64,000 nt of DNA from Candidatus Scalindua sp. SCAELEC01 (lineage in GTDB: Bacteria; Planctomycetota; Brocadiia; Brocadiales; Scalinduaceae), in NCBI GenBank assembly GCA_004282745.1, contig SHMT01000012.1, positions 29,168 through 93,167 on the forward strand. The letters are read 5' to 3'. Numbering within the stretch: the stretch's first letter is position 1; each line of letters starts with the position of its first letter. Below the pieces are notes generated by a model, which did not search any database, was not told where the DNA came from, and worked only from the letters and a program-made list of their open reading frames with translations. The position numbers and the translations under genes were made by a program. Shown one piece after another: positions 1 through 64,000 of this stretch.

Positions 1-813
1 CGATAAAGGACCAACTCGTACCGATTTTATACCATAATCGTACATAAACCATACCCCCATTTATGGGTATCCCGGTTACCGTAAATGATGTTTGGGTGTA
101 ACCGTTCAGTTTTATTATATCTTTGCTACCCGGTCCCGTTGTTCCAACATGGAGCCTGTAGAGGACTTCCTGGGTTCCAGCACTCCATCCGAAGGTAACA
201 GTCGATGTCGTTAATGTCGAGCCGGGTGTTGGACTTGTCATAACAGGCGTAGCTGACAACCCAGTAGTCACCGTCACCGTTGCCTCGTTAGAGGTATCCC
301 CAAGATTGTCATCCACCGTATACTTAAAGGTATCTTGGCCCGTGTATCCGGTGAAAGGGGTATAAGCCACTGTACCGTTTCCATTAGGTGAAGCCGTACC
401 ATTGGTGGGGCCACTTGTTACCACAACCGTGGCAGGGTCAATCGTACCATCGGGGTCATTGTCGTTGGCTACAACATTAATACTCACCTGGGTGTTTACG
501 GGTGTCGATGCACTGTCGTTATTCGCAGTAGGCGGCTGATTGCCACCACCACCCTGCGTTTGGTAGACATAATCGATAAAGGACCAACTCGTACCGATTT
601 TATACCATAATCGTACATAAACCATACCCCCATTTATGGGTATCCCGGTTACCGTAAATGATGTTTGGGTGTAACCGTTCAGTTTTATTATATCTTTGCT
701 TCCCGGTCCCGTTGATCCAACATGGAGCCTGTAGAGGTCTTCCTGGGTTCCGGCACTCCATCCGAAGGTAACAGTCGGCGTTGTTAATGTCGAGCCAGGT
801 GTTGGATTTAACA
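1..813 (-). repeat. in-frame internal duplication in the M43 protease gene
   Basis: Bases 1 to about 235 recur almost unchanged at 574 to about 808, an offset of 573 bp or exactly 191 codons. The repeated unit encodes one module containing SWSFIDYVYQ and part of the next. Only a few substitutions separate the copies, so duplication or gene conversion was recent. The array probably continues beyond the window. Confidence 0.85.
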
Positions 814-2542
814 TCGTAGGGGTATCCCCCCCTGTATGGGCTGTATAGGCGTAATCCGTATATTTCCAGCCACTAATGTCGTATCGTAGCCTTATATACA
901 CCGTACTTCCATCTGTCGGCAAACCACTGACAAGAGTACTCGTTGCTGTACCTAAACTACCGCTGTCGTAATAGTCGGATGCGCCGATACTACTACCTGC
1001 ATACAGCTGATATGTTGAGACATTGGCTCCATTACCGGTCCAGGTAAACGTCTGTGATGAGCCAGTCAAAGTCGAACCTGATGAGGGTGTTATGATTGCT
1101 GGTGTTATGATTCCTGGTGTTATAATCCTACAGGCATCTGCACTGGTTGAACATCCGCCTTGTGAGTTGATTACTACCCTGGCCTTGCCGCCAAACGAAT
1201 ACGTGCCCAGAGAATTCCACTTACCTCCATTCGCCTTATGGTTCACAAATTTCGTGGCAATATTTGTATTCCCATCATAGATGTCTACTTGAACACTGGT
1301 ACACCTGCTACCCAATTCAGTCCACCACAATGATACCTCCTTGGAACCACTTACCCCGGTAGCACAATACTCATAACTACCGCTTGTGTCGCTGTAGAGA
1401 GAACCTCCACCATACGGATCTGCACCACCGGATGAATTCCAGATACCTGTCGATGATGTCCATTCGCTACCATTGTCCATAATACCATTTGCGGGTAAAG
1501 TTGGGCATGTTTGTGTATAACATGTGCCACTCCATAATGTAGGCTTATAGAGTGAAACCAAGTTGTCCATCCGTGATCCCTGCCCAGACGTGAACTCATC
1601 CATACAGGCATCATCGGTGTAGTCCATAAAGTTGTGTATTGGATCTAGACCGGCGCTTGCGCATGTGTCCCGACCGGCTGGACATCCAAAAGCAGGAGAT
1701 TGTTCATAAGGTGTATCACTCACCTCATCACCCGGAGAGAGACAAGCCCCCTGGAATGTGTGGTACAAACCTAGATAATGCCCCACCTCGTGTGTTGCTG
1801 TGTCACCTTCATTATAGGGAGCGCTGGTTCCTCCAGGCAAAGAAGAATACAATACAACCACTCCGTGCATATTACTATTCTCGACATACATAAAGGGAAA
1901 CGTCGCATATCCCAGAAGCCCTCCCCCAAGATCACATATATAAAAATTCAGTGAACACTCAGGAGAGATGGCCAAGCCGTTTTTCATGTCTGCTTCTTGA
2001 GCGGTACCATAATCGTGTTGTGACCAAACCGTGTTGTTAGTACGGTCGATACTAAGGATTGTGAATTGATAACCGTAAGGGGCAAATGCCGCGTTTAACA
2101 CATTGGTTTGATCCTGGATTTGCTGATCTGTTACGTCGGCAGATCCATCGTCATGTCGTACTACGTGGTATGCGATAGGTATCACCAATGTTGGGACTTT
2201 CGTCGGCATCAATTTGCTTTCAATGAAGCTGTTGATTGTATCACGAACACTTTCAGATATTTCGGTCGTTGGAGTCGGCGTGCTGCAACGAATACCTGTT
2301 ATCAAGGGGCCGCCTTGTCCCTTGAATTTGGTATAGTTTTCGGGAATGTAAATCGGGGAATATCTGTCACCGTCACCAGGTGGGTATGTTTCCACAACAC
2401 CAAAAGGTCCTGCTGCTACATTGTTACCAGCATATAAATTTTCTGAAGCGTTGTTTACATCGGCGTAAACTACAGGTAACGTCATAACCATAGTCAAAAC
2501 CATCATCAATGACATCACTGCATACAAGTATTTGAAATTCAT
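1..2542 (-). CDS. secreted M43 (pappalysin/cytophagalysin-like) metalloprotease, 5' part
   Basis: The reading frame starts with ATG at 2542 behind an AAAGGAG ribosome site and stays open to the left window edge, so the C-terminus is missing. Residues 1-24 form a signal peptide (hydrophobic core, ...VVYA). The zinc motif HEVGHYLGLYH starts at residue 251 (codon 1790-1792) and a Met-turn-like NFMDYTDD follows near position 1630; both are hallmarks of the M43 family, so this is a secreted, probably calcium- and zinc-dependent endopeptidase. Downstream come a beta-sandwich segment and then fibronectin or lamin-tail-like repeats and a cadherin-like module (NDNDPDGTIDPATV) linked by Thr/Pro-rich stretches. 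Two of the modules are almost identical at DNA level. The substrate cannot be read from the sequence. No partner gene is visible. Confidence 0.88.
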   Translation of the reverse strand, partial: MNFKYLYAVMSLMMVLTMVMTLPVVYADVNNASENLYAGNNVAAGPFGVVETYPPGDGDRYSPIYIPENYTKFKGQGGPLITGIRCSTPTPTTEISESVRDTINSFIESKLMPTKVPTLVIPIAYHVVRHDDGSADVTDQQIQDQTNVLNAAFAPYGYQFTILSIDRTNNTVWSQHDYGTAQEADMKNGLAISPECSLNFYICDLGGGLLGYATFPFMYVENSNMHGVVVLYSSLPGGTSAPYNEGDTATHEVGHYLGLYHTFQGACLSPGDEVSDTPYEQSPAFGCPAGRDTCASAGLDPIHNFMDYTDDACMDEFTSGQGSRMDNLVSLYKPTLWSGTCYTQTCPTLPANGIMDNGSEWTSSTGIWNSSGGADPYGGGSLYSDTSGSYEYCATGVSGSKEVSLWWTELGSRCTSVQVDIYDGNTNIATKFVNHKANGGKWNSLGTYSFGGKARVVINSQGGCSTSADACRIITPGIITPAIITPSSGSTLTGSSQTFTWTGNGANVSTYQLYAGSSIGASDYYDSGSLGTATSTLVSGLPTDGSTVYIRLRYDISGWKYTDYAYTAHTGGDTPTMLNPTPGSTLTTPTVTFGWSAGTQEDLYRLHVGSTGPGSKDIIKLNGYTQTSFTVTGIPINGGMVYVRLWYKIGTSWSFIDYVYQTQGGGGNQPPTANNDSASTPVNTQVSINVVANDNDPDGTIDPATVVVTSGPTNGTASPNGNGTVAYTPFTGYTGQDTFKYTVDDNLGDTSNEATVTVTTGLSATPVMTSPTPGSTLTTSTVTFGWSAGTQEVLYRLHVGTTGPGSKDIIKLNGYTQTSFTVTGIPINGGMVYVRLWYKIGTSWSFI

Positions 2543-3625
2543 TACTTCTCCTTTGACAAATTTCTACTCCAAAATGAAATTATTAATACCTGGATTCTGA
2601 AATATTTTCTGTTGAGGTATTCCAATTTTATAAAATAATCTGTTGAATCTTAACAATTTCAAATTCAAAGAGCTAAAAAATTAATTTGATATTGATACAC
2701 AACGCAATGTTTTGGAACAAATTACATTATATTTAATTTTTTGTCTAAATATTTTCCTTTATACATGGCCCCACCAAACGAATATTTTTTATTACCTCCA
2801 CATCTTCCTAATCCGCCCCCATTATTTGTAACACCTGTAAAATTAAAGATTATGTTGATGCGGACAGTTGGAGCTTACCTAACTTAGCTATCAGGGCAAA
2901 TATAATGCCAGTATAGTTATCAATAGAGCTAAACACGTATGGTCTTATGTTATAAATAGTTACTAACATATCTTACGTTTCATACATTTATATTAGTTAT
3001 GGATCCATAACATTTCTTATTATTTTGTTATAACAATTTGAGGTCTTGCATGGACTCAATCGTAAGTAAAGAGGACTCGTGTGTCAAGACTATGCTTACA
3101 TTTTTACCTCTCGCTTAAAGAGAATGTTCACTTTAAATTGATTGAACTGAAAAGGATCTCGTTACACTCAGTTACTCAAAACTTTTTTCAAGAGGACACT
3201 TATTTTCTTCACCTTTTTATTGACCAGGAAACCATTTAACAAGAATGGCGCAAGAGAGAAAATTCCCAAATCCGAAGATTGAGAGCTTTTTATTAAAAAT
3301 AAATTTTTTCATTGACAATGAACCTGACAATCTCTATATTACTCCAATTGCGATTGATTCTTAATATAAATTAACTATTTAAATTGATGTTTCGCGCAAC
3401 TATTTGACAGTTATCATTGAAAGGAAAGGAGGAAAATTTTTTTATCTACTTATTGAGATCTGGTCTGAATCTTAATTGCTACTGTTTTTGCACCTCTCCA
3501 CTGTCTGGGTACAGGTCATGTGTAGTGCAAACGCTAACACTATTTTAACGATTAAATAGAAAATCAATTTTTCCCGTTTTGAATTTTAAACAGATCAAAT
3601 GAATTAATAGAGGAGTCCATAAGAG
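2543..3625. other. gene-poor AT-rich intergenic region
   Basis: About 1.08 kb between the divergent protease and multicopper oxidase genes. I see no convincing coding frame and none of the family A, B or C repeats that fill other gaps in this window. The one clear signal is the promoter-like motif at 3312-3340. The rest is AT-rich sequence with no recognisable structure. Confidence 0.5.
3312..3340 (+). promoter_or_regulatory. sigma-70-type promoter candidate for the multicopper oxidase
   Basis: TTGACA at 3312-3317 and TATATT at 3335-3340 are separated by 17 bases, a near-consensus housekeeping promoter. Transcription would start near 3347, leaving an untranslated leader of about 280 nt before the ATG at 3626. 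No experimental support is available. Confidence 0.4.
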
Positions 3626-4780
3626 ATGGCAAATTACTTAAAAAGTTCAAGAAGTATCGGAACGATCATCGTTCTGCTACTGCTTTGCATGAGTTTAACG
3701 GATTTAGTCGCCGCCGATGGCGAAGATAGAGGAGCCGAGAGTAAATCTGTACCGGAATTTGTAGGTAATATCCGTGAATACTGGATAGCGGCCGATGAAG
3801 TGATGTGGGATTACGCCCCCTCATTTCCCATTAACCTGATGAGCGGAGAAGAGTTCACTGATGATCAAAAGGTTTTTGTAGAGGAGGGAATTGGGAGAAC
3901 ATACTTAAAATCTGTCTATCGGGAATATACACCCGGTTTTGGGGCGCTTATAGAACGAAGTGAAGAAGAGAACGCCTATCTCGGTCTTCTTGGTCCAATT
4001 ATTCGAGCTGAAGTCGGCGAGACAATCATTGTTCATTTTAAAAACAATACCCGATTTCCAGCCAGCATACACCCACACGGTGTCTTTTACACAAAAACAT
4101 CTGAAGGCGCCCGCTACAATGATGGAACAGAAGAGTCAGGCAAAGCTGATGATACCGTGTTTCCTGGATCATCATACACTTATGTTTGGAGCGTTCCAAG
4201 ACGTGCCGGCCCAGCGAAAAGAGATCCCAGCTCTATCATGTGGCCTTACCACTCCCACGTTCATACAACTGCCGATACGAATGCTGGTTTGATTGGCGCT
4301 ATAATTATTACCAGAAAAGGGATGGCTAACGCTGACGGCTCCCCAAGAGATATAGATCGTGAATTTGTCTCTCTCTTTAACGTATACGATGAAAATGTCA
4401 GCAACTATCTTGATGTAAATCTGGGAAATTGCACCTCAGGCATATGCGATCCTGACGATGAAGATTTCCAAGAGAGTAACCTCATGCACGGTATAAATGG
4501 CCTTCTCTGGGGTAACAACACCTATACAATGAATAAGGGTGAGAGAGTTCGTTGGCACGTCTTTGCCATGGGTACCGAGGTCGACCTCCATACACCCCAT
4601 TGGCACGGGGCTACCCTGAAGCATAACGGTAATCGGGTTGATGTAACCGAGATTCTGCCTGCAGCCTCTAAATCGCTTACCTTTAGACCAGATATTGCAG
4701 GCACATGGATGTACCATTGTCATGTGAATGATCATCTCGATGCCGGAATGATGACGGTCTTTACCGTACTTGAAAATTAG
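3626..4780 (+). CDS. exported ceruloplasmin-type multicopper oxidase
   Basis: 384 aa, starting with ATG 3626 after GAGGAG. Residues 1-30 are a Sec-type signal peptide, so the enzyme should act outside the cytoplasmic membrane. All four copper-binding motifs are present: HPHG (H149, H151), YHSH (H209, H211), HTPHWHG (H322, H325, H327) and HCHVNDHLDAGM (H364, C365, H366, H370, M375), giving a type 1 copper plus a trinuclear cluster. The flanking residues resemble ceruloplasmin and hephaestin cupredoxin domains more than CotA. The length suits a two-domain enzyme. Likely reactions are oxidation of Fe(II), Cu(I) or phenolic donors with O2; the substrate is not determined. feoB lies 4 kb away on the other strand. 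A strong hairpin follows the stop. Confidence 0.88.
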   Translation: MANYLKSSRSIGTIIVLLLLCMSLTDLVAADGEDRGAESKSVPEFVGNIREYWIAADEVMWDYAPSFPINLMSGEEFTDDQKVFVEEGIGRTYLKSVYREYTPGFGALIERSEEENAYLGLLGPIIRAEVGETIIVHFKNNTRFPASIHPHGVFYTKTSEGARYNDGTEESGKADDTVFPGSSYTYVWSVPRRAGPAKRDPSSIMWPYHSHVHTTADTNAGLIGAIIITRKGMANADGSPRDIDREFVSLFNVYDENVSNYLDVNLGNCTSGICDPDDEDFQESNLMHGINGLLWGNNTYTMNKGERVRWHVFAMGTEVDLHTPHWHGATLKHNGNRVDVTEILPAASKSLTFRPDIAGTWMYHCHVNDHLDAGMMTVFTVLEN

Positions 4781-4799
4781 TTCTGCTTTGTTTCTTATT

Positions 4800-4831
4800 G
4801 GTCAGGGCCTATAGATTTTAAGGCCCTGACC
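4800..4831 (+). terminator. hairpin behind the multicopper oxidase gene
   Basis: An 11-bp perfect stem, GGTCAGGGCCT at 4800-4810 and AGGCCCTGACC at 4821-4831, encloses a 10-nt AT-rich loop 20 bp after the stop codon. The T-run is weak (TT), so termination may be incomplete or assisted. Confidence 0.6.
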
Positions 4832-4849
4832 TTCACGTTAACTTTATAC

Positions 4850-5245
4850 ATGGATATAAGTATGAAAAAAGTACTAGTCATTGACAATAATGAGGACCTC
4901 CTTGGCACATTTGAACAGACATTGAGAAATGAAGGTTTCGATGTCGCAACGGCAAACAGTGGTCCAGAAGGGGTGGAACGGTTTCATAGAGATAGCTTTG
5001 ACCTCGTGATAACGGATATTGATATGCCAGGGATGAGCGGTTTTGAGGTAATAGATAACATCAAGCGTAATTTTTTTGTCCCTGTTATGTTAATGAGTTC
5101 AGATTATCTACCGGTAGGACCGGGTGATGTGAATGAGCTGGGCGTAAACGCTATAATATCAAAGACCATTGATAATGAGACTTTGTGCAATGTTGCATGG
5201 AACTGTATTTTGGGAGAGAAGGTTTACCAGGGGAAAATTTTTTGA
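4850..5245 (+). CDS. single-domain response regulator (CheY-like receiver)
   Basis: 131 aa consisting of one receiver domain. Acidic residues D12 and D16 flank the first strand, the phosphoacceptor is D56 in ITDIDMPG, Ser97-Ser98 lies in LMSSDY, and the conserved lysine is in IISKT. There is no output domain, so it should work by protein-protein contact or phosphotransfer. A second in-frame ATG at 4862 gives the more usual N-terminus (MKKVLVID) and is an equally possible start, since neither start has a strong ribosome site. No histidine kinase lies in the window. A second receiver protein follows 150 bp downstream. Confidence 0.85.
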   Translation: MDISMKKVLVIDNNEDLLGTFEQTLRNEGFDVATANSGPEGVERFHRDSFDLVITDIDMPGMSGFEVIDNIKRNFFVPVMLMSSDYLPVGPGDVNELGVNAIISKTIDNETLCNVAWNCILGEKVYQGKIF

Positions 5246-5398
5246 TATTATGTTGAGACCAAGTCTCATTCGCAACATAATAGTTGTGAATTTACCTTTT
5301 ATTTTGGTGGGTGTGCCGACAATGCTTCTTACTCCTAAAAAGGCGCAACCACCTTTTCAATCTACATAATTAAAGTATTTTTTAAAGGAGGTTTTACG

Positions 5399-5779
5399 AT
5401 GAAGACTATTCTACTGATGGAAGACAATACCGCTCAGGCCCTTTTCTTTATACGGGAGTTCCGGCGTGAGGGTTATCATGTATTGCTCGCCAGAAATGGC
5501 ACTGAGGCATTGGCACAGGTGAGAGAACAGATTCCCGACATCATAATAATGGAACTCACCTCGTCTTTTATAGATTGGGACGGGGACATGCGTGCCTTAT
5601 TAGGAACATTCCGTGGCATCCCTCTCATTATTAATACGGCGTATGATTGCCAGAGGGAGAAATTTCGCAACTGGTTGCCTGATGCATGTGTGGTAAAGTC
5701 AGCTGATTTGAGCGAACTGAAGAGCAAGGTCCAAGAACAATTATACGAGAATGATCTGTGTTTAAGGCAAGTTTCATAA
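5399..5779 (+). CDS. pseudo-receiver domain protein with Glu in place of the phosphoacceptor Asp
   Basis: 126 aa, well-placed ribosome site AAAGGAGG, ATG 5399. The fold elements of a receiver domain are present: acidic pair E8-D9 in LLMEDN, conserved lysine K100 in VVKSAD, and PDIIIMEL in the third strand. In the last motif E52 stands where canonical receivers carry the phosphorylated Asp (five residues after PD). Glu cannot be phosphorylated in the usual way and may mimic the phosphorylated state, so this protein is probably phosphorylation-independent. It sits between a canonical receiver gene and a DUF2325 gene, all on the same strand. Confidence 0.8.
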   Translation: MKTILLMEDNTAQALFFIREFRREGYHVLLARNGTEALAQVREQIPDIIIMELTSSFIDWDGDMRALLGTFRGIPLIINTAYDCQREKFRNWLPDACVVKSADLSELKSKVQEQLYENDLCLRQVS

Positions 5780-5944
5780 TAGGCGCCCAATAATTTAATC
5801 CCCCAGAGAAAAGGTGCCGACAAGGGGAGGCATACGAATCTTTCCTTCACCTTATACCGAGAGTTGGGCAGGAAAGATATACCCTCTCCTTACAAGCGGG
5901 AGAGAGATAAAATTTTACACCATTATGATTGGAGGTAGAGAAAC

Positions 5945-6232
5945 ATGTCAGCATTAATAGTTGGTGGAGATAATCTTGGATCTATTCCAAAAGAGCTGAA
6001 AAAAGTGGGAATTGACAAGGTGAGACACATTGACGGGAGGAGTAAGACGGCCATAAAGAAGGGTATGCCTCTCTCTATGGACATCATTATCCTGTTACAT
6101 GATTATGTAAATCACAATCTGGCAACGGTAGTAAAGAGATCTGCCAGAGAACAGGATATTCCCATTATCTTTGCAAGGCGTTCATGGTCATCAATTTATA
6201 CAAAATTACCTCATAGTATATTACAAAATTGA
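5945..6232 (+). CDS. DUF2325 family protein
   Basis: 95 aa with a strong GGAGG ribosome site. The sequence follows the DUF2325 pattern: ALIVGGDNLG at the N-terminus, a central HIDGR, then DIIILLHDYVNHNL and a C-terminal IPIIFARRS. Family members are small, widespread, often near redox or iron proteins, and have no established biochemical role; the alternating strand/helix pattern suggests a Rossmann-like fold. The ORF ends normally. It follows two receiver proteins and precedes the TPR gene; cotranscription is possible but gaps are 165 bp or more. Confidence 0.8.
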   Translation: MSALIVGGDNLGSIPKELKKVGIDKVRHIDGRSKTAIKKGMPLSMDIIILLHDYVNHNLATVVKRSAREQDIPIIFARRSWSSIYTKLPHSILQN

Positions 6233-6616
6233 CACTGTTTACATTTTAAATCCGGTTCTAATTGAGAAGGATGATAAAAGAGTGAGAAATCGATTAGAAG
6301 AGTTATTAAATAGTGAGTTCTTAACTAAGATTGATATAGCAACGTTCGGAGCAATCGTAGTTGTGGTAATATTTGAGATAGTAATGGATACAGGTTAAAG
6401 ATATCCCAACTCTCTGTATGCAAGAACAACACTGATGGCCTGACTCTTTCAAACAGGCCTCTCGACCGAATGATCTGTGACAAAGGGGAAGAAATGACAT
6501 CTCTTCTGGGTCGACATATCGGTGTGTGATAACACACGGAAAACATGTTGTTGAAATCACGATACATGAACGGAGAATTTTTTTTATTAACAACTTCCCA
6601 TTAGGAGAAAAAGATC

Positions 6617-6703
6617 ATGCAATCAGAAACAAGAGAAGTTTTATGGTCGATAGTATCTGGTGTTTTTATTTTATCTTTAATCTATTCTGTTGTGAATTTT
6701 TAA
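6617..6703 (+). CDS. 28-aa single-pass membrane peptide candidate
   Basis: ATG at 6617 is preceded by TTAGGAGAAA (AGGAG nine bases upstream) and encodes MQSETREVLW followed by a hydrophobic helix (IVSGVFILSLIYSVV) and a stop. The layout of charged N-terminus plus one helix resembles small membrane subunits or regulators. The stop lies 14 bp before the ATG of the TPR protein, so the two may be translated together. It could be chance; the ribosome site and helix are the only support. Confidence 0.4.
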   Translation: MQSETREVLWSIVSGVFILSLIYSVVNF

Positions 6704-6716
6704 AAAGGAGTGATGC

Positions 6717-8012
6717 ATGTTTTTTAAACCTTTGATCTTAACCATTTTTTTCCCTCTATCTCTTTTCATCATTTCCGGTGTTTTTCTTTCTGATAAATCG
6801 GTAGCGGGAGAGATCAAGCAAGAGGCTGAAACACTTTCCGCAGGTTCACCCGGAGATTTTACTATCGACACACCGTTACCTGAAAACGACTTATACCATC
6901 TTGAAATCGGTATGGCACGGAATGTTGACACCGCATTGTTTCCCAAACTCTTTTTACAATATATATCAGACTGCAAACGTCTGAAGCAAGAGAAACGGGC
7001 AATAGCTTTTTTCCGTGATCTTTCCAATGGAAAAAACCAACCGTCACCTCACACCCTGACGACAAAGGGGGTCATTACCTATGGTTGGAACGCTGAGAAA
7101 ACGTTGAGAGCAGGTCTTCAGAAAATTGATGAGGCTATTTCAATAGACAGGGAGGCCTTCTTCCCACACCTATGCCGTGCATCCTATCTCGCCTATTTAC
7201 CGGAAAGATATCCGGAAGCCATTGAACAGTTTTATTTGCTTATAGAAAAGGAGAAACATAATCGTTCACATCTAGAGGATATATATAAGAATCTTTCGAG
7301 GATTTATCGTGAACACGGTCACTATGCTATGGCAAGGAACACCGACAAAAAACTTCAACTGCTGCAGGACCAGATGCATGACAATTTTGAATCAGAGCAT
7401 ACGACATTACCTTTGCCTGATAGAGGGAAGAAGTGCGAGGAAATGGTCCATTTTCCCTATCCCATAATAAACAATACGACCTTTATCGGTAGGGTCTCCA
7501 CAGCAAAAGATAGACGGTTGGATATCCATCTCTCTATCCTTGAAAGCTACATGGAGAGGAAACATAGTGATGAAGTCTTCAGTACGATGTTTACCCGATA
7601 TGTCATGCTTGCGTGGCAATACCAAGAAACCCTTCGAGCAATCAAATTTTTTGAAACTCTTTTAGATCACCATCCGCACTCACCGAATGTACTCGCTGCG
7701 GTTGGCACAATAACCTACGGGTGGCGAGGGCAGACGTTACTGCAAGAGGGCTTACGCTGCGTTGAAAAGGCTACCAGACTAAAGAGTAAAGATCTTTTTT
7801 CTAAAATGCACTACGCAACCTTTATCTCTTACTTTCCCAACGGTTTTCAGAGGTCAATGCGTGAGTTTTCTCTCCTGAAACAGGAAGCGAGAGATTCTCC
7901 CAAATCTCTTGACATGATTAATTACCACATTAACTGTATACGCCAACACCATGGATATGATAGTGAGCAAATAGTAGAATTTAATACACCTGGGACCAGG
8001 CAATGGTCCTAA
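6717..8012 (+). CDS. exported TPR-like repeat protein
   Basis: 431 aa, ribosome site AAAAAGGAG, ATG 6717. Residues 1-31 form a signal peptide. The mature part consists of two homologous halves, about residues 60-225 and 260-420: each contains a helix with ...FLQYI or FTRYVML, then RAIAFF or RAIKFFETLL, then GVITYGWNAEKTL or GTITYGWRGQTLL. This is an internal duplication of a TPR-type helical block. No catalytic motif is visible; such proteins scaffold partners in the periplasm. It is followed at a short distance by a 19-codon stub with an excellent ribosome site, perhaps the remains of another operon member. Confidence 0.7.
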   Translation: MFFKPLILTIFFPLSLFIISGVFLSDKSVAGEIKQEAETLSAGSPGDFTIDTPLPENDLYHLEIGMARNVDTALFPKLFLQYISDCKRLKQEKRAIAFFRDLSNGKNQPSPHTLTTKGVITYGWNAEKTLRAGLQKIDEAISIDREAFFPHLCRASYLAYLPERYPEAIEQFYLLIEKEKHNRSHLEDIYKNLSRIYREHGHYAMARNTDKKLQLLQDQMHDNFESEHTTLPLPDRGKKCEEMVHFPYPIINNTTFIGRVSTAKDRRLDIHLSILESYMERKHSDEVFSTMFTRYVMLAWQYQETLRAIKFFETLLDHHPHSPNVLAAVGTITYGWRGQTLLQEGLRCVEKATRLKSKDLFSKMHYATFISYFPNGFQRSMREFSLLKQEARDSPKSLDMINYHINCIRQHHGYDSEQIVEFNTPGTRQWS

Positions 8013-8036
8013 ATATTTTTTACAAGGAGGGTTTTA

Positions 8037-8096
8037 ATGGAGACGACCAACAGATCAAAGTCGTTGCTTACATCATCTGTGTTCGTCTCAATATAA
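8037..8096 (+). pseudogene. 19-codon stub with strong ribosome site, likely gene remnant
   Basis: ATG 8037 follows ACAAGGAGGGTTTTA, an optimal ribosome site 24 bp after the TPR gene stop, but the frame stops after 19 codons (METTNRSKSLLTSS...). The start resembles the beginning of an exported or membrane protein. The most likely reading is a once cotranscribed gene destroyed downstream. Confidence 0.35.
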
Positions 8097-8174
8097 ACCA
8101 TTTTGCAATCGGTACATAAGGGAATCCCGTTAATTTTAGATTTTTCTCACCGCACAAAGTGAATCAGGTGAAAT

Positions 8175-8285
8175 ATGCATATTGTTTACCTAATATTTAT
8201 CCTCACTATTATTTTATGTCGCACGACTTCTGCCTACACATCACATGAACAGGTCGAACCTTTAGGCAGTCATGCTCATGTTTAG
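8175..8285 (+). CDS. 36-aa secreted or membrane peptide candidate
   Basis: ATG 8175 is preceded by AGGTGAA and encodes a hydrophobic leader (MHIVYLIFILTIILC) with a possible cleavage site at TSA-Y and a short polar tail rich in His. No homologue is recognised. It lies between the stub gene and the family A repeat behind feoB and may be decay product of a larger gene. Confidence 0.3.
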   Translation: MHIVYLIFILTIILCRTTSAYTSHEQVEPLGSHAHV

Positions 8286-8350
8286 GAAAGCAACTCTTTA
8301 ATAGGCACATTTCACGGAACCACCATGGAGCAAACCCTTCAGAAGAGTAA

Positions 8351-8479
8351 TAGTGATTGAACGAAAACTGCCCAGGTATAAGGCACGTAATAATTCCGTA
8401 ACCGGAGCGTACTCAAGCACGTGAGGATTACGGAATTATTACCGTAACGCAGTAGATGGGTAGTTTTCGTTCAATCACT
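8351..8479. repeat. family A palindromic element (A1)
   Basis: About 128-bp imperfect palindrome bounded by AGTGATTGAACGAAAAC and its complement. Conserved family A inner blocks are present (GTAACCGGA, GCAGTAGATGGGTAG), with apical loop between GTAC and CACGTG. It directly abuts the feoB stop codon at 8480-8482. Confidence 0.85.
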
Positions 8480-10753
8480 TCAGATTGGGAGAAACTGTAA
8501 GATGTACCTTAAGATACCACCCACAAGAAATGCGAAAGGGAGGATAAAGCCCAGCATCAAAAATCCCGTCTTGACACCATGCTCCTTAATCATGACAAAG
8601 AAGTTTGCCAAACAGGGTACAAAGAGCGTGATCACCACAAGCGCAACAATAAGCTGATTTGGATCAATTGCAAGACCCCCGGCCTTCTCTTCAAGTGCCT
8701 TAAAAATACTCACAACCGCATAATCCCTGCGTAAAAAACCGAGAATAAAACCCCTTGCAGTTTCGACGGGCAGACCCAGAAAATGTTTGACAACAGGGCT
8801 GGCCGCCTTCTCAATATATGATAACAGGCCAAGCTTTATCAGTACAAACAAGGCAAATGTGCCGATGATGAAAAGGGGCACGGCCTCCTTGAGAAACCAC
8901 TTTGTCCTATAGTAGGTCTTCAATAAGATATTGGCTACCTTCGGTCTCCGGATCGGTGGCATCTCCATGAGAAAGTCCGATTGCGTTCCCTTAAGGATCT
9001 TTGACGAGAGAAAACCGACCAACAACATCTGAGAAATAATTACTACGACATAAATCGCAAAATGTACGCCGGATATGCTCCCCAGGATACCGGCGATCAC
9101 CCCCAACTGTGCAGAACAGGGGACTGCAAGGGCGAGCAAGAGTGTGGTGATGATCCTCTCTTTTTTTGTATCCAGAATACGCGTAGTCAAAGTCGCCATC
9201 GTATCACATCCCAATCCCAAAACCATCGGTAAGACAGCCTTACCATTCAACCCGATTACCTTAAACATCCTATTCACCATCACGGCCAATCTTGGTAGAT
9301 ATCCGCTGTCCTCCATGAGACCAAAACCAAGAAAAAAGAAGCCAACAATGGGTAAAACAATTGCGATGGAATAGGTGAGGCCAACTTGTATCAATCCCGC
9401 ATCTTTGCCTAAAAAGAGCTCAAAGAAGAAATTGTCGGTACTCATAAACGTTTGACACAACTGCCCAAGGTAGTAGTTAAATCCCTGAAAGTTAACGTGG
9501 GTAAAAACATACTCTATCTGGGTAAAAGGGATAAAGAATTTAAAATCAAATCCTCCCGATTTTTCCACAGATGAACCAAAAATTTTGTTTTCAATAAAAT
9601 CAACACAGTCTCCCGCACCAAATTCCCCAACCACCTTGTAAATACACCACAATACTACAATGAGTATCGGCCATGCCAATATCGGGTGCATCGTCAAGGA
9701 TCCAAGGATATTTGATGCCGTCCGCTTTGACCTATACTCCACCGAAAAGAGGTGATAGGTAAAAAAACCGAGAGAGATAACGCCGCCTGTAATTTTCAGA
9801 TAGAGCATCAATTGACCACTCTCTGAGGCGTTATCTAGAATGGTGAATAGGATCAGATCTGCAATCTTGAAACCAATGGCAAAAGCAAAGAGGGGTGCGA
9901 AAAGGAAGAAGAAAAGATTCCTCACAAAACCTCTCCCTTCAGAATCTTTCACGGCATAGGTTATTAAGCCCTCTAACACACCCTTAACATAGTCATTACG
10001 TTTTTTTGTTATTATGTAACTGAGCGGAAGGTTAAAGTTTTGCTGAATCTCGTCCCTTATCTTATGAATCTGAGCCTGTGTCTCGACATCAAGTTCCAAG
10101 GTCTCTTCCAATGTTTCATCATGAGACAACAGCATTATGGCGATGGCCCTCTTCTTGATAAGCGGATGTTCAGGTACCTGCTCTTCCATCCTCTCTATGC
10201 CTTCTTCAATTGTGTTCCCGTAATCTATGGTTAATTGTGGCACCTGTACCGACTCTGCGGAATTTTTCAGTGCGCTTATGCCATATTTCTGTGTCGCAAT
10301 TGTCTTGGTTATCGGTACCCCTAAGGTCTCTTGTAATTTGGCAATATCAATTGACATTCCCCTGTCGAGGGTTTCATCCCACATATTTAAGCCGATTGCT
10401 AACGGGAGGCCCATCTCCGCAATTTGGGACGTAATCAAAAGCCCTCTTTGGATGTTTTTTGCATCCATGATCTGTATGATCTTCTTCTCTCCACCTTCAA
10501 TCAGTATATCTCTTGCGACTCGCTCATCCTCTGAGTGGGCTATTAAACTATTAGAGCCCGGTGTATCAACAACCTCTACCGCTCCATTTGGATCCATATA
10601 CTGTCCACGAGAAACCTCCACGGTTGTTCCGGGATAGTTTGAAACCGTCACATATTTTCCCGTCAGTAACCCGAATATTACGCTTTTTCCCACATTGGGA
10701 TTACCCACAAGGGCTATACACGATTCACCTGTTTCCTTCTCTAACACATCCAT
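8480..10753 (-). CDS. feoB: ferrous iron transport protein B
   Basis: 757 aa, ATG 10753. The N-terminal GTPase shows G1 GNPNVGKS (17-24), G3 DTPG (63-66) and G4 NMWD (123-126); the remainder is polytopic with the Gate/Nucleoside-recognition segments typical of FeoB (for example GLMEDSGYLPRLAVMVNR and PCSAQLGVIAGILG). It imports Fe(II) across the cytoplasmic membrane, driven or gated by GTP. No feoA or feoC lies next to it in this window. A family C repeat begins 21 bp upstream of the start, within the presumed promoter. The TGA stop overlaps the last base position of the family A element that follows, so the present C-terminus (LRYILQFLPI) may have been set by that insertion. Confidence 0.95.
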   Translation of the reverse strand: MDVLEKETGESCIALVGNPNVGKSVIFGLLTGKYVTVSNYPGTTVEVSRGQYMDPNGAVEVVDTPGSNSLIAHSEDERVARDILIEGGEKKIIQIMDAKNIQRGLLITSQIAEMGLPLAIGLNMWDETLDRGMSIDIAKLQETLGVPITKTIATQKYGISALKNSAESVQVPQLTIDYGNTIEEGIERMEEQVPEHPLIKKRAIAIMLLSHDETLEETLELDVETQAQIHKIRDEIQQNFNLPLSYIITKKRNDYVKGVLEGLITYAVKDSEGRGFVRNLFFFLFAPLFAFAIGFKIADLILFTILDNASESGQLMLYLKITGGVISLGFFTYHLFSVEYRSKRTASNILGSLTMHPILAWPILIVVLWCIYKVVGEFGAGDCVDFIENKIFGSSVEKSGGFDFKFFIPFTQIEYVFTHVNFQGFNYYLGQLCQTFMSTDNFFFELFLGKDAGLIQVGLTYSIAIVLPIVGFFFLGFGLMEDSGYLPRLAVMVNRMFKVIGLNGKAVLPMVLGLGCDTMATLTTRILDTKKERIITTLLLALAVPCSAQLGVIAGILGSISGVHFAIYVVVIISQMLLVGFLSSKILKGTQSDFLMEMPPIRRPKVANILLKTYYRTKWFLKEAVPLFIIGTFALFVLIKLGLLSYIEKAASPVVKHFLGLPVETARGFILGFLRRDYAVVSIFKALEEKAGGLAIDPNQLIVALVVITLFVPCLANFFVMIKEHGVKTGFLMLGFILPFAFLVGGILRYILQFLPI

Positions 10754-10773
10754 TATTTAATCCGCTTTACTGA

Positions 10774-10890
10774 TACTATACTAAAACCGATTTGGTTTTC
10801 GGTTTTTCTGAAAACCAAATCTTGGTGAAGGTATACTCGCTCCGTTTTTTCTCGGATTTTATCCGAAAACCATTATGAAATGAGTATATA
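10774..10890. repeat. family C element (C1), upstream of feoB
   Basis: Bounded by TATACTAAAACCGATTTGG and ATGAAATGAGTATATA. The left part is a hairpin (GATTTGGTTTTC paired with GAAAACCAAATC); the right part carries CTCGGATTTTATCCGAAAAC. It occupies the region where the feoB promoter would be expected, so it may influence iron-uptake expression. Confidence 0.8.
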
Positions 10891-10969
10891 ATAATTTAAG
10901 GAAAACCGGGGTGAGCTAACGAATCGCAACGTCCCCTATTCGAAAGCCTCAACAACACTATCAAATATT

Positions 10970-11158
10970 TCACTCTGATGATTTATGTAATAATAGCTTG
11001 GTATCTCTTCCTTGAATCCGGAGATTATTAAAGACCTCTGGACATTGAGAATGAGAACAAATTAAGTCAACGTAATCGTAACAGAGACTTTGTCCTGGTG
11101 TCAAGCAATTTGTTTCAGTGCCGATAAAAAGCTTTGATATTGAATATGTTATGACGTA
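10970..11158 (-). pseudogene. possible gene remnant upstream of feoB
   Basis: A 62-codon frame without a start codon, open from 11158 to the TGA at 10970-10972, reads ...TNCLTPGQSLCYDYVDLICS..., a composition that looks protein-like (PG turn, alternating hydrophobics, SQCPE). I do not recognise the family; a loose resemblance to the C-terminal part of DUF1989 proteins is not enough for a call. The flanking sequence in other frames contains stops. Confidence 0.2.
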
Positions 11159-11203
11159 TCATAGCGGTAAACATAGACACAATAAGACTCTAAGGATATA
11201 CTC

Positions 11204-11776
11204 ATGTTACAAGGAATTATATTCGATATGGATGGCACAATCACAAAGCCTAAAGTTGATTTTGCCGCTGTTGAACGGGAAATTGAGGAAAAGTTCGGAT
11301 TTGTTCTCGATCACGCAGAGAGGTCCAGTCCGGAAGCTCGCGCAAAGGCGATGGAAATGCTTGATCAGGTTGAGTCCCAAGCCGCCATTGAGTCTGAGCT
11401 CAACGAAGGTGTGCATGAACTATTGGACTATCTATCACAAAAACAGTTAAAGAGCGCGCTATTTACCCGCAACTGTCGCAAATCAGTTGATGTTGTACTG
11501 GGTAAGCACAACCTCCATTTTAAATATGTTATAAGCCGGGACGATGCCAAGCCAAAACCAGCCCCTGATGCCATCCTTTTATTGAGTAAAATGATGGAGA
11601 TCCATACCGACTACCTGCTTATGGTGGGAGATTACAAATATGATATCATGTGCGGCAAAGCGGCAGGGGCAAAGACCGCTCTGCTGCGTTACCAGAAAGA
11701 CCTCGATATGGAGGTCATTCCCGACTTTGAAATTGATAGCCTTCAAGAAATCATTCAAATCATCGAACGTGGTTGA
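11204..11776 (+). CDS. HAD-superfamily hydrolase (phosphoglycolate phosphatase-like)
   Basis: 190 aa. HAD motif I is DMDGT (nucleophile D8, acid D10), motif II TRN (88-90), motif III KPKPAPD (K116/K118), motif IV GDYKYD (142-147). The cap region between residues 15 and 75 is a small helical (C1-type) cap, as in phosphoglycolate phosphatase and beta-phosphoglucomutase relatives. It should hydrolyse a small phosphate ester in the cytoplasm; the exact substrate is not readable. The TGA stop (11774-11776) lies inside the terminal inverted repeat of a family A element, so the last residues (IIERG) run into the repeat. Confidence 0.88.
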   Translation: MLQGIIFDMDGTITKPKVDFAAVEREIEEKFGFVLDHAERSSPEARAKAMEMLDQVESQAAIESELNEGVHELLDYLSQKQLKSALFTRNCRKSVDVVLGKHNLHFKYVISRDDAKPKPAPDAILLLSKMMEIHTDYLLMVGDYKYDIMCGKAAGAKTALLRYQKDLDMEVIPDFEIDSLQEIIQIIERG

Positions 11777-12093
11777 ACGAAAACTACCCATCTACGGCGT
11801 TGCTGTAAAAATTTTGTAATCCTCACGTACTTTATGCACGCTCCGGTTACGGAATGATTACGCGTCTTTAATACCCATCACAAATTGATTTTCGGTTTTC
11901 AGAACCTGATTCCACATGAACTTTAGATTTTTCTCAATCACAAAATCCTCGACTTAGCACTACTAAGCCTCTGGTTCTGTTCAATCGAATAATAAAAATT
12001 TCACGCAAACTCCTGCCCTGAAATTCCAAAAATCATTTTGCAATGAGTATATCTGGACAGTTTTCGTTCAACCATTGGGTTTCCGTTTAAACT
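11769..12093. repeat. family A element (A2) split by a family B element
   Basis: The left half (GTGGTTGAACGAAAACTACC to CGCGTCTTTA, 11769-11870) and right half (TCTGGACAGTTTTCGTTCAACC onward, about 12052-12093) together rebuild a family A palindrome when the family B copy at 11870-12051 is removed. The outer extended terminus (GGGTTTCCGTTTAAAC) is also present. Confidence 0.85.
11870..12051 (-). mobile_element. family B miniature element (B1), nested in A2
   Basis: 182 bp bounded by ATACCCATCACAAATTG and CATTTTGCAATGAGTAT, the inverted repeat ends shared with B2 and B4, and carrying the central CTTAGCACTACTAAG palindrome. The flanking bases fit duplication of a TA dinucleotide of the A element. 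No transposase is encoded, so it is non-autonomous. Confidence 0.8.
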
Positions 12094-12480
12094 GTAAAGC
12101 GTCTGTCTTCGTACGACGCACAGACAGATAAATAGTGAAAATTGATCAAGGGTGATGAAAGAAGAAGACTGCCTGCCCTGGTGCGTCTGGGCCTGGAGTT
12201 GTGAAAACAAATCAAATCATTAAGTTCGGTTTATTTCAATGTTCCAATTTTAAAAGAATGGATTAAGAGAATAGTCAATAATTCCCACAATTCTACTGAC
12301 AGGCGGGTTTGTAACTTTGCGCTCTTGGCATCCTGGTAAACTATTTCTTTTTACTCCTTCGGGTTAGAGAGACAGAGATGAGTAACTACTCCCAACTATT
12401 GATACCATCTCTTACATATCCAATAAAATAGTACTCAACATGCAGTACTCTATATTTTACGCTGAACCTCAAATACCTTC
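12094..12480. other. intergenic region without recognised gene
   Basis: Contains a short hairpin-like motif (GTCTGTC...GACGCACAGAC, about 12099-12127) that also appears next to the B2 element near 16134-16165. Otherwise no feature is visible. Confidence 0.4.
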
Positions 12481-14496
12481 CTAATTTCTCTTTGCAGTTT
12501 GTGTGTTTGGATGCTGGGGGCCGAATTTAATAAGAAATATTTCATAAGCTTGATGTGCAAGATCCCGTGCCTCTTCAAGCTCCCCCAAATCCTTGAGCAC
12601 CAGTGCCAGATTCGATTGCCTTATTGCAATGGACGGGTGACCAGGCTCAAAGCTCTTTTGAGCCGAATTGAGAGCATCACGCAAGAGATCACGTGCCTCT
12701 TCAAGCTCTCCCAAATCCTGGAGCACCAGTGCCAGATTCGATTGACTTATTGCAATGGACGGGTGACCAGGCTCAAGATGTTTTACACAAAGATCCAGGG
12801 ATTTTCTACCATATTTTTCTGCAATCCTGTATCTCCCCCATTTTCGGTTATGCCCTCTAAGATAGTCTAAAAGATCTATTGCTCGCTCTGTCCCCATACA
12901 TTCAGAATCCACTATTATTTCCGCATGGGGCACGATCTTTTCAAGCTCATGATAAGCCTTCGTATCCATTTCTTCATCGACCCGTGCCATTTCACCTTCT
13001 ACTGCCCGAAATACTTTATCATAGAGGCTCCTGTTTTCACCGATGGTTATTTTGGTAAAACCTGATATAAGCCTGTGCATCCATGGATTACTCTCTTCAT
13101 CTAACTCCACCAATGAAAGTTTATGTGCCAATTCACTTATTGCTTCATCAAGAGGTTCTTTCAGGATATTGTGGGAAGGAAGGTTTAAGATATTCCTTAT
13201 CAATCTCCTGGGAATAGGAGTTGGTGCCAGAATAGAAATACACTGTAATACTTCCTTTGCCGTTGGGGATGCAAGGTCCCAACTCATTTGAAAAGTAGCA
13301 GATATCTCTTTGATATGGCCAGTGGGAAGTTCATCAGCATATGTATCAGCAAAGATACTAAGGGTAGTAATTTCACCAACCTTTTTCATTTCTTCCAGAA
13401 GTGTGTCTATGTTGAGATCAGACCTTAAATTCAAGAAATTGCCAGTAAGTTCAAGTGCGAGAGGAAGGCCTCCCAGAGCTTCAACCAAATTTTTTGCCTC
13501 TTGTCCAAATTTTCTCCTGCCTGTGTTGAGGAGATTAATACCCTCCTCTGATGAGAGAAATTTAAGGGAAAGACGAGAATAGTTCAGGTCCCGTCGCCTT
13601 GTAGTAACAAGTACATGAATAGAGGATACCGAGGGAAGCCATGGTTGAAGCGGTTCATCTTCGGGAAAATTGTCAAGGACTATCAGGATAGACTGAAAGC
13701 GATTGAGCCTATTCCACAGTTGGTATAATTGATCTCTTTCTTGTAGAGTATTATCAATATCAACATTGGCTGCCTGTACCACACAGCTCATCATAGCAGA
13801 AACCCCATGGTCCGCTTCAACCCAAAAGACACCTCCGGGATAAAATTTGCCAAAACGGTGTACATACTCAATGGCCAGTTGGGTCTTCCCAAGCCCTCCT
13901 GTTCCCATTACAATTCCGACACCCTCAACCACAGCTGTCTTACGATTGCTCAATATATCATGGATTTCCCATAAATCCTTCTTCCTGCCCACAAAGCCAC
14001 TACCAAGTGAACGATAGGGCATCCTGTGGAGTTTCGGGAGATTACATATCGAAGGTAAATTTCTTCTGTCTGTGGGATGACATTCCTCAATTATCGTGCC
14101 ACCAAGTTCACGACAAATTTTGGGATACTCCTCTTCAAACTTCTCAGATGATGATACATCCATGTATTTAATAGGTTTGAGAAAACGGGGAAGGGCGTCA
14201 CCACAGGGCTCCAATAAAAGGGGTCGTAGTCTCTTTTTTAAGCCGTCAGGATCATCCACAAGAGAACTTGATCTTTCAATACTTGTCCACTCTGAACGGC
14301 AAAAGTCAGGGGACAGAACAAGAACTATCACTTCACATTCGTCGACTCCCCTTTCAAGTTCTATTACCCAGTTAGCCCCCCAGTCAATAGATTCTTTGTC
14401 AAAAAAGCACTCTACACCATCTTTCATCAATCTACGATAAAGCTCTTTGACAAAACCTCCATCTCTATGGCTATAGCTCAAAAATACTTTACTCAT
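12481..14496 (-). CDS. TIR / NB-ARC / TPR STAND protein (candidate antiphage sensor)
   Basis: 671 aa. Residues 1-135 are a TIR domain (FLSYSHRD at the N-terminus; W70 and E74 in SEWTSIE correspond to the helix bearing the catalytic Glu of TIR NADases). Residues about 165-480 are an NB-ARC-type ATPase with P-loop GTGGLGKT (198-205), Walker B ILIVLDNF, sensor VTTRR and GLPLAL. The C-terminus carries kinesin-light-chain-type TPRs, two of them (GHPSIAI...GELEEARDL) nearly identical in DNA (126-bp offset, about 12561-12650 versus 12687-12776). The layout of effector, switch and sensor matches bacterial NLR-like defence proteins, in which ligand binding by the repeats drives oligomerisation and NAD+ cleavage. 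No partner gene is adjacent; it borders a toxin-antitoxin island, which supports a defence role by inference. Confidence 0.88.
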   Translation of the reverse strand: MSKVFLSYSHRDGGFVKELYRRLMKDGVECFFDKESIDWGANWVIELERGVDECEVIVLVLSPDFCRSEWTSIERSSSLVDDPDGLKKRLRPLLLEPCGDALPRFLKPIKYMDVSSSEKFEEEYPKICRELGGTIIEECHPTDRRNLPSICNLPKLHRMPYRSLGSGFVGRKKDLWEIHDILSNRKTAVVEGVGIVMGTGGLGKTQLAIEYVHRFGKFYPGGVFWVEADHGVSAMMSCVVQAANVDIDNTLQERDQLYQLWNRLNRFQSILIVLDNFPEDEPLQPWLPSVSSIHVLVTTRRRDLNYSRLSLKFLSSEEGINLLNTGRRKFGQEAKNLVEALGGLPLALELTGNFLNLRSDLNIDTLLEEMKKVGEITTLSIFADTYADELPTGHIKEISATFQMSWDLASPTAKEVLQCISILAPTPIPRRLIRNILNLPSHNILKEPLDEAISELAHKLSLVELDEESNPWMHRLISGFTKITIGENRSLYDKVFRAVEGEMARVDEEMDTKAYHELEKIVPHAEIIVDSECMGTERAIDLLDYLRGHNRKWGRYRIAEKYGRKSLDLCVKHLEPGHPSIAISQSNLALVLQDLGELEEARDLLRDALNSAQKSFEPGHPSIAIRQSNLALVLKDLGELEEARDLAHQAYEIFLIKFGPQHPNTQTAKRN

Positions 14497-14844
14497 TGCT
14501 CTCCTTTGAAGAGTCTTTCATTGATTATATGATGAAATGGGTAATTGGTGGTAGTCGGGCTCACACCATGATATTCTATTATAATCCCTTCCAGAATTAT
14601 TTACTTTGTACTATTGAAAATATCACGATAGTACTAACAAAAAATCAAGTATTTCATTAGTTTTTTGTCAACAAAATTATAATATAAACAACTGTGTTAA
14701 CTTTTCAAGATAAAACATTCTAAAGTAGTGGTCAGTCTAAAATGTGTATTCGTTCACGCCAGAACACAAATCAGGGATCAAACCTAACCTATTGACAAAC
14801 AAGGCAAGACTAGTCACCAAACTATCAAATTTCAATTGACGATA
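14497..14844. other. intergenic region upstream of the STAND gene
   Basis: AT-rich; contains GGATCAAACCTAACCTATTG near 14777-14796, whose complement recurs imperfectly near 45255-45282, so it is probably the tip of another dispersed repeat. No gene seen. Confidence 0.35.
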
Positions 14845-14988
14845 TTTGAATGAAAGGTAATAATATCATAACCATTCATGGAGTTGATAGCATACTTCTT
14901 GACGGTTACTTATTTCATTTGACTATAATCTTCTGTGACCATCGTCGCAACTTATTATGACGTAGCACAATTTAAGGATTTAAGAGTG
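14845..14988 (+). repeat. 144-bp direct repeat, copy 1 (promoter of DUF4160 gene)
   Basis: TTTGAATGAAAGGTA...AAGGATTTAAGAGTG. The segment recurs with about 85-90 % identity at 16691-16833. It contains the promoter at 14899-14929 and ends in the DUF4160 start codon. Both copies are on the same strand and bracket the toxin-antitoxin remnants. Confidence 0.85.
14899..14929 (+). promoter_or_regulatory. promoter of the DUF4160-DUF2442 pair
   Basis: TTGACG (14899-14904) and a perfect TATAAT (14924-14929) with a 19-base spacer. The same elements are kept in copy 2 of the direct repeat (TTGACT, TATAAT), which argues for function. Predicted start near 14936, giving a leader of about 50 nt to the GTG at 14986. 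Confidence 0.5.
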
Positions 14989-15246
14989 CCGATAATTTCT
15001 CAATTTTTTGGTATCATAATTAGAATGTTTTATGATGAACATAATCCACCTCATTTGCATTCAGAGTACCAAGGAAACAAGGCAGTCTTTGATTTTAACG
15101 GTAATATCGTTAAAGGAAATTTGAACTCAAAAACAGCGACAAAACTAGTTCGAGAGTGGATAGATTTACCTGTAAGCGAACTTGAAGAAGATTGGGAATT
15201 AGCAAGAGAAGGAAATGAGATAAAAAAGATTGATCCATTAGCATAA
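14986..15246 (+). CDS. DUF4160 protein, putative toxin-antitoxin partner
   Basis: 86 aa from GTG 14986. This start is chosen because family proteins begin close to the [15 protein letters not shown] motif, because AAGGAT lies just upstream, and because copy 2 of the repeat has ATG at the same position; a longer frame would begin before the promoter. The DUF4160 hallmark [14 protein letters not shown] follows, with a C-terminal [26 protein letters not shown]4160 and DUF2442 genes are commonly paired and are suspected toxin-antitoxin modules, but activity is not established. The partner starts 11 bp downstream. Confidence 0.82.
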
Positions 15247-15256
15247 GGGGGAAAAC

Positions 15257-15523
15257 ATGTGGAGCATGAGTGAGATTATAAAGATTAAATACAAGAATAA
15301 TTATGTATATTTTATTGAATTTGATGATGGCGCCAAAGGGGAGGTAAACTTTTCTGAGTATTTAGATAAAGGACCAATATTTAAACCATTACATGATATT
15401 AATTTCTTTAAGAAAGCAATAATAGACGGAGGCACCATAAGTTGGCCTAATGGTGCAGACATCGCACCCGAAACGGTATATGAAAAAATTTTGCTAACAA
15501 CACGCTCAATCAATCAAAACTAA
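15257..15523 (+). CDS. DUF2442 protein, partner of DUF4160
   Basis: 88 aa, ribosome site AGGGGGAAA, ATG 15257 (an in-frame ATG at 15266 is an alternative). DUF2442 features are present: [21 protein letters not shown], then [19 protein letters not shown] near the C-terminus. DUF2442 members are small and often encoded directly after DUF4160 with short gaps, as here. By analogy one of the pair would be the antitoxin; the sequence does not show which. Confidence 0.82.
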
Positions 15524-15602
15524 TGATGTTTTTCCGACTTATTTTTTAGAATAAAAAGCTTTATAATAATTGATTGAAACCCGTTACGTTATTCGTGACA
15601 CT

Positions 15603-15734
15603 ATGGTTCGTGATCTACAACTTCAAACATAAAGGGCTGGAACTTGGTCGGTCCAAGTAAGTGGAAACTGGCGTCTAACTTTTAAAATTATGAATGGTGA
15701 CATTCATGATGTAGATTACCAAGACTACCATTAA
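15603..15734 (+). pseudogene. higB: internally deleted higB toxin remnant
   Basis: After ATG 15603 the frames read FKHKGLEL near 15622-15645 and, in another frame, [20 protein letters not shown] to the stop at 15732-15734. These are the N- and C-terminal signatures of RelE/HigB-type host-inhibition toxins; the middle, about 60 residues, is missing. The gene cannot make a functional toxin. Confidence 0.75.
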
Positions 15735-15751
15735 TCAGAAAGATAAAAACA

Positions 15752-15838
15752 ATGATGTATAATCCGCCACATTCAGGAGAAATAATTCGTGAGTTTTGCT
15801 TAGATTCGCTTGAATTAAAAGTGACCGAAGCTGCTTAA
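15752..15838 (+). pseudogene. higA: truncated higA antitoxin remnant
   Basis: ATG 15752 encodes 28 residues, [15 protein letters not shown] then [12 protein letters not shown], matching the start of HigA (NPPHPGE...LRE...LGLSVTEAA), then a stop replaces the helix-turn-helix. It lies in the correct order behind the higB remnant. Confidence 0.75.
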
Positions 15839-15946
15839 AATTCCAAATTTTTCAACAAAATGGTGTGAGAATAGTATGCAGCGGACCAAGCAATAGAGCT
15901 ACCATCTTAGCCTTGAGCAACTTCTTCATGTTATAGTTCTTCTAAT

Positions 15947-16128
15947 TATACCCATTGCAAAATGGTTTTAGGAATTTCCGGGCCGGAGTTTACTTGAAAT
16001 TTTGATTTTTCGATTGAACAGAACCAGAGGCTTAGTAATACTAAGTCGAGGATTTTGAGATTGAGAAAAGTCTAAATTTCATATGAAATCTGGTTCTGAA
16101 AACCGAAAACCAATTTGTGATGGGTATA
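15947..16128 (+). mobile_element. family B miniature element (B2)
   Basis: 182 bp from TATACCCATTGCAAAATGG to CCAATTTGTGATGGGTATA, ends forming an imperfect 19-bp inverted repeat. Almost identical to B4 (50112-50293), including the central CTTAGTAATACTAAG. No coding capacity. Confidence 0.85.
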
Positions 16129-16417
16129 TAAAGCCTGTCTGAGTGCGACGCACAGACGGGTTAAGAGCTCGAATAAGATCGAGAGTGAGTAATTAAAAAT
16201 TAGAGAACGACGGTTTGAGATCAACTCCTAGAAATAGATCTCGAGAGCCCTTCTTTCATCTTCAGTACAACATCAAGCAGTTTTCGTGCTTAGAGCCCAA
16301 CTGCTTGTTCTTGTCACAAAAAGGGTTACCCGTTTGCTCGGCCAAATTTACCTTGACACAACACGAACAAGTAATTACACACTAAATCGTACTTATTACA
16401 TTAGAAAGGATACAGAA

Positions 16418-16690
16418 ATGGAGAAACAGATACGCACTAAAAACATAAAGCTGATTCCCATTGGTAATTCGAAAGGCATTCGCCTGCCTAAAGAAATTAT
16501 ACAAAAATATGGGTTTTCAGAATCTGTCGTGTTGGAAGAAAGAGAAGAGGGTGTTTTACTCCACAGGAAGGATGGCAATAAATTATCATGGGAAGATACT
16601 TTTAAAGCGATGTCTGATGAAAAAGAAAACTGGAATGAATTTGATATAACTTTGATGGATGGGCTGGATGATGAAAACCTTGATTCCTAA
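16418..16690 (+). CDS. MazE/AbrB-type antitoxin without its toxin
   Basis: 90 aa from ATG 16418 (GAAAGGA seven bases upstream); a longer frame to 16286 lacks homology. The SpoVT/AbrB fold signature is clear: LIPIGNSKGIRLPKEIIQKY, then VVLEEREEGVLL. The C-terminus (WNEFDITLMDGLDDE) is the acidic toxin-binding tail type. A MazF-like gene would be expected to overlap the end; an ATG at 16671 does overlap, but after 12 codons (MKTLIPNLNERY) its frame ends inside copy 2 of the 143-bp repeat. The toxin has therefore been lost. Confidence 0.82.
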   Translation: MEKQIRTKNIKLIPIGNSKGIRLPKEIIQKYGFSESVVLEEREEGVLLHRKDGNKLSWEDTFKAMSDEKENWNEFDITLMDGLDDENLDS

Positions 16691-16833
16691 TTTGAATGAA
16701 AGGTATTAATATCACAATCTATATGGAGTCAGTAGCAAACTTCTTGACTGTTATTTATTTCACTTGTCTATAATCTTCGGCGACCACCGTCGCAACTTAT
16801 TATGACGTAGCACAATTAAAGGATTTAAAAATG
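16691..16833 (+). repeat. 143-bp direct repeat, copy 2
   Basis: Same segment as 14845-14988, starting three codons before the point where the presumed toxin frame is cut off and ending AAGGATTTAAAAATGTAA, so the start codon is retained but followed at once by a stop. The junction on its right side meets a family B-like terminus at 16838. Confidence 0.85.
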
Positions 16834-16837
16834 TAAA

Positions 16838-16860
16838 TAATATACCCATTACAAAATGCC
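16838..16860. repeat. family B terminal fragment
   Basis: ATATACCCATTACAAAATGC matches the left end of family B; the rest of the element is absent. A short hairpin (CCAGACACTGTCTGG) follows. Confidence 0.5.
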
Positions 16861-16920
16861 AGACACTGTCTGGCAAATTGAGCTGGTCCCATTATTCGGA
16901 ATTACTCTCCATTTCTGATT

Positions 16921-17148
16921 ATTAAAAAATGGGCTTCCTGTTCAAAAAAAGGGAGTTTGAATTTTCACTGGAAATGTATTTTAGCGCCACTTGATGTTCT
17001 CAGCTACATAGTAGTACACGAACTCGTGCATTTAAAAATTGCTAACCACACAAAGCAGTTTTGGAATGAGGTAGACAAGGTAATACCTGATTATGAGAAA
17101 CATATTGAATGGTTAAAGAATAATGGTGCAGCAATGGAAATAAGCTAA
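16921..17148 (+). pseudogene. C-terminal fragment of a YgjP/SprT-like metal-dependent hydrolase
   Basis: The frame reads KKWASCSKKGSLNFHWK, then ILAPLDVLSYIVVHELVHL, then NHTKQFWNEV and IPDYEKHIEWL, which matches the C-terminal catalytic part of YgjP-type (DUF45) zinc hydrolases (WGSCS...APxxVIDYVVVHELxH). No N-terminal portion or start is present upstream, where the direct repeat and a B terminus lie. The HELVH motif survives, but the protein should be inactive or unexpressed. Confidence 0.75.
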
Positions 17149-17312
17149 CGGCCACCTAAAAGATCATGCATGCCGTAGTATACTGCAATCGTTGTCCGAC
17201 AATTGCAGAAAGATTGGGTAGAGAAGTATGGCATTTTAATAAAATGCTTGATTTTTGCTTGCCGTTGTTATATTCTCACCTTGTTCATAAAAATATAATT
17301 TTATATCTCATA

Positions 17313-17328
17313 TTGGCACGCCAAGTGC
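17313..17328 (+). promoter_or_regulatory. sigma-54-type (-24/-12) promoter candidate for rpoN
   Basis: TTGGCACGCCAAGTGC has GG (17315-17316) and GC (17327-17328) ten bases apart and matches TGGCACG-N4-TTGC with one mismatch. It lies about 44 bp before the rpoN start codon, which suggests autoregulation by sigma-54. No activator site is evident. Confidence 0.42.
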
Positions 17329-17371
17329 GGGACTTCTTGCTTGTTGGTGCCATTTTTTGCTGCATACGAAT

Positions 17372-18862
17372 ATGCGTCACTCCTTTGGCTTAGAGCAACG
17401 TCAGGTTCAGAAACAAATTGCACTGCCCCGCATGATCCAGTCCATGCAGGTGCTGCAATTACCTTTTCAGGCATTAGAGGAGCACATCGAACAACAGCTT
17501 GCCGAGAATCCGGTTCTGGAAAAGGAGGAGGGTGAGGTGAATTCTGCCGAGCCGGCGAGCGAAAAGGAGAGCCCGGATGCACCCGCCGAGTCAGAGAAGG
17601 AACTGGTTGTTGACGAAAAAAACAATGAAGAGGATTTTGAACGATTGTTGGAATTGGACCGACAGATTCCGGACTACTTTGACGATGGTCCACGGGTTTC
17701 CTCCAACCAGATGCAGGATTTGGATGATCGCCAGCACGATTTTATCGCAAATATTGCCGAACATGGCGAAACTCTCCTGCACCATCTTGAGAACCAACTG
17801 TCGGAGTTGGACCTCGACGCTGATGTGCGATCCATGGCGGACCGCATAATTAGCAGCCTTGACGCTAACGGGTATCTCTACGCCGCCTTGTCTGACTTGT
17901 TACCACCGACAGCAACAAGTGAAGAGTTGCAACTCATCGAAAAAGCCCTAAAAGTCATCCAAAGTCTAGAGCCGGCCGGAGTTGGCGCGCGCAACTTACG
18001 AGAATGTCTGTTATTGCAGTTGGTCGACGGGATGCCGTACTACGAAGAACTTAAGACGCTAATTTCCGAACATCTGGATAATCTCAAGGAAAACCGATTA
18101 CCGGTCATTGCGCGCAAAACCGGGTATTCCATTGAGCTTATTCAAAAGACCTGGAGGGAACTCCGCAAACTGAATCCCAAGCCGGGTTCAGATTTTGTTG
18201 ATGATCATGTTCGAACCGCCATTCCTGACGTGTTTGTTGACCAGGACGTAGACGGCCGTTATACCGTTTGGCTTGAGGAGGGACGGATTCCTCAGTTGCG
18301 GATAAGCAACTACTATCGCCAAAGACTCATGAGCGGTGACGCAACGCCTGGGGAAAAAGAATACATCAAGCGAAAAATCACGGCGGCACAATGGCTAATC
18401 GAGTCTATCGAGCAAAGACGTAGTACGCTGAAACGTGTTGCACAAGCAATCGTCGATCACCAGACCCGATGTCTTGATGAAGGCCCGGAGGCAATCGAAC
18501 CGCTGAAGATGCAACAAATTGCTGACAAAGTGGGCGTCCATGTGACAACTGTTAGTCGTGCCGTTGATGACAAATGGATTCAGACCCCTCGTGGCGTCCT
18601 GCCGCTTCGCGGTTTCTTCGTTGGTGGCACAACTAGTGCGGATGGAGAAGAAATTGCCTGGGATGCTATCCGCGTGAAACTGCAGGAGATTGTCGACAGC
18701 GAAGACAAACAGAAGCCGCTGAGCGATGACCAGCTTGTTGAGAGCCTGATCAAGAATGGGTTCAAGGTCGCGCGACGTACCGTGACCAAATACCGGCAAA
18801 AAATGGGCATCCCCAGCTCGCGCCAACGCAGGGATTGGTCGAAGGAAGGCGATGGCGAATAG
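17372..18862 (+). CDS. rpoN: RNA polymerase sigma-54 factor
   Basis: 496 aa from ATG 17372 (MRHSFGLEQRQVQKQ); a TTG five codons earlier is less likely. Region I is Gln-rich with IALPRMIQSMQVLQLP and LEEHIEQQLAENP; a long acidic region II follows; then the core-binding domain, a helix-turn-helix (MQQIADKVGVHVTTVSRAV) and the RpoN box ARRTVTKYRQKMGIPSS near the C-terminus. It directs core polymerase to -24/-12 promoters and needs enhancer-binding ATPases. The gene is visibly richer in GC than its neighbours (GCC, GGC, CGC codons), which may reflect different ancestry. It ends 13 bp from a convergent glutamate-synthase fragment. Confidence 0.95.
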   Translation: MRHSFGLEQRQVQKQIALPRMIQSMQVLQLPFQALEEHIEQQLAENPVLEKEEGEVNSAEPASEKESPDAPAESEKELVVDEKNNEEDFERLLELDRQIPDYFDDGPRVSSNQMQDLDDRQHDFIANIAEHGETLLHHLENQLSELDLDADVRSMADRIISSLDANGYLYAALSDLLPPTATSEELQLIEKALKVIQSLEPAGVGARNLRECLLLQLVDGMPYYEELKTLISEHLDNLKENRLPVIARKTGYSIELIQKTWRELRKLNPKPGSDFVDDHVRTAIPDVFVDQDVDGRYTVWLEEGRIPQLRISNYYRQRLMSGDATPGEKEYIKRKITAAQWLIESIEQRRSTLKRVAQAIVDHQTRCLDEGPEAIEPLKMQQIADKVGVHVTTVSRAVDDKWIQTPRGVLPLRGFFVGGTTSADGEEIAWDAIRVKLQEIVDSEDKQKPLSDDQLVESLIKNGFKVARRTVTKYRQKMGIPSSRQRRDWSKEGDGE

Positions 18863-18874
18863 TCGGTTACGGCC

Positions 18875-19282
18875 TTACAACACTGTGTGAATTATAGAAT
18901 TTTGTAAGGATGATACAGACCCTGAACTTTTGCTCTCCAACTCTTCCATAAAAGGTTTAAAAGAGTCCGGGACAGTATTCGGGTCCAGTAAACAGCCGGT
19001 TTCTACGGGCAGGAAGATCTGATCGTATCGTACTATGCGGTTTAAGTCCACCCTCCGGTTGACATGGCGCCGTTCTATTTTTCCCACAGAATCCAGCCCC
19101 GCAGCAGCCATCAATTCCACAAGAGTCATCACCGTACCATTATGGTAATTTGCCACCCGGCCAGTTTTGTTCGTAACGGATAACCCTTTGACCAACTCAG
19201 GTTTTTGTGTCGCGATACCAGTGGGACAGGTGTTTTTATTGCATTCCAAAGCCTGTATACACCGAGATATCAATGGATTCAA
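18875..19282 (-). pseudogene. C-terminal fragment of FMN-binding glutamate synthase-family protein
   Basis: The frame reads RCIQALECNKNTCPTGIATQ near its start, the Cys-rich 3Fe-4S region of glutamate synthase-like FMN proteins, followed by a typical tail (RVANYHNGTVMTLVELMAAAGL...). About two thirds of the expected protein, including the FMN barrel, is missing upstream, where the sequence is unrelated. The ATG at 19282 lies in the break and is not a natural start. Confidence 0.75.
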
Positions 19283-19568
19283 AGATTTCAGAATTACAAA
19301 AGAGATAAAAGAACCAACACTATCAGAACAGATAGATCGGTTAGGAATGTTGTCTATGAAAGTGAAACAGTAGCACGTGAGGAGTGACCAGTTTAATGGC
19401 TACCAGCAAAGTCGACCAAATCAATAAAAAATTTGACTCAATTACCAAAGAGAGGTACCATATCTTACCACAATCCTAACAAATCTTTACTATCACGATA
19501 AGATTATGGTAGCATTATTTCACTCATCGTGTAATTTGGTCTTTTACGTAGTTGTCTGTTCATGAGTT
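19283..19568. other. intergenic region without recognised gene
   Basis: Follows the break of the glutamate synthase fragment; contains frames with protein-like composition but no start, stop or family signature I can support. Confidence 0.3.
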
Positions 19569-19690
19569 GCCCGCCCGGCCTACCAGCCATTCACCAGCCC
19601 CCGTCCGAATGGCTGACAGGCCGGGCGGGCGACGCTCTTTTTGGCGGGGACAGGCGAGAACAGCAGGTTATTCTTTCCTGAGCCCTTGGG
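19569..19690. repeat. GC-rich family D repeat (D1)
   Basis: A strong hairpin, CCCGCCCGGCCT...AGCCATTC paired with GAATGGCT...AGGCCGGGCGGG (19570-19630), followed by GACGCTCTTTTTGGCGGGGA and AGGTTATTCTTTCCTG. Its parts recur at 44253-44318, 52229-52262 and 53157-53190. GC content is far above the surroundings. Confidence 0.75.
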
Positions 19691-19906
19691 CACGTTGCCG
19701 GGAAGTCCTGAAGATACATAGCCAACAAAATTACAAAGCCAGACAATCAAGTTTTAACTACCTAAGGTTAATATAGTTTTCACAACTTTTACGGACTTTA
19801 CACATGAGGGGCTTTCAATTTTTCTCAGACTCAAAGAACTTACTAAAAAAGAAGAGTTTATTGTGTAATTGTAGAGGGGTGACTTTCACCTCCACTACCT
19901 TTTAAA

Positions 19907-20614
19907 ATGCATATGCTTCGTAAGATCTTTCGTCCAATCATGGCGTGGGTCCGTTCTCTTCTCTCAAGGCCAGATGAGAGGGGTAATCTTACCTCAGATC
20001 TCTTTCGTTTAAAAATAAGAGAGCGGGTGCGGCAACTGATAACCAAAAACCGCGCCCTCTTGCTCGATATTGGTTGCGGTGAGGGTCTCCTTTATGAAAA
20101 AATTGCCACAAGCAAACGCGAACTTTGCATGTTTGGGATCGACGCGGACCACGAGAGCTTACACATTGCCAAGAGCAGATTTCACCAGAAGAGTACAAAT
20201 AACCGCAGCTTTCTGCAGGCCATTGCCCAAAAGCTCCCCTTCCGGGATAGTTCATTTGATTTTGTCGTATGCATTAATACGTTCTACAACTTTTCTCGAA
20301 AGGAAGATGTCCTTTTAGCACTCAACGAAATGGCGAGGGTTTGTAAACGAAACGGCTTTATCATTTTTGATGTCCGCAATAAGCTTAATCCTTTGGTCTA
20401 CCTGGGGTTTAAGTGGGTGTGGGTGTATGACACACACGTAACTTTACGTGCATATTCATTGAAGGAGTTAACGACGGCTTTGGTATCAAGGGGAATGGTT
20501 GTGAAGGAAATTGTACCTATCGGATTCCCCCTTACCCTGTTTGCCCCTATCATCCTCGTAAAAATAGGTTTTTCTCATTGCATGAAAAGAGAGGAGGTCG
20601 AGAGTATTGATTAA
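19907..20614 (+). CDS. class I SAM-dependent methyltransferase
   Basis: 235 aa. Motif I is LLDIGCGEG (residues 52-60), the acidic loop is FGIDAD, and motif IV region is FDFVVCINTFYNF, as in Methyltransf_11 enzymes. The N-terminus is basic and may associate with the membrane. It should transfer a methyl group to a small molecule or lipid-linked sugar; the substrate is not readable. It is the first gene of a same-strand cluster and overlaps the next gene by 8 bp, so the two are translationally coupled. Confidence 0.82.
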   Translation: MHMLRKIFRPIMAWVRSLLSRPDERGNLTSDLFRLKIRERVRQLITKNRALLLDIGCGEGLLYEKIATSKRELCMFGIDADHESLHIAKSRFHQKSTNNRSFLQAIAQKLPFRDSSFDFVVCINTFYNFSRKEDVLLALNEMARVCKRNGFIIFDVRNKLNPLVYLGFKWVWVYDTHVTLRAYSLKELTTALVSRGMVVKEIVPIGFPLTLFAPIILVKIGFSHCMKREEVESID

Positions 20615-21800
20615 GAAGATTCCTACTACAGCGGTGCCACTTTCCATCTTTGAAATTGCGAAGGGGTTTCGCTCCTTCCTGAGTCAGAAGCGATACATTG
20701 GGGAATTTGAGAAAAATTTTGCACGCTATATGGGTTCAGAACACGCCTTTGCATTCAACAGTTGCACCACTTCCATTTATATTTTTTTGAAAGCACTCAA
20801 ACGGCTTTCAAACAAACTTGAGGTGGTAATTCCCGCTTATACCGTTCCAACCCTAGTCCTACCTATATTGAAAGCCGGACTGAAACCTAGACTCTGCGAA
20901 AGTTCTCTGGATACCTTCAATATGGATTTTGACTATTTGGCTGATGTTGTGAATGATAATACTCTCTGTGTTCTCCCAATCTACCATTTCGGTTTTCCTT
21001 ATAACATTGATATTCCCTTACGGCTCGCTTCTGAAAAGAATTTTTTCACTCTCGAAGATGCTGCACAGGCACCCGGCGCAACCTTGAACGGGCAAAAGGT
21101 TGGAACACTGGGCGATGCCGGATGTTTTAGTCTGTGTAGAGGAAAAAATTTCTCTACCGTGAGTGGTGGGATGCTCATCACAGATTCCGATGAACTGGCA
21201 ACCATAATCAGGGAAGAAAGGGATAGGTTACCCAGACAAAACCTCACCTTTAAACTTACGATTCCACTGATCCTCACCGTGTACTCTTTGGTGACAAGGC
21301 CCTTCAACTATGGACTGTTTTACCGGCTCATTGCCCCCTTTAAACACAACACAATTCATGAAAGTTTCGATGCGATACAGTATTCAGATTTTCAGGCCAG
21401 TATAGGGATTGACCTTCTAAAGAAACTGGACAAATTCAATGAGATACGACGAACAAAAGGGATGGCCCTCTACGAGGCATTAAAGGGTAATGAGCAGATA
21501 CTATTACCGAAGATCACCGAAAACAGTACACCCGTCTTTAATCATCTCCCTCTTGTTTTTAAAGAGGTGAAGAGTATGGAATGGGTTCAGCAAGAGCTGT
21601 GGAAGAGAGGAATTGATACGGGAAGAATGTATCGCAAACCGGTCCATCATCTCTATGATCTTGGGTATGATAGAGAGAAAGAGCTGTTCCCGAACGCCCT
21701 CTCTATTGCAGAAAAATTGATTACCGTTCCGACTCACCCGTACCTTGATGATGAGTCGATTGAGAAGATTATCGATGTATTTAAACGGCTCGATACGTAG
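20607..21800 (+). CDS. DegT/DnrJ/EryC1/StrS-family PLP-dependent aminotransferase
   Basis: 397 aa from TTG 20607, overlapping the methyltransferase stop. Family features: AFNSCTTSIYIFLKAL (substrate and phosphate-binding region), VIPAYTVP, EDAAQAPGA (E150-Q154) and the PLP lysine K180 in SLCRGKNFSTVSGG. Members transaminate keto-sugars for glycan assembly. The middle region after the lysine carries a hydrophobic stretch (LTIPLILTVYSLV), found in membrane-linked relatives of cell-surface clusters. Next gene is 225 bp away, with a hairpin repeat in between. Confidence 0.85.
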   Translation: MIKKIPTTAVPLSIFEIAKGFRSFLSQKRYIGEFEKNFARYMGSEHAFAFNSCTTSIYIFLKALKRLSNKLEVVIPAYTVPTLVLPILKAGLKPRLCESSLDTFNMDFDYLADVVNDNTLCVLPIYHFGFPYNIDIPLRLASEKNFFTLEDAAQAPGATLNGQKVGTLGDAGCFSLCRGKNFSTVSGGMLITDSDELATIIREERDRLPRQNLTFKLTIPLILTVYSLVTRPFNYGLFYRLIAPFKHNTIHESFDAIQYSDFQASIGIDLLKKLDKFNEIRRTKGMALYEALKGNEQILLPKITENSTPVFNHLPLVFKEVKSMEWVQQELWKRGIDTGRMYRKPVHHLYDLGYDREKELFPNALSIAEKLITVPTHPYLDDESIEKIIDVFKRLDT

Positions 21801-21859
21801 CTGAGTAATTTTGTTCAACAGCTAAAAAACATTTTCACGATATTGTAAAGGAAATCGGT

Positions 21860-21952
21860 GATCACGCAAAGCCGCCAAGAACGCGAAGAAAGACAAAAAA
21901 GGCAGTTGAATTATTCTCCTTTCTCTTTGCGCTCTTTGCGGCTTTGCGTGAG
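21860..21952. repeat. inverted repeat of CAAAG-type (empty, about 90 bp)
   Basis: CACGCAAAGCCGCCAAGAACGC (from about 21861) faces CTTTGCGCTCTTTGCGGCTTTGCGTG (to about 21951), separated by about 35 bp without a gene. The arm type is the same as the arms flanking the GxxExxY remnant at 33225-33701, but here nothing lies between them. Confidence 0.75.
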
Positions 21953-22025
21953 TAAAAAAGAAAATCGGCGCGTGGAACGCACCCTCCATTAAGGCAACTG
22001 TGGTCAGAAACTTTTTGATAGAGAA

Positions 22026-23189
22026 ATGATTCCATTACGAAACCTCAAAAGGAGTCTCGTTAAATCGATAAAACAGCCCGCTTATGCGTGTAAGGCGCTG
22101 CAACAACGCCTGTTTTCCTACCTGACCTACCGCCTCTTTAACGGATATAGTTCATCACCGGAAACCGTCTCACTGTTGTTAACAAATCGGTGTAACCTTC
22201 GATGCAAAATGTGTGGACAGTGGGGTGAAGGTGGTACATCAAAAAGGATGACACCTGAAAAATTGAAGAGTGAATTGACACTAAAGGAAATAGGAGAGAT
22301 CATTAATAGTGTAAGGCCTTTCAAGCCGACGATCACCCTTTTTGGAGGTGAACCACTCCTGTACAAAGAGTGGGATAAAGTGGTCTCCTCTATCAAGCGT
22401 GCGGGTATGCGTTGTAACATGATTACCAATGGAACCCTTTTAGAAAAGAACGCGGTCTCCATTGTCAACTGCGGTATTGATGAGATCATTTTTTCTCTAG
22501 ATGGTCCTCGTGATATACACGATGAGATTCGGAATGCAGTGGGCACGTTCGATAGGGCATATAAGGGGCTCAAGCTGGTTCGTGACTTAAAGGAAGAGAC
22601 CGCTTCACGGAAACCTGTGATAAATATTTCAAGCACGATATTCGAAGCTAATTATAAACACCTTGACGAGATAATTACTGTTGCAGAAGAATTACAGGCG
22701 AGTACAATAACATTTCATCATCTGATTTTCCTGGATAGGGAGATGTATAACCAACATAATGATCTCTTTAGCAACCATTTTGGACTCCGATGCGAAGATT
22801 GGGGAGGTTTTGTAAGAGAGTCTCTGCCAGATATTGATGTGGATTACCTTATCCAAAAGATAACGGAACTGAACAGCAAGAGGAGAAATATCGATGTCTC
22901 TTTTTATCCCAATTTTACCCATGAAGAGATCAAAAAATACTATACAGAATTTGTGTTTAACTCATCAAGTTACCGAAAAAGATGTCTTAGTCCCTGGATG
23001 GTCTCCTACATTTTTCCCGATGGTTCGGTGAGGCCCTGCCAATCACAAAATTTTTCTGCGGGGAATGTCAAGGAGGACTCTTTTCGCACCATATGGAATA
23101 ATAAGGCATATAAACGGTATAGAAAGATTACAAAAGAGACATTAACCTACCCCGCATGCTCCAGATGTACCGAATTGTATAGATTTTAA
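22026..23189 (+). CDS. radical SAM/SPASM domain protein
   Basis: 387 aa. The radical SAM cluster motif CNLRCKMC (C56, C60, C63) is followed by the glycine-rich FGGEPLL and a partial TIM barrel. The C-terminus has SPASM-type cysteines (RCLSPW, VRPCQSQ, PACSRC with C378 and C381) for auxiliary 4Fe-4S clusters. Such enzymes modify peptides, sugars or lipids by radical chemistry. Its place between an aminotransferase and a PHP phosphoesterase suggests a role in glycan or lipid tailoring rather than peptide maturation; no precursor peptide is evident. Start ATG 22026 lacks a strong ribosome site. Confidence 0.87.
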   Translation: MIPLRNLKRSLVKSIKQPAYACKALQQRLFSYLTYRLFNGYSSSPETVSLLLTNRCNLRCKMCGQWGEGGTSKRMTPEKLKSELTLKEIGEIINSVRPFKPTITLFGGEPLLYKEWDKVVSSIKRAGMRCNMITNGTLLEKNAVSIVNCGIDEIIFSLDGPRDIHDEIRNAVGTFDRAYKGLKLVRDLKEETASRKPVINISSTIFEANYKHLDEIITVAEELQASTITFHHLIFLDREMYNQHNDLFSNHFGLRCEDWGGFVRESLPDIDVDYLIQKITELNSKRRNIDVSFYPNFTHEEIKKYYTEFVFNSSSYRKRCLSPWMVSYIFPDGSVRPCQSQNFSAGNVKEDSFRTIWNNKAYKRYRKITKETLTYPACSRCTELYRF

Positions 23190-23203
23190 CCATTTGTGAT
23201 ACC

Positions 23204-24808
23204 ATGAATATACCCATATTGAGAAACGTTTATCGATATCCTGTATCTGTTCTCATTCACCCTATTCCCTTGTTGGCCTTTTTCTCTCTTTTGGTTCCCA
23301 AACCATTCAGGCGGATGACGACTCTTCTCTTGGGAGCATATTTGCTTGTTTGGAGTGGAAGTCCGTTTCTGGATATTTGTTATGGAGGGGAATACGCCCT
23401 TGTTCCCGGTTCCGTACATCTGCATTCAACCATAAGTAATGGGGAGAAAACAGCGGAAGAGATCGTTGCGCTCGCAAGAGAGAGTGGTATAGAGGCGGTT
23501 ATTTTCACCGACCACGATACCATGCGATGGACATATGGCCTTTCGCCTTTACGGAGAGTTATACAAAAGGTCATAAACCAAAACTCGATCCTGAAATATG
23601 GTGCGGAAAATTATATTGACACCATCGAAGCATTAGATACAAAATATCCCGAGACCGTTGTTATTCACGGTACCGAGGCCATCCCATTCTACTATTGGCA
23701 GGGGAGCGTATTTAAAAAAACGCTTACGCTGTTAAGCGGTAATAAACATATACTGGCCGTTGGTTTGAAAACCGCCTCTGACTACCAAAACCTTCCATCG
23801 GTGGGAAATGGATTTCCAGCCAGTTTTAATGGGGAAAGCTTCGTAAGCCTTTGGCCGCTCAGCCTATTCGCCCTTGGGTGGTGGTTTGTTTCTCTTCAGA
23901 GAAAGAGATCGACGAGACAAGAGGTTAGTGTAAATACCGTAAGCCTTAACAGAATTTTGGGCATAATCTGTTTCTTTATTGGGGCCGTTTTTATGGTGAA
24001 TAACTTTCCCTTCAGGACCCCACTCTACGACCAATACCATGGCGATCAGGGAACAGGACCCTATCAACACCTTATTGATTATGTGAACGAAAGAGATGGT
24101 CTCACCTTCTGGGCTCACCCTGAGGTGAAACGAACAGCAGAGATTCAGGGAGTCAGGGTGGACTCATCTCCCTATGAAAACGACCTCCTCAACACACACA
24201 ATTATACGGGTATAGCCGTCTTCAGTGAAGGCATGAGGCATATTGGTCCACCGGGTGGTATCTGGGACAAAATCTTACTTCAATACTGTCTGGGGAAGAG
24301 AGAGAGGCCGGTATGGGTACTTGGCGAGGTCGATTACAAGGTGGGCGATTTCCCGATAGACGAAACACAGACGGTCTTTTTCGTACAGGAGAAGAGCAGA
24401 GAGGCGATTCTCCACGCGATGAAGAGCGGCAAGATGTATGCGGCAATGGGAGCGGCAAATGCCCTTACCTTAACTAATTTTGTTGTCGAAGAGGTGCAGA
24501 GCGGGAACTCTGCCTTTATGGGAGAAGAGATACAACTCACAACAAAACCGCGTATCAGGATCTCGGTAACGGTAAATCATGATCATACACTTTCCGAATA
24601 TAGAGAGAGGGGATTTACTATTGACCTCATAAGAAACGGAACGGTTATTAAGACATTTGAGGCAACTGATTCGGTCGACATTGTTTATGATGATGATTAC
24701 ATACATTTGAATGAAAAGGTCTATTACCGCCTTGCCATTGATACGAGTTATCTTTTCAGGGGTATCGTGAGTAATCCAATATTTGTCACATTCAAAGAAA
24801 AACTCTAG
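23204..24808 (+). CDS. membrane-associated PHP-domain phosphoesterase
   Basis: 534 aa. Two N-terminal hydrophobic segments (about 15-55) are followed by a PHP domain: GSVHLHSTISNGEKTAEEIV supplies the first His pair and VIFTDHDTMRW the second metal-binding group; a later HPEV contributes another ligand. A central hydrophobic pair (SLFALGWWFV and ILGIICFFIGAVFMV, about 215-265) anchors it further, and a beta-rich C-terminal domain follows. The reaction is probably metal-dependent phosphoester hydrolysis at the membrane surface. It begins 14 bp after the radical SAM gene and overlaps or abuts the glycosyltransferase gene, so the cluster is probably one operon. Confidence 0.82.
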   Translation: MNIPILRNVYRYPVSVLIHPIPLLAFFSLLVPKPFRRMTTLLLGAYLLVWSGSPFLDICYGGEYALVPGSVHLHSTISNGEKTAEEIVALARESGIEAVIFTDHDTMRWTYGLSPLRRVIQKVINQNSILKYGAENYIDTIEALDTKYPETVVIHGTEAIPFYYWQGSVFKKTLTLLSGNKHILAVGLKTASDYQNLPSVGNGFPASFNGESFVSLWPLSLFALGWWFVSLQRKRSTRQEVSVNTVSLNRILGIICFFIGAVFMVNNFPFRTPLYDQYHGDQGTGPYQHLIDYVNERDGLTFWAHPEVKRTAEIQGVRVDSSPYENDLLNTHNYTGIAVFSEGMRHIGPPGGIWDKILLQYCLGKRERPVWVLGEVDYKVGDFPIDETQTVFFVQEKSREAILHAMKSGKMYAAMGAANALTLTNFVVEEVQSGNSAFMGEEIQLTTKPRIRISVTVNHDHTLSEYRERGFTIDLIRNGTVIKTFEATDSVDIVYDDDYIHLNEKVYYRLAIDTSYLFRGIVSNPIFVTFKEKL

Positions 24809-24839
24809 ACCACATTTGAAAATTTATTACATTGAGGAA

Positions 24840-26006
24840 GTGCTTACGAGAAAGATAAAGATTTTAAATATTATTACTCGCCTAGAACTCGGTGGTCCCC
24901 CAATCCTCATACTTGACATACTACAGCGCTTAAATAAGGGGCACTTTGAAAGCGCTATCGCAACGGGGCTTGCACATTCACGCAAACGAGACATGATCGA
25001 ATTTGCGAAGGAAAAGGGGTTCAAGGTCTATACCATTCCGACTCTGGTAAGGAATATTTGTCCCCATAAAGACTTCATATCACTTATCAAACTCTCCCTT
25101 CTCATTAAAAAAGAGGGATATGACATCATACACTGTCATACTTCAAAGGGAGGATTTATTGGCCGCCTTGCTGCACGATTGGCCGGTTCAAAGGTTATTA
25201 TCTATTCGCCCCATGGTGATATCTTTGAGGGATACTTTAGCCGGCTAACCACGAAGGCTTTTGTCCTGCTTGAAAAGTTTGCGGCCCAGTTTACCGACAA
25301 AATTATCACCCTAAGTATAAGGGGGAAAAAAAGATTTCTTGAGCAAGGAATTGGAGAAGAGCGGCGAATCAAGCACATCTACAATGGAATCGATTTTAAA
25401 AAGTTCACTCGTACAGAGGACAAAAGGGGTGAGTTCGGGCTCAGAAAGGATGATTTTGTGTGTGCCACCATCGGGAGATTAGTTCCCGTTAAAGGCCATT
25501 CATGCTTACTGAAGGCGATACGTCGAGTTGTACAGGTCATTCCCCAGGCAAAATTTCTCTTCGTTGGGGATGGTCCTCAGAGGCAGAGACTTGAACAGGA
25601 AATCATAGTACTTGAATTGGAGAATAATGTTTCCCTTCTTGGGGCACGCACTGACATTGCAGAAATATTGTTTTGCATTGATCTCTTTCTCTTACCATCG
25701 ATTAACGAAGGTTTTGGGATCGTACTTGTCGAAGCAATGGCAATGGGAAAGCCGATCGTGGCAACAAATGTTGGCGGAATACCTGAAATTGTCAAAGATG
25801 GTACAACGGGCATACTTGTCAGCCCGAAGGATGATGAGGCATTGTCATCATCCATTATAAAACTCCATAAAAATCCTGGACTCGCGTTAAAAATGGGACA
25901 GGCCGGATACAGAAGGGCGAAAAGACTCTTCGACATTGAATCAACGGTACTGAAATATGAAGAGCTATATCTGGAACTTGCGCGGAAAAAAGGAGTAATT
26001 AAATAA
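24840..26006 (+). CDS. GT4-family glycosyltransferase
   Basis: About 388 aa. GT-B fold: N-terminal KIKILNIITRLELGGPP, nucleotide-sugar site with NEGFGIVLVEAMAMGKPIVA (E-x7-E type) and NVGGIPEIV. The start is uncertain: GTG 24840 places the protein start just before the first strand; TTG at 24816 or 24783 is also in frame, the last overlapping the PHP gene by 26 bp. The enzyme should retain the anomeric configuration and transfer a sugar to a lipid or glycan acceptor in the cytoplasm. Confidence 0.88.
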   Translation: MLTRKIKILNIITRLELGGPPILILDILQRLNKGHFESAIATGLAHSRKRDMIEFAKEKGFKVYTIPTLVRNICPHKDFISLIKLSLLIKKEGYDIIHCHTSKGGFIGRLAARLAGSKVIIYSPHGDIFEGYFSRLTTKAFVLLEKFAAQFTDKIITLSIRGKKRFLEQGIGEERRIKHIYNGIDFKKFTRTEDKRGEFGLRKDDFVCATIGRLVPVKGHSCLLKAIRRVVQVIPQAKFLFVGDGPQRQRLEQEIIVLELENNVSLLGARTDIAEILFCIDLFLLPSINEGFGIVLVEAMAMGKPIVATNVGGIPEIVKDGTTGILVSPKDDEALSSSIIKLHKNPGLALKMGQAGYRRAKRLFDIESTVLKYEELYLELARKKGVIK

Positions 26007-26055
26007 AATAATCTTGCCAATTTAACAGAAGTCCTGAGTTATAGAGGAAACGAGA

Positions 26056-26772
26056 ATGCTCATAACAATTCATCAACCACAGTATCTTCCGTGGCTTGGG
26101 TATATTGATAAAATAGACAAGGCAGACGTCTTTGTAATTCTTGATAATGTTCAGTTTAAGAAAAATGAGTGGCAAAACCGTAACATGGTAAAGACCTCAC
26201 TTGGTTGGCAGTGGGTCACCGTTCCCGTTCTCAATAAGTATTTGGAGAAGATCGTTGAAGTGAGGATCAGGAACGATACCAACTGGAGAAGAAAACACCT
26301 ACAGGCCCTTATTACCAATTACTCGAACTCACCCTATTTTCATAAGCATATAGATTTCTTTGAGGAAATATACAGCAAAAGGTGGGAGACCCTTGTCACC
26401 TTAAACCTCACCATTATCAAATATTTAATCCAGGCCTTTGGCATTAAAACAAAGTTAATCATCGCATCAGACCTACTCTTACGAGATGAACCGACAGAGA
26501 GGCTGATTGATATTTGTAAGACACAAAACAGTAAGAGGTATCTGTCCGGAAAGGATGGCGCCAAATATATGGATTTGCAAAAATTTAAAGCCGAGGGCAT
26601 TGAAATTGTTTATCAATATTTTAAACATCCGGTGTATAATCAACTTTACGGAGAGTTTATCCCCAATATGTCTGCCGTCGATCTGTTGTTTAACTGTGGA
26701 GATAATGCTCTGGAAATATTGAGAGGAAAAGGAAAAATATCTTCTTGTAAAAAATTGTACCCGAAGGAATAG
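26056..26772 (+). CDS. WbqC family protein
   Basis: 238 aa, ribosome site GAGGAAACGAGA. WbqC signature at the N-terminus: ITIHQPQYLPWLGYIDKI followed by DNVQFKKNEWQNRN; the central YLSGKDGAKYMD and PVYNQLYG are also typical. WbqC proteins occur in O-antigen and other surface-polysaccharide clusters, where they are thought to act on sugar nucleotides or as acyl or amino acid-transfer enzymes; the reaction is not settled. It is the last gene of the cluster and is followed by a half-length family A repeat. Confidence 0.85.
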   Translation: MLITIHQPQYLPWLGYIDKIDKADVFVILDNVQFKKNEWQNRNMVKTSLGWQWVTVPVLNKYLEKIVEVRIRNDTNWRRKHLQALITNYSNSPYFHKHIDFFEEIYSKRWETLVTLNLTIIKYLIQAFGIKTKLIIASDLLLRDEPTERLIDICKTQNSKRYLSGKDGAKYMDLQKFKAEGIEIVYQYFKHPVYNQLYGEFIPNMSAVDLLFNCGDNALEILRGKGKISSCKKLYPKE

Positions 26773-26809
26773 AGTAATACACATTTCCCTATCTCCACCG
26801 GTAAGCAAG

Positions 26810-26893
26810 ATTGTACGTTCCGGTTATGATATTGTTACGCACCTTGTACCTGGGCACTTTTCATTCAAACACAGGGTTTTCGTTCAGACACTA
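26810..26893 (-). repeat. family A element truncated at its apex (A3)
   Basis: ATTGTACGTTCCGG to GTTTTCGTTCAGACACTA is one arm of a 149-bp family A copy, including the extended double terminus. The sequence stops matching exactly at the apical GTAC loop; the opposite arm is absent. Confidence 0.75.
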
Positions 26894-27045
26894 ATTAAGT
26901 ATTTTCACCAGAATCCGATAAAATTATTGTGTCTGTTTCGGCTCATACGACTGAAAAACTCTTGACATATGTTGATGCCTTTGTTTAAATCTCCAAGTTT
27001 CGGAATTTTAATATTATCTCCTTTTAGCGTTATAGAGGATTTTTC

Positions 27046-29397
27046 ATGGTTGCAAAATCAATGGTTATTGTGGAATCCCCAGCAAAAGCAAAAACCATCA
27101 ATAAGTTTTTGGGGTCATCCTATTTCGTGCGCTCTTCTATAGGCCACATCAGGGATCTTCCAAGTAAAAATCTCGGTGTGGATACGGAAAATGGATTCAC
27201 CCCTACCTATAGGATAATTCCTGCGAGAAAAGAGATAGTTACTAAATTACGAAAAGAGATAAAAAAAGTTGATTATGTATATCTCGCCTCAGATCGTGAC
27301 CGCGAAGGTGAGGCGATAGCGTGGCATTTATGTGAAGCGCTGAAGATACCTGAGGAGAAGATCCAACGTGTTACCTTTAATGAGATAACAAAGGATGCTA
27401 TTAGCAAGGCGTTTAAAGAGCCAGGACCAATTAACATGGACAAGGTGAATGCACAGCAGGCACGAAGGATCCTTGATAGGCTGGTAGGTTATAAAATAAG
27501 CCCTTTGCTCTGGAAGAAAATCACAAAACGATTAAGTGCTGGAAGGGTTCAATCTGTAGCAGTCAGACTGATTGTTGAGAGAGAGAAAGAGATATCGGTG
27601 TTTAATTCTCAGGAGTATTGGGAGTTCACGGCGGACCTTGCATCGAAGCTTTCCAAAACAAAAGAGCCGGTTCAAGACACAAAGGACCCCAAACAGGGAC
27701 CTTCGGTTGGTAATGTGCTGGTAGCAGAACTCACAAAAATCGATGGAAAACCCAAAGAGATCTCAAATGAAAAAGAGGCAAACACTCTCGAAGAAGATTT
27801 AAAGGACGCCACATATACCGTTACAAATATTACAAAACGTAAGAGCCTTAATAAAGCTTCGTCACCATTTTCCACAAGTCTCCTACAACAGCAGGCATCA
27901 ATAAAATTACGCTTTAGCACAAAAAAAACGATGCTACTAGCGCAACAACTGTATGAGGGTGTCGAGCTCGGGGCGGAGGGATCTGTCGGCCTGATAACGT
28001 ACATGAGAACAGACTCTCTCTCTGTTTCTGAGCAGGCGATACCACCTTGTCGTGACGTAATTGAGAAAACTTTTGGTAAAGAGTACCTTCCCACGAAACC
28101 GAACATCTATAAGTCAAAGAAGGGGGCACAGCTTGGACATGAGGCTATTCGTCCGACATATGCCGAACGAAACCCAGAGTCCCTGCAACCTTTTTTAACT
28201 GCAGATCAGCATAAACTCTATAAACTGATCTGGGATCGATTCATTGCAAGTCAGATGAAACCTGCTCAGTATGCAATTACCGAGATAGAAATAGAGGCAA
28301 ATCCCACAAAGAGCGGGGGAAAGAGATGTCTTTTTAAGGCAAGGGGGAGAGAGACCATCTTTCAGGGACACACGGTCTTAACCTATTCTGATTCCGAGAG
28401 AGACAAACAGGAGCAGGAGATACCATCACTAACAAAAGATGAGATTTTAGACCTCGTTAAACTTACACCCAGCCAACACTTTACCCAACCTCCTCCAAGG
28501 TTTTCAGAGGCGACACTGGTCAAGATGCTTGAAAAGAATGGAATTGGACGTCCCAGTACCTATGCTGCAATTATTTCAAATATACAAGATCGTGGCTACG
28601 TAACGCAAACGAAGAGATTATTTCATCCAACGGATCTCGGCACCCTGGTAACAGAAAAGCTTGTCAAACACTTTCCCAAGATACTTGATGTAAAATTCAC
28701 TTCTCAAATGGAAGATAAACTGGACAAGATTGAAGAGATACATGAAGATTGGTTAAAAGTCCTAAAAGAGTTTTATGAAAGCTTCAGTTCTGATCTGGAA
28801 AAGGCCAAGGTCGAGATGGGCAGTGTTAAGGAGTCACCGGAGGAAAGCAAATACTCATGCCAACTCTGTAATAAACCGATGGTAACCAGGTGGAGTAGGA
28901 TAGGAAAGTTTCTCGGATGCTCAGGTTTTCCAGATTGCAAAAATACCATAGCCATTGACGAGAATGGAGAGCCGGTGAAGCAGGAGAAATCGGGACAATT
29001 GTGCGAGAAATGTGGAAAAGAGATGGTAGTTAAATTCAGTAGAAATGCCAAATTTCTTGCCTGCTCAGGGTATCCGGAATGTAAAAACACCAAGTCTCTC
29101 AATGGCGATAATGCGGTTGAATTCAAGGCACAAGAAACTGATGAAAAGTGTGAAAAATGTGACGGTATGATGCTTATCAGAAGTAGCAGGATGGGAAAAT
29201 TTTTGGGCTGTTCCAATTATCCAAAGTGTAAAAATACCAAGGCAATACCCACCGAAGTAAAATGTCCCAAAGAGGGGTGTGATGGAAATTTAGTTCAAAA
29301 GCGTGGAAAAAGGCGTATGTGGTTCTTTGGCTGCACAAAATATCCGGAATGCGATTTCACGGCAAAGGATTTAAATTCTATCAATGAAGAGAGTTAA
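27046..29397 (+). CDS. topA: DNA topoisomerase I
   Basis: 783 aa. Toprim domain at the N-terminus (MVIVESPAKAKTI, ASDRDREGEAIAW), then the catalytic domain with Tyr319 in GLITYMRTDS, and LSAGRVQSVAVR. The C-terminus carries four topoisomerase-type zinc ribbons: three of the CxxC...GCSxxPxCKNT kind and a last CPKEGC...CTKYPEC. It relaxes negative supercoils during transcription and replication. Start ATG 27046; a second ATG lies five codons on. Length and domain order are normal for TopA. Confidence 0.96.
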   Translation: MVAKSMVIVESPAKAKTINKFLGSSYFVRSSIGHIRDLPSKNLGVDTENGFTPTYRIIPARKEIVTKLRKEIKKVDYVYLASDRDREGEAIAWHLCEALKIPEEKIQRVTFNEITKDAISKAFKEPGPINMDKVNAQQARRILDRLVGYKISPLLWKKITKRLSAGRVQSVAVRLIVEREKEISVFNSQEYWEFTADLASKLSKTKEPVQDTKDPKQGPSVGNVLVAELTKIDGKPKEISNEKEANTLEEDLKDATYTVTNITKRKSLNKASSPFSTSLLQQQASIKLRFSTKKTMLLAQQLYEGVELGAEGSVGLITYMRTDSLSVSEQAIPPCRDVIEKTFGKEYLPTKPNIYKSKKGAQLGHEAIRPTYAERNPESLQPFLTADQHKLYKLIWDRFIASQMKPAQYAITEIEIEANPTKSGGKRCLFKARGRETIFQGHTVLTYSDSERDKQEQEIPSLTKDEILDLVKLTPSQHFTQPPPRFSEATLVKMLEKNGIGRPSTYAAIISNIQDRGYVTQTKRLFHPTDLGTLVTEKLVKHFPKILDVKFTSQMEDKLDKIEEIHEDWLKVLKEFYESFSSDLEKAKVEMGSVKESPEESKYSCQLCNKPMVTRWSRIGKFLGCSGFPDCKNTIAIDENGEPVKQEKSGQLCEKCGKEMVVKFSRNAKFLACSGYPECKNTKSLNGDNAVEFKAQETDEKCEKCDGMMLIRSSRMGKFLGCSNYPKCKNTKAIPTEVKCPKEGCDGNLVQKRGKRRMWFFGCTKYPECDFTAKDLNSINEES

Positions 29398-29532
29398 AAT
29401 GCTGGTAACCCTAAACCGGAAAAGCCGGAAACAAAAGGGATATGATGAGTATCTTTTTCTGTAACTTGTAGTCTGAATGAGAAAGGTCGCTTAAGCTCAA
29501 TCGTGGAGAGGTCACTGGTCAAAAGGGCTATT

Positions 29533-31014
29533 TTATTTCAGGGTTGCATAACCCTTAGTTTTTATAAATAGCGAAATATTTGTGTTTTCTGCTAAAGCTT
29601 CATGTACGGCCGCTTGGAATTCCTTTTTTGTATTAACATTTTTTGTACCGACCTTTAGGATTATATCTCCCGGCACTATCCCCGCCCTCTCCCCGGGACT
29701 ATCCTTTTCTACCTGTTCAACTATTACGCCATTAATTTTTTCGGCATCCTCCCCTTCTGCTTTCTCTGAAGTGATGTCCCCAACGGTTAAACCGGTATAA
29801 AAGGAGGGTAACTCAGAAAACATTTTGATCGATACAAATGTTTTGCCGGACATACTATCAGGTTGCTGCTCAATTTTAACAACAAGCGGTTTAGCATCTT
29901 TATTCCTCAATACTATTAGAGGAACTAAGCTGTCAACGGCTGAGGCCCGTATAGCCTTTTTCAGGTCACCGATATTGGAGACTTTTCGCTCCCCAAACTG
30001 GATGATAACGTCTCCAGGAAGAACTCCCCCTATGGATGCTGGTGTGTCCCTCCATACCTCAGAGATAAAGGCGCCTGAATCCGAATCTAATTTGAATCGC
30101 TTTAGCACCTCATCCTTGCTCTGCATATCCAGATATGAAGCCAAGTTCTCATTGATATTTTGAATTCCGACACCCAAATAACCTCTTATTACGTGCCCCT
30201 TTTCAATAAGATCAATCATGACAGTGGCTGCAATTTCTGCAGAAATTGCAAATCCCACGCCTTGAAAACCTCCTGTTCTTGTCGCTATAGCGGAATTAAC
30301 ACCAATAATTTCTCCTCGCAAATTTACAAGAGGCCCCCCGCTATTCCCTGGATTTATTGCTGCATCAGTCTGTATAAAATCTTCATATGCAAAGGGTTTT
30401 GCAAGTGGGGTGACATTTGTCCTCCCAATTGCGCTGACGATACCTGCCGAAACAGTTTGGCTATATCCAAATGGATTGCCAATTGCAATAACCCAATCAC
30501 CAACCTTTACCCTTTTCGGGTCTCCCATATGTGCTTCTCTCAGGTTTTCACCATCAATTTTCAGGACCGCCAAGTCTGAATTTGGGTCTTTACCAAAGAT
30601 AACGGCATCATATTTACGACTGTCATGTAATATGACGGTTATTCTCCCATTCTCAAAACCATTTATTACGTGAAAGTTGGTAAGAATAAATCCGCTCTTT
30701 TTTATGATAATGCCTGAACCAAAACTCGGTTTACGTTGGTTAGATTGATTATCCTCCTTTTTCTGAGGGGGAAAAAAAGGGGAAGGCAAGATATCATGTG
30801 GGTCAGAAACCGTTTCAGGTGAATGTTCTGCCACAATACTTACGACCGATGGGCCTACAAGGCTTGATACTTTCTGAAAGATTTGTACAAATGGGTTTGC
30901 AAATCTTTCTAACTCCAAGAGATCTTGTCTTAACTTTTCCGCATCGTCATCCGCGTAAGTCCATTGACTAAAAAAAAGAAGGAAGGTAAAACAGAGAATT
31001 ACCCTCTTCTGCAT
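29533..31014 (-). CDS. periplasmic HtrA/Do-type serine protease with two PDZ domains
   Basis: 493 aa from ATG 31014, chosen because it begins the signal peptide (MQKRVILCFTFLLFF); the longer frame to 31056 starts inside a family B repeat and adds 14 residues translated from it. The trypsin-like triad is His in LTNFHVINGFENG, Asp in SDLAVLKID and Ser in NPGNSGGPL. Two PDZ domains follow (about 300-385 and 405-490). It should degrade or hold misfolded proteins outside the cytoplasmic membrane. The RBS upstream of 31014 is weak. A second htrA gene begins at 63156. Confidence 0.92.
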   Translation of the reverse strand: MQKRVILCFTFLLFFSQWTYADDDAEKLRQDLLELERFANPFVQIFQKVSSLVGPSVVSIVAEHSPETVSDPHDILPSPFFPPQKKEDNQSNQRKPSFGSGIIIKKSGFILTNFHVINGFENGRITVILHDSRKYDAVIFGKDPNSDLAVLKIDGENLREAHMGDPKRVKVGDWVIAIGNPFGYSQTVSAGIVSAIGRTNVTPLAKPFAYEDFIQTDAAINPGNSGGPLVNLRGEIIGVNSAIATRTGGFQGVGFAISAEIAATVMIDLIEKGHVIRGYLGVGIQNINENLASYLDMQSKDEVLKRFKLDSDSGAFISEVWRDTPASIGGVLPGDVIIQFGERKVSNIGDLKKAIRASAVDSLVPLIVLRNKDAKPLVVKIEQQPDSMSGKTFVSIKMFSELPSFYTGLTVGDITSEKAEGEDAEKINGVIVEQVEKDSPGERAGIVPGDIILKVGTKNVNTKKEFQAAVHEALAENTNISLFIKTKGYATLK

Positions 31015-31047
31015 TTGATTTGACAATTTCACGTAGATAAAATTCAG

Positions 31048-31267
31048 TATACCCATTGCAAAATGATTGTTGGAATTTCAGGATAGGAGTTTGCTAGAAA
31101 TTTTGGTTTTTCGATTGTGCAACGCTCGAGGTTGAGTACAGTTCCCTTTGTAATTCAATGTTGAGATTTCTCCAGATATAAACTCCGGGGATTTTGTGAG
31201 CGAGAAAAATGTAAAGTTCAGGTGAAATCGGATTCTGAAAACCGAAAATCAATTCGTGATGGGTTTA
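31048..31267 (+). mobile_element. family B element with internal insertion (B3)
   Basis: Ends TATACCCATTGCAAAATG and CAATTCGTGATGGGTTTA match family B, but the copy is about 220 bp because roughly 40 bp of unrelated sequence replaces the central palindrome. It lies directly upstream of the htrA gene and contributes an in-frame ATG. Confidence 0.75.
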
Positions 31268-31451
31268 TCTAAACCAAAAGATCTCGCCCATGCAGCTAAG
31301 AAATATGTCAAAATTGTAGATTATTTACGTTATAATAGCAACAAACAAATTCTCAAAAAATGATTTTGCGAGATTCTGATATTATTATATGCTATATTCC
31401 TATTTTGTCATTCATCCTACCACTAATCTCGAGATGAAGTGAGGGTTTATT

Positions 31452-32342
31452 ATGAGTATATCGGTTGAAGGAAAAGTGGTCTCTAACTTGCCAAGAGGTA
31501 AACTGATTGTCATAGAAGGGACTGATGGTAGCGGAAAGAGCGTTCAAACCCGTATTCTTGAGGAGAGATTGAGAAAAAAGAAGTATTGTGTACAAGTAAC
31601 AGATTTTCCACAATACGGTAACTCTTTTTTTGCAGATATGATAGAAAAATATCTGAAAGGAGAATATGGCTGGCCACAAGAATTGAGAGACCATCTGAAA
31701 ACACATCCACTTACCACACAAGGGAGAGATGAATCTCAACGGCTAGCGCATGATTACGATTATACAAGCCAATACAAAAGTGCGTCAACCGACGAAACAA
31801 ACAGCGCCTCGACACATACTCTGCCAGGTAGTGTTATACCGAGGCCTGATGAGGTCAACCCCTACCTCTCTTCTCTGCTCTATGCCGGTGACAGGTGGAT
31901 GTTAAAAGATAAAATGACAAAATGGCTCGATCAAGGAGTTATTATTACCTCTAACCGCTATGTATGCTCAAATATGGCACATCAGGGAGCAAAGATTAAA
32001 AATAGGAGTGAGCGAAACCGATTTTTCAAGTGGATCGAAGAGCTGGAATACAAGGTGTTCGCCATTCCAAAACCTGATCTGGTCATTTACCTTTCCGTAC
32101 CGATAGAGATTTCACAAAGATTAATTATGGAGCGAATGCAAGGTTCGGAAGGTGAGAGAAGAGAACTTGACATGCATGAAAAGGATACCGGTTACCTTCA
32201 TGCTGTTCAAATGGTATACGAAAAACTTGCAGAGGTGGATGGTAGCTGGTTTACCGTTAAATGTACAAAAGATAATACAATTCTCCCGAGAGATGAGATT
32301 GCAGAACAGATATGGTCTATTGTTAAAAAAACATTACATTGA
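31452..32342 (+). CDS. tmk: thymidylate kinase-like P-loop kinase
   Basis: 296 aa, larger than the usual 205-215 aa of dTMP kinases. P-loop GTDGSGKS (23-30), TDFPQYGNSF after strand 2, DRW and NRYVCSNMAHQGAK (DR(Y/W) and substrate motif) and YLSVPIEISQRLI are all present. About 45 extra residues (roughly 75-125: polar, Ser/Thr-rich) lie between the substrate loop and NPYLSSLLYAGDRW. The enzyme should phosphorylate dTMP or another nucleoside monophosphate in the cytoplasm. A family C repeat begins 8 bp after the stop. Confidence 0.83.
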   Translation: MSISVEGKVVSNLPRGKLIVIEGTDGSGKSVQTRILEERLRKKKYCVQVTDFPQYGNSFFADMIEKYLKGEYGWPQELRDHLKTHPLTTQGRDESQRLAHDYDYTSQYKSASTDETNSASTHTLPGSVIPRPDEVNPYLSSLLYAGDRWMLKDKMTKWLDQGVIITSNRYVCSNMAHQGAKIKNRSERNRFFKWIEELEYKVFAIPKPDLVIYLSVPIEISQRLIMERMQGSEGERRELDMHEKDTGYLHAVQMVYEKLAEVDGSWFTVKCTKDNTILPRDEIAEQIWSIVKKTLH

Positions 32343-32350
32343 GGGTAACG

Positions 32351-32480
32351 ATTTCGAATGGTTTTCGGATAAAATACGAGAAAAAACGGAGTGAGCATAA
32401 CGGCCCGCCTGAACCATATGTCGGGTAGGCAACCAATATTTGGTTTTCAGTAAAACGAAAATTAAACCGGTTTTCGTATA
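32351..32480 (-). repeat. family C element (C2)
   Basis: Reverse orientation: GGTTTTCGGATAAAATACGAG at the left and ACCGGTTTTCGTATA at the right, with a small GC-rich hairpin insert (GCCCGCCTGAACC...GGTAGGC). It separates tmk from the zinc-ribbon gene and lies in the same frame as the latter. Confidence 0.75.
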
Positions 32481-32505
32481 TCCCGGTCCGGATTCAGGAT
32501 GTTAT

Positions 32506-33096
32506 ATGGTAAAAAAACCGTGTACGCATTGTAACAATATCATTAACAGTAAAATAAGGTACTGCCCTTTTTGTGGCGCTGAGAACAAAAAAGAGAGTGT
32601 TAACTCAGTTCCAATTTGTGCACATTGCAGGATTGTAACTGAGAAGCTTGTCTATCGTAATACAGATCTAGATATCTGCCCGAAGTGTAAGGGTATTTGG
32701 TTTGATACGAATGATTTCAAAAAACTTACGTCCGAACGTGATGTGTATGCTGATGATTCAATCCCATTTGAATTTTTGCGGAGACCCATTCAGCCGCAAA
32801 AAGGATACCTCCCCTGTCCGCGCTGTAACGATTTAATGATACGTAAGAATTTCCGGCATATTTCGGGAGTCATCATTGACATCTGCAATCACCATGGTGT
32901 GTGGCTTGATGCAGGGGAACTTGATCAAATTCGTTGCTTCATTGCAAATGGAGGTTTAGACGACTCGCAAGACAAGGAGATAGTTTTCAACAAAGAAGAG
33001 ATCAAGACTATTGCAAAAAACGTAAAAGATGTTGAACTGGTCCAGAATATCCTGCACAAATGGGATGTTAAAAGATGGATATTGAGGGGGTTTTAA
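32506..33096 (+). CDS. zinc-ribbon (TFIIB-type) protein
   Basis: 196 aa from ATG 32506. A longer frame to 32440 is rejected because its first 22 codons translate the family C repeat. Three zinc sites are visible: CTHCNN...CPFCG (residues 5-25), CAHC...CPKCKGIWFD and CPRC...CNHHGVWLDAGEL. The paired CPKCxGxWxD and HxGxWLDxGEL motifs are typical of zf-TFIIB family proteins, whose function is unknown though often linked to nucleic acid or membrane-protein processes. The C-terminal third is helical. Confidence 0.8.
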   Translation: MVKKPCTHCNNIINSKIRYCPFCGAENKKESVNSVPICAHCRIVTEKLVYRNTDLDICPKCKGIWFDTNDFKKLTSERDVYADDSIPFEFLRRPIQPQKGYLPCPRCNDLMIRKNFRHISGVIIDICNHHGVWLDAGELDQIRCFIANGGLDDSQDKEIVFNKEEIKTIAKNVKDVELVQNILHKWDVKRWILRGF

Positions 33097-33254
33097 CACA
33101 GAAGGGTAAAGTGTTAAGAAGTGTCGCTCCTTTTCTTTTTAATAATGTGTTGTGATAAATTAGCAGTCTTTTTTACCTGTAGAAAAGATAGAGAATGTTA
33201 AAATGTATACCATTAAAAAAACAATCACACAAAGACACGAAGGCACAAAGAATA

Positions 33255-33480
33255 ATGACTGAATATAAGATTGGAAATGTTAAATTTGATGCGACAATTG
33301 CAGTTCCTAAATCATTTGGTCCCGTTATTTACGAAATTGTGTATGAAGCTATAGCTACAGTGTCCAGGTGTAGCCATTAACTCATGAGCTAAAGAAGCAT
33401 GGTTTAAATGTCTAAAGAGAAGTTCCCGTATCAATTGAATATGATGGGATAAAATTCGATGAAGAATGGAATATACTCAT
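33255..33480 (+). pseudogene. GxxExxY-family (PD-(D/E)XK-like) gene remnant
   Basis: From ATG 33255 the frames read VPKSFGPVIYEIVYEAI, then after a shift LTHELKKHGLNV, a stop, and REVPVSIEYDGIKFDEEW, the start of GxxExxY proteins (LGPGLLE.VYE, HELKKRGL, VPV.Y.G). A frameshift, a stop and loss of the catalytic C-terminal part, where a family C element begins, make it non-functional. Confidence 0.72.
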
Positions 33481-33639
33481 CTCATAATGGTTTTCGGATA
33501 AAATCCGAGATAAAATTGAGCGAGTAAAGTCCTCGGCGCCTTTTGTCCGGGGATAATGGCCCGCCTGAACGACATGTCGGGCAGGCAACCAATATTTGGT
33601 TTCCGGTAAAACCGAAAACCAAATCGGTTTTAGTATATC
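33471..33639 (-). repeat. family C element (C3)
   Basis: ATATACTCATCTCATAATGG to ACCAAATCGGTTTTAGTATA, with a GC-rich insert (GGCCCGCCTGAACG...GTCGGGCAGGC) as in C2. It truncates the GxxExxY remnant. Confidence 0.8.
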
Positions 33640-33753
33640 AAGAATTGTAAAAGGAAAACTCAAACAAAGTCAATCTTTGTGCTCTCTGTGTCTTTGTGTG
33701 AGGATTAGTAACTTGTAAAGTTTTTTCCTGAACCCTTATGGGAGTCTTTATCA

Positions 33754-34290
33754 ATGGAAACAGTGGTTGGGAAAACGAAATTGTGTTTAATCCAAGGTGA
33801 CATTACATTACAAGACACCGAGGCAATAGTGAATGCTGCCAATACGCGCTTGCTGGGAGGTGGCGGGGTTGATGGTGCAATACATCGTGCAGGAGGACCA
33901 AAGGTCCTAGAGGAGTGTAAAAAGATTCGTGCAAAACAAGACGGCTGTCCAACAGGTGAGGCCGTCATCACCACCGGAGGAAACTTGAAGGCCCGGTATG
34001 TAATACACACGGTGGGACCCGTTTGGACGGGGGGCAACAAGGGTGAAGATTCGCTCCTTCGTAATGCCTATTATAACAGCCTAAAAATAGCGAGAGAGTC
34101 AGGCATTACCTCTCTCGCTTTTCCCTCTATCAGTACCGGGGTATATGGGTTCCCAATAGACCGTGCTGCTGCAATCGCTATTTCCACCGTTAAGCAATTC
34201 ATACAAGGCCACCATTTTAAGGAGGTTCGATTTGTGCTGTTTTCTCCTGAGGACCTGAAAGTGTATGAAGAGGCACTAACACAATCGTAA
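33754..34290 (+). CDS. macrodomain protein (YmdB-like ADP-ribose hydrolase)
   Basis: 178 aa. The macrodomain signature is intact: GDITLQDTEAIVNAANTRLL, GGGGVDGAIHRAGG, GEAVITTGGNL and FPSISTGVYGFP. Enzymes of this group remove acetyl from O-acetyl-ADP-ribose or ADP-ribose from modified proteins or nucleic acid. The residues needed for binding the distal ribose and phosphate (GGGVDGAIH, STGVYG) are all present, so activity is likely. The gene converges with the tatA pair; a composite family A/C repeat lies 32 bp past its stop. Confidence 0.9.
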   Translation: METVVGKTKLCLIQGDITLQDTEAIVNAANTRLLGGGGVDGAIHRAGGPKVLEECKKIRAKQDGCPTGEAVITTGGNLKARYVIHTVGPVWTGGNKGEDSLLRNAYYNSLKIARESGITSLAFPSISTGVYGFPIDRAAAIAISTVKQFIQGHHFKEVRFVLFSPEDLKVYEEALTQS

Positions 34291-34322
34291 ATGCTCATTT
34301 AATGAGCGATCGAACTAAACCC

Positions 34323-34585
34323 TGTGGTTGAACCAAAACTGCCCGGATATATTAAAACCGATTTGGTTTTCGTCTTTTCAATAAACCAAATCATAGTGAT
34401 GGTATCCCCAGACAAAACGCCGAGGACCTTACTCGCTCCGTTCTAACTCGGCTTTTATCCGAAAATCATTACGAGATGAGTATACAAGGCGCGCAATCAT
34501 TTCGGAACCGGAACGTACACAAGTACGTGAGGATTACGAAATGATTACAGCAACGCAGTAGACGGGTTGTTTTCGTTCCATCACC
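34323..34585. repeat. family A element (A4) split by a family C element
   Basis: Left arm TGTGGTTGAACCAAAACTG (34323-34350) and right arm from TACAAGGCGCGCAATC to GTTTTCGTTCCATCAC (34481-34585). Removing the C copy at 34349-34482 restores GCCCGGATACAAGGCGCG, the normal family A sequence. It separates the convergent macrodomain and tatA-side genes. Confidence 0.85.
34349..34482 (+). mobile_element. family C element (C4), nested in A4
   Basis: TATTAAAACCGATTTGG to ACGAGATGAGTA, flanked on both sides by TA. The TA corresponds to a single TA in uninterrupted family A copies, so target duplication of TA is indicated. Confidence 0.8.
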
Positions 34586-34587
34586 AA

Positions 34588-34683
34588 TTATCTCCCTCGC
34601 TGTTTCCCCAGATTTGGTTTTCTTCCGTGGTTTGCTTTTTTACTGCGCCATTTCAATTTTCGTCTTTTATTACTATTTGCCAT
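34588..34683 (-). CDS. 31-aa highly basic protein coupled to tatA
   Basis: ATG 34683 lies 5 bp after the tatA stop codon; the ribosome site AAAGGG is formed by the last tatA codons. The product, MANSNKRRKLKWRSKKANHG then RKPNLGKQRGR, contains 15 Lys or Arg residues and no acidic ones. The KANHGRKP core resembles short conserved basic proteins I associate with planctomycetes, but this is recollection rather than a firm family call. It could bind RNA, ribosomes or acidic lipid. The stop lies 3 bp from the A4 repeat. Confidence 0.6.
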   Translation of the reverse strand: MANSNKRRKLKWRSKKANHGRKPNLGKQRGR

Positions 34684-34688
34684 ATCTT

Positions 34689-34949
34689 TTACCCTTTCAT
34701 TTCATTGGTATTTTTAATTTCATCCTTTGTATCAGTTTCAGTAAATTGCTTACTATTCGTAGACTCTAACTTCTCTGGTTTCTGATTGACTACCTCTTCT
34801 ACATCCTCTTCCACACCTTTGACACCTTTTTTAAACTCCACAATCCCTTTTCCCATGGATTTCATCACCTCCGGCAATCTTTTACCAAAGATAAGCAGTG
34901 CGATAACAAGGATAATGATCCATTCAACACCTCCTGGCATCCCAAACAT
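34689..34949 (-). CDS. tatA: Sec-independent protein translocase TatA
   Basis: 86 aa, ribosome site GGAGAG. One N-terminal helix (WIIILVIALLIFGKRLPEV) with the FGxxxLPE hinge, the amphipathic helix MKSMGKGIVEFKKGVKG and a polar acidic tail, exactly the TatA/E layout. It oligomerises to form the twin-arginine export pore with TatC, which is not in this window. The gene is followed immediately by a small basic ORF and preceded by rluD on the same strand. Confidence 0.92.
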   Translation of the reverse strand: MFGMPGGVEWIIILVIALLIFGKRLPEVMKSMGKGIVEFKKGVKGVEEDVEEVVNQKPEKLESTNSKQFTETDTKDEIKNTNEMKG

Positions 34950-35005
34950 TTTTCTCTCCTCCGTTTTTAGTTAGTTTTACCCTTATTTCATCTCTCTCGT
35001 AATCC

Positions 35006-36076
35006 TCACTCCACCCTATTTCTCAGCGTTCCAAAGGCACCGGCACTATTTGTTGTATTAATTCTCCTGAGGATGGTAATTAAATTACTCATGTCTTCAC
35101 GCAGCCTCGCCGTAAACTCCATATCCTTTTTAAGGACCGGATGATAGAAGTTTATTTTATATGCATGTAACGCCTGCCTGTCAATAATCGGCACCTCTTG
35201 ATTGTCCCATAAATCTTCCCCTTTTGCAAGGTTCTCTATTTCTGGACTTGCCCCCAAAAGATCTTTTAGATAACAAGCATCTTCAGTTCCATATGCAGAA
35301 TCAGCAACAATGGGGTGTCCCACAGACTTCATGTGTACCCTAATTTGATGTGTTCTACCTGATTCAGGAAACACCCGGATGAATGTGTAGCCGCAAAAGC
35401 GCTCAATTACCTCAAAAACTGAAGTTGCACTTTTACCAATGTCATGACGGATAGCCATCTTTTCCCGAATCCTCAAATGTCTCCCTATGGGCAAATCGAT
35501 CCTATCAGAATCGAGCTCAATCTCACCTTTCACGACAGCAAGGTACTCTTTCTTAATCTCTCTCTTTTCAAATTGCAGCGCTATATGCTTATGAACTTTT
35601 TCATTCTTAATAATCAACATAACGCCGCTTGTATCCCTATCTAATCTATGAACGATTCCAGGTCTAAGGGGGCCATTTATTGCCGAGAGTCCGTTACAGT
35701 AAAAGGCCAACGCATTAACCAAAGTTCCACTTGCATTGCCTCTTGCTGGATGTACAACGATATCCGGAGTCTTATTAATGACCATTAAATGATCGTCTTC
35801 ATATAAAATATCAATCGGAATATCTTCGGGTGCGATAGTGTTTCTATCTTTTACCGGCAACTTAACCGACACAACATCGTGTAATTTTATCTCATAACTG
35901 CTCTTTACCACGTCGTCGTTTACTTTAATATTACCTTCTTTAATTAGCCTTTGTATCTCGCTTCGAGAACAATCTTGGAGATGTCTTCGTGAAACAAGAT
36001 ATTTATCAATTCTCCTGGAAGGAAGTTTTTTTTTAACGACAAAACGGATATCTTCTGAATTTTCACACTCAGCCAC
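35006..36076 (-). CDS. rluD: RluA/RluD-family pseudouridine synthase
   Basis: 356 aa. An N-terminal S4 domain (residues about 18-85: RIDKYLVSR...SRSEIQRLIKEGNIKVN) precedes the catalytic domain with PGIVHRLDRDTSGVMLI, whose Asp is the nucleophile, and the C-terminal motif GRTHQIRVHMKSVGHPIVAD. It isomerises uridines in 23S rRNA; RluD-type specificity is inferred from domain order and length. The RBS is close to ATG 36076. Adjacent genes are tatA downstream and a TPR membrane protein upstream, all on the minus strand. Confidence 0.92.
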   Translation of the reverse strand: MAECENSEDIRFVVKKKLPSRRIDKYLVSRRHLQDCSRSEIQRLIKEGNIKVNDDVVKSSYEIKLHDVVSVKLPVKDRNTIAPEDIPIDILYEDDHLMVINKTPDIVVHPARGNASGTLVNALAFYCNGLSAINGPLRPGIVHRLDRDTSGVMLIIKNEKVHKHIALQFEKREIKKEYLAVVKGEIELDSDRIDLPIGRHLRIREKMAIRHDIGKSATSVFEVIERFCGYTFIRVFPESGRTHQIRVHMKSVGHPIVADSAYGTEDACYLKDLLGASPEIENLAKGEDLWDNQEVPIIDRQALHAYKINFYHPVLKKDMEFTARLREDMSNLITILRRINTTNSAGAFGTLRNRVE

Positions 36077-36162
36077 AATCTCCCCTACTCCTTTAATTCA
36101 TTCATTACCCATACCGTTTCCCAATGTAGGCGAAGAGGTGTAAACTCTATTGTAATACTGTT

Positions 36163-36816
36163 TTACTCGATATCTTCCAGCCGATAGTGAGCCATTTTCG
36201 CATAATAGCTCTCTGGCGAGGTATCAATTACTCTCTTATACGCTGTCAAGGCGGGATCTAATTGTTCAAGTTTTTCATAGCACCTGCCGGCATCTAAACT
36301 GGCCCCTGCCATCAGATAAGAGGCATCATCATCTCGCAAAATCTCTTCATATTGTTTGATAGCCTCCTGTAATTGGCCCTTTTCCTCAAAAGCATACCCT
36401 AAAGACTGTCTAATAATAGGAACCAAAGGGTGCCGTGTGTACTTTGCGATAAATTCATTATAGGTCTGGATTGCATCGTCAAACTTTTTGGCTTTATATT
36501 GCGCATTGCCAAGCTCTAGTAACAGCCAAGGCGTTGCATCCGTCGCATAGAGATTATCTTTCAAAAACGTGTATTCACTAATATATGCATCGATATCCGC
36601 TTCACCTTCCTGGTCAGCCTGTTTTGCGGCTCCCACTTCGTTTGAAATTCTCCACATCCTGCTCCAGACCTCATAAAAATCACTGCTCTTTTTTTGCTTA
36701 TATAACGTAAGGGGCAATACAATTGCGACAATTATTGCAACGCCAATGATTATCTTTGTTTTTTGTTCATCCAAAAATTTTAAATATTTGCGAGTAGCCT
36801 CTTTCACATTCTCCAT
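36163..36816 (-). CDS. single-pass membrane TPR protein (YfgM-like)
   Basis: 217 aa. A cytoplasmic N-terminus (about 20 residues), one transmembrane helix (KIIIGVAIIVAIVLPLTLY), then TPR repeats: WLLLELGNAQYKAKKFDDAI, then VPIIRQSLGYAFEEKGQLQE, and SLDAGRCYEKLEQLDPA. The topology matches YfgM/Tol-associated TPR proteins acting as periplasmic chaperone partners of the translocon; no enzyme motif is present. Neighbouring tatA and rluD suggest a general export or translation context, but a specific role is not shown. Confidence 0.75.
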   Translation of the reverse strand: MENVKEATRKYLKFLDEQKTKIIIGVAIIVAIVLPLTLYKQKKSSDFYEVWSRMWRISNEVGAAKQADQEGEADIDAYISEYTFLKDNLYATDATPWLLLELGNAQYKAKKFDDAIQTYNEFIAKYTRHPLVPIIRQSLGYAFEEKGQLQEAIKQYEEILRDDDASYLMAGASLDAGRCYEKLEQLDPALTAYKRVIDTSPESYYAKMAHYRLEDIE

Positions 36817-37016
36817 GATAGCCTTAATACCTCGAAAATTCCATAAGTTGTTGACAGTAAAAATATTCTGTAAGCCCTATAGTCTATTCTATTGAGTAGA
36901 GTTGTGTCAAGACCTAAACCGGATATACAAAATTTTGGTTTTATATTTTCCTTGCATATCCTTTCGCAAAATATATTATAGTAAGGGTTAGGACTATATT
37001 TATTGCGCTTCTATTC

Positions 37017-37667
37017 ATGCCATCTATGAGAAGTAACATTTTGCATATTATTAATTCCTTACTAAAAAAAAGAGTGATTGCTCGTGCGAAAAGTTTCCAC
37101 CTTGTCTTGATAGCGCTCTTTTTTGTATGTACGATTACCGCGGCAGAGGGGGAAAAAGAACCAACGGCAGATAAAGGAATATCAATATATAAGGCATTAG
37201 ACGCTCTCTATAAAGCCATATTGGACGAGAAGTTAGATCGTGCAAGAGATACGGTGCACATGCTTGATGATTTATATAAGACCTTTATCGTCTTAATTAC
37301 CAAAGAGTATGCGGACGATCCATCGGTCTTGGCCGCTGCCACGCTATCAAAAAAAGTTTTTAACGTGATGAGCAAGAAGGGTTGGCACAAGGCGCGGCTG
37401 CTTGATGCGACAGGATCTCCTTACAATCCAGATAATAATCCGAGGGACGAATTTGAAAGAGATGCAATCGAGGCGATGATTTCCGGTAAACGATATTTTG
37501 AGAGGATAGAGAAGACAGGAGGCATAAATCATTTCCGGGCAGCAACGGTCTTGTCTGCAGATATGGAAGGGTGTACCTATTGCCATCCGGACAAAAAGCT
37601 TGGCGACATATTAGGCGCAATTTCATACGAGATTCCTCTCGACGACAGGATTCACTTTCTTGAATGA
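37017..37667 (+). CDS. exported DUF3365 (Tll0287-like) mono-heme cytochrome
   Basis: 216 aa. Hydrophobic segment at 25-43 serves as signal peptide or anchor. The long helical middle (residues 55-180) with NPRDEFERDAIEAM is typical of the Tll0287-like/DUF3365 domain, which binds heme near its C-terminus; here CTYCH is at 186-190. Such domains sense redox state or carry electrons outside the membrane. It precedes an Fe-S flavoprotein and a tetraheme cytochrome on the same strand, so an electron-transfer module is possible. Confidence 0.8.
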   Translation: MPSMRSNILHIINSLLKKRVIARAKSFHLVLIALFFVCTITAAEGEKEPTADKGISIYKALDALYKAILDEKLDRARDTVHMLDDLYKTFIVLITKEYADDPSVLAAATLSKKVFNVMSKKGWHKARLLDATGSPYNPDNNPRDEFERDAIEAMISGKRYFERIEKTGGINHFRAATVLSADMEGCTYCHPDKKLGDILGAISYEIPLDDRIHFLE

Positions 37668-37737
37668 GAGAGATGCTTGAGGCAATTACAAGTTTCTATT
37701 TTACCAAAAGCTTTTAGAAGTGTTTTATTTCAAGTAG

Positions 37738-38328
37738 ATGAGGATAGCGAAAGTACTCGGTATAGCAGGTAGCCCAAGGAGAAATGGAAATACAGAATTC
37801 CTGTTACGAGAGTTTTTGCGGGGCGCCGAGACGAGTGGACTTGAAACAGAATTGATTATCCTCTGCAAACTCAATCTCTCGCCCTGTACATCATGCGATT
37901 CGTGTCAAAAGGATGGAATTTGTGTGATTAGGGACGATATGCAAATGATGTATAAAAAGCTTACAGAGGCGCGTTTTATCGTTTTTGCATCGCCTATCTA
38001 TTTTTGTGGTGTTAGCGCCCAGCTTAAGGCCTTTATTGACCGATGTCAATCTCTGTGGTCAAAAAAATATATTCTGAGACAGCCTATCCTTGGCCCTGAA
38101 AAAGTGCGGAGAAAAGGATTTTTCATCTCTACTGCCGGCACTCCGGGTAATAAAAAAGTTTTCGCCGGCGCTATTGCAACCGTTAAGGCTATTTTTCATG
38201 TTCTTGAGATTGAATATACCGGAGAGCTGTTGTATCCGGGGATGGAAAAAAAGGATGCAATCCTTACCCACCCCACTGAAATGCAAGAGGCTTATTCTCT
38301 TGGTTTGTCTTTGGGAAAAGATCAGTGA
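37738..38328 (+). CDS. iron-sulfur flavoprotein (NADPH-dependent FMN reductase fold)
   Basis: 196 aa. N-terminal FMN phosphate loop IAGSPRRNGNTEFLL, compact cysteine motif C50-x2-C53-x2-C56-x5-C62 (CTSCDSCQKDGIC) for a 4Fe-4S cluster, then FASPIYFCGVSAQLKAFIDR as in flavodoxin_2/Isf proteins. It should shuttle electrons between a ferredoxin or NAD(P)H and a quinone or small acceptor in the cytoplasm. The family A copy A5 begins 24 bp past its stop. Confidence 0.88.
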   Translation: MRIAKVLGIAGSPRRNGNTEFLLREFLRGAETSGLETELIILCKLNLSPCTSCDSCQKDGICVIRDDMQMMYKKLTEARFIVFASPIYFCGVSAQLKAFIDRCQSLWSKKYILRQPILGPEKVRRKGFFISTAGTPGNKKVFAGAIATVKAIFHVLEIEYTGELLYPGMEKKDAILTHPTEMQEAYSLGLSLGKDQ

Positions 38329-38352
38329 CTGAAATTGCACACGTTAACTATT

Positions 38353-38481
38353 TAGTGGTTGAACGAAAAGTGCCCAGATACAAGGCGCGTAATAATTTCG
38401 TAACCGGAACGTACTAATGTACTTGAGGATTAAGAAATTATTACAGCGACGCAGTAGATGGGTAGTTTTCGTTCAACCACT
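38353..38481. repeat. family A element (A5)
   Basis: TAGTGGTTGAACG to CGTTCAACCACT, 129 bp, short form. Apical loop GTACTAATGTAC. Lies between the flavoprotein stop and the tetraheme cytochrome start. Confidence 0.85.
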
Positions 38482-38501
38482 GTTTAAGGAAATTTAATCT
38501 T

Positions 38502-39077
38502 ATGGGGAAACATATAATACATATTAATCTCCTCTATTTTACCTTTTTTTCTCTTCTCTGGTTTGGCGTGTTAGATGCCAACCAGTTAAGACCTACTGCA
38601 CCAGACACTTTAGACAATAAATATCTGCAGGGGAACCGTGATGAGAGAGGTCGACAATGCAGTAAAGAAGTCGCCTCTTCACTGGGAGAGGCGTGTGCTT
38701 TCTGCCATAATGATGAGGTGACGCTGTTTACGGAAAACGGTGAAAAGTCGAAGAAAATGATGACGGCTGCTGTCGCAATCGGTGCAAAGTGCAGTTATTG
38801 CCACGAGGGAAAAAAACGGTTTACGGAGAAGAAAGAGATAGCAGATAAAATGTTTGAATTATCTGAAATGATGGGTGTTGAGTGCGATTACTGCCACGCT
38901 GGAAACACCCTGCTCACCAGTAGCGGTAAAACTGCCAAGACTGCCATGATAGTGCAGGAGTGGGGTGAGAACAGTACAAAAAAATGTTTGAAATGCCACG
39001 TGGAGAAGAAGCAATTTGAATTAAATTTTCATGGATGGGAGGTCTTAAACACGCAAAAGGGGCTTTTAGGTTTGTAG
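38502..39077 (+). CDS. exported tetraheme c-type cytochrome
   Basis: 191 aa. N-terminal signal peptide (about 1-26) and four heme-attachment motifs: CAFCH (65-69), CSYCH (97-101), CDYCH (128-132) and CLKCH (162-166), each followed or preceded by patterns typical of small multiheme carriers. The spacing with conserved MMxxA helices resembles reaction-centre-type tetraheme units. It should transfer electrons in the periplasmic or equivalent compartment; partners are not identifiable, but a DUF3365 cytochrome and an Fe-S flavoprotein precede it. Family A copies lie on both sides. Confidence 0.88.
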   Translation: MGKHIIHINLLYFTFFSLLWFGVLDANQLRPTAPDTLDNKYLQGNRDERGRQCSKEVASSLGEACAFCHNDEVTLFTENGEKSKKMMTAAVAIGAKCSYCHEGKKRFTEKKEIADKMFELSEMMGVECDYCHAGNTLLTSSGKTAKTAMIVQEWGENSTKKCLKCHVEKKQFELNFHGWEVLNTQKGLLGL

Positions 39078-39128
39078 GGTACCGTATAGTCAATACGCAT
39101 CAGAGGTATTGATGAGGAGCTGGCTATT

Positions 39129-39277
39129 TAGTGTCTGAACGAAAACCCTGTGTTTGAACAAAAAGTGCCTAGGTACAAGGCGCGTAACAATTTCGTAACC
39201 GGAACGTACAATTGTACTTGAGGATTTCGAAATTGTTGCAGCAACGTAGTAGATGGGTAGTTTTCGTTCAAACACTA
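39129..39277. repeat. family A element (A6), long form
   Basis: 149 bp from TAGTGTCTGAACGAAAACCC to GTTTTCGTTCAAACACTA. Nearly identical to A9 and A11. It occupies the gap between two convergent genes. Confidence 0.88.
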
Positions 39278-39294
39278 TTTACAGCTATGCAAGG

Positions 39295-39414
39295 TCAGCC
39301 ACCCTCTTTCATTGCCTGCTTACAACAGACAAGGGTACCATCCCCACCTCGCCTTGCCTCAACTTCACATCGACAAATCTCGCAATAGTACCTTCTGTTT
39401 TTTCGTGAAGTCAT
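39295..39414 (-). CDS. 39-aa desulforedoxin-like iron or zinc protein
   Basis: ATG 39414 encodes MTSRKNRRYYCEICRCEVEA then RRGGDGTLVCCKQAMKEGG. The pattern C-x2-C ... CC-x3-M is that of desulforedoxin and the N-terminal domain of desulfoferrodoxin. The four cysteines should bind one iron (or zinc). The upstream base sequence GAGATGAGGGT offers a ribosome site. It is the last gene of the rubrerythrin operon and overlaps in theme with the desulforedoxin half of the 77-aa protein at 39943. Confidence 0.65.
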   Translation of the reverse strand: MTSRKNRRYYCEICRCEVEARRGGDGTLVCCKQAMKEGG

Positions 39415-39475
39415 ACCCTCATCTCAATCTATCAAATTTAGTACCCGACCAAAAAGCCTCCGGTTCAATAACTGA

Positions 39476-39946
39476 TTAACGGTACATTACTTCCCAAAAA
39501 AGTGCCTCTATGTCCTCTTTGTGCTTTGACTCTTCTTGAGCCAACCACGTAAACATTTTTTTCAACTCTTGATCCATTACCAATTTAGACATATTTTCAT
39601 AAAAATGGAAGGCCTTTTTTTCTCTTTTTGCGGCATAGAGAAGCACATCTTGGATATCCGAATCCTTGGTAATCCCCTCATCTGTATCGGTAAGAAATTC
39701 CGATACGCCCTTACGGGATGTTTCATCAATCTCTATCTCAATATTCTCCAGCGTTTCTGGATTGAAATTCTCGATAATCTGTTTGTGTTTCAGCTCTTCT
39801 TCAGCAAACTTATGCAAGATATCCTTTGTATATACATCCTTTACCTTGCCAGCAGCGTTCTTATAAAACAAGTAGGTGCCATTCTCCTTGCTCGCGGCCT
39901 TTTTTAAGATCTCTCCTACGCTTTCGTTTTGCTTGTTTCCCATCAC
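39476..39946 (-). CDS. ferritin-like rubrerythrin-family diiron protein
   Basis: 156 aa. Two helix pairs each carry iron-ligand motifs: E(N)GTYLFYKNAA with EEELKHK, and KREKKAFHFYENMSK with EEESKHK. The four Glu and two His fit a rubrerythrin-type diiron site, but the C-terminal rubredoxin domain is absent. It overlaps by 4 bp the rubredoxin/desulforedoxin gene upstream (stop/start ATGA), which should supply electrons in trans. The likely role is peroxide reduction or iron handling. A paralogue lies at 50324. Confidence 0.85.
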   Translation of the reverse strand: MMGNKQNESVGEILKKAASKENGTYLFYKNAAGKVKDVYTKDILHKFAEEELKHKQIIENFNPETLENIEIEIDETSRKGVSEFLTDTDEGITKDSDIQDVLLYAAKREKKAFHFYENMSKLVMDQELKKMFTWLAQEESKHKEDIEALFWEVMYR

Positions 39947-40176
39947 TTTAATACCATGAGCTGGTCACAACATTTGAGGAACCCACCACAATCATTTGTA
40001 ACCGTAATCTCCGTTCCACATAAATCACACGCACACTTTCTTCCGGTTCTATCCATTTTAGGGACGTAGTTTGTGACCTCAGAGAACCCACATTTCTTAC
40101 CGCAGGAAGGGCACGTTTCATATGGTTCTTTCGCATCATAATGAAAACTACAGTTGCTACATTTCCAACTATTCAT
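39943..40176 (-). CDS. rubredoxin/desulforedoxin fusion protein
   Basis: 77 aa. Residues 1-30 are a rubredoxin-like site WKCSNC...CPSCGKKC, and residues 50-75 a desulforedoxin-like site CDLCGTEITV...LKCCDQLM. Two mononuclear iron centres in one small carrier are uncommon. It probably passes electrons from the FAD oxidoreductase encoded upstream to the rubrerythrin encoded downstream, to which it is translationally coupled. Confidence 0.82.
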   Translation of the reverse strand: MNSWKCSNCSFHYDAKEPYETCPSCGKKCGFSEVTNYVPKMDRTGRKCACDLCGTEITVTNDCGGFLKCCDQLMVLK

Positions 40177-40214
40177 AATTATCGACTTTCTGTAAAAATG
40201 CAGATTACGTTACC

Positions 40215-40344
40215 TAGTGTTTGAACAAAAACTGCCCAGGTACAGGGCGTGTCATGATTCTGTAACCGGAACGGACTCAAGCACGTGAGAATTGCGAAGT
40301 TATTACAGCGCAACGCCGTAGATGGGATTTTCGTTCACATACTA
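40215..40344. repeat. family A element (A7)
   Basis: TAGTGTTTGAACAAAAACTG to GGGATTTTCGTTCACATACTA. The last three bases (40342-40344) are the TAG stop codon of the oxidoreductase gene. The element separates the first two genes of the peroxide-detoxification operon. Confidence 0.85.
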
Positions 40345-41718
40345 CCCGAGCATCTGTTCTGTTACGTTTAGTTCAATACCACACGCAGGACATGTAATTC
40401 TGTCTCCAACCTTTGCGTCCTGAGAAATGGGAAGCTCTAACTTGCATACGGGGCACAAAAACCCGCGAAATGGGCTAACTCGTGAAGAAAGGTCAAACAT
40501 CTGTTTTAAAAGGGCAGCATCAATTTCTGAATAGCTCTTTTTGTTTTTTATCGCTTTGGTAATCTCCCCCGCCTCAAGCACATTCCCAACAAAGAGTGCA
40601 CCGACGACCACATCATCCTTAAGAACAAGTTTCTTATAAACGTCAATTTCAGGATGCGGGAACTCACCTCTCACTATCTTATACCCGCCGTTTAACGGAT
40701 TTGATATCCCGATTGATATGAGATCAACCCCACAAACCTGTGTTGAGCTGACACAGGCAACATCATCGTACTCAATCTCTTTACCAGTCATATTGGCACC
40801 AGCAATTTGACCTTGCCTCCAAGCCTTTAACCACCTGACATTAATCTTTGGAGATGCCTCGATCGGGTCAGTTAGCAATTGGGCAACATCTCCGGCAGCG
40901 TATATGTTGTCGACAGAGGTGAGCATCGTGTCATTCACCAAAATACCGTTATCCGTTTTCACACCACTATCAATCAAAAAATCGATATTGGGCTGCAATT
41001 TGTCTACACTCCCGAGGATCTGACAATCGATGAGTATATCAGCAGTCGAAATAACACCATGAACAGCCCTGTTTTTAACAAGAATCTCTTTAATGTCTGT
41101 TTGATGGTGTATCTTTATGCCTTTCTGTTTCAGCTTTAGCTCAAGGATATAAGAGGCGTCTTTATCCATTATTTCCGGCCACAGCCTATCCCCCGGCAGC
41201 AGATATGTCACTTCAAGGCCGCTACTTTGCAGGGCCTCAATGAGTGATAACGTGAGAAAATCCTCGCCCACAACAACTGCGCTTTTTGCAGACCGAATCT
41301 TCTCCTTAATATTTTTTGCATCATCTATAGTCTTCAGTGCGACTACGTCACCGTTTAATTCGCTGCCGGGGTAACTCCTACTTTTTATCGCACCGCCTGT
41401 AGCGATTAAGAGGCTGTCATAGTCCAGAGTAGCTCCATCCGCTAAAGCTACCCTATTTTCATCAGACTTTATCTCGGTTACTTTTTTACCAAGCAGCGAA
41501 GTTATCTTATTTTTTTCGTAGAATTCGCTCCTTTTACCCCACAACCTCTCTTCCTCTATTTTCCCTGAAACAAGCTTTGGAAGCTGTGGTCTTCGGTAGA
41601 AAGGATACACCTCGTCCCCTACAATGGTAATCTTACAATCGCTATCGTTCCTTCTGATTGTCTCTGCAGCCTTTATCCCTGCAACGCCGTTTCCAATAAT
41701 TACGTGGTTTTTCATCAT
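40342..41718 (-). CDS. FAD-dependent rubredoxin-reductase-like oxidoreductase with C-terminal zinc ribbon
   Basis: 458 aa. GNGVAGIKAAETIRR (FAD site), LLIATGG, a second nucleotide-binding motif around SAVVVGEDFLTLSLIEAL, and YAAGDVAQL place it in the NirB-N/rubredoxin-reductase group. The C-terminal 60 residues add RCxxC-like zinc ribbon GFLCPVCKLELP...ITCPACGIEL. The NAD site shows GEDFL rather than the usual GGGYIG, which may reduce NAD(P) binding. It heads a probable operon with rubredoxin, rubrerythrin and desulforedoxin. Its TAG stop is provided by the family A element A7. It probably reduces rubredoxin. Confidence 0.85.
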   Translation of the reverse strand: MMKNHVIIGNGVAGIKAAETIRRNDSDCKITIVGDEVYPFYRRPQLPKLVSGKIEEERLWGKRSEFYEKNKITSLLGKKVTEIKSDENRVALADGATLDYDSLLIATGGAIKSRSYPGSELNGDVVALKTIDDAKNIKEKIRSAKSAVVVGEDFLTLSLIEALQSSGLEVTYLLPGDRLWPEIMDKDASYILELKLKQKGIKIHHQTDIKEILVKNRAVHGVISTADILIDCQILGSVDKLQPNIDFLIDSGVKTDNGILVNDTMLTSVDNIYAAGDVAQLLTDPIEASPKINVRWLKAWRQGQIAGANMTGKEIEYDDVACVSSTQVCGVDLISIGISNPLNGGYKIVRGEFPHPEIDVYKKLVLKDDVVVGALFVGNVLEAGEITKAIKNKKSYSEIDAALLKQMFDLSSRVSPFRGFLCPVCKLELPISQDAKVGDRITCPACGIELNVTEQMLG

Positions 41719-42164
41719 TAATGGCTCTTCTTTGTTTCTGGGTCAAATAATTTATCTCATAAGTTAAGAGGCTTAAAACACTGCGCCTGTTCTACATCCT
41801 CACTTGAAGAGCATTCTCAAAAATACCCTCCCGAGAGTTGTACCCCCATATTGCCAAAACCCCTGATGGGGAAAAGGTGTATATTGAGAGAACTAAGCTT
41901 GATTTTAAATTTTTTCGCCCGATTTATCCAGTACTTTTTATTGAAACTCCATTGAAACTTATTTCAAAATGGGCATAACAACAGAACGACCACCATAAGA
42001 AACTTTTCTAAACATATACATTTACGATATTTATGAATTTTCTATACGTAAATTATTAAATACGAGACATAAAATACTGTTTTTGAAATGGAAGAAAATA
42101 TTTTTATTATCAAATTTTCCTCATTTCCACTAGCTCTCATCATTGTCCGGTTAGGTTTTTGCTT

Positions 42165-42290
42165 AGGCGGCTTTCGTCATACCCGAACGCCTTTATCAGG
42201 TATCCAGGGACTCGTTTCATCATAGATCCCCGCTAAAGCTTGTTCCCGCACGCTTAAAGCGGGAAACATGCGGGAATGACAAGTTTTGGG
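42165..42290. repeat. GC-rich imperfect palindromic repeat
   Basis: Contains TCCCCGCTAAAGCTTGTTCC and GGGAAACATGCGGGAATGAC, partly self-complementary, in otherwise AT-rich sequence. Only one copy in this window. Confidence 0.4.
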
Positions 42291-42359
42291 GCAATAAATT
42301 AAATACGCAAAAACCTAACCGGACGTTACTGACTAGCTCTTAGACTCAAAATCCTTAAA

Positions 42360-42508
42360 TAGTGCTTGAACGGAAACCCTGTGTTTGAGCCAAAACTGCC
42401 CAGGTACAAGGCGCGTAACAATTTCGTAACCGGAACGTACCCTTGTACTTGAGGATTACGAAATTGTTATAGTAACGCAGTAGATGGGTAGTTTTCGTTC
42501 AAACACTA
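42360..42508. repeat. family A element (A8), long form
   Basis: 149 bp from TAGTGCTTGAACGGAAACCC to GTTTTCGTTCAAACACTA, apical loop GTACCCTTGTAC. Here it lies 200 bp before gltA and not at a visible gene end. Confidence 0.85.
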
Positions 42509-42712
42509 AATACAAACCAGGAGAAATTTGACCCAAAAAGAGCTTGATATTTATCCTTTTTTGATTTATCATCTCCCTGATTTATTACATATTCGATAAA
42601 TACAGGACGTAACTACCTGCTTGATATCAATAGATTTTGAAAGAATCTATATATCTGTTAACTTTTTATGCTACAATTCATTACATTTTAAAGTAATTGG
42701 AAAAGCGAAATC

Positions 42713-44002
42713 ATGGAAAACGTAACAATAAAATTTGAAGATAGTAGTGATATTGAGCTACCCGTAGTTGAGGGTACGGAAAAGGAAAGAGGCATAGATA
42801 TTACTGAATTACGCTCCGAAACCGGTTATATAACCCTTGATCCCGGTTATGGCAATACCGGTTCCTGCGAAAGCAGCATTACCTACCTTAATGGTGAAAA
42901 AGGGGTACTGCGTTATCGTGGCATCCCAATAGAGCAATTGGCGGAGAAGAGTAATTTTATAGAGGTTGCAGACCTCCTCATAAACGGAGAGCTTCCATCT
43001 AAAGAGAGAAGAGGGAGATTCGCCGCTTTGTTAACCGATAATGCACTCCTTCATGAGAACCTGAAACACCACTTTGAAGGATTTCCCTGGAACTCACACC
43101 CCATGGCGATGCTATCGGCGATGGTAAATGCCCTGAGTTGCTACTATCCCGTATTAACCCTTACGCATAGGTTACAAGACCTTGAAATGGCTGCCGCAAT
43201 CTTGATCAGTCAAATACGCACTATTGCGGCATTTTCTTACAAAATGACACGCGGTGAACCGTTTATTTACCCAATTCCAAAACACACCTATTCAGAAAAT
43301 TTGTTGCATATGATGTTTTCGCTACCTCATGAGCATTACGAAGTCCACGACGACATAAAACATGCCGTAGACAGGATCTTAATACTCCATGCTGATCACG
43401 AACAGAATTGCAGCACATCTACCGTGCGCATGGTTGCCTCATCAGGTGCCAATCTTTTTGCGGCTATCTCAGCAGGGATCTCGGCTCTTTGGGGACCTCT
43501 GCATGGTGGAGCCAATCAGGCTGTCGTTGAGATGCTGTTAAAGATCCACAAAGGGAAGTTAGATGTTAAGAAATGTATTGAAATGGCGAAAGACAAAGAC
43601 AGTAATTTTCGCCTGATGGGTTTCGGGCATCGGGTTTACAAGAATTTTGATCCTCGTGCTCAAATCCTTAAAGGTCTGGCAGTAAAAGTGTTTGATGTAT
43701 TAAAAAAGACAGATCCTCTGGTGGAAATTGCACGTGAATTGGAGGGGATAGCGCTGAATGATCCCTATTTTGTAGAACGAAACCTCTATCCTAATGTCGA
43801 TTTTTACAGCGGCATTATCTTACGAGCTATCGGTGTACCGAAAAATATGTTTCCAGTTTTTTTCGCTATTGGTCGATTACCCGGCTGGATTGCCCATTGG
43901 CATGAAGTAGCGGATAACATTCACTCCCGTATAGACCGTCCTCGACAAATATATACAGGGTACACCGAACGTCCCTATGTCCCAATAGAGAAAAGATCGT
44001 AA
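42713..44002 (+). CDS. gltA: citrate synthase
   Basis: 429 aa, type II (long) Si-citrate synthase. Key motifs: LYHADHEQNCSTSTVR-like HADHEQNCSTSTVR (catalytic His region), GPLHGGANQAV and GFGHRVYKNFDPR (active-site His), and NVDFYSGI (catalytic Asp). Condenses oxaloacetate with acetyl-CoA in the cytoplasm. The N-terminal 45 residues are the domain found in hexameric, NADH-sensitive enzymes. Start ATG 42713 follows a weak ribosome site. A deleted family A copy lies 10 bp behind the stop. Confidence 0.96.
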   Translation: MENVTIKFEDSSDIELPVVEGTEKERGIDITELRSETGYITLDPGYGNTGSCESSITYLNGEKGVLRYRGIPIEQLAEKSNFIEVADLLINGELPSKERRGRFAALLTDNALLHENLKHHFEGFPWNSHPMAMLSAMVNALSCYYPVLTLTHRLQDLEMAAAILISQIRTIAAFSYKMTRGEPFIYPIPKHTYSENLLHMMFSLPHEHYEVHDDIKHAVDRILILHADHEQNCSTSTVRMVASSGANLFAAISAGISALWGPLHGGANQAVVEMLLKIHKGKLDVKKCIEMAKDKDSNFRLMGFGHRVYKNFDPRAQILKGLAVKVFDVLKKTDPLVEIARELEGIALNDPYFVERNLYPNVDFYSGIILRAIGVPKNMFPVFFAIGRLPGWIAHWHEVADNIHSRIDRPRQIYTGYTERPYVPIEKRS

Positions 44003-44013
44003 CGATCTCATGG

Positions 44014-44062
44014 TAAAACTACCCATCTGCTGCGTTGCTGCGCCTTGTATCTGGGCTGCCTT
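44014..44062. repeat. internally deleted family A element (A12)
   Basis: AAAACTACCCATCTGCTGCG joined directly to CGCCTTGTATCTGGGC: the two outer parts are present, the inner hairpin with the apical loop is missing. Situated just behind the gltA stop codon. Confidence 0.6.
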
Positions 44063-44212
44063 TTTTCCACAGGGGCTCCGTCTCAGCTATCCGGAGAGCA
44101 AAAAACGGTTATGATGGGTACAAAAAACATTGACAAAATTCTACACGAGTAGTGTAAGTAACAACAAATACCTTAAACGGTAATTTGATCTGTTTATTTC
44201 ACAATTTTTTCC

Positions 44213-44899
44213 TCACTTATCTTCACTCCTCAGGTGGTCTGAAAATGAGATACCCGGGCGGGCGACGCTCTTTTTGGCGGGGACAGGCAAGAACGACAGG
44301 TTATTCTTTCCTGGGCCCTCTTCCCAGCTTTCAATTCCTACTCCCTTCGATTTCAGGGTTCCTTTTGTACTTTCGACAACTCCGTTTGAATATTTTTCCA
44401 CTCTTGATGCAGTCAGGTCGGTGCAAACCACTACTCGAGCTTTTCCATCAGAGATAAATTCTACAAGTTTTTCCGCCGTCACTTTAACGCAATGCTCAAG
44501 CAAGAAACCCGCAACTACAAACTTATCAATCCCGTCCCTCATGTCATCATATACTGCATTCGCAAATTCTTTAGAGGAAAAGGCATTCGCCTCACATTTA
44601 GTTGTGATGGAGCGCAACTTAACATTCGACAATTCGCTGATTACTCTACAGTCTTCGTTAGCACCCGGAACACATAGATTGGCGAGAGCATCATCCAGGT
44701 TTCCACCGGTAAATTGACCTGCAAAATATTCAGACTTCACAAGATGCGTTCTAGAAGAGATTGCCGCGGCCTGGGTAATTCTGGGGATTGTATTTCTGAT
44801 CTCGGCGAGTTCCCTCTCACCATACCTCTTTGCAAGAGACCCGCTTAGTCCGCAAAATCCGACCAAGGGATCTATAAGAATTAGTGACTTATTATCCAT
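44213..44899 (-). CDS. isochorismatase-like cysteine hydrolase
   Basis: About 228 aa from ATG 44899 (MDNKSLILIDPLVGFC); a frame extending to 44950 would add residues translated from the inverted repeat at 44907-45029. The triad is Asp in LILIDPL, Lys in TTKCEANAF and Cys in AGFLLEHCVKVTAEKL. Such enzymes cleave amide or ether bonds (nicotinamide, isochorismate, carbamates); the substrate is not readable. The last 30 codons or so (PVPAKKSVARPGISF...) are translated through a family D repeat and are probably not part of the original protein. Confidence 0.82.
   Translation of the reverse strand: MDNKSLILIDPLVGFCGLSGSLAKRYGERELAEIRNTIPRITQAAAISSRTHLVKSEYFAGQFTGGNLDDALANLCVPGANEDCRVISELSNVKLRSITTKCEANAFSSKEFANAVYDDMRDGIDKFVVAGFLLEHCVKVTAEKLVEFISDGKARVVVCTDLTASRVEKYSNGVVESTKGTLKSKGVGIESWEEGPGKNNLSFLPVPAKKSVARPGISFSDHLRSEDK
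44253..44318. repeat. family D repeat (D2) inside the cysteine hydrolase 3' end
   Basis: CCGGGCGGGCGACGCTCTTT through AGGTTATTCTTTCCTGGGCC matches D1 at 19620-19685 closely. It lies in frame within the coding sequence. Confidence 0.75.
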
Positions 44900-44906
44900 A
44901 TTACCA

Positions 44907-45029
44907 GAATGCGGAGTTGAGGAGCAACATTGAAATGTTGTCTGACTCAAACGACTTGTTCGCCTCGCCTGCGGCGGCCAGGCCGTTGCTCCTCAACTCC
45001 GCATTCGCACCGCCGCAGGCGGGGCGAAC
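44907..45029. repeat. two interleaved inverted repeats (pseudoknot-like topology)
   Basis: Arm 1 (44907-44928) is perfectly complementary over 22 bp to arm 1' (44985-45006; GTTGCTCCTCAACTCCGCAT...). Arm 2 (44958-44977, GTTCGCCTCGCCTGCGGCGG) pairs with arm 2' (45010-45029) with one mismatch. The order 1-2-1'-2' cannot form two nested hairpins. It lies immediately upstream of the hydrolase start. Confidence 0.8.
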
Positions 45030-45321
45030 GCTGAGGTGAGGTGCGCCGTATGGCATATAAAATAATGGGAAAAAATAAAATAAACACGGAATCTAAAAAT
45101 ATAAAAATCGCAATAGATAAAGGCGTCACCTCCAGTGACTGGTTAGAAAAGAATTAAAAACCAAGATTAAAGACCTTCCCCTGTTCTTTCCAATCCTTTT
45201 TTTGTCATTATCGCTTTTGATTTTATAATCGTCAATTGGAAATTCGTTGTTTGGTGCTTTGTCAATAGATTAGGTTTGACCCCAAGAGAGCCTCCTCTGA
45301 TGGTATCCTACTGCCTGTGTA
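45030..45321. other. intergenic region without supported gene
   Basis: A 35-codon frame from ATG 45050 to the stop near 45157 lacks a ribosome site and a recognisable family. A repeat tip (TTTGTCAATAGATTAGGTTT, 45257-45276) relates to 14777-14800. Confidence 0.35.
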
Positions 45322-45843
45322 TTATAAAATAGTTGTTTTCAATAAATTGGGGAGATCTTCAATCCCTTTTAAGCTTACCGTTGTTCCAGTAATACTAGGG
45401 GGAGTTTCTTCTCCCACATATGGAAAACCTTTTTTTAATATATCCCACATCTCAATAGCTAGTTTTTTACATTCTTCGTCTCCACAAGCTCTAAAAGTAC
45501 ATACCACAATTAAAGTAGCTAAAAAATATTCACCTGTCACTTTTCCTTTTAGAGTTTGTTTTTGAGCAAATGCGAGGAGATCGTCCCAAAATCCAATAAG
45601 CCACATACTACTATCAAGAGCAATGCCCTGTTCCAAGCATCCATTCTTTACTATAGTTGCTTGAAAGACAATGTCACCTATTTGCTCGTCACTTAACTCT
45701 TTTAATCTGTCATTTAGTTTTATAAGATAATCATTCGTGTCCTTGTGCATCTTCCGCGATGCTTCACCTATTTTCAGCATTCGAGCTATTGGGTTTTTCT
45801 TCTTTAAAGCTTTTTCCATAAGACTCTTTTTCCATCTACCCAT
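45322..45843 (-). CDS. hypothetical protein, mostly helical
   Basis: 173 aa from ATG 45843 with GGGGGAAAATATG as ribosome site. Basic N-terminus (MGRWKKSLMEKALKKKN), then predicted helices and a central hydrophobic stretch (EYFLATLIVVCTFRACGD) that could be buried or membrane-associated; two Cys-containing patches. No family recognised. A fragment resembling the end of a serine recombinase precedes it by 15 bp, and a family A and another palindrome lie further upstream, so it may be part of an accessory segment. Confidence 0.6.
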   Translation of the reverse strand: MGRWKKSLMEKALKKKNPIARMLKIGEASRKMHKDTNDYLIKLNDRLKELSDEQIGDIVFQATIVKNGCLEQGIALDSSMWLIGFWDDLLAFAQKQTLKGKVTGEYFLATLIVVCTFRACGDEECKKLAIEMWDILKKGFPYVGEETPPSITGTTVSLKGIEDLPNLLKTTIL

Positions 45844-45857
45844 ATTTTCCCCCTTTA

Positions 45858-45992
45858 TTACTTCCTTGTTATCCAGTTCTTATCAATAACATTCTTAACA
45901 CCTGTAGCAGTCCAGTTTTTACCCAGTCTGGTCTTGATACCATCCTCGTTCAATGCATTAGCTATCTTCTGGAAATTCATACTCTTTTGCAT
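45858..45992 (-). pseudogene. fragment resembling a site-specific recombinase domain
   Basis: 44 codons from ATG 45992: NFQKIANALNEDGIKTRLGK then NWTATGVKNVI. The pattern IAxxLNxxGIxTRxGKxWT...V is that of the recombinase domain of large serine recombinases and similar helix-turn-helix repeats. No catalytic N-terminal domain is present. Confidence 0.5.
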
Positions 45993-46501
45993 TGAGCAAG
46001 CAAGAGAATAGTAGCATTGACATCTCGATCCTCTAATTTATGAAAAGCATATCCATCAAATTATGGTATATTTCTGTGTGGTACGAAAACTTGTAGATTG
46101 AGAAGATTCTAATGCCCAGGATGAGGAGCGCGTTTTTGCGACTGCTCAATCCGTTTGTTGGCCAGGTGATGGATAACTAAAAGCTTTATTAGCATGCGCT
46201 CCTCATCCTGGGCAATATCAAGTTTCTCGATAATGCATCAATTGCAATGATATCCAAATAAATCTGCATATCAATCAATAATAAATTTAACACTTCATTA
46301 TGGGTGCAGGAAAGAACAATCTAAAGAGTCAACTATACACTGCCAAGGGTGACAAGTTTGAAGTGGGTCAAATTAAAACCTAAAAGATAGTAACCGTTGA
46401 TGGGAATTTTTCATCTTTTTTTTGCTATTGACAATTTGTAATAGCGGGTTATATTAAAGTTGCGGGTATCCATAATGCAGTTTTAATGTGAGGTTATTAA
46501 C
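45993..46501. other. intergenic region with palindrome
   Basis: Holds the 19-bp inverted repeat at 46113-46214 and GGGTGCAGGAAAGAACAA (about 46303-46320), also found near 50945-50960. No gene seen. Confidence 0.4.
46113..46214. repeat. 19-bp inverted repeat, 64-bp spacer
   Basis: TGCCCAGGATGAGGAGCGC (46113-46131) and its exact complement GCGCTCCTCATCCTGGGCA (46196-46214). Flanking sequence extends the symmetry imperfectly (GAGAAGATTCT versus ATCAAGTTTCTC). Unrelated in sequence to families A to D. Confidence 0.75.
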
Positions 46502-46650
46502 TAGTGTCTGAACGAAAACCCTGTGTTTGAATGAAAAGTGCCCAGGTACAAGGCGCGTAACAATATCGTAACCGGAACGTACAATTGTACTTGAGGATTT
46601 CGAAATTGTTGCAGCAACGTAGTAGATGGGTAGTTTTCGTTCAAACACTA
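46502..46650. repeat. family A element (A9), long form
   Basis: 149 bp, TAGTGTCTGAACGAAAACCC to GTTTTCGTTCAAACACTA, apical loop GTACAATTGTAC; nearly identical to A6 and A11. Confidence 0.88.
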
Positions 46651-46759
46651 ACTAACGTTCGATTTGGAGGAGAGAAAAGCGAGACATTAAAAGGTAAAAT
46701 AGCGCGAAGAGCCTCACATAACTCTTTATAAGGTTTTTTTGGGATGGGAGTAATTAGTA

Positions 46760-46951
46760 ATGAGAAAAACCGCTGTTACTATTTCTCTGCTTTTCACACA
46801 AATTTCCGCAGCGCCGTATTGCGCATCATCTCTATTCTTTATACCACGTTTCAAAAGTTTACGAAGCATTGTAAATACAACCATTGAATCTCCTTATTTC
46901 CTATTTGTCTGTTTTACGATTTATCGTGAATTGGGAGGTGTCACTCGATGA
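46760..46951 (+). CDS. possible small ORF coupled to the PilZ-like gene
   Basis: 63 codons from ATG 46760 (GGGATGGGAG upstream) with hydrophobic segments; its stop overlaps the start of the next gene as ATGA. The coupling is suggestive, but no homologue is recognised and the downstream gene has its own GGGAGG site. Uncertain. Confidence 0.28.
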   Translation: MRKTAVTISLLFTQISAAPYCASSLFFIPRFKSLRSIVNTTIESPYFLFVCFTIYRELGGVTR

Positions 46952-48330
46952 GTGAAAAACCAAGACCGTTTGCACGGATGTTAACCGCGTGCCTCCTTTT
47001 TCTTGCCGCGGTTGCACTCTACATTCTGTTGCCTCGTTATTGGCACGATATACCAGAGATAATCAAACATCTTCTCCTTGTCCTTTGTGCCGTAATGTGT
47101 GTCCACATTATAGAGTATGCATTCTTCTGGTGGGAAATCTTTGGGCAAATTAAAAGTATTTTAGAAGAGGCCCTCCACCCTACAAACCAGCTTATCAATA
47201 GTAATAGGATTCTCATAGAAAAATCTTTACGTACTTCCAATCAGCTTATCAGTACAGCTGCAATCTGTGGACTTACAAATATTTATTCCTCCCGTAAGGA
47301 TACAAAAGATCACATATATAATGCCGTAAAAAATGCTGAGAAAAGGTTGTGGCTTCTTGGCATTGCACACTCTGAGATTGTTCAATTGGATGATTTACTT
47401 TCCTCCCTTGATGAAAAGATAACATGCGGCCTGGATGTCAAAATACTTCTCCTTGATGCACTTCAAGCTACAGCGGTCTTTAGAACATTACTTGAGAGTA
47501 CCGCTTCCGAGGCGACAAAGATCATCAATACTGATAGAACAGATATAAAACCATCCGATCCATTCTTCCATCAACGGGTTTATAGTGATTTTGTCCACGC
47601 ATGTAACAGGCTTCGAACCTTTCCAAATGTTGGATCAAATGTCAGGTTTTATACGCATACACCAAATTGCTGGTTAATGGTAGTAGACAACACCGTCCAT
47701 TTTCAGCCATATACCTTTGGCCGAAGTCCAGCGCAAAACGCATCAAATCTGTGTATAGGTGATAACATGCCGGTGTTTCAATTTCAGAAACAGCTGGATG
47801 TAATGACTTATGAAATACTCAAAGACCATTTCCTTAAAATGTGGGTCACATCAAACATAGACCTGTTTCACGCAGAAACTCGGAATGCAGATCGTGGTCG
47901 CATAGTTAAAAATTTATTTAATTTACACTCCTGGTGGTTTAAACAGGTACATGGGTCACTTTACAAACCAAAGGATGATTTTGTTAATGCAACTGACTTA
48001 CGTAAATTTCCACGAAGACCCTGGGGATGGGATCAACCATCATTGAGTCTTGAACTGGAAGATTGCAAGAAAACTATTACGGTAACGACCATTCGTGATT
48101 ATTCCTGTAAAGGTTTGGCCTTACAGATAGAGAATAGCTCTGGACTGAGTAATGGACAGATAGTTTCTCTACAAGGGACTTCTCCTTCAGAACCATTTGA
48201 AGTCAATTACATAATGGACCATTTTCTAAAAATTAAGAGGTTTATGATCACGCGAATAGCAGATGGGTTGGAACCAATAGTTGGCCTTCAGACAATTGCA
48301 GAAACAGTGAGTGACGATCAATCGGGATGA
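46948..48330 (+). CDS. membrane protein with PLD-like and PilZ-like domains
   Basis: 460 aa, ribosome site GGGAGG, ATG 46948. Two transmembrane helices near the N-terminus (about 11-29 and 39-60), then a region (about 105-320) with a pattern of strands and helices (NAEKRLWLLGIAHSEIV, GLDVKILLLDAL) like phospholipase-D-superfamily sensor modules but without an HKD motif. The C-terminus (about 350-440) resembles PilZ: RKFPRRPWGW then TTIRDYSCKGLALQIENSSG, with Arg residues and DxSxxG suited to c-di-GMP binding. It may be a c-di-GMP-responsive membrane sensor; this is inference. Confidence 0.6.
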   Translation: MSEKPRPFARMLTACLLFLAAVALYILLPRYWHDIPEIIKHLLLVLCAVMCVHIIEYAFFWWEIFGQIKSILEEALHPTNQLINSNRILIEKSLRTSNQLISTAAICGLTNIYSSRKDTKDHIYNAVKNAEKRLWLLGIAHSEIVQLDDLLSSLDEKITCGLDVKILLLDALQATAVFRTLLESTASEATKIINTDRTDIKPSDPFFHQRVYSDFVHACNRLRTFPNVGSNVRFYTHTPNCWLMVVDNTVHFQPYTFGRSPAQNASNLCIGDNMPVFQFQKQLDVMTYEILKDHFLKMWVTSNIDLFHAETRNADRGRIVKNLFNLHSWWFKQVHGSLYKPKDDFVNATDLRKFPRRPWGWDQPSLSLELEDCKKTITVTTIRDYSCKGLALQIENSSGLSNGQIVSLQGTSPSEPFEVNYIMDHFLKIKRFMITRIADGLEPIVGLQTIAETVSDDQSG

Positions 48331-48448
48331 ATTAACGTTCTTTATTTTCAATACATCCACGGTTATTACTGAAGTGGATTATTGACGTTAATGTTCCAGG
48401 TAATTCTATTTTGGCTATCATGAGAGGAATGGTGAAAGTAGGTTTTAT

Positions 48449-48946
48449 ATGAAATTGACCCTAAGAACAAGTTGGGCTGGAATTCTGGAAAAAATATTTT
48501 CAGAAAAAACAAAAATAAAAATCAGTGCGCTTGAAATTCCTTTTCATGCGATATTCGTTCATTTCCCAACTGCCCTCTATCCTGTGGCAATTACCTTTAT
48601 TTTCCTTGCCTTGATTTTCGATCGGGATTCATTCCGCGATTCATATTTTTACCTCATGATATTTGCAACTCTTTTCACACCGATAAGCCACTATACGGGA
48701 ATACTTGAGTGGAAGAAAAAATTTAGAGGTGTAAGAACTCATATTTTCGTTAAAAAAATCCGCTACGGGATAATATTGAATGTAGTTGGAGGACTATGTA
48801 CTATTTGGTACTGGCTTTGTCCTGGAATACTGGACCGCATAGGGGTATTCAATATAGTCTTTATTATTCTAAACATTTCTATAATACCAATTGTCGTCTA
48901 TCTGGGGCATTTGGGTGGCAGGCTTGTTTACGGACTACCAAAATAA
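48449..48946 (+). CDS. DUF2231-like integral membrane protein
   Basis: 165 aa with four predicted transmembrane helices. The motif FHAIFVHFPTALYPVAITF near residue 32 is the conserved H-x-x-x-VHFP of DUF2231, and later H residues (ISHYTGILEW, GHLGGRL) could ligate heme or metal as proposed for the family. The role is unknown; members are often near cytochromes. It starts a run of three same-strand genes (ferritin-like, response regulator). Confidence 0.75.
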   Translation: MKLTLRTSWAGILEKIFSEKTKIKISALEIPFHAIFVHFPTALYPVAITFIFLALIFDRDSFRDSYFYLMIFATLFTPISHYTGILEWKKKFRGVRTHIFVKKIRYGIILNVVGGLCTIWYWLCPGILDRIGVFNIVFIILNISIIPIVVYLGHLGGRLVYGLPK

Positions 48947-48992
48947 AAAAATTACCATCTTTATTATACCCAAAAACAGAGGAGAATCATTT

Positions 48993-49247
48993 ATGGAGAA
49001 GCAAATTGAAGATATAGGAAAACGAATTAGCGAGTTAGAAAAAATATTAGAGGTTTTGATCATTGCAATCCATAAAGAACAGACAACTTACAAGTTTTAC
49101 CAGGACCTTGGGAACTCTACAGAACATGAGGGTACCAGAAGAATGTTCATTAAAGTTGCTAACCAGAAGCTTTCTCACAAAGGTATGCTGGAGATGGAAT
49201 TAAAAAAGTTACAACAGGAAATAGACAAATTAAAGTCTAAGATGTAG
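48993..49247 (+). CDS. short ferritin-like (rubrerythrin-type) protein
   Basis: 84 aa from ATG 48993, supported by AGAGGAGAATC upstream; a longer frame to 48891 overlaps the previous gene without a site. One helix pair with AIHKEQTTYKFYQDLG and VANQKLSHKGMLEMEL carries the Glu and His of a half ferritin-like bundle, so a dimer would be needed to build a diiron site. The ends are coiled coil (KRISELEKILE, KLQQEIDKLKSKM). Perhaps an iron or peroxide protein that works as a homodimer. Confidence 0.65.
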   Translation: MEKQIEDIGKRISELEKILEVLIIAIHKEQTTYKFYQDLGNSTEHEGTRRMFIKVANQKLSHKGMLEMELKKLQQEIDKLKSKM

Positions 49248-49277
49248 CAAGTGAAATATTAAAAAGGATATAAGATA

Positions 49278-49865
49278 ATGACAAATGCAAGGATTATGAT
49301 TGTGGAAGATGAGTGGATTATCGCCGAGGACACACGAAATAGATTACAGGATTTGGGATATACCGTTTCTTCCCTGGTGTCTACAGGAAATGAAGCAATC
49401 CAAAAGATGGAGGAGGACAAACCGGATTTGGTAATGACTGATATTGTGTTAGAAGGAGAAATGGATGGGATTGAAGTAGCAAAGCAAATCAATGCACGAT
49501 TCGGTATCCCCTTTATATATCTCACGGCTTATGCTGATGATAAGATTTTGGAACGAATAAAAACAACTGAGCCGTTTGGATATATCGTCAAGCCTTTTAC
49601 AAATGAAGACTTAAAAATTGCTATTGAACTGGCTCTTTATAAGCACAAGGCCGAAGGAAAAAGAAAAAAACAGATCCAAGATCTTAGCAATCCACTCGCT
49701 AAGACCAGGGCATTAACCGGGCTCCTTCACATTTGCCCTTCTTGTAAAAAGATAAAAGATGAAGAGGGTGATTGGAAACAAATAGAAGATTTTATTCGTG
49801 ACCATTTTGACGCAGAATTCAAACATATTGATTGCCCGGATTGTGAGAAAATTCGTAATAGATAA
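49278..49865 (+). CDS. response regulator with receiver domain and C-terminal Cys-rich module
   Basis: 195 aa, ribosome site AAAAAGGAT. Receiver domain residues 1-120: IVEDEWIIAED acidic pair, phosphoacceptor Asp in MTDIVLEGEMDGIE, FIYLTAYAD and conserved Lys in GYIVKPF. After a coiled-coil linker comes LLHICPSCKKIKDEEGDWKQ and HIDCPDCEKI, the zinc- or structure-type CxxC...CPxC tail found at the end of many sensory proteins. No DNA-binding domain, so output is by contact. Confidence 0.88.
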   Translation: MTNARIMIVEDEWIIAEDTRNRLQDLGYTVSSLVSTGNEAIQKMEEDKPDLVMTDIVLEGEMDGIEVAKQINARFGIPFIYLTAYADDKILERIKTTEPFGYIVKPFTNEDLKIAIELALYKHKAEGKRKKQIQDLSNPLAKTRALTGLLHICPSCKKIKDEEGDWKQIEDFIRDHFDAEFKHIDCPDCEKIRNR

Positions 49866-49910
49866 TCGCAATACGTTTACGCCAATATATATATAAATTT
49901 TTTACTCTAA

Positions 49911-50084
49911 AGATCCGGCGATACTTCACTAATAAATAATTCTCTGATTGATTTATTGGCAGAAGCTTGTTATAAGAATAATGAGATCTCTCTGGCGGTA
50001 GATACAGTACTTTTGGCTGACAATCAAAGGTTATTAAATCTTGCTCGTTATGAGCATATTAATGCAAACCAAACTTTGAATTAA
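49911..50084 (+). pseudogene. 57-codon frame without start, probable gene remnant
   Basis: The frame ...SLIDLLAEACYKNNEISLAV then DTVLLADNQRLLNLARYEHI has protein-like composition with two amphipathic helices but no ATG, GTG or TTG with a ribosome site. Not recognised. The family B copy B4 follows 28 bp later. Confidence 0.25.
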
Positions 50085-50111
50085 CAAGGGGTGGTATTAA
50101 AAAAAGTAATG

Positions 50112-50293
50112 TATACCCATCGCAAAATGGTTTTAGGAATTTCTGGGCCGGAGTTTACTTGAAATTTTGATTTTTCGATTGAACAAAACCGGAGGCTTAG
50201 TAATACTAAGTCGAGGATTTTGAGATTGAGAAAAGTCTAAATTTCATGTGAAATCGGGTTCTGAAAACCGAAAACCAATTTGTGATGGGTATA
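50112..50293 (+). mobile_element. family B miniature element (B4)
   Basis: 182 bp, TATACCCATCGCAAAATGG to CCAATTTGTGATGGGTATA; only a handful of differences from B2, 34 kb away. Ends 31 bp upstream of the ferritin-like gene, in its likely promoter. Confidence 0.85.
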
Positions 50294-50323
50294 TTATGAA
50301 TAATCTTATAAGGAGGATAAGAA

Positions 50324-50782
50324 ATGGCTGATAAGCAACTAAAGGAAATATTGGATATGGCAATTCAGGTTAAAACTGATGCATATGAATCTTATTCTAG
50401 AGAAGCGAATATTGCAAAAGACCCTTCCGCAAAAAAATTACTCAAGGAATTTGCGAATATTGAATTAAAACACAAGGAAAAAATCGAGAAATTCGATATG
50501 ACCTCAGTTGAAGAAGAACACCATACTATTAAAGAAACACACGATTTTCACATAGAAGAGTATTTGTTGGATAAAGAGATTACTCCGGATTCAACCGTTC
50601 AGGATGTCATGATACATGCAATGAAGAGGGAACAAAAGATTTATGCGTTTTATGACCATATGTTAAGGGTTGCTACAAGTGCTCCTATTAAGAACCTCTT
50701 TGAGGAATTGGTAGCAGAAGAATTAGAATACAAAGTAAAAATTGAAACAGAATACGATGATTATTTTAATAAAGAAAATTGA
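50324..50782 (+). CDS. ferritin-like rubrerythrin-family protein
   Basis: 152 aa, excellent ribosome site AAGGAGGATAAGAA. Two helix pairs with DAYESYSREANIAKD plus ANIELKHKEK and KREQKIYAFYDHML plus AEELEYKVK. The second pair has Tyr (ELEYK) where the paralogue at 39476 has His (ESKHK), so one iron ligand may be missing. Family B copy B4 supplies its upstream region. A role in iron or peroxide handling is likely from family membership. Confidence 0.83.
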   Translation: MADKQLKEILDMAIQVKTDAYESYSREANIAKDPSAKKLLKEFANIELKHKEKIEKFDMTSVEEEHHTIKETHDFHIEEYLLDKEITPDSTVQDVMIHAMKREQKIYAFYDHMLRVATSAPIKNLFEELVAEELEYKVKIETEYDDYFNKEN

Positions 50783-51187
50783 TATGACCTATCCTTAGTA
50801 AAAACTTATCCGATACTGTTTATCACGAAAATTGTCAATAGCGGGGTGCATTGCTTTTATTACCAGATATAACGTCCAGAGAAAGACGGCCGATGATTTC
50901 TTCCTTTGTATTCTTTTGAAGATAATGGTATATTGAGCTTTGGGCTCAGGAAAGAACAACAAGTTATTTTTTCCTGCACCCGTAACATGTAATGCACACC
51001 TTTTTTTGATAAAATCGACTATCGTAAAACGAAATCAGTAGGAAAAAGAATATATATGTGTTTTTGAGACTTTGGGAGGGTAAAAGAGATCGTTAAAGAT
51101 TCTCACGATTTCTGCATGAATTGTACCCGCTCAACGCAACTCGCTGAAAACCTGTGCAATCCCTCTAAAATTTAATTTTACGCAATT
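50783..51187. other. intergenic region without recognised gene
   Basis: Contains a family D-related piece (GGCTCAGGAAAGAACAACA, near 50944-50962, with TTTTTTCCTGCACCCG). No coding signal. Confidence 0.35.
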
Positions 51188-51207
51188 ATACCCATTGCAA
51201 AATAATA
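51188..51207. repeat. family B terminal fragment at a gene start
   Basis: TATACCCATTGCAAAATAAT matches the left end of family B, then diverges into the pentapeptide-type gene. It supplies the TTG used as the only available start codon. Confidence 0.55.
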
Positions 51208-51836
51208 GTGAGAAAAAAAAGATTTTTATCCAGGAGACCGTCCCGGAAAGAGAGCTGTCTAATGTGGATGTTTCGGGCAGATTCCTGATCAATAGCACGG
51301 TTCAGTCAAATAAATTGCAAGACGGTCAGTGCCGTTATCTTAGAGCGCAGGATACCCGATTACAACATATAACCCTTGATCATGCTCTTTGTGACAAGGG
51401 ACATTATCAGAATTGTATTTGGGACCATTTAGAGGTTAAGAATTCGTTTCTTACCGAAAGCAATTTTTCTGGCTGTAAGTTTGACATGACGGTGGGAACG
51501 CTGAGTTCTTTTGGTTTGTCCACCTTTTACGATTGCATCCTCCGTCAATCCCAGCTGAGCGAAGTCTCTTTTAGCGGTACCTGGTGGCATGCTTGCCGGT
51601 TTGAGGAGGAAGATTATTTTTTTGTTCGTTTCCCTTCATCAGTTTTTCTAGATACTCACTTTGTGGACTGCCGGTTACAGAAGGCGATCTTCAGGGGAGC
51701 GACCTTTATCCGCTGCAGTTTTGAAAGATGCACCCTAAACGATGCGGTATTTCACAAGGCCAGGTTGATAGATGTAAAGTGGATTGATACCGACATTAAC
51801 CGGGCGGCTAATTTGGAGGAGATTCGCTATGATTAA
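51195..51836 (+). CDS. pentapeptide-repeat-like protein, 5' end possibly truncated
   Basis: 213 aa if TTG 51195 is the start; no ATG occurs in frame until well inside the protein and no ribosome site is visible. Residues 25-205 form degenerate pentapeptide repeats (about 30 units, for example NSFLTESNFSGCKFD and KAIFRGATFIRCSFERCTLN) building a right-handed beta-helix. The 5' end coincides with a family B terminus, so the original start may have been lost. Function unknown; similar repeats occur in type VI secretion-linked proteins. Confidence 0.65.
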   Translation: MQNNSEKKKIFIQETVPERELSNVDVSGRFLINSTVQSNKLQDGQCRYLRAQDTRLQHITLDHALCDKGHYQNCIWDHLEVKNSFLTESNFSGCKFDMTVGTLSSFGLSTFYDCILRQSQLSEVSFSGTWWHACRFEEEDYFFVRFPSSVFLDTHFVDCRLQKAIFRGATFIRCSFERCTLNDAVFHKARLIDVKWIDTDINRAANLEEIRYD

Positions 51837-51852
51837 GTCGTAAGAGAGTATC

Positions 51853-52140
51853 GGTTACAAACTATTCAGATACTTAGTGTTTGAGCTAAAACTACCCACC
51901 TACTGCGTTACTGCAACAATTTCGTAATCCTCAAGTACAAGGGCACGTTCCGGTTACGAAATTGTTACGCGCCTTGTACCTGGGCAGTTTTAGCTCAAAC
52001 GCAGGGTTTCCGTTCAAACACTACTTACTTTACCTCTTTTTCCCTGAGATAGGCAATTTGCTCACATGAAGTCCTTTTTTTTACGTCTCAATTTTTCCGA
52101 TTAGTTCCGCACTTCCCTCATATCGGACTCCTCCAGATTA
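51853..52140 (-). pseudogene. degraded 3' end of a pentapeptide-repeat gene, split by A10
   Basis: GTTACAAACTATTCAG before the element matches 53585-53600, and TGCTCACATGAAGTC...CCCTCATATCGG after it matches 53657-53730 of the intact gene on the minus strand. Frames are broken. Confidence 0.65.
51875..52023. repeat. family A element (A10), inserted in a gene remnant
   Basis: 149 bp, TAGTGTTTGAGCTAAAAC to GGTTTCCGTTCAAACACTA. It splits a degraded copy of the 3' end of the pentapeptide gene found intact at 53593. Confidence 0.88.
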
Positions 52141-52151
52141 GTTACAATTAA

Positions 52152-52295
52152 TATCCTCATTTCATAATAGTTTTCGGATAAAATCTGAGTAAAAACGGAG
52201 CTAGTATACCTTCACCAAGATTTAGTTTCCGGGCGGGCGACGCTCTTTCTGGCGGGGACGGGTAAAACCGAAAACCAAATCGGTTTGAGTATATT
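52152..52295 (-). repeat. family C element (C5) with family D insert
   Basis: TCATTTCATAATAGTTTTCG to ACCAAATCGGTTTGAGTATA; a family D stretch (CGGGCGGGCGACGCTCTTTC, about 52230-52249) interrupts it. Confidence 0.75.
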
Positions 52296-52479
52296 CATTA
52301 CAAAATGCCAAAATGACATACTAGCCATATGGACAACACAACCACTTTTTCTTCATTTCTATTTTTGCTTGACAACTAAGATTGTATTTGGGTTAATCTA
52401 CCTGTATATTTCCATTACATTTTATAAAGTTGATGTAAAAGTTGCTTTTTTAACATTCGTTTAAAAGGAGGAATACAGG

Positions 52480-53019
52480 ATGAAGAAAATGAGTCAAGTT
52501 TGTATGGTCCTAATGTGTACTATTGTGTTAACCACAGGAGTTATGATCTATGATTTAAAAAGTAACAGGGTGTTAGGAGAAGAGCTTCATCATATTGAGA
52601 AAGCCACTCCTACCCGTTCACTGATGCGCTTAATAAGTAAGCATACTTCCAAAATAATGGAAGCCATCATGGTTGGTGATTTTGCTGCTGTTATTCGGGA
52701 GTCTAATGCAGTTGCGGAAAACAGCGAAATCATCAAGCAGATGTTCTTTTCAGACGATGGACACCCCGGGGACTGGTATACACCTGAGGGACATAATTCA
52801 GAAAAGGCCGAAAAAGAGATGAAGTCTGAATTTGAGAAATACTTGAAAATTGTTATTGATACTTCAAGAAATATTGCTGAGACAGCAAAAGGTGAGGATG
52901 TCGTGGAAACCTATAAAAGTTTTGATCTGATGGTGCATAAGGCATGTTTTGGTTGCCACGGTGTTACTCGTGATAAATGGCCGGAGTGGCCGGACTTTAT
53001 GAGGGAATTCGCAGACTGA
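52480..53019 (+). CDS. exported cytochrome c-prime-like protein
   Basis: 179 aa, ribosome site AAAGGAGG. Signal peptide (about 1-25), helical body with TPTRSLMRLISKHTSKIMEA and a heme-attachment motif CFGCH (156-160) near the C-terminus, the layout of c-prime or related four-helix cytochromes. Gly/His residues preceding the motif could leave an open distal site for NO or other ligands. The gene is flanked by two family C copies (C5, C6). A role in nitrogen oxide or electron chemistry is inference. Confidence 0.83.
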   Translation: MKKMSQVCMVLMCTIVLTTGVMIYDLKSNRVLGEELHHIEKATPTRSLMRLISKHTSKIMEAIMVGDFAAVIRESNAVAENSEIIKQMFFSDDGHPGDWYTPEGHNSEKAEKEMKSEFEKYLKIVIDTSRNIAETAKGEDVVETYKSFDLMVHKACFGCHGVTRDKWPEWPDFMREFAD

Positions 53020-53123
53020 TTCTTGTATTTGATAGCGCATGTACCAGAAAAGGTATATGCGCTATTTTCATCCCTGGATCCATCTGGAAAACAAATTTAC
53101 AGATCTTGAAACTCTGGTTGGGG

Positions 53124-53299
53124 TATATTCTAAAACCGATTTGGTTTTCGGTTTTACCCGTCCGAACGGCTGACAGGCCGGGCGGGCCGGGAACCAAATC
53201 TTGGTTGCCGTTATCCCCGGACAAAAGCTTGCCGAGGACTTTACTCGCTCAATTTTGTCTCGGATTTTATCCGAAAACCATTATGAGATGATTATATAA
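53124..53299 (+). repeat. family C element (C6) with family D insert
   Basis: TATATTCTAAAACCGATTTG to GAGATGATTATATA. A GC-rich family D piece (GAACGGCTGACAGGCCGGGC, 53165-53184) sits inside the first hairpin. Confidence 0.78.
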
Positions 53300-53592
53300 T
53301 GGTTTAATAAGTTTAGTATAGACTTAATGATGAGTTAAAAAACACTTGCCTGATGCACTCCTGAGTTTATAATTCCACCCTGCATAATCATTTTAAATTT
53401 TTGCGCCTTAAATCTTGGAGAGCGCCGCGAAACAGAGAGATGGAAGTCATTACCTATTGTGCTCTCTCTGAAACTAATATGGCTTAAGTGTTTTAAATAA
53501 GCGGATTTGCTGTAGCCTTTCTTTAATACAAGTAGACATGGTAAGAAGGTTTTCTCTGTATCTATTGATCTATCATGTTGATCTGTTACAAA
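53300..53592. other. intergenic region without recognised gene
   Basis: About 290 bp between C6 and the convergent pentapeptide gene. Nothing recognisable. Confidence 0.35.
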
Positions 53593-54114
53593 CTATTCAG
53601 GGACATTTTTTGCTCCATTTTCTCTAAGATATGTTTTCTGTTTTCGGGTAAGGCCTTTTGCCCACATGAAGTCTGCCTCCTGTACGTCGGCATTACTCAG
53701 ATTGGTTCCGCTCAACCGTGCATCCCTCATATCGGTTCCCCTCAGGTTGGTTTCACTCAAATTGGCACCCTCAAGTTTAGTGTGCATAAAGTTTGCACCC
53801 TCCAGGTTGGTACCCTTAAGGTTTGCCTTGCGCATGTTGGCGGCAATAAAGTCTCCAAAGTTCATGTCTGCTCCTTCCAGATTTGTCTTCTGCATTTCTG
53901 CATCTCTCAGAAAGGCACGATCCAACTTGATGTCACTCAGATCAGCACCTTTAAGATCGCAATCTCTGCAATTATTTGTTTTGAGCAGCCTTTGTATATC
54001 AGCTTCTTCATACCCATATACCACATATGAGGGTATAAAAACCAGTATGAGAATATATCCAAACGAAATGATACACGCCAAGTTTAGTAGGCATGAATTG
54101 TTGGTTTTAGCCAT
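53593..54114 (-). CDS. exported or anchored pentapeptide-repeat protein
   Basis: 173 aa. N-terminal hydrophobic segment (LLNLACIISFGYILILVFIP) acts as signal or anchor; the motif ADIQRLLKTNNCRDCDLKGA (residues about 38-57) starts a run of regular A(D/N)LXX units up to residue 150 (for example GANLSETNLRGTDMRDARLS), forming a beta-helix. Function cannot be deduced. A decayed duplicate of its 3' end lies at 51853-52140. Ribosome site AGGAGGAA precedes ATG 54114. Confidence 0.83.
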   Translation of the reverse strand: MAKTNNSCLLNLACIISFGYILILVFIPSYVVYGYEEADIQRLLKTNNCRDCDLKGADLSDIKLDRAFLRDAEMQKTNLEGADMNFGDFIAANMRKANLKGTNLEGANFMHTKLEGANLSETNLRGTDMRDARLSGTNLSNADVQEADFMWAKGLTRKQKTYLRENGAKNVPE

Positions 54115-54391
54115 TATCAGTTCCTCCTTATTACTGCCGTATTATACTTTTCTCTTGATAAATCACCTGTTGCTTTATAAATGAATATTAAACTGGAATG
54201 AGAGAATTAGCAATTTTTTTTCTTTCTTTTTTATTTGTGTTCAAAAGATATGGTTTTGTCACAAATTAGCTCTATAATTTTATCTGTATTTTGAACTAAT
54301 AAATTTTTTTATTATTGTGACACTGATTGCACAGAGAGTGCATTAACTTTGTGGTGCATAGTTACCATTATCAAAATGAAAAGGTGAACTT
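54115..54391. other. divergent intergenic region
   Basis: AT-rich region that should contain the promoters of the divergent pentapeptide and PNPOx-like genes. No clear -35/-10 pair stands out. Confidence 0.35.
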
Positions 54392-54844
54392 GTGAAGGAT
54401 ATAAGTCAGCTGAAAACCACGATAAAGGAACTTTTTGATACTCAGAGACTGGCGGTACTCTCTACCAATGATAAAGACCGACCTTACAGTAACCTCGTCG
54501 CATTCAGTGCCAGTGAAGATCTCAAGACACTTGTATTTGCAACAACCCGATCCACGAGAAAATATTCAAACCTCACCACAGAATCCAGGGTTTCACTTCT
54601 CATTGATAATCGATCAAACACGGTATCAGATTTTATTCAGGCAATTGCAATAACTGCAACCGGCACAGCAACAGAAGTAAAAGGGGAAGAGAAAGATCAT
54701 CTCCTCAAACATTATCTTGTGAAACATGGGACATTAAAAGATTTTGTTCAGTCACCTACCTGCGCACTATTAAAGATAATGGTAGATGCCTATTATGTGG
54801 TGAACAGGTTTCAGAATGTGCAGGAACTCCATATTAAACCATGA
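54392..54844 (+). CDS. pyridoxamine 5'-phosphate oxidase-fold protein
   Basis: 150 aa from GTG 54392 (AAAAGGTGAAC upstream). FMN-binding split-barrel features: QRLAVLSTNDKDRPYSNLVAF at the start, then KTLVFATTRSTRKYSNL, VSLLID and a central ITATGTATEV. It should bind FMN, F420 or heme and reduce or sense small molecules. The last codon overlaps the start of the PEP-utilising enzyme gene (ATGA), so the two are coupled. Confidence 0.83.
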   Translation: MKDISQLKTTIKELFDTQRLAVLSTNDKDRPYSNLVAFSASEDLKTLVFATTRSTRKYSNLTTESRVSLLIDNRSNTVSDFIQAIAITATGTATEVKGEEKDHLLKHYLVKHGTLKDFVQSPTCALLKIMVDAYYVVNRFQNVQELHIKP

Positions 54845-57007
54845 ATCTCATCAAATTCCTTCATGAAATAGAGGAATCAGACAGGCCTCATGTTGGTGGC
54901 AAATGCCTTGCCCTTTCCGTGATGGCACACAAGGGAATGAATGTTCCGAGCGCTGTTGCCGTATGCGCAGAAGCCTACGACCAGTATATTTCGTACACGG
55001 GACTTCGTGACCGGATTTTGATAGAGATAAACCGCAAACATTTTAAAGATATGAGATGGGAAGAGATCTGGGACACCTCTCTGAGAATCCGAAATCTGTT
55101 CCTCAACAATCCTATGCCTGATATGCTTTCTGAAACACTCAGACACTCACTAAGTTCTGTATTTTCAGATACGGCAGTGGTCGTCAGGTCTTCTGCCCTG
55201 GAGGAAGATACCGCTGCGGCATCTTTTGCAGGATTGCATGACTCTTATGTCAACATAAAGGGGGTTGATTCAATACTCCATCATATCCGCCTGGTATGGG
55301 CTTCATTGTGGTCGGATGCTGCTCTCCTGTATCGGCAGGAGTTGGGGCTTGATATTGAAAAGAGCTCAATGGCAGTAGTAATTCAGGAGATAGTTTATGG
55401 TGAAAAATCAGGTGTGGCCTTTGGAAAAAATCCGAATGATGATTCTCAATCAGTTATAGAAGCGGTTTACGGCTTAAATCAAGGCCTGGTTGATGGTACG
55501 GTAGAACCCGACAGATGGATACTTGAACAGGAAGCAGGAACGATCGTATCTCATACAGCGGCACAGAGAAGGAAAGCAATCACCCCCATGAAAGAGGGCG
55601 TAGGATTGACCTCATTAACTTTGGAACGGGCAAATACCCCTCCATTAACCACAGATGAATTGAAAAAGGTTTTTGAGTTAGTGCATCGAGCGCAACAGAT
55701 TTTTGGATCACCTCAGGATGTTGAATGGACATCAAATCGAGACACGCTTTACGTGCTTCAATCACGCCCCATAACCAGTGGTTTAGCAGGTGGTGATGAG
55801 GACAAGCGTCCCTGGTATATGAGTTTACACAGGAGTTTTGAAAACCTGAAGATACTCCGCAGGAAGATTGAAGAAGACCTGTTACCTTCGATGATTCAGG
55901 AAGCTACTCTATTAAGTCGGCAAGACCTCCAAGAACTCTCTGATTCCGAACTTTCTGAAGTAGTTACCCGAAGGGCTGAAAGATATAACCACTGGATAGG
56001 TGTGTACTGGAAGGAGTTTATTCCCTTTGCCCATGGAATCAGGCTATTTGGAGTTTTTTATAATGACACGGTCTCCCCCTGCTGATCCCTATGAATTTAT
56101 GCAGCTCCTTGGGGCGACGGAAATGGAGAGTACCGAAAGAAATCAGATGTTAGAAAAGATGGCATCACACATAAGAGAGAATTCTCGGCTTGCCGATAAG
56201 CTGAAAAACCATATCTATGATGATGAACGGCTCAATAAAGAAGTTCATCAGTTTATTGAAAAATATGGAGACATCTCCTTTGGCACTTCCTATTGTTTGA
56301 ATGACCCGAGGGCAGTCATTTCTCCGGTAATGGAATTTGCTTCCCGACCTACCCCAAAGAAAAGTTTGAAGACGGGGACTATCGAAACACTCAAAAACAA
56401 CTATCTTTCACATTTTCATGAGGAAAAACGGGCCTATGCTGCAGAAATCCTGGATCTGGCCCGCGCAAGTTACCAGATGAGAGACAATGACAATGTGTAT
56501 CTCAGCAGGATAAAAACGCATGTATTACTGGCTATCGATGAGTTTAAAAGACACTTGGAGAAATCCGGGAAACAGAAGTCAGAAAATATTGACATTCAGA
56601 ACATCATTGAGGATTTACACGAAAATGAATCGGTTCAACAACCTTATAGTGAAAGGGCATTTGATCAAACCGGTTTCAAGATGAAGGCGCGACAGATCGT
56701 AGGACAACCAGCAGGCCCCGGGATAGCAGAGGGAACTGCCCGGGTGATTCTTGAACCTTCAGATTTGTCTAAATTCAAGGCCAGTGAGGTGCTGGTATGT
56801 GATACCATTGATCCAAGCATGACCTTTGTAGTCCCCTTCTCAGTCGGCATTGTTGAAAGAAGGGGTGGGATGTTGATCCACGGAGCAATAATTGCACGGG
56901 AATATGGAATACCCCGTGTTACCGGTATTCCTGATGCAACGGCGTTAATACAGTCGGGAGACGAAGTAATGGTGGACGGCTACCTGGGCATCGTCATAGT
57001 AGGATGA
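54841..57007 (+). pseudogene. PEP-utilising dikinase (PEP synthase/rifampin phosphotransferase-like), frameshifted
   Basis: The N-terminal frame (54841-56085) is an ATP-grasp PPDK_N domain (VGGKCLALSVMAHKG, VVVRSSALEEDTAAASFAGL, VIQEIVYGEKSGVAF, DVEWTSNRDTLYVLQSRPIT). The C-terminal frame to 57007 ends in the phosphohistidine domain RRGGMLIHGAIIAREYGIP. The frames meet near 56073 at a run of five C: removing one C gives TVSPADPYEFMQ and restores one protein of about 721 aa. The PEP-binding barrel of true PEP synthase is absent, so the layout matches rifampin-phosphotransferase-like dikinases. It may be a real mutation or a sequencing error. Coupled to the PNPOx-like gene. Confidence 0.82.
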
Positions 57008-57093
57008 ATGAATATGAGATATGAGATATGAAAGAGGTACTTCCTAACGTGGTAAGAATGAATTCAGATAATCCGTATTAAGAGGAAAGTGAC

Positions 57094-57507
57094 ATGAAAC
57101 CACTTCGTATCAAACCAGGTCCGGGTCAGGAATCGGTCTGGGACTATCCACGACCTCCCCGTCTGGAAGCTTTTTCCGGGCATATCAAGGTCATCTTAAA
57201 TGGTGTTACCATTGCTGATACCAGAGGAGCAATGCGTGTGCTCGAAACAAGCCATCCGCCGGTTTACTACATCCCCCCTACGGATATTCACCGTGAATAT
57301 ATATTTCAATGTTCGGGAACCTCATATTGTGAGTGGAAGAGGCTAGCCCATTATTTCACGATTGTAGTGGGACAAAAGAGCGCTGAAAAAACTGCATGGT
57401 ATTATCCTTATCCCAGTCCTGAATATTCCGCAATAAAGGATTTTGTGGCTTTTTATCCGGGTTTCATGGATGCATGTTATTTCAATGGGTTGTGGCGTGA
57501 GAATTGA
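57094..57507 (+). CDS. DUF427 family protein
   Basis: 137 aa, ribosome site AGAGGAAAG. DUF427 features: VWDYPRPPRLE near the start, VLETSHPPVYYIPPTDI, and a C-terminal AWYYPYPSPEYSAIKDFVAFYP. Small single-domain beta proteins; biochemical function unknown, though often found near stress or redox genes. The C-terminal end converges with a remnant of an SRPBCC gene on the opposite strand. Confidence 0.82.
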   Translation: MKPLRIKPGPGQESVWDYPRPPRLEAFSGHIKVILNGVTIADTRGAMRVLETSHPPVYYIPPTDIHREYIFQCSGTSYCEWKRLAHYFTIVVGQKSAEKTAWYYPYPSPEYSAIKDFVAFYPGFMDACYFNGLWREN

Positions 57508-57624
57508 AAAACACAACTCTGGAGGAGTAATTCTCTCAAGATTTGATGCGTCCGCAAAGAAAGGAAAAACATCATCTTGTTTTAATGGCAAACTCATAGA
57601 GGTACTGAGCATATGTGTTTTCAT
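57478..57624 (-). pseudogene. N-terminal fragment of an SRPBCC (START-like) gene
   Basis: From ATG 57624: MKTHMLSTSMSLPLKQDDVF then FFADASNLERITPPELCFSI, the start of cyclase/dehydrase-like SRPBCC proteins. Homology ends about 57478, where the frame enters the DUF427 gene antisense. Truncated. Confidence 0.6.
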
Positions 57625-57806
57625 TTCTAAATCCTTTTTAAAAAGACAAAAACGACTATCTATATTTTCATTAGTCTTTTTATAAATCTCTTTTCTGTAT
57701 TCATCTGATGCACTATAATTGAATTGGCAAAATACTGCAATTTTAAATATATGTTTGGATGTCTCGTTAGCAAAATATTCCGATAACCTAATATCTGGAG
57801 GCAAAT

Positions 57807-58364
57807 ATGATCAAGTTCGGCTTGATGTTTTTTCTGACTACCCTGTTTTTAGGAGATATTTCATTAGCTCAAAATTCTGAAGACTCTCAGTTTTATGATA
57901 TTGAAGTAGAGTCGATTGAAGGGGAAAAATACCATCTCTCTGAATATCGCGGTAAAGCAGTCCTCATAGTAAATACTGCCTCCGAATGTGGCTACACTCC
58001 TCAATATAAATCACTTCAATCTCTTTATGAACAATATAAGGAAAAAGGTTTGGTGGTATTAGGAGTTCCCTGTAATCAGTTCGGAAAACAAGAGCCCGGT
58101 ACGGAAGATCAAATAAAAAAGTTTTGTGAACTTAACTATGATGTCAACTTTCCATTGTTAAGGAAAGCTGACGTCAAAGGTCCGAAACAACACCCTCTTT
58201 ACCGTTATCTTTTAGAAGAAAGCGGCTCTACCAAAGAGATTGCCTGGAACTTTGAAAAGTTTCTGGTAGGGCGTGACGGTCAAATAAAAAAACGTTTTGT
58301 ATCGAGCATTAAGCCTTTGAGTAAGGTAGTGGTCTCTGCCGTAAAGAAGGCTCTTGAGAATTGA
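57807..58364 (+). CDS. exported glutathione peroxidase-family thiol peroxidase
   Basis: 185 aa. Signal peptide (residues 1-21). Peroxidatic Cys is C61 in NTASECGYTPQY (Cys in place of selenocysteine); the second conserved Cys and Gln lie in GVPCNQFGKQEPG (C89, Q91); Trp-Asn-Phe in IAWNFEKFLV completes the tetrad. It reduces hydroperoxides using thioredoxin-like donors, here outside the cytoplasm. A decayed rubrerythrin follows on the same strand, indicating a peroxide-defence operon. Confidence 0.92.
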   Translation: MIKFGLMFFLTTLFLGDISLAQNSEDSQFYDIEVESIEGEKYHLSEYRGKAVLIVNTASECGYTPQYKSLQSLYEQYKEKGLVVLGVPCNQFGKQEPGTEDQIKKFCELNYDVNFPLLRKADVKGPKQHPLYRYLLEESGSTKEIAWNFEKFLVGRDGQIKKRFVSSIKPLSKVVVSAVKKALEN

Positions 58365-58375
58365 AGATAAAAGCA

Positions 58376-58783
58376 TACGGGAATTGATGCCTTACCTGAA
58401 GAAATATGAAACCCAAAAGAAGGCTGAAGATGAGGGCTTTGGGCAAGCCGCAAAGCTTTTTCGTGCCGCAACCGATGCTGAAACTGTACATGCACATTAG
58501 CACTTAGGAGTAAGGGGAAAAGTCAGCGTTACAAAGGAACAGCTCAAGGAGGCCTAGGCAGAGAAACACACAAGTTTATTAAAATGTATCCGGAAATAAT
58601 AAAGCGCTGTAGAGTTTTGAATTTGCAAATAAGGTTGAAAGTATGCATGCGGATCTTTATCAAAAAGCCCTTGATAATTTGGGAAAGAATGAGAACGTGG
58701 ACTACTACGTCTACCAGGTTTGTGGAAATACGGTTGAAGACAGTGCGCTTGGTAAATGTCCTATCTGCGGTTCATCAGACTAA
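58376..58783 (+). pseudogene. decayed rubrerythrin gene
   Basis: Pieces in different frames spell rubrerythrin: QKKAEDEGFGQAAKLFRAAT, then AETVHAH, then THEFIKMYPEII-like text, then HADLYQKALDNLGKNE, and finally YVYQVCGNTVEDSALGKCPI, the rubredoxin end, with the stop at 58781-58783. At least two shifts and an internal stop separate them. Non-functional. Confidence 0.75.
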
Positions 58784-58871
58784 CTTTTAAAATAATTAGT
58801 TAATTCTGTTACACGTTGCGATAATACATAACTTGAACAATTTTCATGTTTTTTACAAAGGGAGTATGATC

Positions 58872-59746
58872 ATGGAGGATAAAAACAACCATAAAATTGC
58901 TATGAGCGGTGCAAGTGGATTTGTTGGATCCCATTTGACTAGGACCTTTCATGCAGAGAATTACGATGTTCTGCCTCTCGGGAGAAAGGATCTTACGCTT
59001 GCCCCCGAGGTTCTTGCGGAACGGATGGATGGAACGGACATAATTATTAATCTTGCTGGCGCACCGATTATAGAAAAATGGACAGAAACATATAAGAAGG
59101 TCATGTATGAAAGCAGGGTTAACGTTACCCGAAAGCTTGTGCATGCATGTTCACTTGCAAGTCAAAAACCCAAGCTGTTCATTTCTACCTCTGCCATAGG
59201 CTATTATGCCTCTGATGGGACACATACAGAGGAGCAGTATGTTAAAGCTAATGATTTCCTCGGCAGTCTTGCACACGATTGGGAACAAGAGGCCCTCAAG
59301 GCCGGAAAACTTGGTATTCGAACAGTTATTTTTCGTTTTGGAGTAGTCCTGGGTAAGGATGGAGGGGCACTCAAGAAGATGCTTTTTCCATTCAAGTTGG
59401 GAATGGGAGGCACGATTGGAGACGGTAAGCAGCCATTCTCATGGGTACACATAAAGGATCTGATACGTGCTTATCAAACCGTAATTGAAAATACCGCCTA
59501 TGAGGCATCTATAATCTTACCGCGGCCAATCCTACTACAAATAAAGGTTTTACCAAGGCGCTGGGAAAAGCACTCTGCAGACCTACCTTTTTTCAGGTAC
59601 CAACGTTTGTGCTCCAGTTAAAACTGGGTGAGGGCTCTCAAATACTCTCAAAGGGTCAGGCCGTACTCCCAAAAAAACTTATGGACAGTGGTTTCACTTT
59701 TTTGTTTCCTGAAATTGAAACGGCTGTCAAGGATTGCGTTTCTTAG
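58872..59746 (+). pseudogene. TIGR01777/YfcH-type NAD(P)-dependent epimerase, frameshifted
   Basis: Start ATG 58872 (AAGGGAG upstream). MSGASGFVGSHLTR is the dinucleotide-binding motif; IINLAGAPI, STSAIGYYAS and RFGVVLGKDGGAL are characteristic of the TIGR01777/DUF1731 epimerases. Near 59503 one base is missing after TATGAG: the correct continuation GIYNLTAANPTTNKGF to FPEIETAVKDCVS, the DUF1731 tail, is in another frame and ends at 59746. A sequencing error is possible. Its neighbours (SRPBCC, DUF1722, photolyase) are the usual partners of this family. Confidence 0.8.
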
Positions 59747-59777
59747 AATCACAGAACAATATTCTTTCACTAGAGAA

Positions 59778-60191
59778 ATGATAAAATGTGTTCCCGGTCG
59801 TATCGAAGTCTATCGTGACATGGATGTATCGTCTGAAACGGTATGGGATATCATTACCGATACTGCACGATGGATTGAATGGGGGCCGTCGATTATGGCG
59901 GTTGAGTGTCAGGATAGGTATATTCAGAAGAGGTCCCGGGGAAGAGTGCAGACTGCTATCGGCTTATGGGTTCATTACGAAATTACCGCCTTTGATGAAG
60001 GAAAATACTGGTCGTGGCGTGTTTTCGGTATTCCTGCTACGGGCCATCGGGTCGTGCCGCAGGGAGATGACATCTGTCGCCTCATATTTGAGATGCCTTT
60101 TTTAGCTGCACCATATGCGTATGTGTGCAAAATCGCGTTAAAACGCATCGCCCGTATAGTAGAAAAACGTAATGTAATATACAAAGTATAA
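59778..60191 (+). CDS. SRPBCC (polyketide cyclase-like) lipid-binding-fold protein
   Basis: 137 aa from ATG 59778; a longer frame to 59628 overlaps the epimerase tail and lacks homology. Start-like pattern GRIEVYRDMDVSSETVWDII then WIEWGPSI (the W-x-x-W/W-P helix), ending in a long amphipathic helix KIALKRIARIVEK. Such proteins bind hydrophobic ligands in a deep cavity; no ligand known. It follows the epimerase as in many genomes where this pair sits next to photolyase. Confidence 0.75.
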   Translation: MIKCVPGRIEVYRDMDVSSETVWDIITDTARWIEWGPSIMAVECQDRYIQKRSRGRVQTAIGLWVHYEITAFDEGKYWSWRVFGIPATGHRVVPQGDDICRLIFEMPFLAAPYAYVCKIALKRIARIVEKRNVIYKV

Positions 60192-60302
60192 AGTTTCTTT
60201 AATTTTCCTACTCTCTTATCTTTTATTTAGTATTTTACTCAACTCAAATAACATAAATAAGCCTTTCTTCGTTAAATGGTTCTACAGGAAGGAATGAATA
60301 GT

Positions 60303-61253
60303 ATGGTTGAAAAAATTAAAATTGGAATAAGTTCCTGTTTACTAGGAGATAAAGTGCGTTATGATGGAAACCATAGACTGGATAGATTTGTAACCGATAC
60401 CCTCGGACAGTACTTTGAGTTTATTCCGGTTTGTCCTGAAATAGAATTTGGTCTTTCAATACCGAGAGAACCAATGCATCTGTTCGGAAGTCCTGAATCT
60501 CCTCTCCTTGTAACGGTTAAGACGGGGATAGATTACACGGAAAGGATGTTAAAGTGGGGAGAAAGAAAGCTATACGAACTTGAAAAAGAAAACCTCTGCG
60601 GTTTTATCTTCAAGTGCGGGTCACCAAGCTCTGGCATACGAGGTGTTAAAGTGTATATGTCATCGGGGACAGTTACAAAAACGGGTAAGGGCTTATTTGG
60701 AGGTGCCTTTATCAAGTATTTCCCTCTCATTCCTGTAGAAGACGATGGACGGCTCCATAATCCTCGCTTCAGAGAAAACTTTATTGAGAGAATATTCGTA
60801 TTAAAACGATGGCAGGAATTTAAAAAGAAAGACTTCTCAATGAAAGATTTGATTGGATTTCATTCAGATCACAAGCTTCTTATTATGGCCCACAGCCCAA
60901 GACATTATTCAATCCTTGGGCGTTTACTAGCAAATGCAAAAAAAGAGAAGCGTGAAGATTTACTCTCAGAATATATCAGAATTTTAATGGAGGGCATCAC
61001 ACTAATTGCAACGGTAAAAAAGAATACCAATGTTTTACAACATATTCAGGGATATTTTAAAAAGCATTTGACGTCGGATGAAAAACAGGAGTTGCTTGGA
61101 GTTATCGAAAGTTATCGGAAAGAACTTGTCCCCCTTGTCGTTCCCATTACCCTGCTTAAACATTATGTGAGAAAATTTAACGTATCCTATTTGAAGAGAC
61201 AGTACTATCTGGAACCTCACCCAATTGAACTCATGTTGAGAAATCATGTTTAA
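60303..61253 (+). CDS. DUF523-DUF1722 fusion protein (YbgA-like)
   Basis: 316 aa from ATG 60303, nine bases after AGGAAGGA (the ATGs at 60276 and 60294 lack good spacing). The N-terminal DUF523 part has IGISSCLLGDKVRYDGNHRL, VCPEIEFGLSIPREP and CGSPSSGIR, with conserved cysteines. The C-terminal DUF1722 part has FHSDHKLLIMAHSPRHYSIL and LKHYVRKFNVSYL-like text. DUF1722 (E. coli YbgA) is often next to photolyase genes, as here, and may aid DNA photorepair; mechanism unknown. Confidence 0.88.
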   Translation: MVEKIKIGISSCLLGDKVRYDGNHRLDRFVTDTLGQYFEFIPVCPEIEFGLSIPREPMHLFGSPESPLLVTVKTGIDYTERMLKWGERKLYELEKENLCGFIFKCGSPSSGIRGVKVYMSSGTVTKTGKGLFGGAFIKYFPLIPVEDDGRLHNPRFRENFIERIFVLKRWQEFKKKDFSMKDLIGFHSDHKLLIMAHSPRHYSILGRLLANAKKEKREDLLSEYIRILMEGITLIATVKKNTNVLQHIQGYFKKHLTSDEKQELLGVIESYRKELVPLVVPITLLKHYVRKFNVSYLKRQYYLEPHPIELMLRNHV

Positions 61254-61366
61254 ATAAAATTCACCTTGGTCGTCTATTGAAATTACCCGATATTTTCCCC
61301 GTGAACAAAACACGCTGCTCTCATAAAAAATACCGCTCTTTCTAGAAATATTCACCTATCTTCAAA

Positions 61367-62695
61367 TTAATTAAGCCACTTCTCAATATACGTTTTAATA
61401 TTAAATTTGGATTTGCACCCATTATAATTCATATAGCGGACCTTTCCAAAAATATCACGCTCCTTCCATGCCCGATCATGTACGCCACCCATGCACCAGG
61501 CAATACCGGTATACCCGTTTGGATCTCTTCCATCGAGCTCATATTTATCATTAAGGTAAATTGCGATCTTCATCGCATACTCCGGTGACTCTGTCCACTC
61601 CATAATTTTCTTGCCCCAATACATCCTCATGTAACCATGGAGTTTCCCCCGTTTAACCATTTCCATCTGTGAGGCATTCCAAAGGGGGTCATGAGTATGG
61701 CCATACTCAAGTTGATCCTGCGTATAAAGATATTCTCTCCGGTCTCTCCTGTGTTTATCCAATGTTTCTTTTGCCCAGCTGGGAAATGCCTTAATAGAGT
61801 CATAATCAGGATTGTAATAACAAAAATTATCAGATAACTCACGTCTCACAATAAGTTCTTCTAAAAACAGATCTGTTAGCTCTCTTGCGAAAGAACTTTT
61901 TAAAACTTCCAGTGCTATACGTTGAGCAGATATCTGACCAAAATGAATATAGGGCGATAGATTAGATTGTGCATCTTTGGTTGGATCATTTCGATCTTTA
62001 TCATAAAATAACAACTTATTTCTTAAAAAATCACGGAGGATCTTTTGTGCCCTCTTCTCACCTGGTTTTAGACAGTCTACAGGAGGGACCGTTTGATCTA
62101 TTTTAAGCGTTAACATGCTTTTTCCCCAATCTGTTTTCTCTTTTTCTCCTTTCCAGGTAATAGGGTGTCTCTTCAGCCTGGGATAATTTTCTAAAAATTC
62201 TGGTAAGGTACGGTGTATCTTTGGACGGAAAGAGTACGCTCCGTATTCCTGTTTTGGTGAAGCAGTCCAGCATGGAACAATATTGTGCGCATCAACTTCG
62301 TAAAATGGGATGTCGATTCTCTGTGCCACCTCTCTCTTCCACTCTTTTTTAATGCGTAATGGACTGAAATCTGTAACGAGTGCGCTAACTTTGTGTTTTT
62401 TGACAAATTCCGGTATTTTTTTGTTTGGTAAACCGGTAAGCAGAAAAAAGGGGATATTCTTTTCTGCAAGTGTTTTTTCAACTTCTTTTAACCCCTCAAC
62501 CATAAAATGATATTGCCTGAAAGTTGCACCAAGGAATTGCGGAACCAGGCAAAATACCACTATCACAGGTGAGTGATATATTTGTGCAAGATCTTGTGTA
62601 AATAAGAGAGCCCAATTTTCTTTTGCACGCTGATCACGGCTCATCCAGTACACCATAGGACCTCTCTTCATATTTCCTTTTGCAATAAGTCTCAT
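61367..62695 (-). CDS. phrB: class II deoxyribodipyrimidine photolyase
   Basis: 442 aa from ATG 62695 (ATG at 62671 is possible). Class II features: RGPMVYWMSRDQRAKENWAL at the N-terminus, FAD-binding C-terminal domain with LDKHRRDRREYLYT, WNASQMEMVKRGKLHGYMRM and IMEWTESPEYAM, and the terminal GRDPNGYTGIAWCMGG. It repairs cyclobutane pyrimidine dimers with blue or near-UV light using reduced FAD. It converges with DUF523-DUF1722 and is separated from the next gene by family A copy A11. Confidence 0.94.
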   Translation of the reverse strand: MRLIAKGNMKRGPMVYWMSRDQRAKENWALLFTQDLAQIYHSPVIVVFCLVPQFLGATFRQYHFMVEGLKEVEKTLAEKNIPFFLLTGLPNKKIPEFVKKHKVSALVTDFSPLRIKKEWKREVAQRIDIPFYEVDAHNIVPCWTASPKQEYGAYSFRPKIHRTLPEFLENYPRLKRHPITWKGEKEKTDWGKSMLTLKIDQTVPPVDCLKPGEKRAQKILRDFLRNKLLFYDKDRNDPTKDAQSNLSPYIHFGQISAQRIALEVLKSSFARELTDLFLEELIVRRELSDNFCYYNPDYDSIKAFPSWAKETLDKHRRDRREYLYTQDQLEYGHTHDPLWNASQMEMVKRGKLHGYMRMYWGKKIMEWTESPEYAMKIAIYLNDKYELDGRDPNGYTGIAWCMGGVHDRAWKERDIFGKVRYMNYNGCKSKFNIKTYIEKWLN

Positions 62696-62775
62696 TCTTT
62701 TTGCTTGCTTGAGTTTTAAAATTTTAGGCTCCTGAGAGTATAAATTAGTAAAAATTCACAATTCAATTTACTAGT

Positions 62776-62924
62776 TAGTGTCTGAACGAAAACCCTGTGT
62801 TTGAATGAAAAGTGCCCAGGTACAAGGCGCGGAACAATATCGTAACCGGAACGTACAATTGTAATTGAGGATTTCGAAATTGTTGCAGCAACATAGTAGA
62901 TGGGTAGTTTTCGTTCAAACACTA
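62776..62924. repeat. family A element (A11), long form
   Basis: 149 bp, TAGTGTCTGAACGAAAACCC to GTTTTCGTTCAAACACTA, nearly identical to A6 and A9, with apical loop GTACAATTGTAA. It lies in the divergent region between photolyase and the second htrA. Confidence 0.88.
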
Positions 62925-63155
62925 GTTACTTTTGCTGCTAAAAACTTAGCTCTTCATCGGATATTGAAATTTTAGCACCATTCTATCAAAAGATCACTCA
63001 TTAAGAAAAGGAACAAAATGCGAATAACCATTGTTATACTATAACTACATTTGAAATTAACTAGGTATTTTTGTAGATCTTGAAATCCTGTTACACAAGG
63101 GATCTAATCATTTTAAACGCATACGCATTTTTTTAATAAAAGGAGATAGTTAAAT

Positions 63156-64000
63156 ATGAATAGATATTTCGTTGTATTTTTTGTCACATTAGTTTGTGGA
63201 CTCATAAGTTTGGCTGGTAATCTTAATGCGGCGACAGATGCAGACAAACTGGAAAAGCTTTCTCAAGAGCTTGAGCAGTTAAGTAGTTCTGCGACAACAT
63301 TGCAAGAGTCTTTGGCATTAGTTGCGGAGTATGTCAAACCATCGGTTGTTTCGCTCACTACAGTAAAAACATTCAAACATCCGGCAAGAGGTTTTCATGG
63401 GGAGAGACGCGAAAGAGGGAGAGACCCTTTCCATGATTTTTATGGCAAAGACTTCGACAGGTATAGACAGAAACCTCCGGAAAGAGAGTTTAAGGCTCAA
63501 AGTCTCGGTTCGGGAGTGATCGTGAAAGTTGATGGCCTGAATGGCTATATTTTAACGAACAATCATGTTGTTGAGAATATGGAAGAGTTAAAGGTTAAGC
63601 TTGGCGACAAAAGAGAATATGATGCCGTGATAATTGGTACTGACCCACAAACAGACCTGGCAGTAGTGAAAATTGAGGCTGAAAATTTAATTCCGGTAAA
63701 GATGGGTGATTCCGACAAAATGAAACCTGGTCAGTGGGCAATTGCGGTTGGGAACCCCTTTGGTTTAAGCCATACGGTTTCAGTTGGCGTCATAAGTGCT
63801 ACCGGTAGGTCCGGAGTTGGGATAGCCCAGTATGAGGATTTCCTTCAGACCGACGCAGCCATCAATCCGGGAAATAGTGGCGGACCTTTGGTGAACATAC
63901 AGGGTGAGATGGTAGGAATAAATACGGCAATCTTTACCCGTACGGGAGGGTATCAGGGAATTGGATTTGCGATACCTGTTAATATGGCAAAGGCCGTACT
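63156..64000 (+). CDS. HtrA/Do-type periplasmic serine protease, 3' end outside window
   Basis: At least 281 aa, ribosome site AAAGGAGA, ATG 63156, running off the right edge. Signal peptide (residues 1-26, ...NLNA), a coiled segment (KLEKLSQELEQLSSSA), an Arg-rich linker, then the trypsin-like domain: His in YILTNNHVVENM, Asp in TDLAVVKIE, Ser in NPGNSGGPLVN. PDZ domains would follow outside the window. Compared with the htrA at 29533, the Gly-Glu-Arg linker and YGKDFDRYRQ insert are specific to this copy. A periplasmic quality-control protease. Confidence 0.93.
   Translation, partial: MNRYFVVFFVTLVCGLISLAGNLNAATDADKLEKLSQELEQLSSSATTLQESLALVAEYVKPSVVSLTTVKTFKHPARGFHGERRERGRDPFHDFYGKDFDRYRQKPPEREFKAQSLGSGVIVKVDGLNGYILTNNHVVENMEELKVKLGDKREYDAVIIGTDPQTDLAVVKIEAENLIPVKMGDSDKMKPGQWAIAVGNPFGLSHTVSVGVISATGRSGVGIAQYEDFLQTDAAINPGNSGGPLVNIQGEMVGINTAIFTRTGGYQGIGFAIPVNMAKAV

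Follow-up and report, generated by a model that had tools for sequence, protein, structure and literature searches.

The question raised by this locus is what a set of interleaved inverted repeats represents directly upstream of a hydrolase gene in Candidatus Scalindua sp. SCAELEC01. Within the window, i.e. the whole 64,000 nt stretch of contig SHMT01000012.1 that was analysed, the original prediction placed two arm pairs at 44907-44928/44985-45006 (1:1′) and 44958-44977/45010-45029 (2:2′) in the order 1-2-1′-2′, able to form a pseudoknot or two alternative hairpins, and suggested a structured leader RNA, a protein-binding site or a recombination site. Both arm pairs were recovered in place, with 22/22 and 19/20 (95%) of the positions paired, respectively, and the site does lie directly upstream of the hydrolase start (ATG at 44898 on the minus strand, ca. 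10 nt from the repeats, hereafter element A). Single-strand folds of positions 44900-45035 with DNA parameters gave z-scores of −7.0 and −6.6 for the two strands, and 0/200 shuffles folded as well on each strand; the inverted repeats of element A are real and far beyond chance. Judged by sequence comparison, element A is very probably a non-coding integron cassette, for which an integron integrase (IntI) would act in trans. The guess of a recombination site was right in kind, the best reading of the site being an integron cassette that carries its attC, and not primarily a leader RNA.

The own genome (4.59 Mb, 104 contigs) contains an identical copy of element A (122/122) on contig C56, inside dhaL, where the match stops at the ends of the element, and a further copy (84%) on contig C52. 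From the limits of the identical copy the repeated unit is 44908-45029, and the movable unit is read as 44910-45028, with the edge G and TT as target bases. Arms 1′ and 2′ are read as the 5′ end of the cassette, whereas arm 2 contains the R″ box and arm 1 corresponds to L′/R′. A second, related element, assigned to family B, is situated 1.1 kb from element A at 46110-46217. The features are listed in the direction of the minus strand.

46218-46290, minus strand: attI-like remnant preceding the B element, limits approximate; similar to other attI-like flanks
46110-46217, minus strand: truncated family-B element; 104 nt match B unit positions 27-130, 2′ hairpin missing
45322-45843, minus strand: 173-aa ORF before the attC; no Pfam match, cassette role suggested by order and strand
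45023-45148, minus strand: attC of the preceding cassette; R″ TTCTAAC at 45148-45142, R′ GTTCGCC at 45029-45023
44910-45028, minus strand: movable unit of element A, very probably a gene-less integron cassette, 119 nt, TTCGCC...CCGCA (5′ to 3′); from the C56 copy and the dhaL junction
45004-45028, minus strand: 2′ self-hairpin, 25 nt, 5′ end of the cassette; from the fold and 94/99 paired cells in 11 distinct family-A rows
44985-45006, minus strand: arm 1′, complementary to the 3′ half of element A's attC; from repeat search, pair counts and fold
44958-44977, minus strand: arm 2; from the inverted-repeat search
44958-44964, minus strand: R″ box GGCGAAC, within arm 2; at the consensus position, letters deviating from RYYYAAC
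44908-44964, minus strand: putative attC of element A, running from R″ to the crossover point; bulged hairpin in the bottom-strand fold
44907-44928, minus strand: arm 1, read as the L′/R′ half of element A's attC, ending A|TT; 3′ part recurs alone in six partial matches
44213-44898, minus strand: isochorismatase-like hydrolase immediately following element A; PF00857 above the cut-off (E = 9.2e-7)

The order on the minus strand is accordingly attI-like remnant (46290-46218), truncated B element, 173-aa ORF, attC (45148-45023), element A and hydrolase (44898-44213). The 173-aa ORF is probably the gene of the preceding cassette, as its order and strand suggest. No integrase was found in the 64-kb window by tblastn.

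Matches to element A were obtained at E ≤ 0.001 in 12/39 genomes (relatives and own) and at E ≤ 1e-6 in 11/62 genomes of the order, some of these matches being confined to part of the element. The arm pattern was in turn found in six stretches of the named genome collection, i.e. three in Ca. Brocadiaceae S225 and one each in Ca. Scalindua rubra, a RIFCSPLOWO2 planctomycete and a Desulfobacteraceae MAG. Related copies of element A occur in other Brocadiales and on one Desulfobacteraceae contig. Family B gave long matches at 11 places in the own genome, the window copy counted, with short ones besides, and altogether 30 copies (12 A and 18 B) were gathered. Six partial matches in relatives covered the 3′ part of element A alone and ended at the crossover point, which indicates that the attC module also occurs independently of the 5′ half. 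Upstream of these partial matches, an ORF ended at a distance of 5 nt in one case (L022) and of 26, 60 and 135 nt in three others, with no ORF end found for the remaining two. Phages gave no match to 44200-45300, and viral contigs no match to the arm pattern. A plasmid match in a Kitasatospora helicase gene was weak (77.5% over 57% of the query) and was taken as chance.

Other repeats were also observed in the window. Copies of one family (AGTGTCTGAACGAAAAC..., AACAATTTCGTAACCGGAACGTAC...), ca. 55-160 bp long and containing nested inverted repeats, were located at 8352-8479, 34495-34546, 38354-38481, 39129-39277, 42416-42469, 46497-46655, 51879-52000 and 62776-62924, and similar stretches were present on own contig C22. 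Another repeat (ATATACTCATCTCATAATGGTTTTCGG...) was located at 33471-33638 and recurred right after a B element on contig C18 (L039 1622-1727).

When the flanks of the copies were joined, the reading frame was open across the junction at four copies, with no duplicated bases. These were dhaL on C56 (233+72 codons, at G|TT), a YD-repeat ORF on C99 (233+234 codons; family named by eye), an NB-ARC ORF on C96 (208+95 codons), and a shorter AAA_14 fragment in another genome, G006 (52+50 codons). Pfam profiles crossed the junction in all three joined ORFs that were searched (dhaL, NB-ARC and AAA_14, which were named thereby). The sequence at the dhaL junction, ATG|TTAGATGCC, agrees with the R′ consensus GTTRRRY, and a dhaL relative with 61% identity in genome G005 had no insertion at the corresponding place. 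Copies of these elements, as the junctions indicate, sometimes break genes.

The target sites were counted in 23 full-length copies of the two families, leaving out seven incomplete B rows, the window B element among them. The copies were found at G|TT (17/23), G|AT (2/23) and A|TT (4/23), so that G|WT applied to 19/23 copies, related ones included and thus not independent of each other, against a GWT background of 3.8% in the flanks. The unit is bounded by integron-type core sites and mostly inserted at G|TT. The preceding site was attC-like in 5/23 copies (three by similarity; two, A_G012C12a and A_G012C12b, by eye), attI-like in 4/23, and recognisably neither attI nor attC in 14/23, including the Desulfobacteraceae copy. 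Among the seven incomplete B rows, an attI-like flank was present in three and an attC-like flank in one. The G|WT targets, the attI and attC neighbours, and the frames open across the junctions are as insertion by IntI predicts. Loot et al. (2024) reportedly described attG sites and cassette insertion there.

Membership in an array was indicated by the window attC and by the array of S. rubra. The predicted attC preceding element A is well supported; over 120 nt (45027-45146) it was 87.5% identical to one attC site of the S. rubra array, and 71-74% to three more attC sites from that array and own contig C22. On the S. rubra contig, element A stands after such an attC in the same orientation as the array; ca. 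2.4 kb upstream there is an attI-like site, and past that a fragment of IntI. The own genome contains, on C22, an open IntI gene of 443 codons (TIGR02249, 378 bits, over the cut-off), at the attI of which lie the initial 39 nt of a B element. Allowing for up to three mismatches, the attI motif was found in 14/19 genomes (reversed control ≤1 per strand and genome), and an integrase match lay within the locus in 7/30 fetched attI-like motif loci. From these data we infer that IntI did the moving, and IntI is the enzyme that most likely moves the unit. The attI-like sequences of Brocadiales (L090-L119) fell into two types, and apparent cassette genes often came after them. On many contigs of G006, more than 15 near-identical frames of ca. 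253 aa shared the same partial match to an integron-integrase model, and look like a multi-copy element of their own.

The 119-nt unit folded on either strand into two flush hairpins, 2′ (25 nt) and 1′:1 (94 nt), with no unpaired base at the ends. The hairpin formed by 2′ alone (45004-45028) was absent from the original prediction. Of eight copies folded, most were alike, with small gaps in A_G012C12a and B_L056. The pairs were counted in 11 distinct rows of family A on a MAFFT alignment, the 3′ end of which was re-gapped by script and from which one letter beyond the element was dropped in the Desulfobacteraceae row. The 1:1′ stem was paired in 214/226 cells, a base-pair insertion being scored partly as gaps and row C52 being off by one column, and 2/22 pairs were changed on both sides. 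The respective values were 94/99 and 0/9 for the 2′ self-hairpin, and 185/219 and 1/20 for 2:2′. In nine distinct rows of family B, 1:1′ was paired in 155/171 cells (3/19 pairs changed on both sides) and 2′ alone in 78/85 (1/10), whereas for 2:2′ the sole part tested, the 7-nt R″/R′ core, was paired in 54/54 (0/7). Within-family covariation is modest, since few pairs changed on both sides; the original prediction had turned on arms present in relatives and varying with compensating changes, and copies are present in relatives and such changes occur, but they are few, so that this check favours the prediction in part.

The double-hairpin plan was kept with different arms in A, in B, in one element of genome G032 and in one beside the Desulfobacteraceae copy. 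This recurrence across groups may say more than the within-family covariation, with few cases at hand. The scan for double hairpins covered fetched loci mostly picked for similarity to A or B, and the two further groups that it gave, one in L080, a weakly A-like locus, and the other in L084 next to an A copy, do not count as independent; the extras were one unrelated match and the L084 A copy read on the other strand, and the control gave two matches in shuffled sequence. On the Desulfobacteraceae contig, a second double-hairpin unit with other arms (L084 5427-5584) was located directly after the A-type unit. Aligning A with B elements in both orientations was uninformative.

These counts bear directly on the pseudoknot, in which 1:1′ and 2:2′ would form together as the functional form. 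The 1-2-1′-2′ order and the near-perfect arms of the window copy speak for it, but in family A 2:2′ is the least kept pairing (185/219 against 214/226 and 94/99), while in family B only its 7-nt core was tested. In the established integron model, the R″/R′ pairing, which equals this core, is needed by any cassette on the cassette circle, and outside the core 2:2′ was less well kept. We therefore consider a pseudoknot highly improbable as the conserved form, and the wording "two alternative hairpins" proved apt, the conserved form being 2′ alone plus 1:1′. That element A would act as a structured leader RNA or another cis-regulator of the hydrolase (promoter, terminator or attenuator) is suggested by its position directly before the ATG, and by the promoter activity of gene-less Vibrio cassettes described in PMC11014356. 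We find this quite improbable, as copies stand before unrelated genes and inside genes, no Rfam family reached the gathering score (0 matches in the window), and 44850-45350 held two promoter-like sites (1.1 expected) and one terminator-like site (0.6 expected), none of them inside the element.

A hairpin element of the REP or IS200/IS605 kind, mobilised by a Y1 (HUH) transposase, was considered in turn, and the own genome had eight Y1_Tnp matches, two of which were less than 1 kb from B elements (C18 and C30), above chance by a rough hand estimate. This origin is nevertheless improbable. In the stretches searched at five loci, no A- or B-like sequence was found beyond the Y1 transposases, and the elements neither flanked nor matched the ends of a Y1 gene at both sides. 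The targets are G|WT, attI and attC, with no fixed tetranucleotide as for Y1 elements, and the C18 transposase appears to sit in another interrupted gene downstream. This IS200-type Y1 gene (C18:138709-139062, L126) lies ca. 360 bp downstream of the B element, apparently within that gene. A MITE derived from a DDE transposon was rejected, as the unit ends are not mutual inverted repeats and no bases were duplicated at four copies.

For element A as an integron cassette, the proposed course is that the 3′ half would serve as attC; the 5′ half comprises the self-hairpin 2′ followed by 1′, complementary to the element's own attC. Moved by IntI, the cassette would appear both at array positions and within genes, and no target duplication would accompany its copies. 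The bulged attC stem folded in most of eight copies. In the window copy, the two-hairpin fold reached −42.3 kcal/mol against −8.9 kcal/mol for its own attC fold, and because of this difference of ca. 33 kcal/mol a lock on excision is proposed, by which the two-hairpin fold would mask attC and limit excision, so that the element would persist and spread as a MITE-like passenger. Such limiting of excision is a tentative and rather doubtful step of the model, and the 1′-attC pairing may be a side effect of the way in which such units originate. Against the cassette reading, element A's attC has A|TT at its core instead of G|TT, and its R″, GGCGAAC, does not conform to RYYYAAC. A masked attC makes mobility harder, not easier, to explain. 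Further points against it are the 14/23 copies without assigned attI or attC, the 4/23 at A|TT, and IntI near only 7/30 motif loci.

MITEs and REP elements are small, non-autonomous, hairpin-forming and multi-copy, as is element A, which differs in having integron-type core sites at its ends and no signature of terminal repeats and target duplication. Gene-less or ORF-less integron cassettes are already known, according to PMC8876359 and PMC11014356; they share with element A the lack of an ORF, an attC at the 3′ end and the occurrence in arrays. Element A differs by a 5′ end complementary to its own attC, by the two flush hairpins, and by one family having many copies outside arrays. The attC consensus (R″ RYYYAAC, R′ GTTRRRY) and the naming of the R″ position follow PMC12901181, and cassette insertion at secondary or attG sites is known from PMC4618277 and PMC12901181; PMC8352920, PMC11641012 and PMC2727003 were also drawn on. 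Insertion at GWT-like sites outside integrons is common to those cases and to the present one, whereas here a single tiny gene-less cassette appears to recur at such sites in one genome. Neither for double-hairpin cassettes nor for the integrons of anammox bacteria was any literature found, which is weak evidence of absence given the thin coverage of subscription journals; within the literature searched, the double-hairpin, multi-copy form of gene-less cassette looks new.

The copies seem to show that one tiny cassette has inserted naturally and repeatedly inside ordinary genes, at sites resembling integron cores. It is possible, if somewhat unlikely, that these units are self-locking integron parasites, i.e. 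gene-less cassettes the 5′ end of which pairs with their own attC and masks it once inserted. If so, the host IntI would spread them to attI, attC and secondary sites across phyla, genes would be broken, and the units would constitute a MITE-like burden peculiar to integrons. Provided that pairing with its own attC is of consequence, a cassette could adjust in cis how mobile it is.
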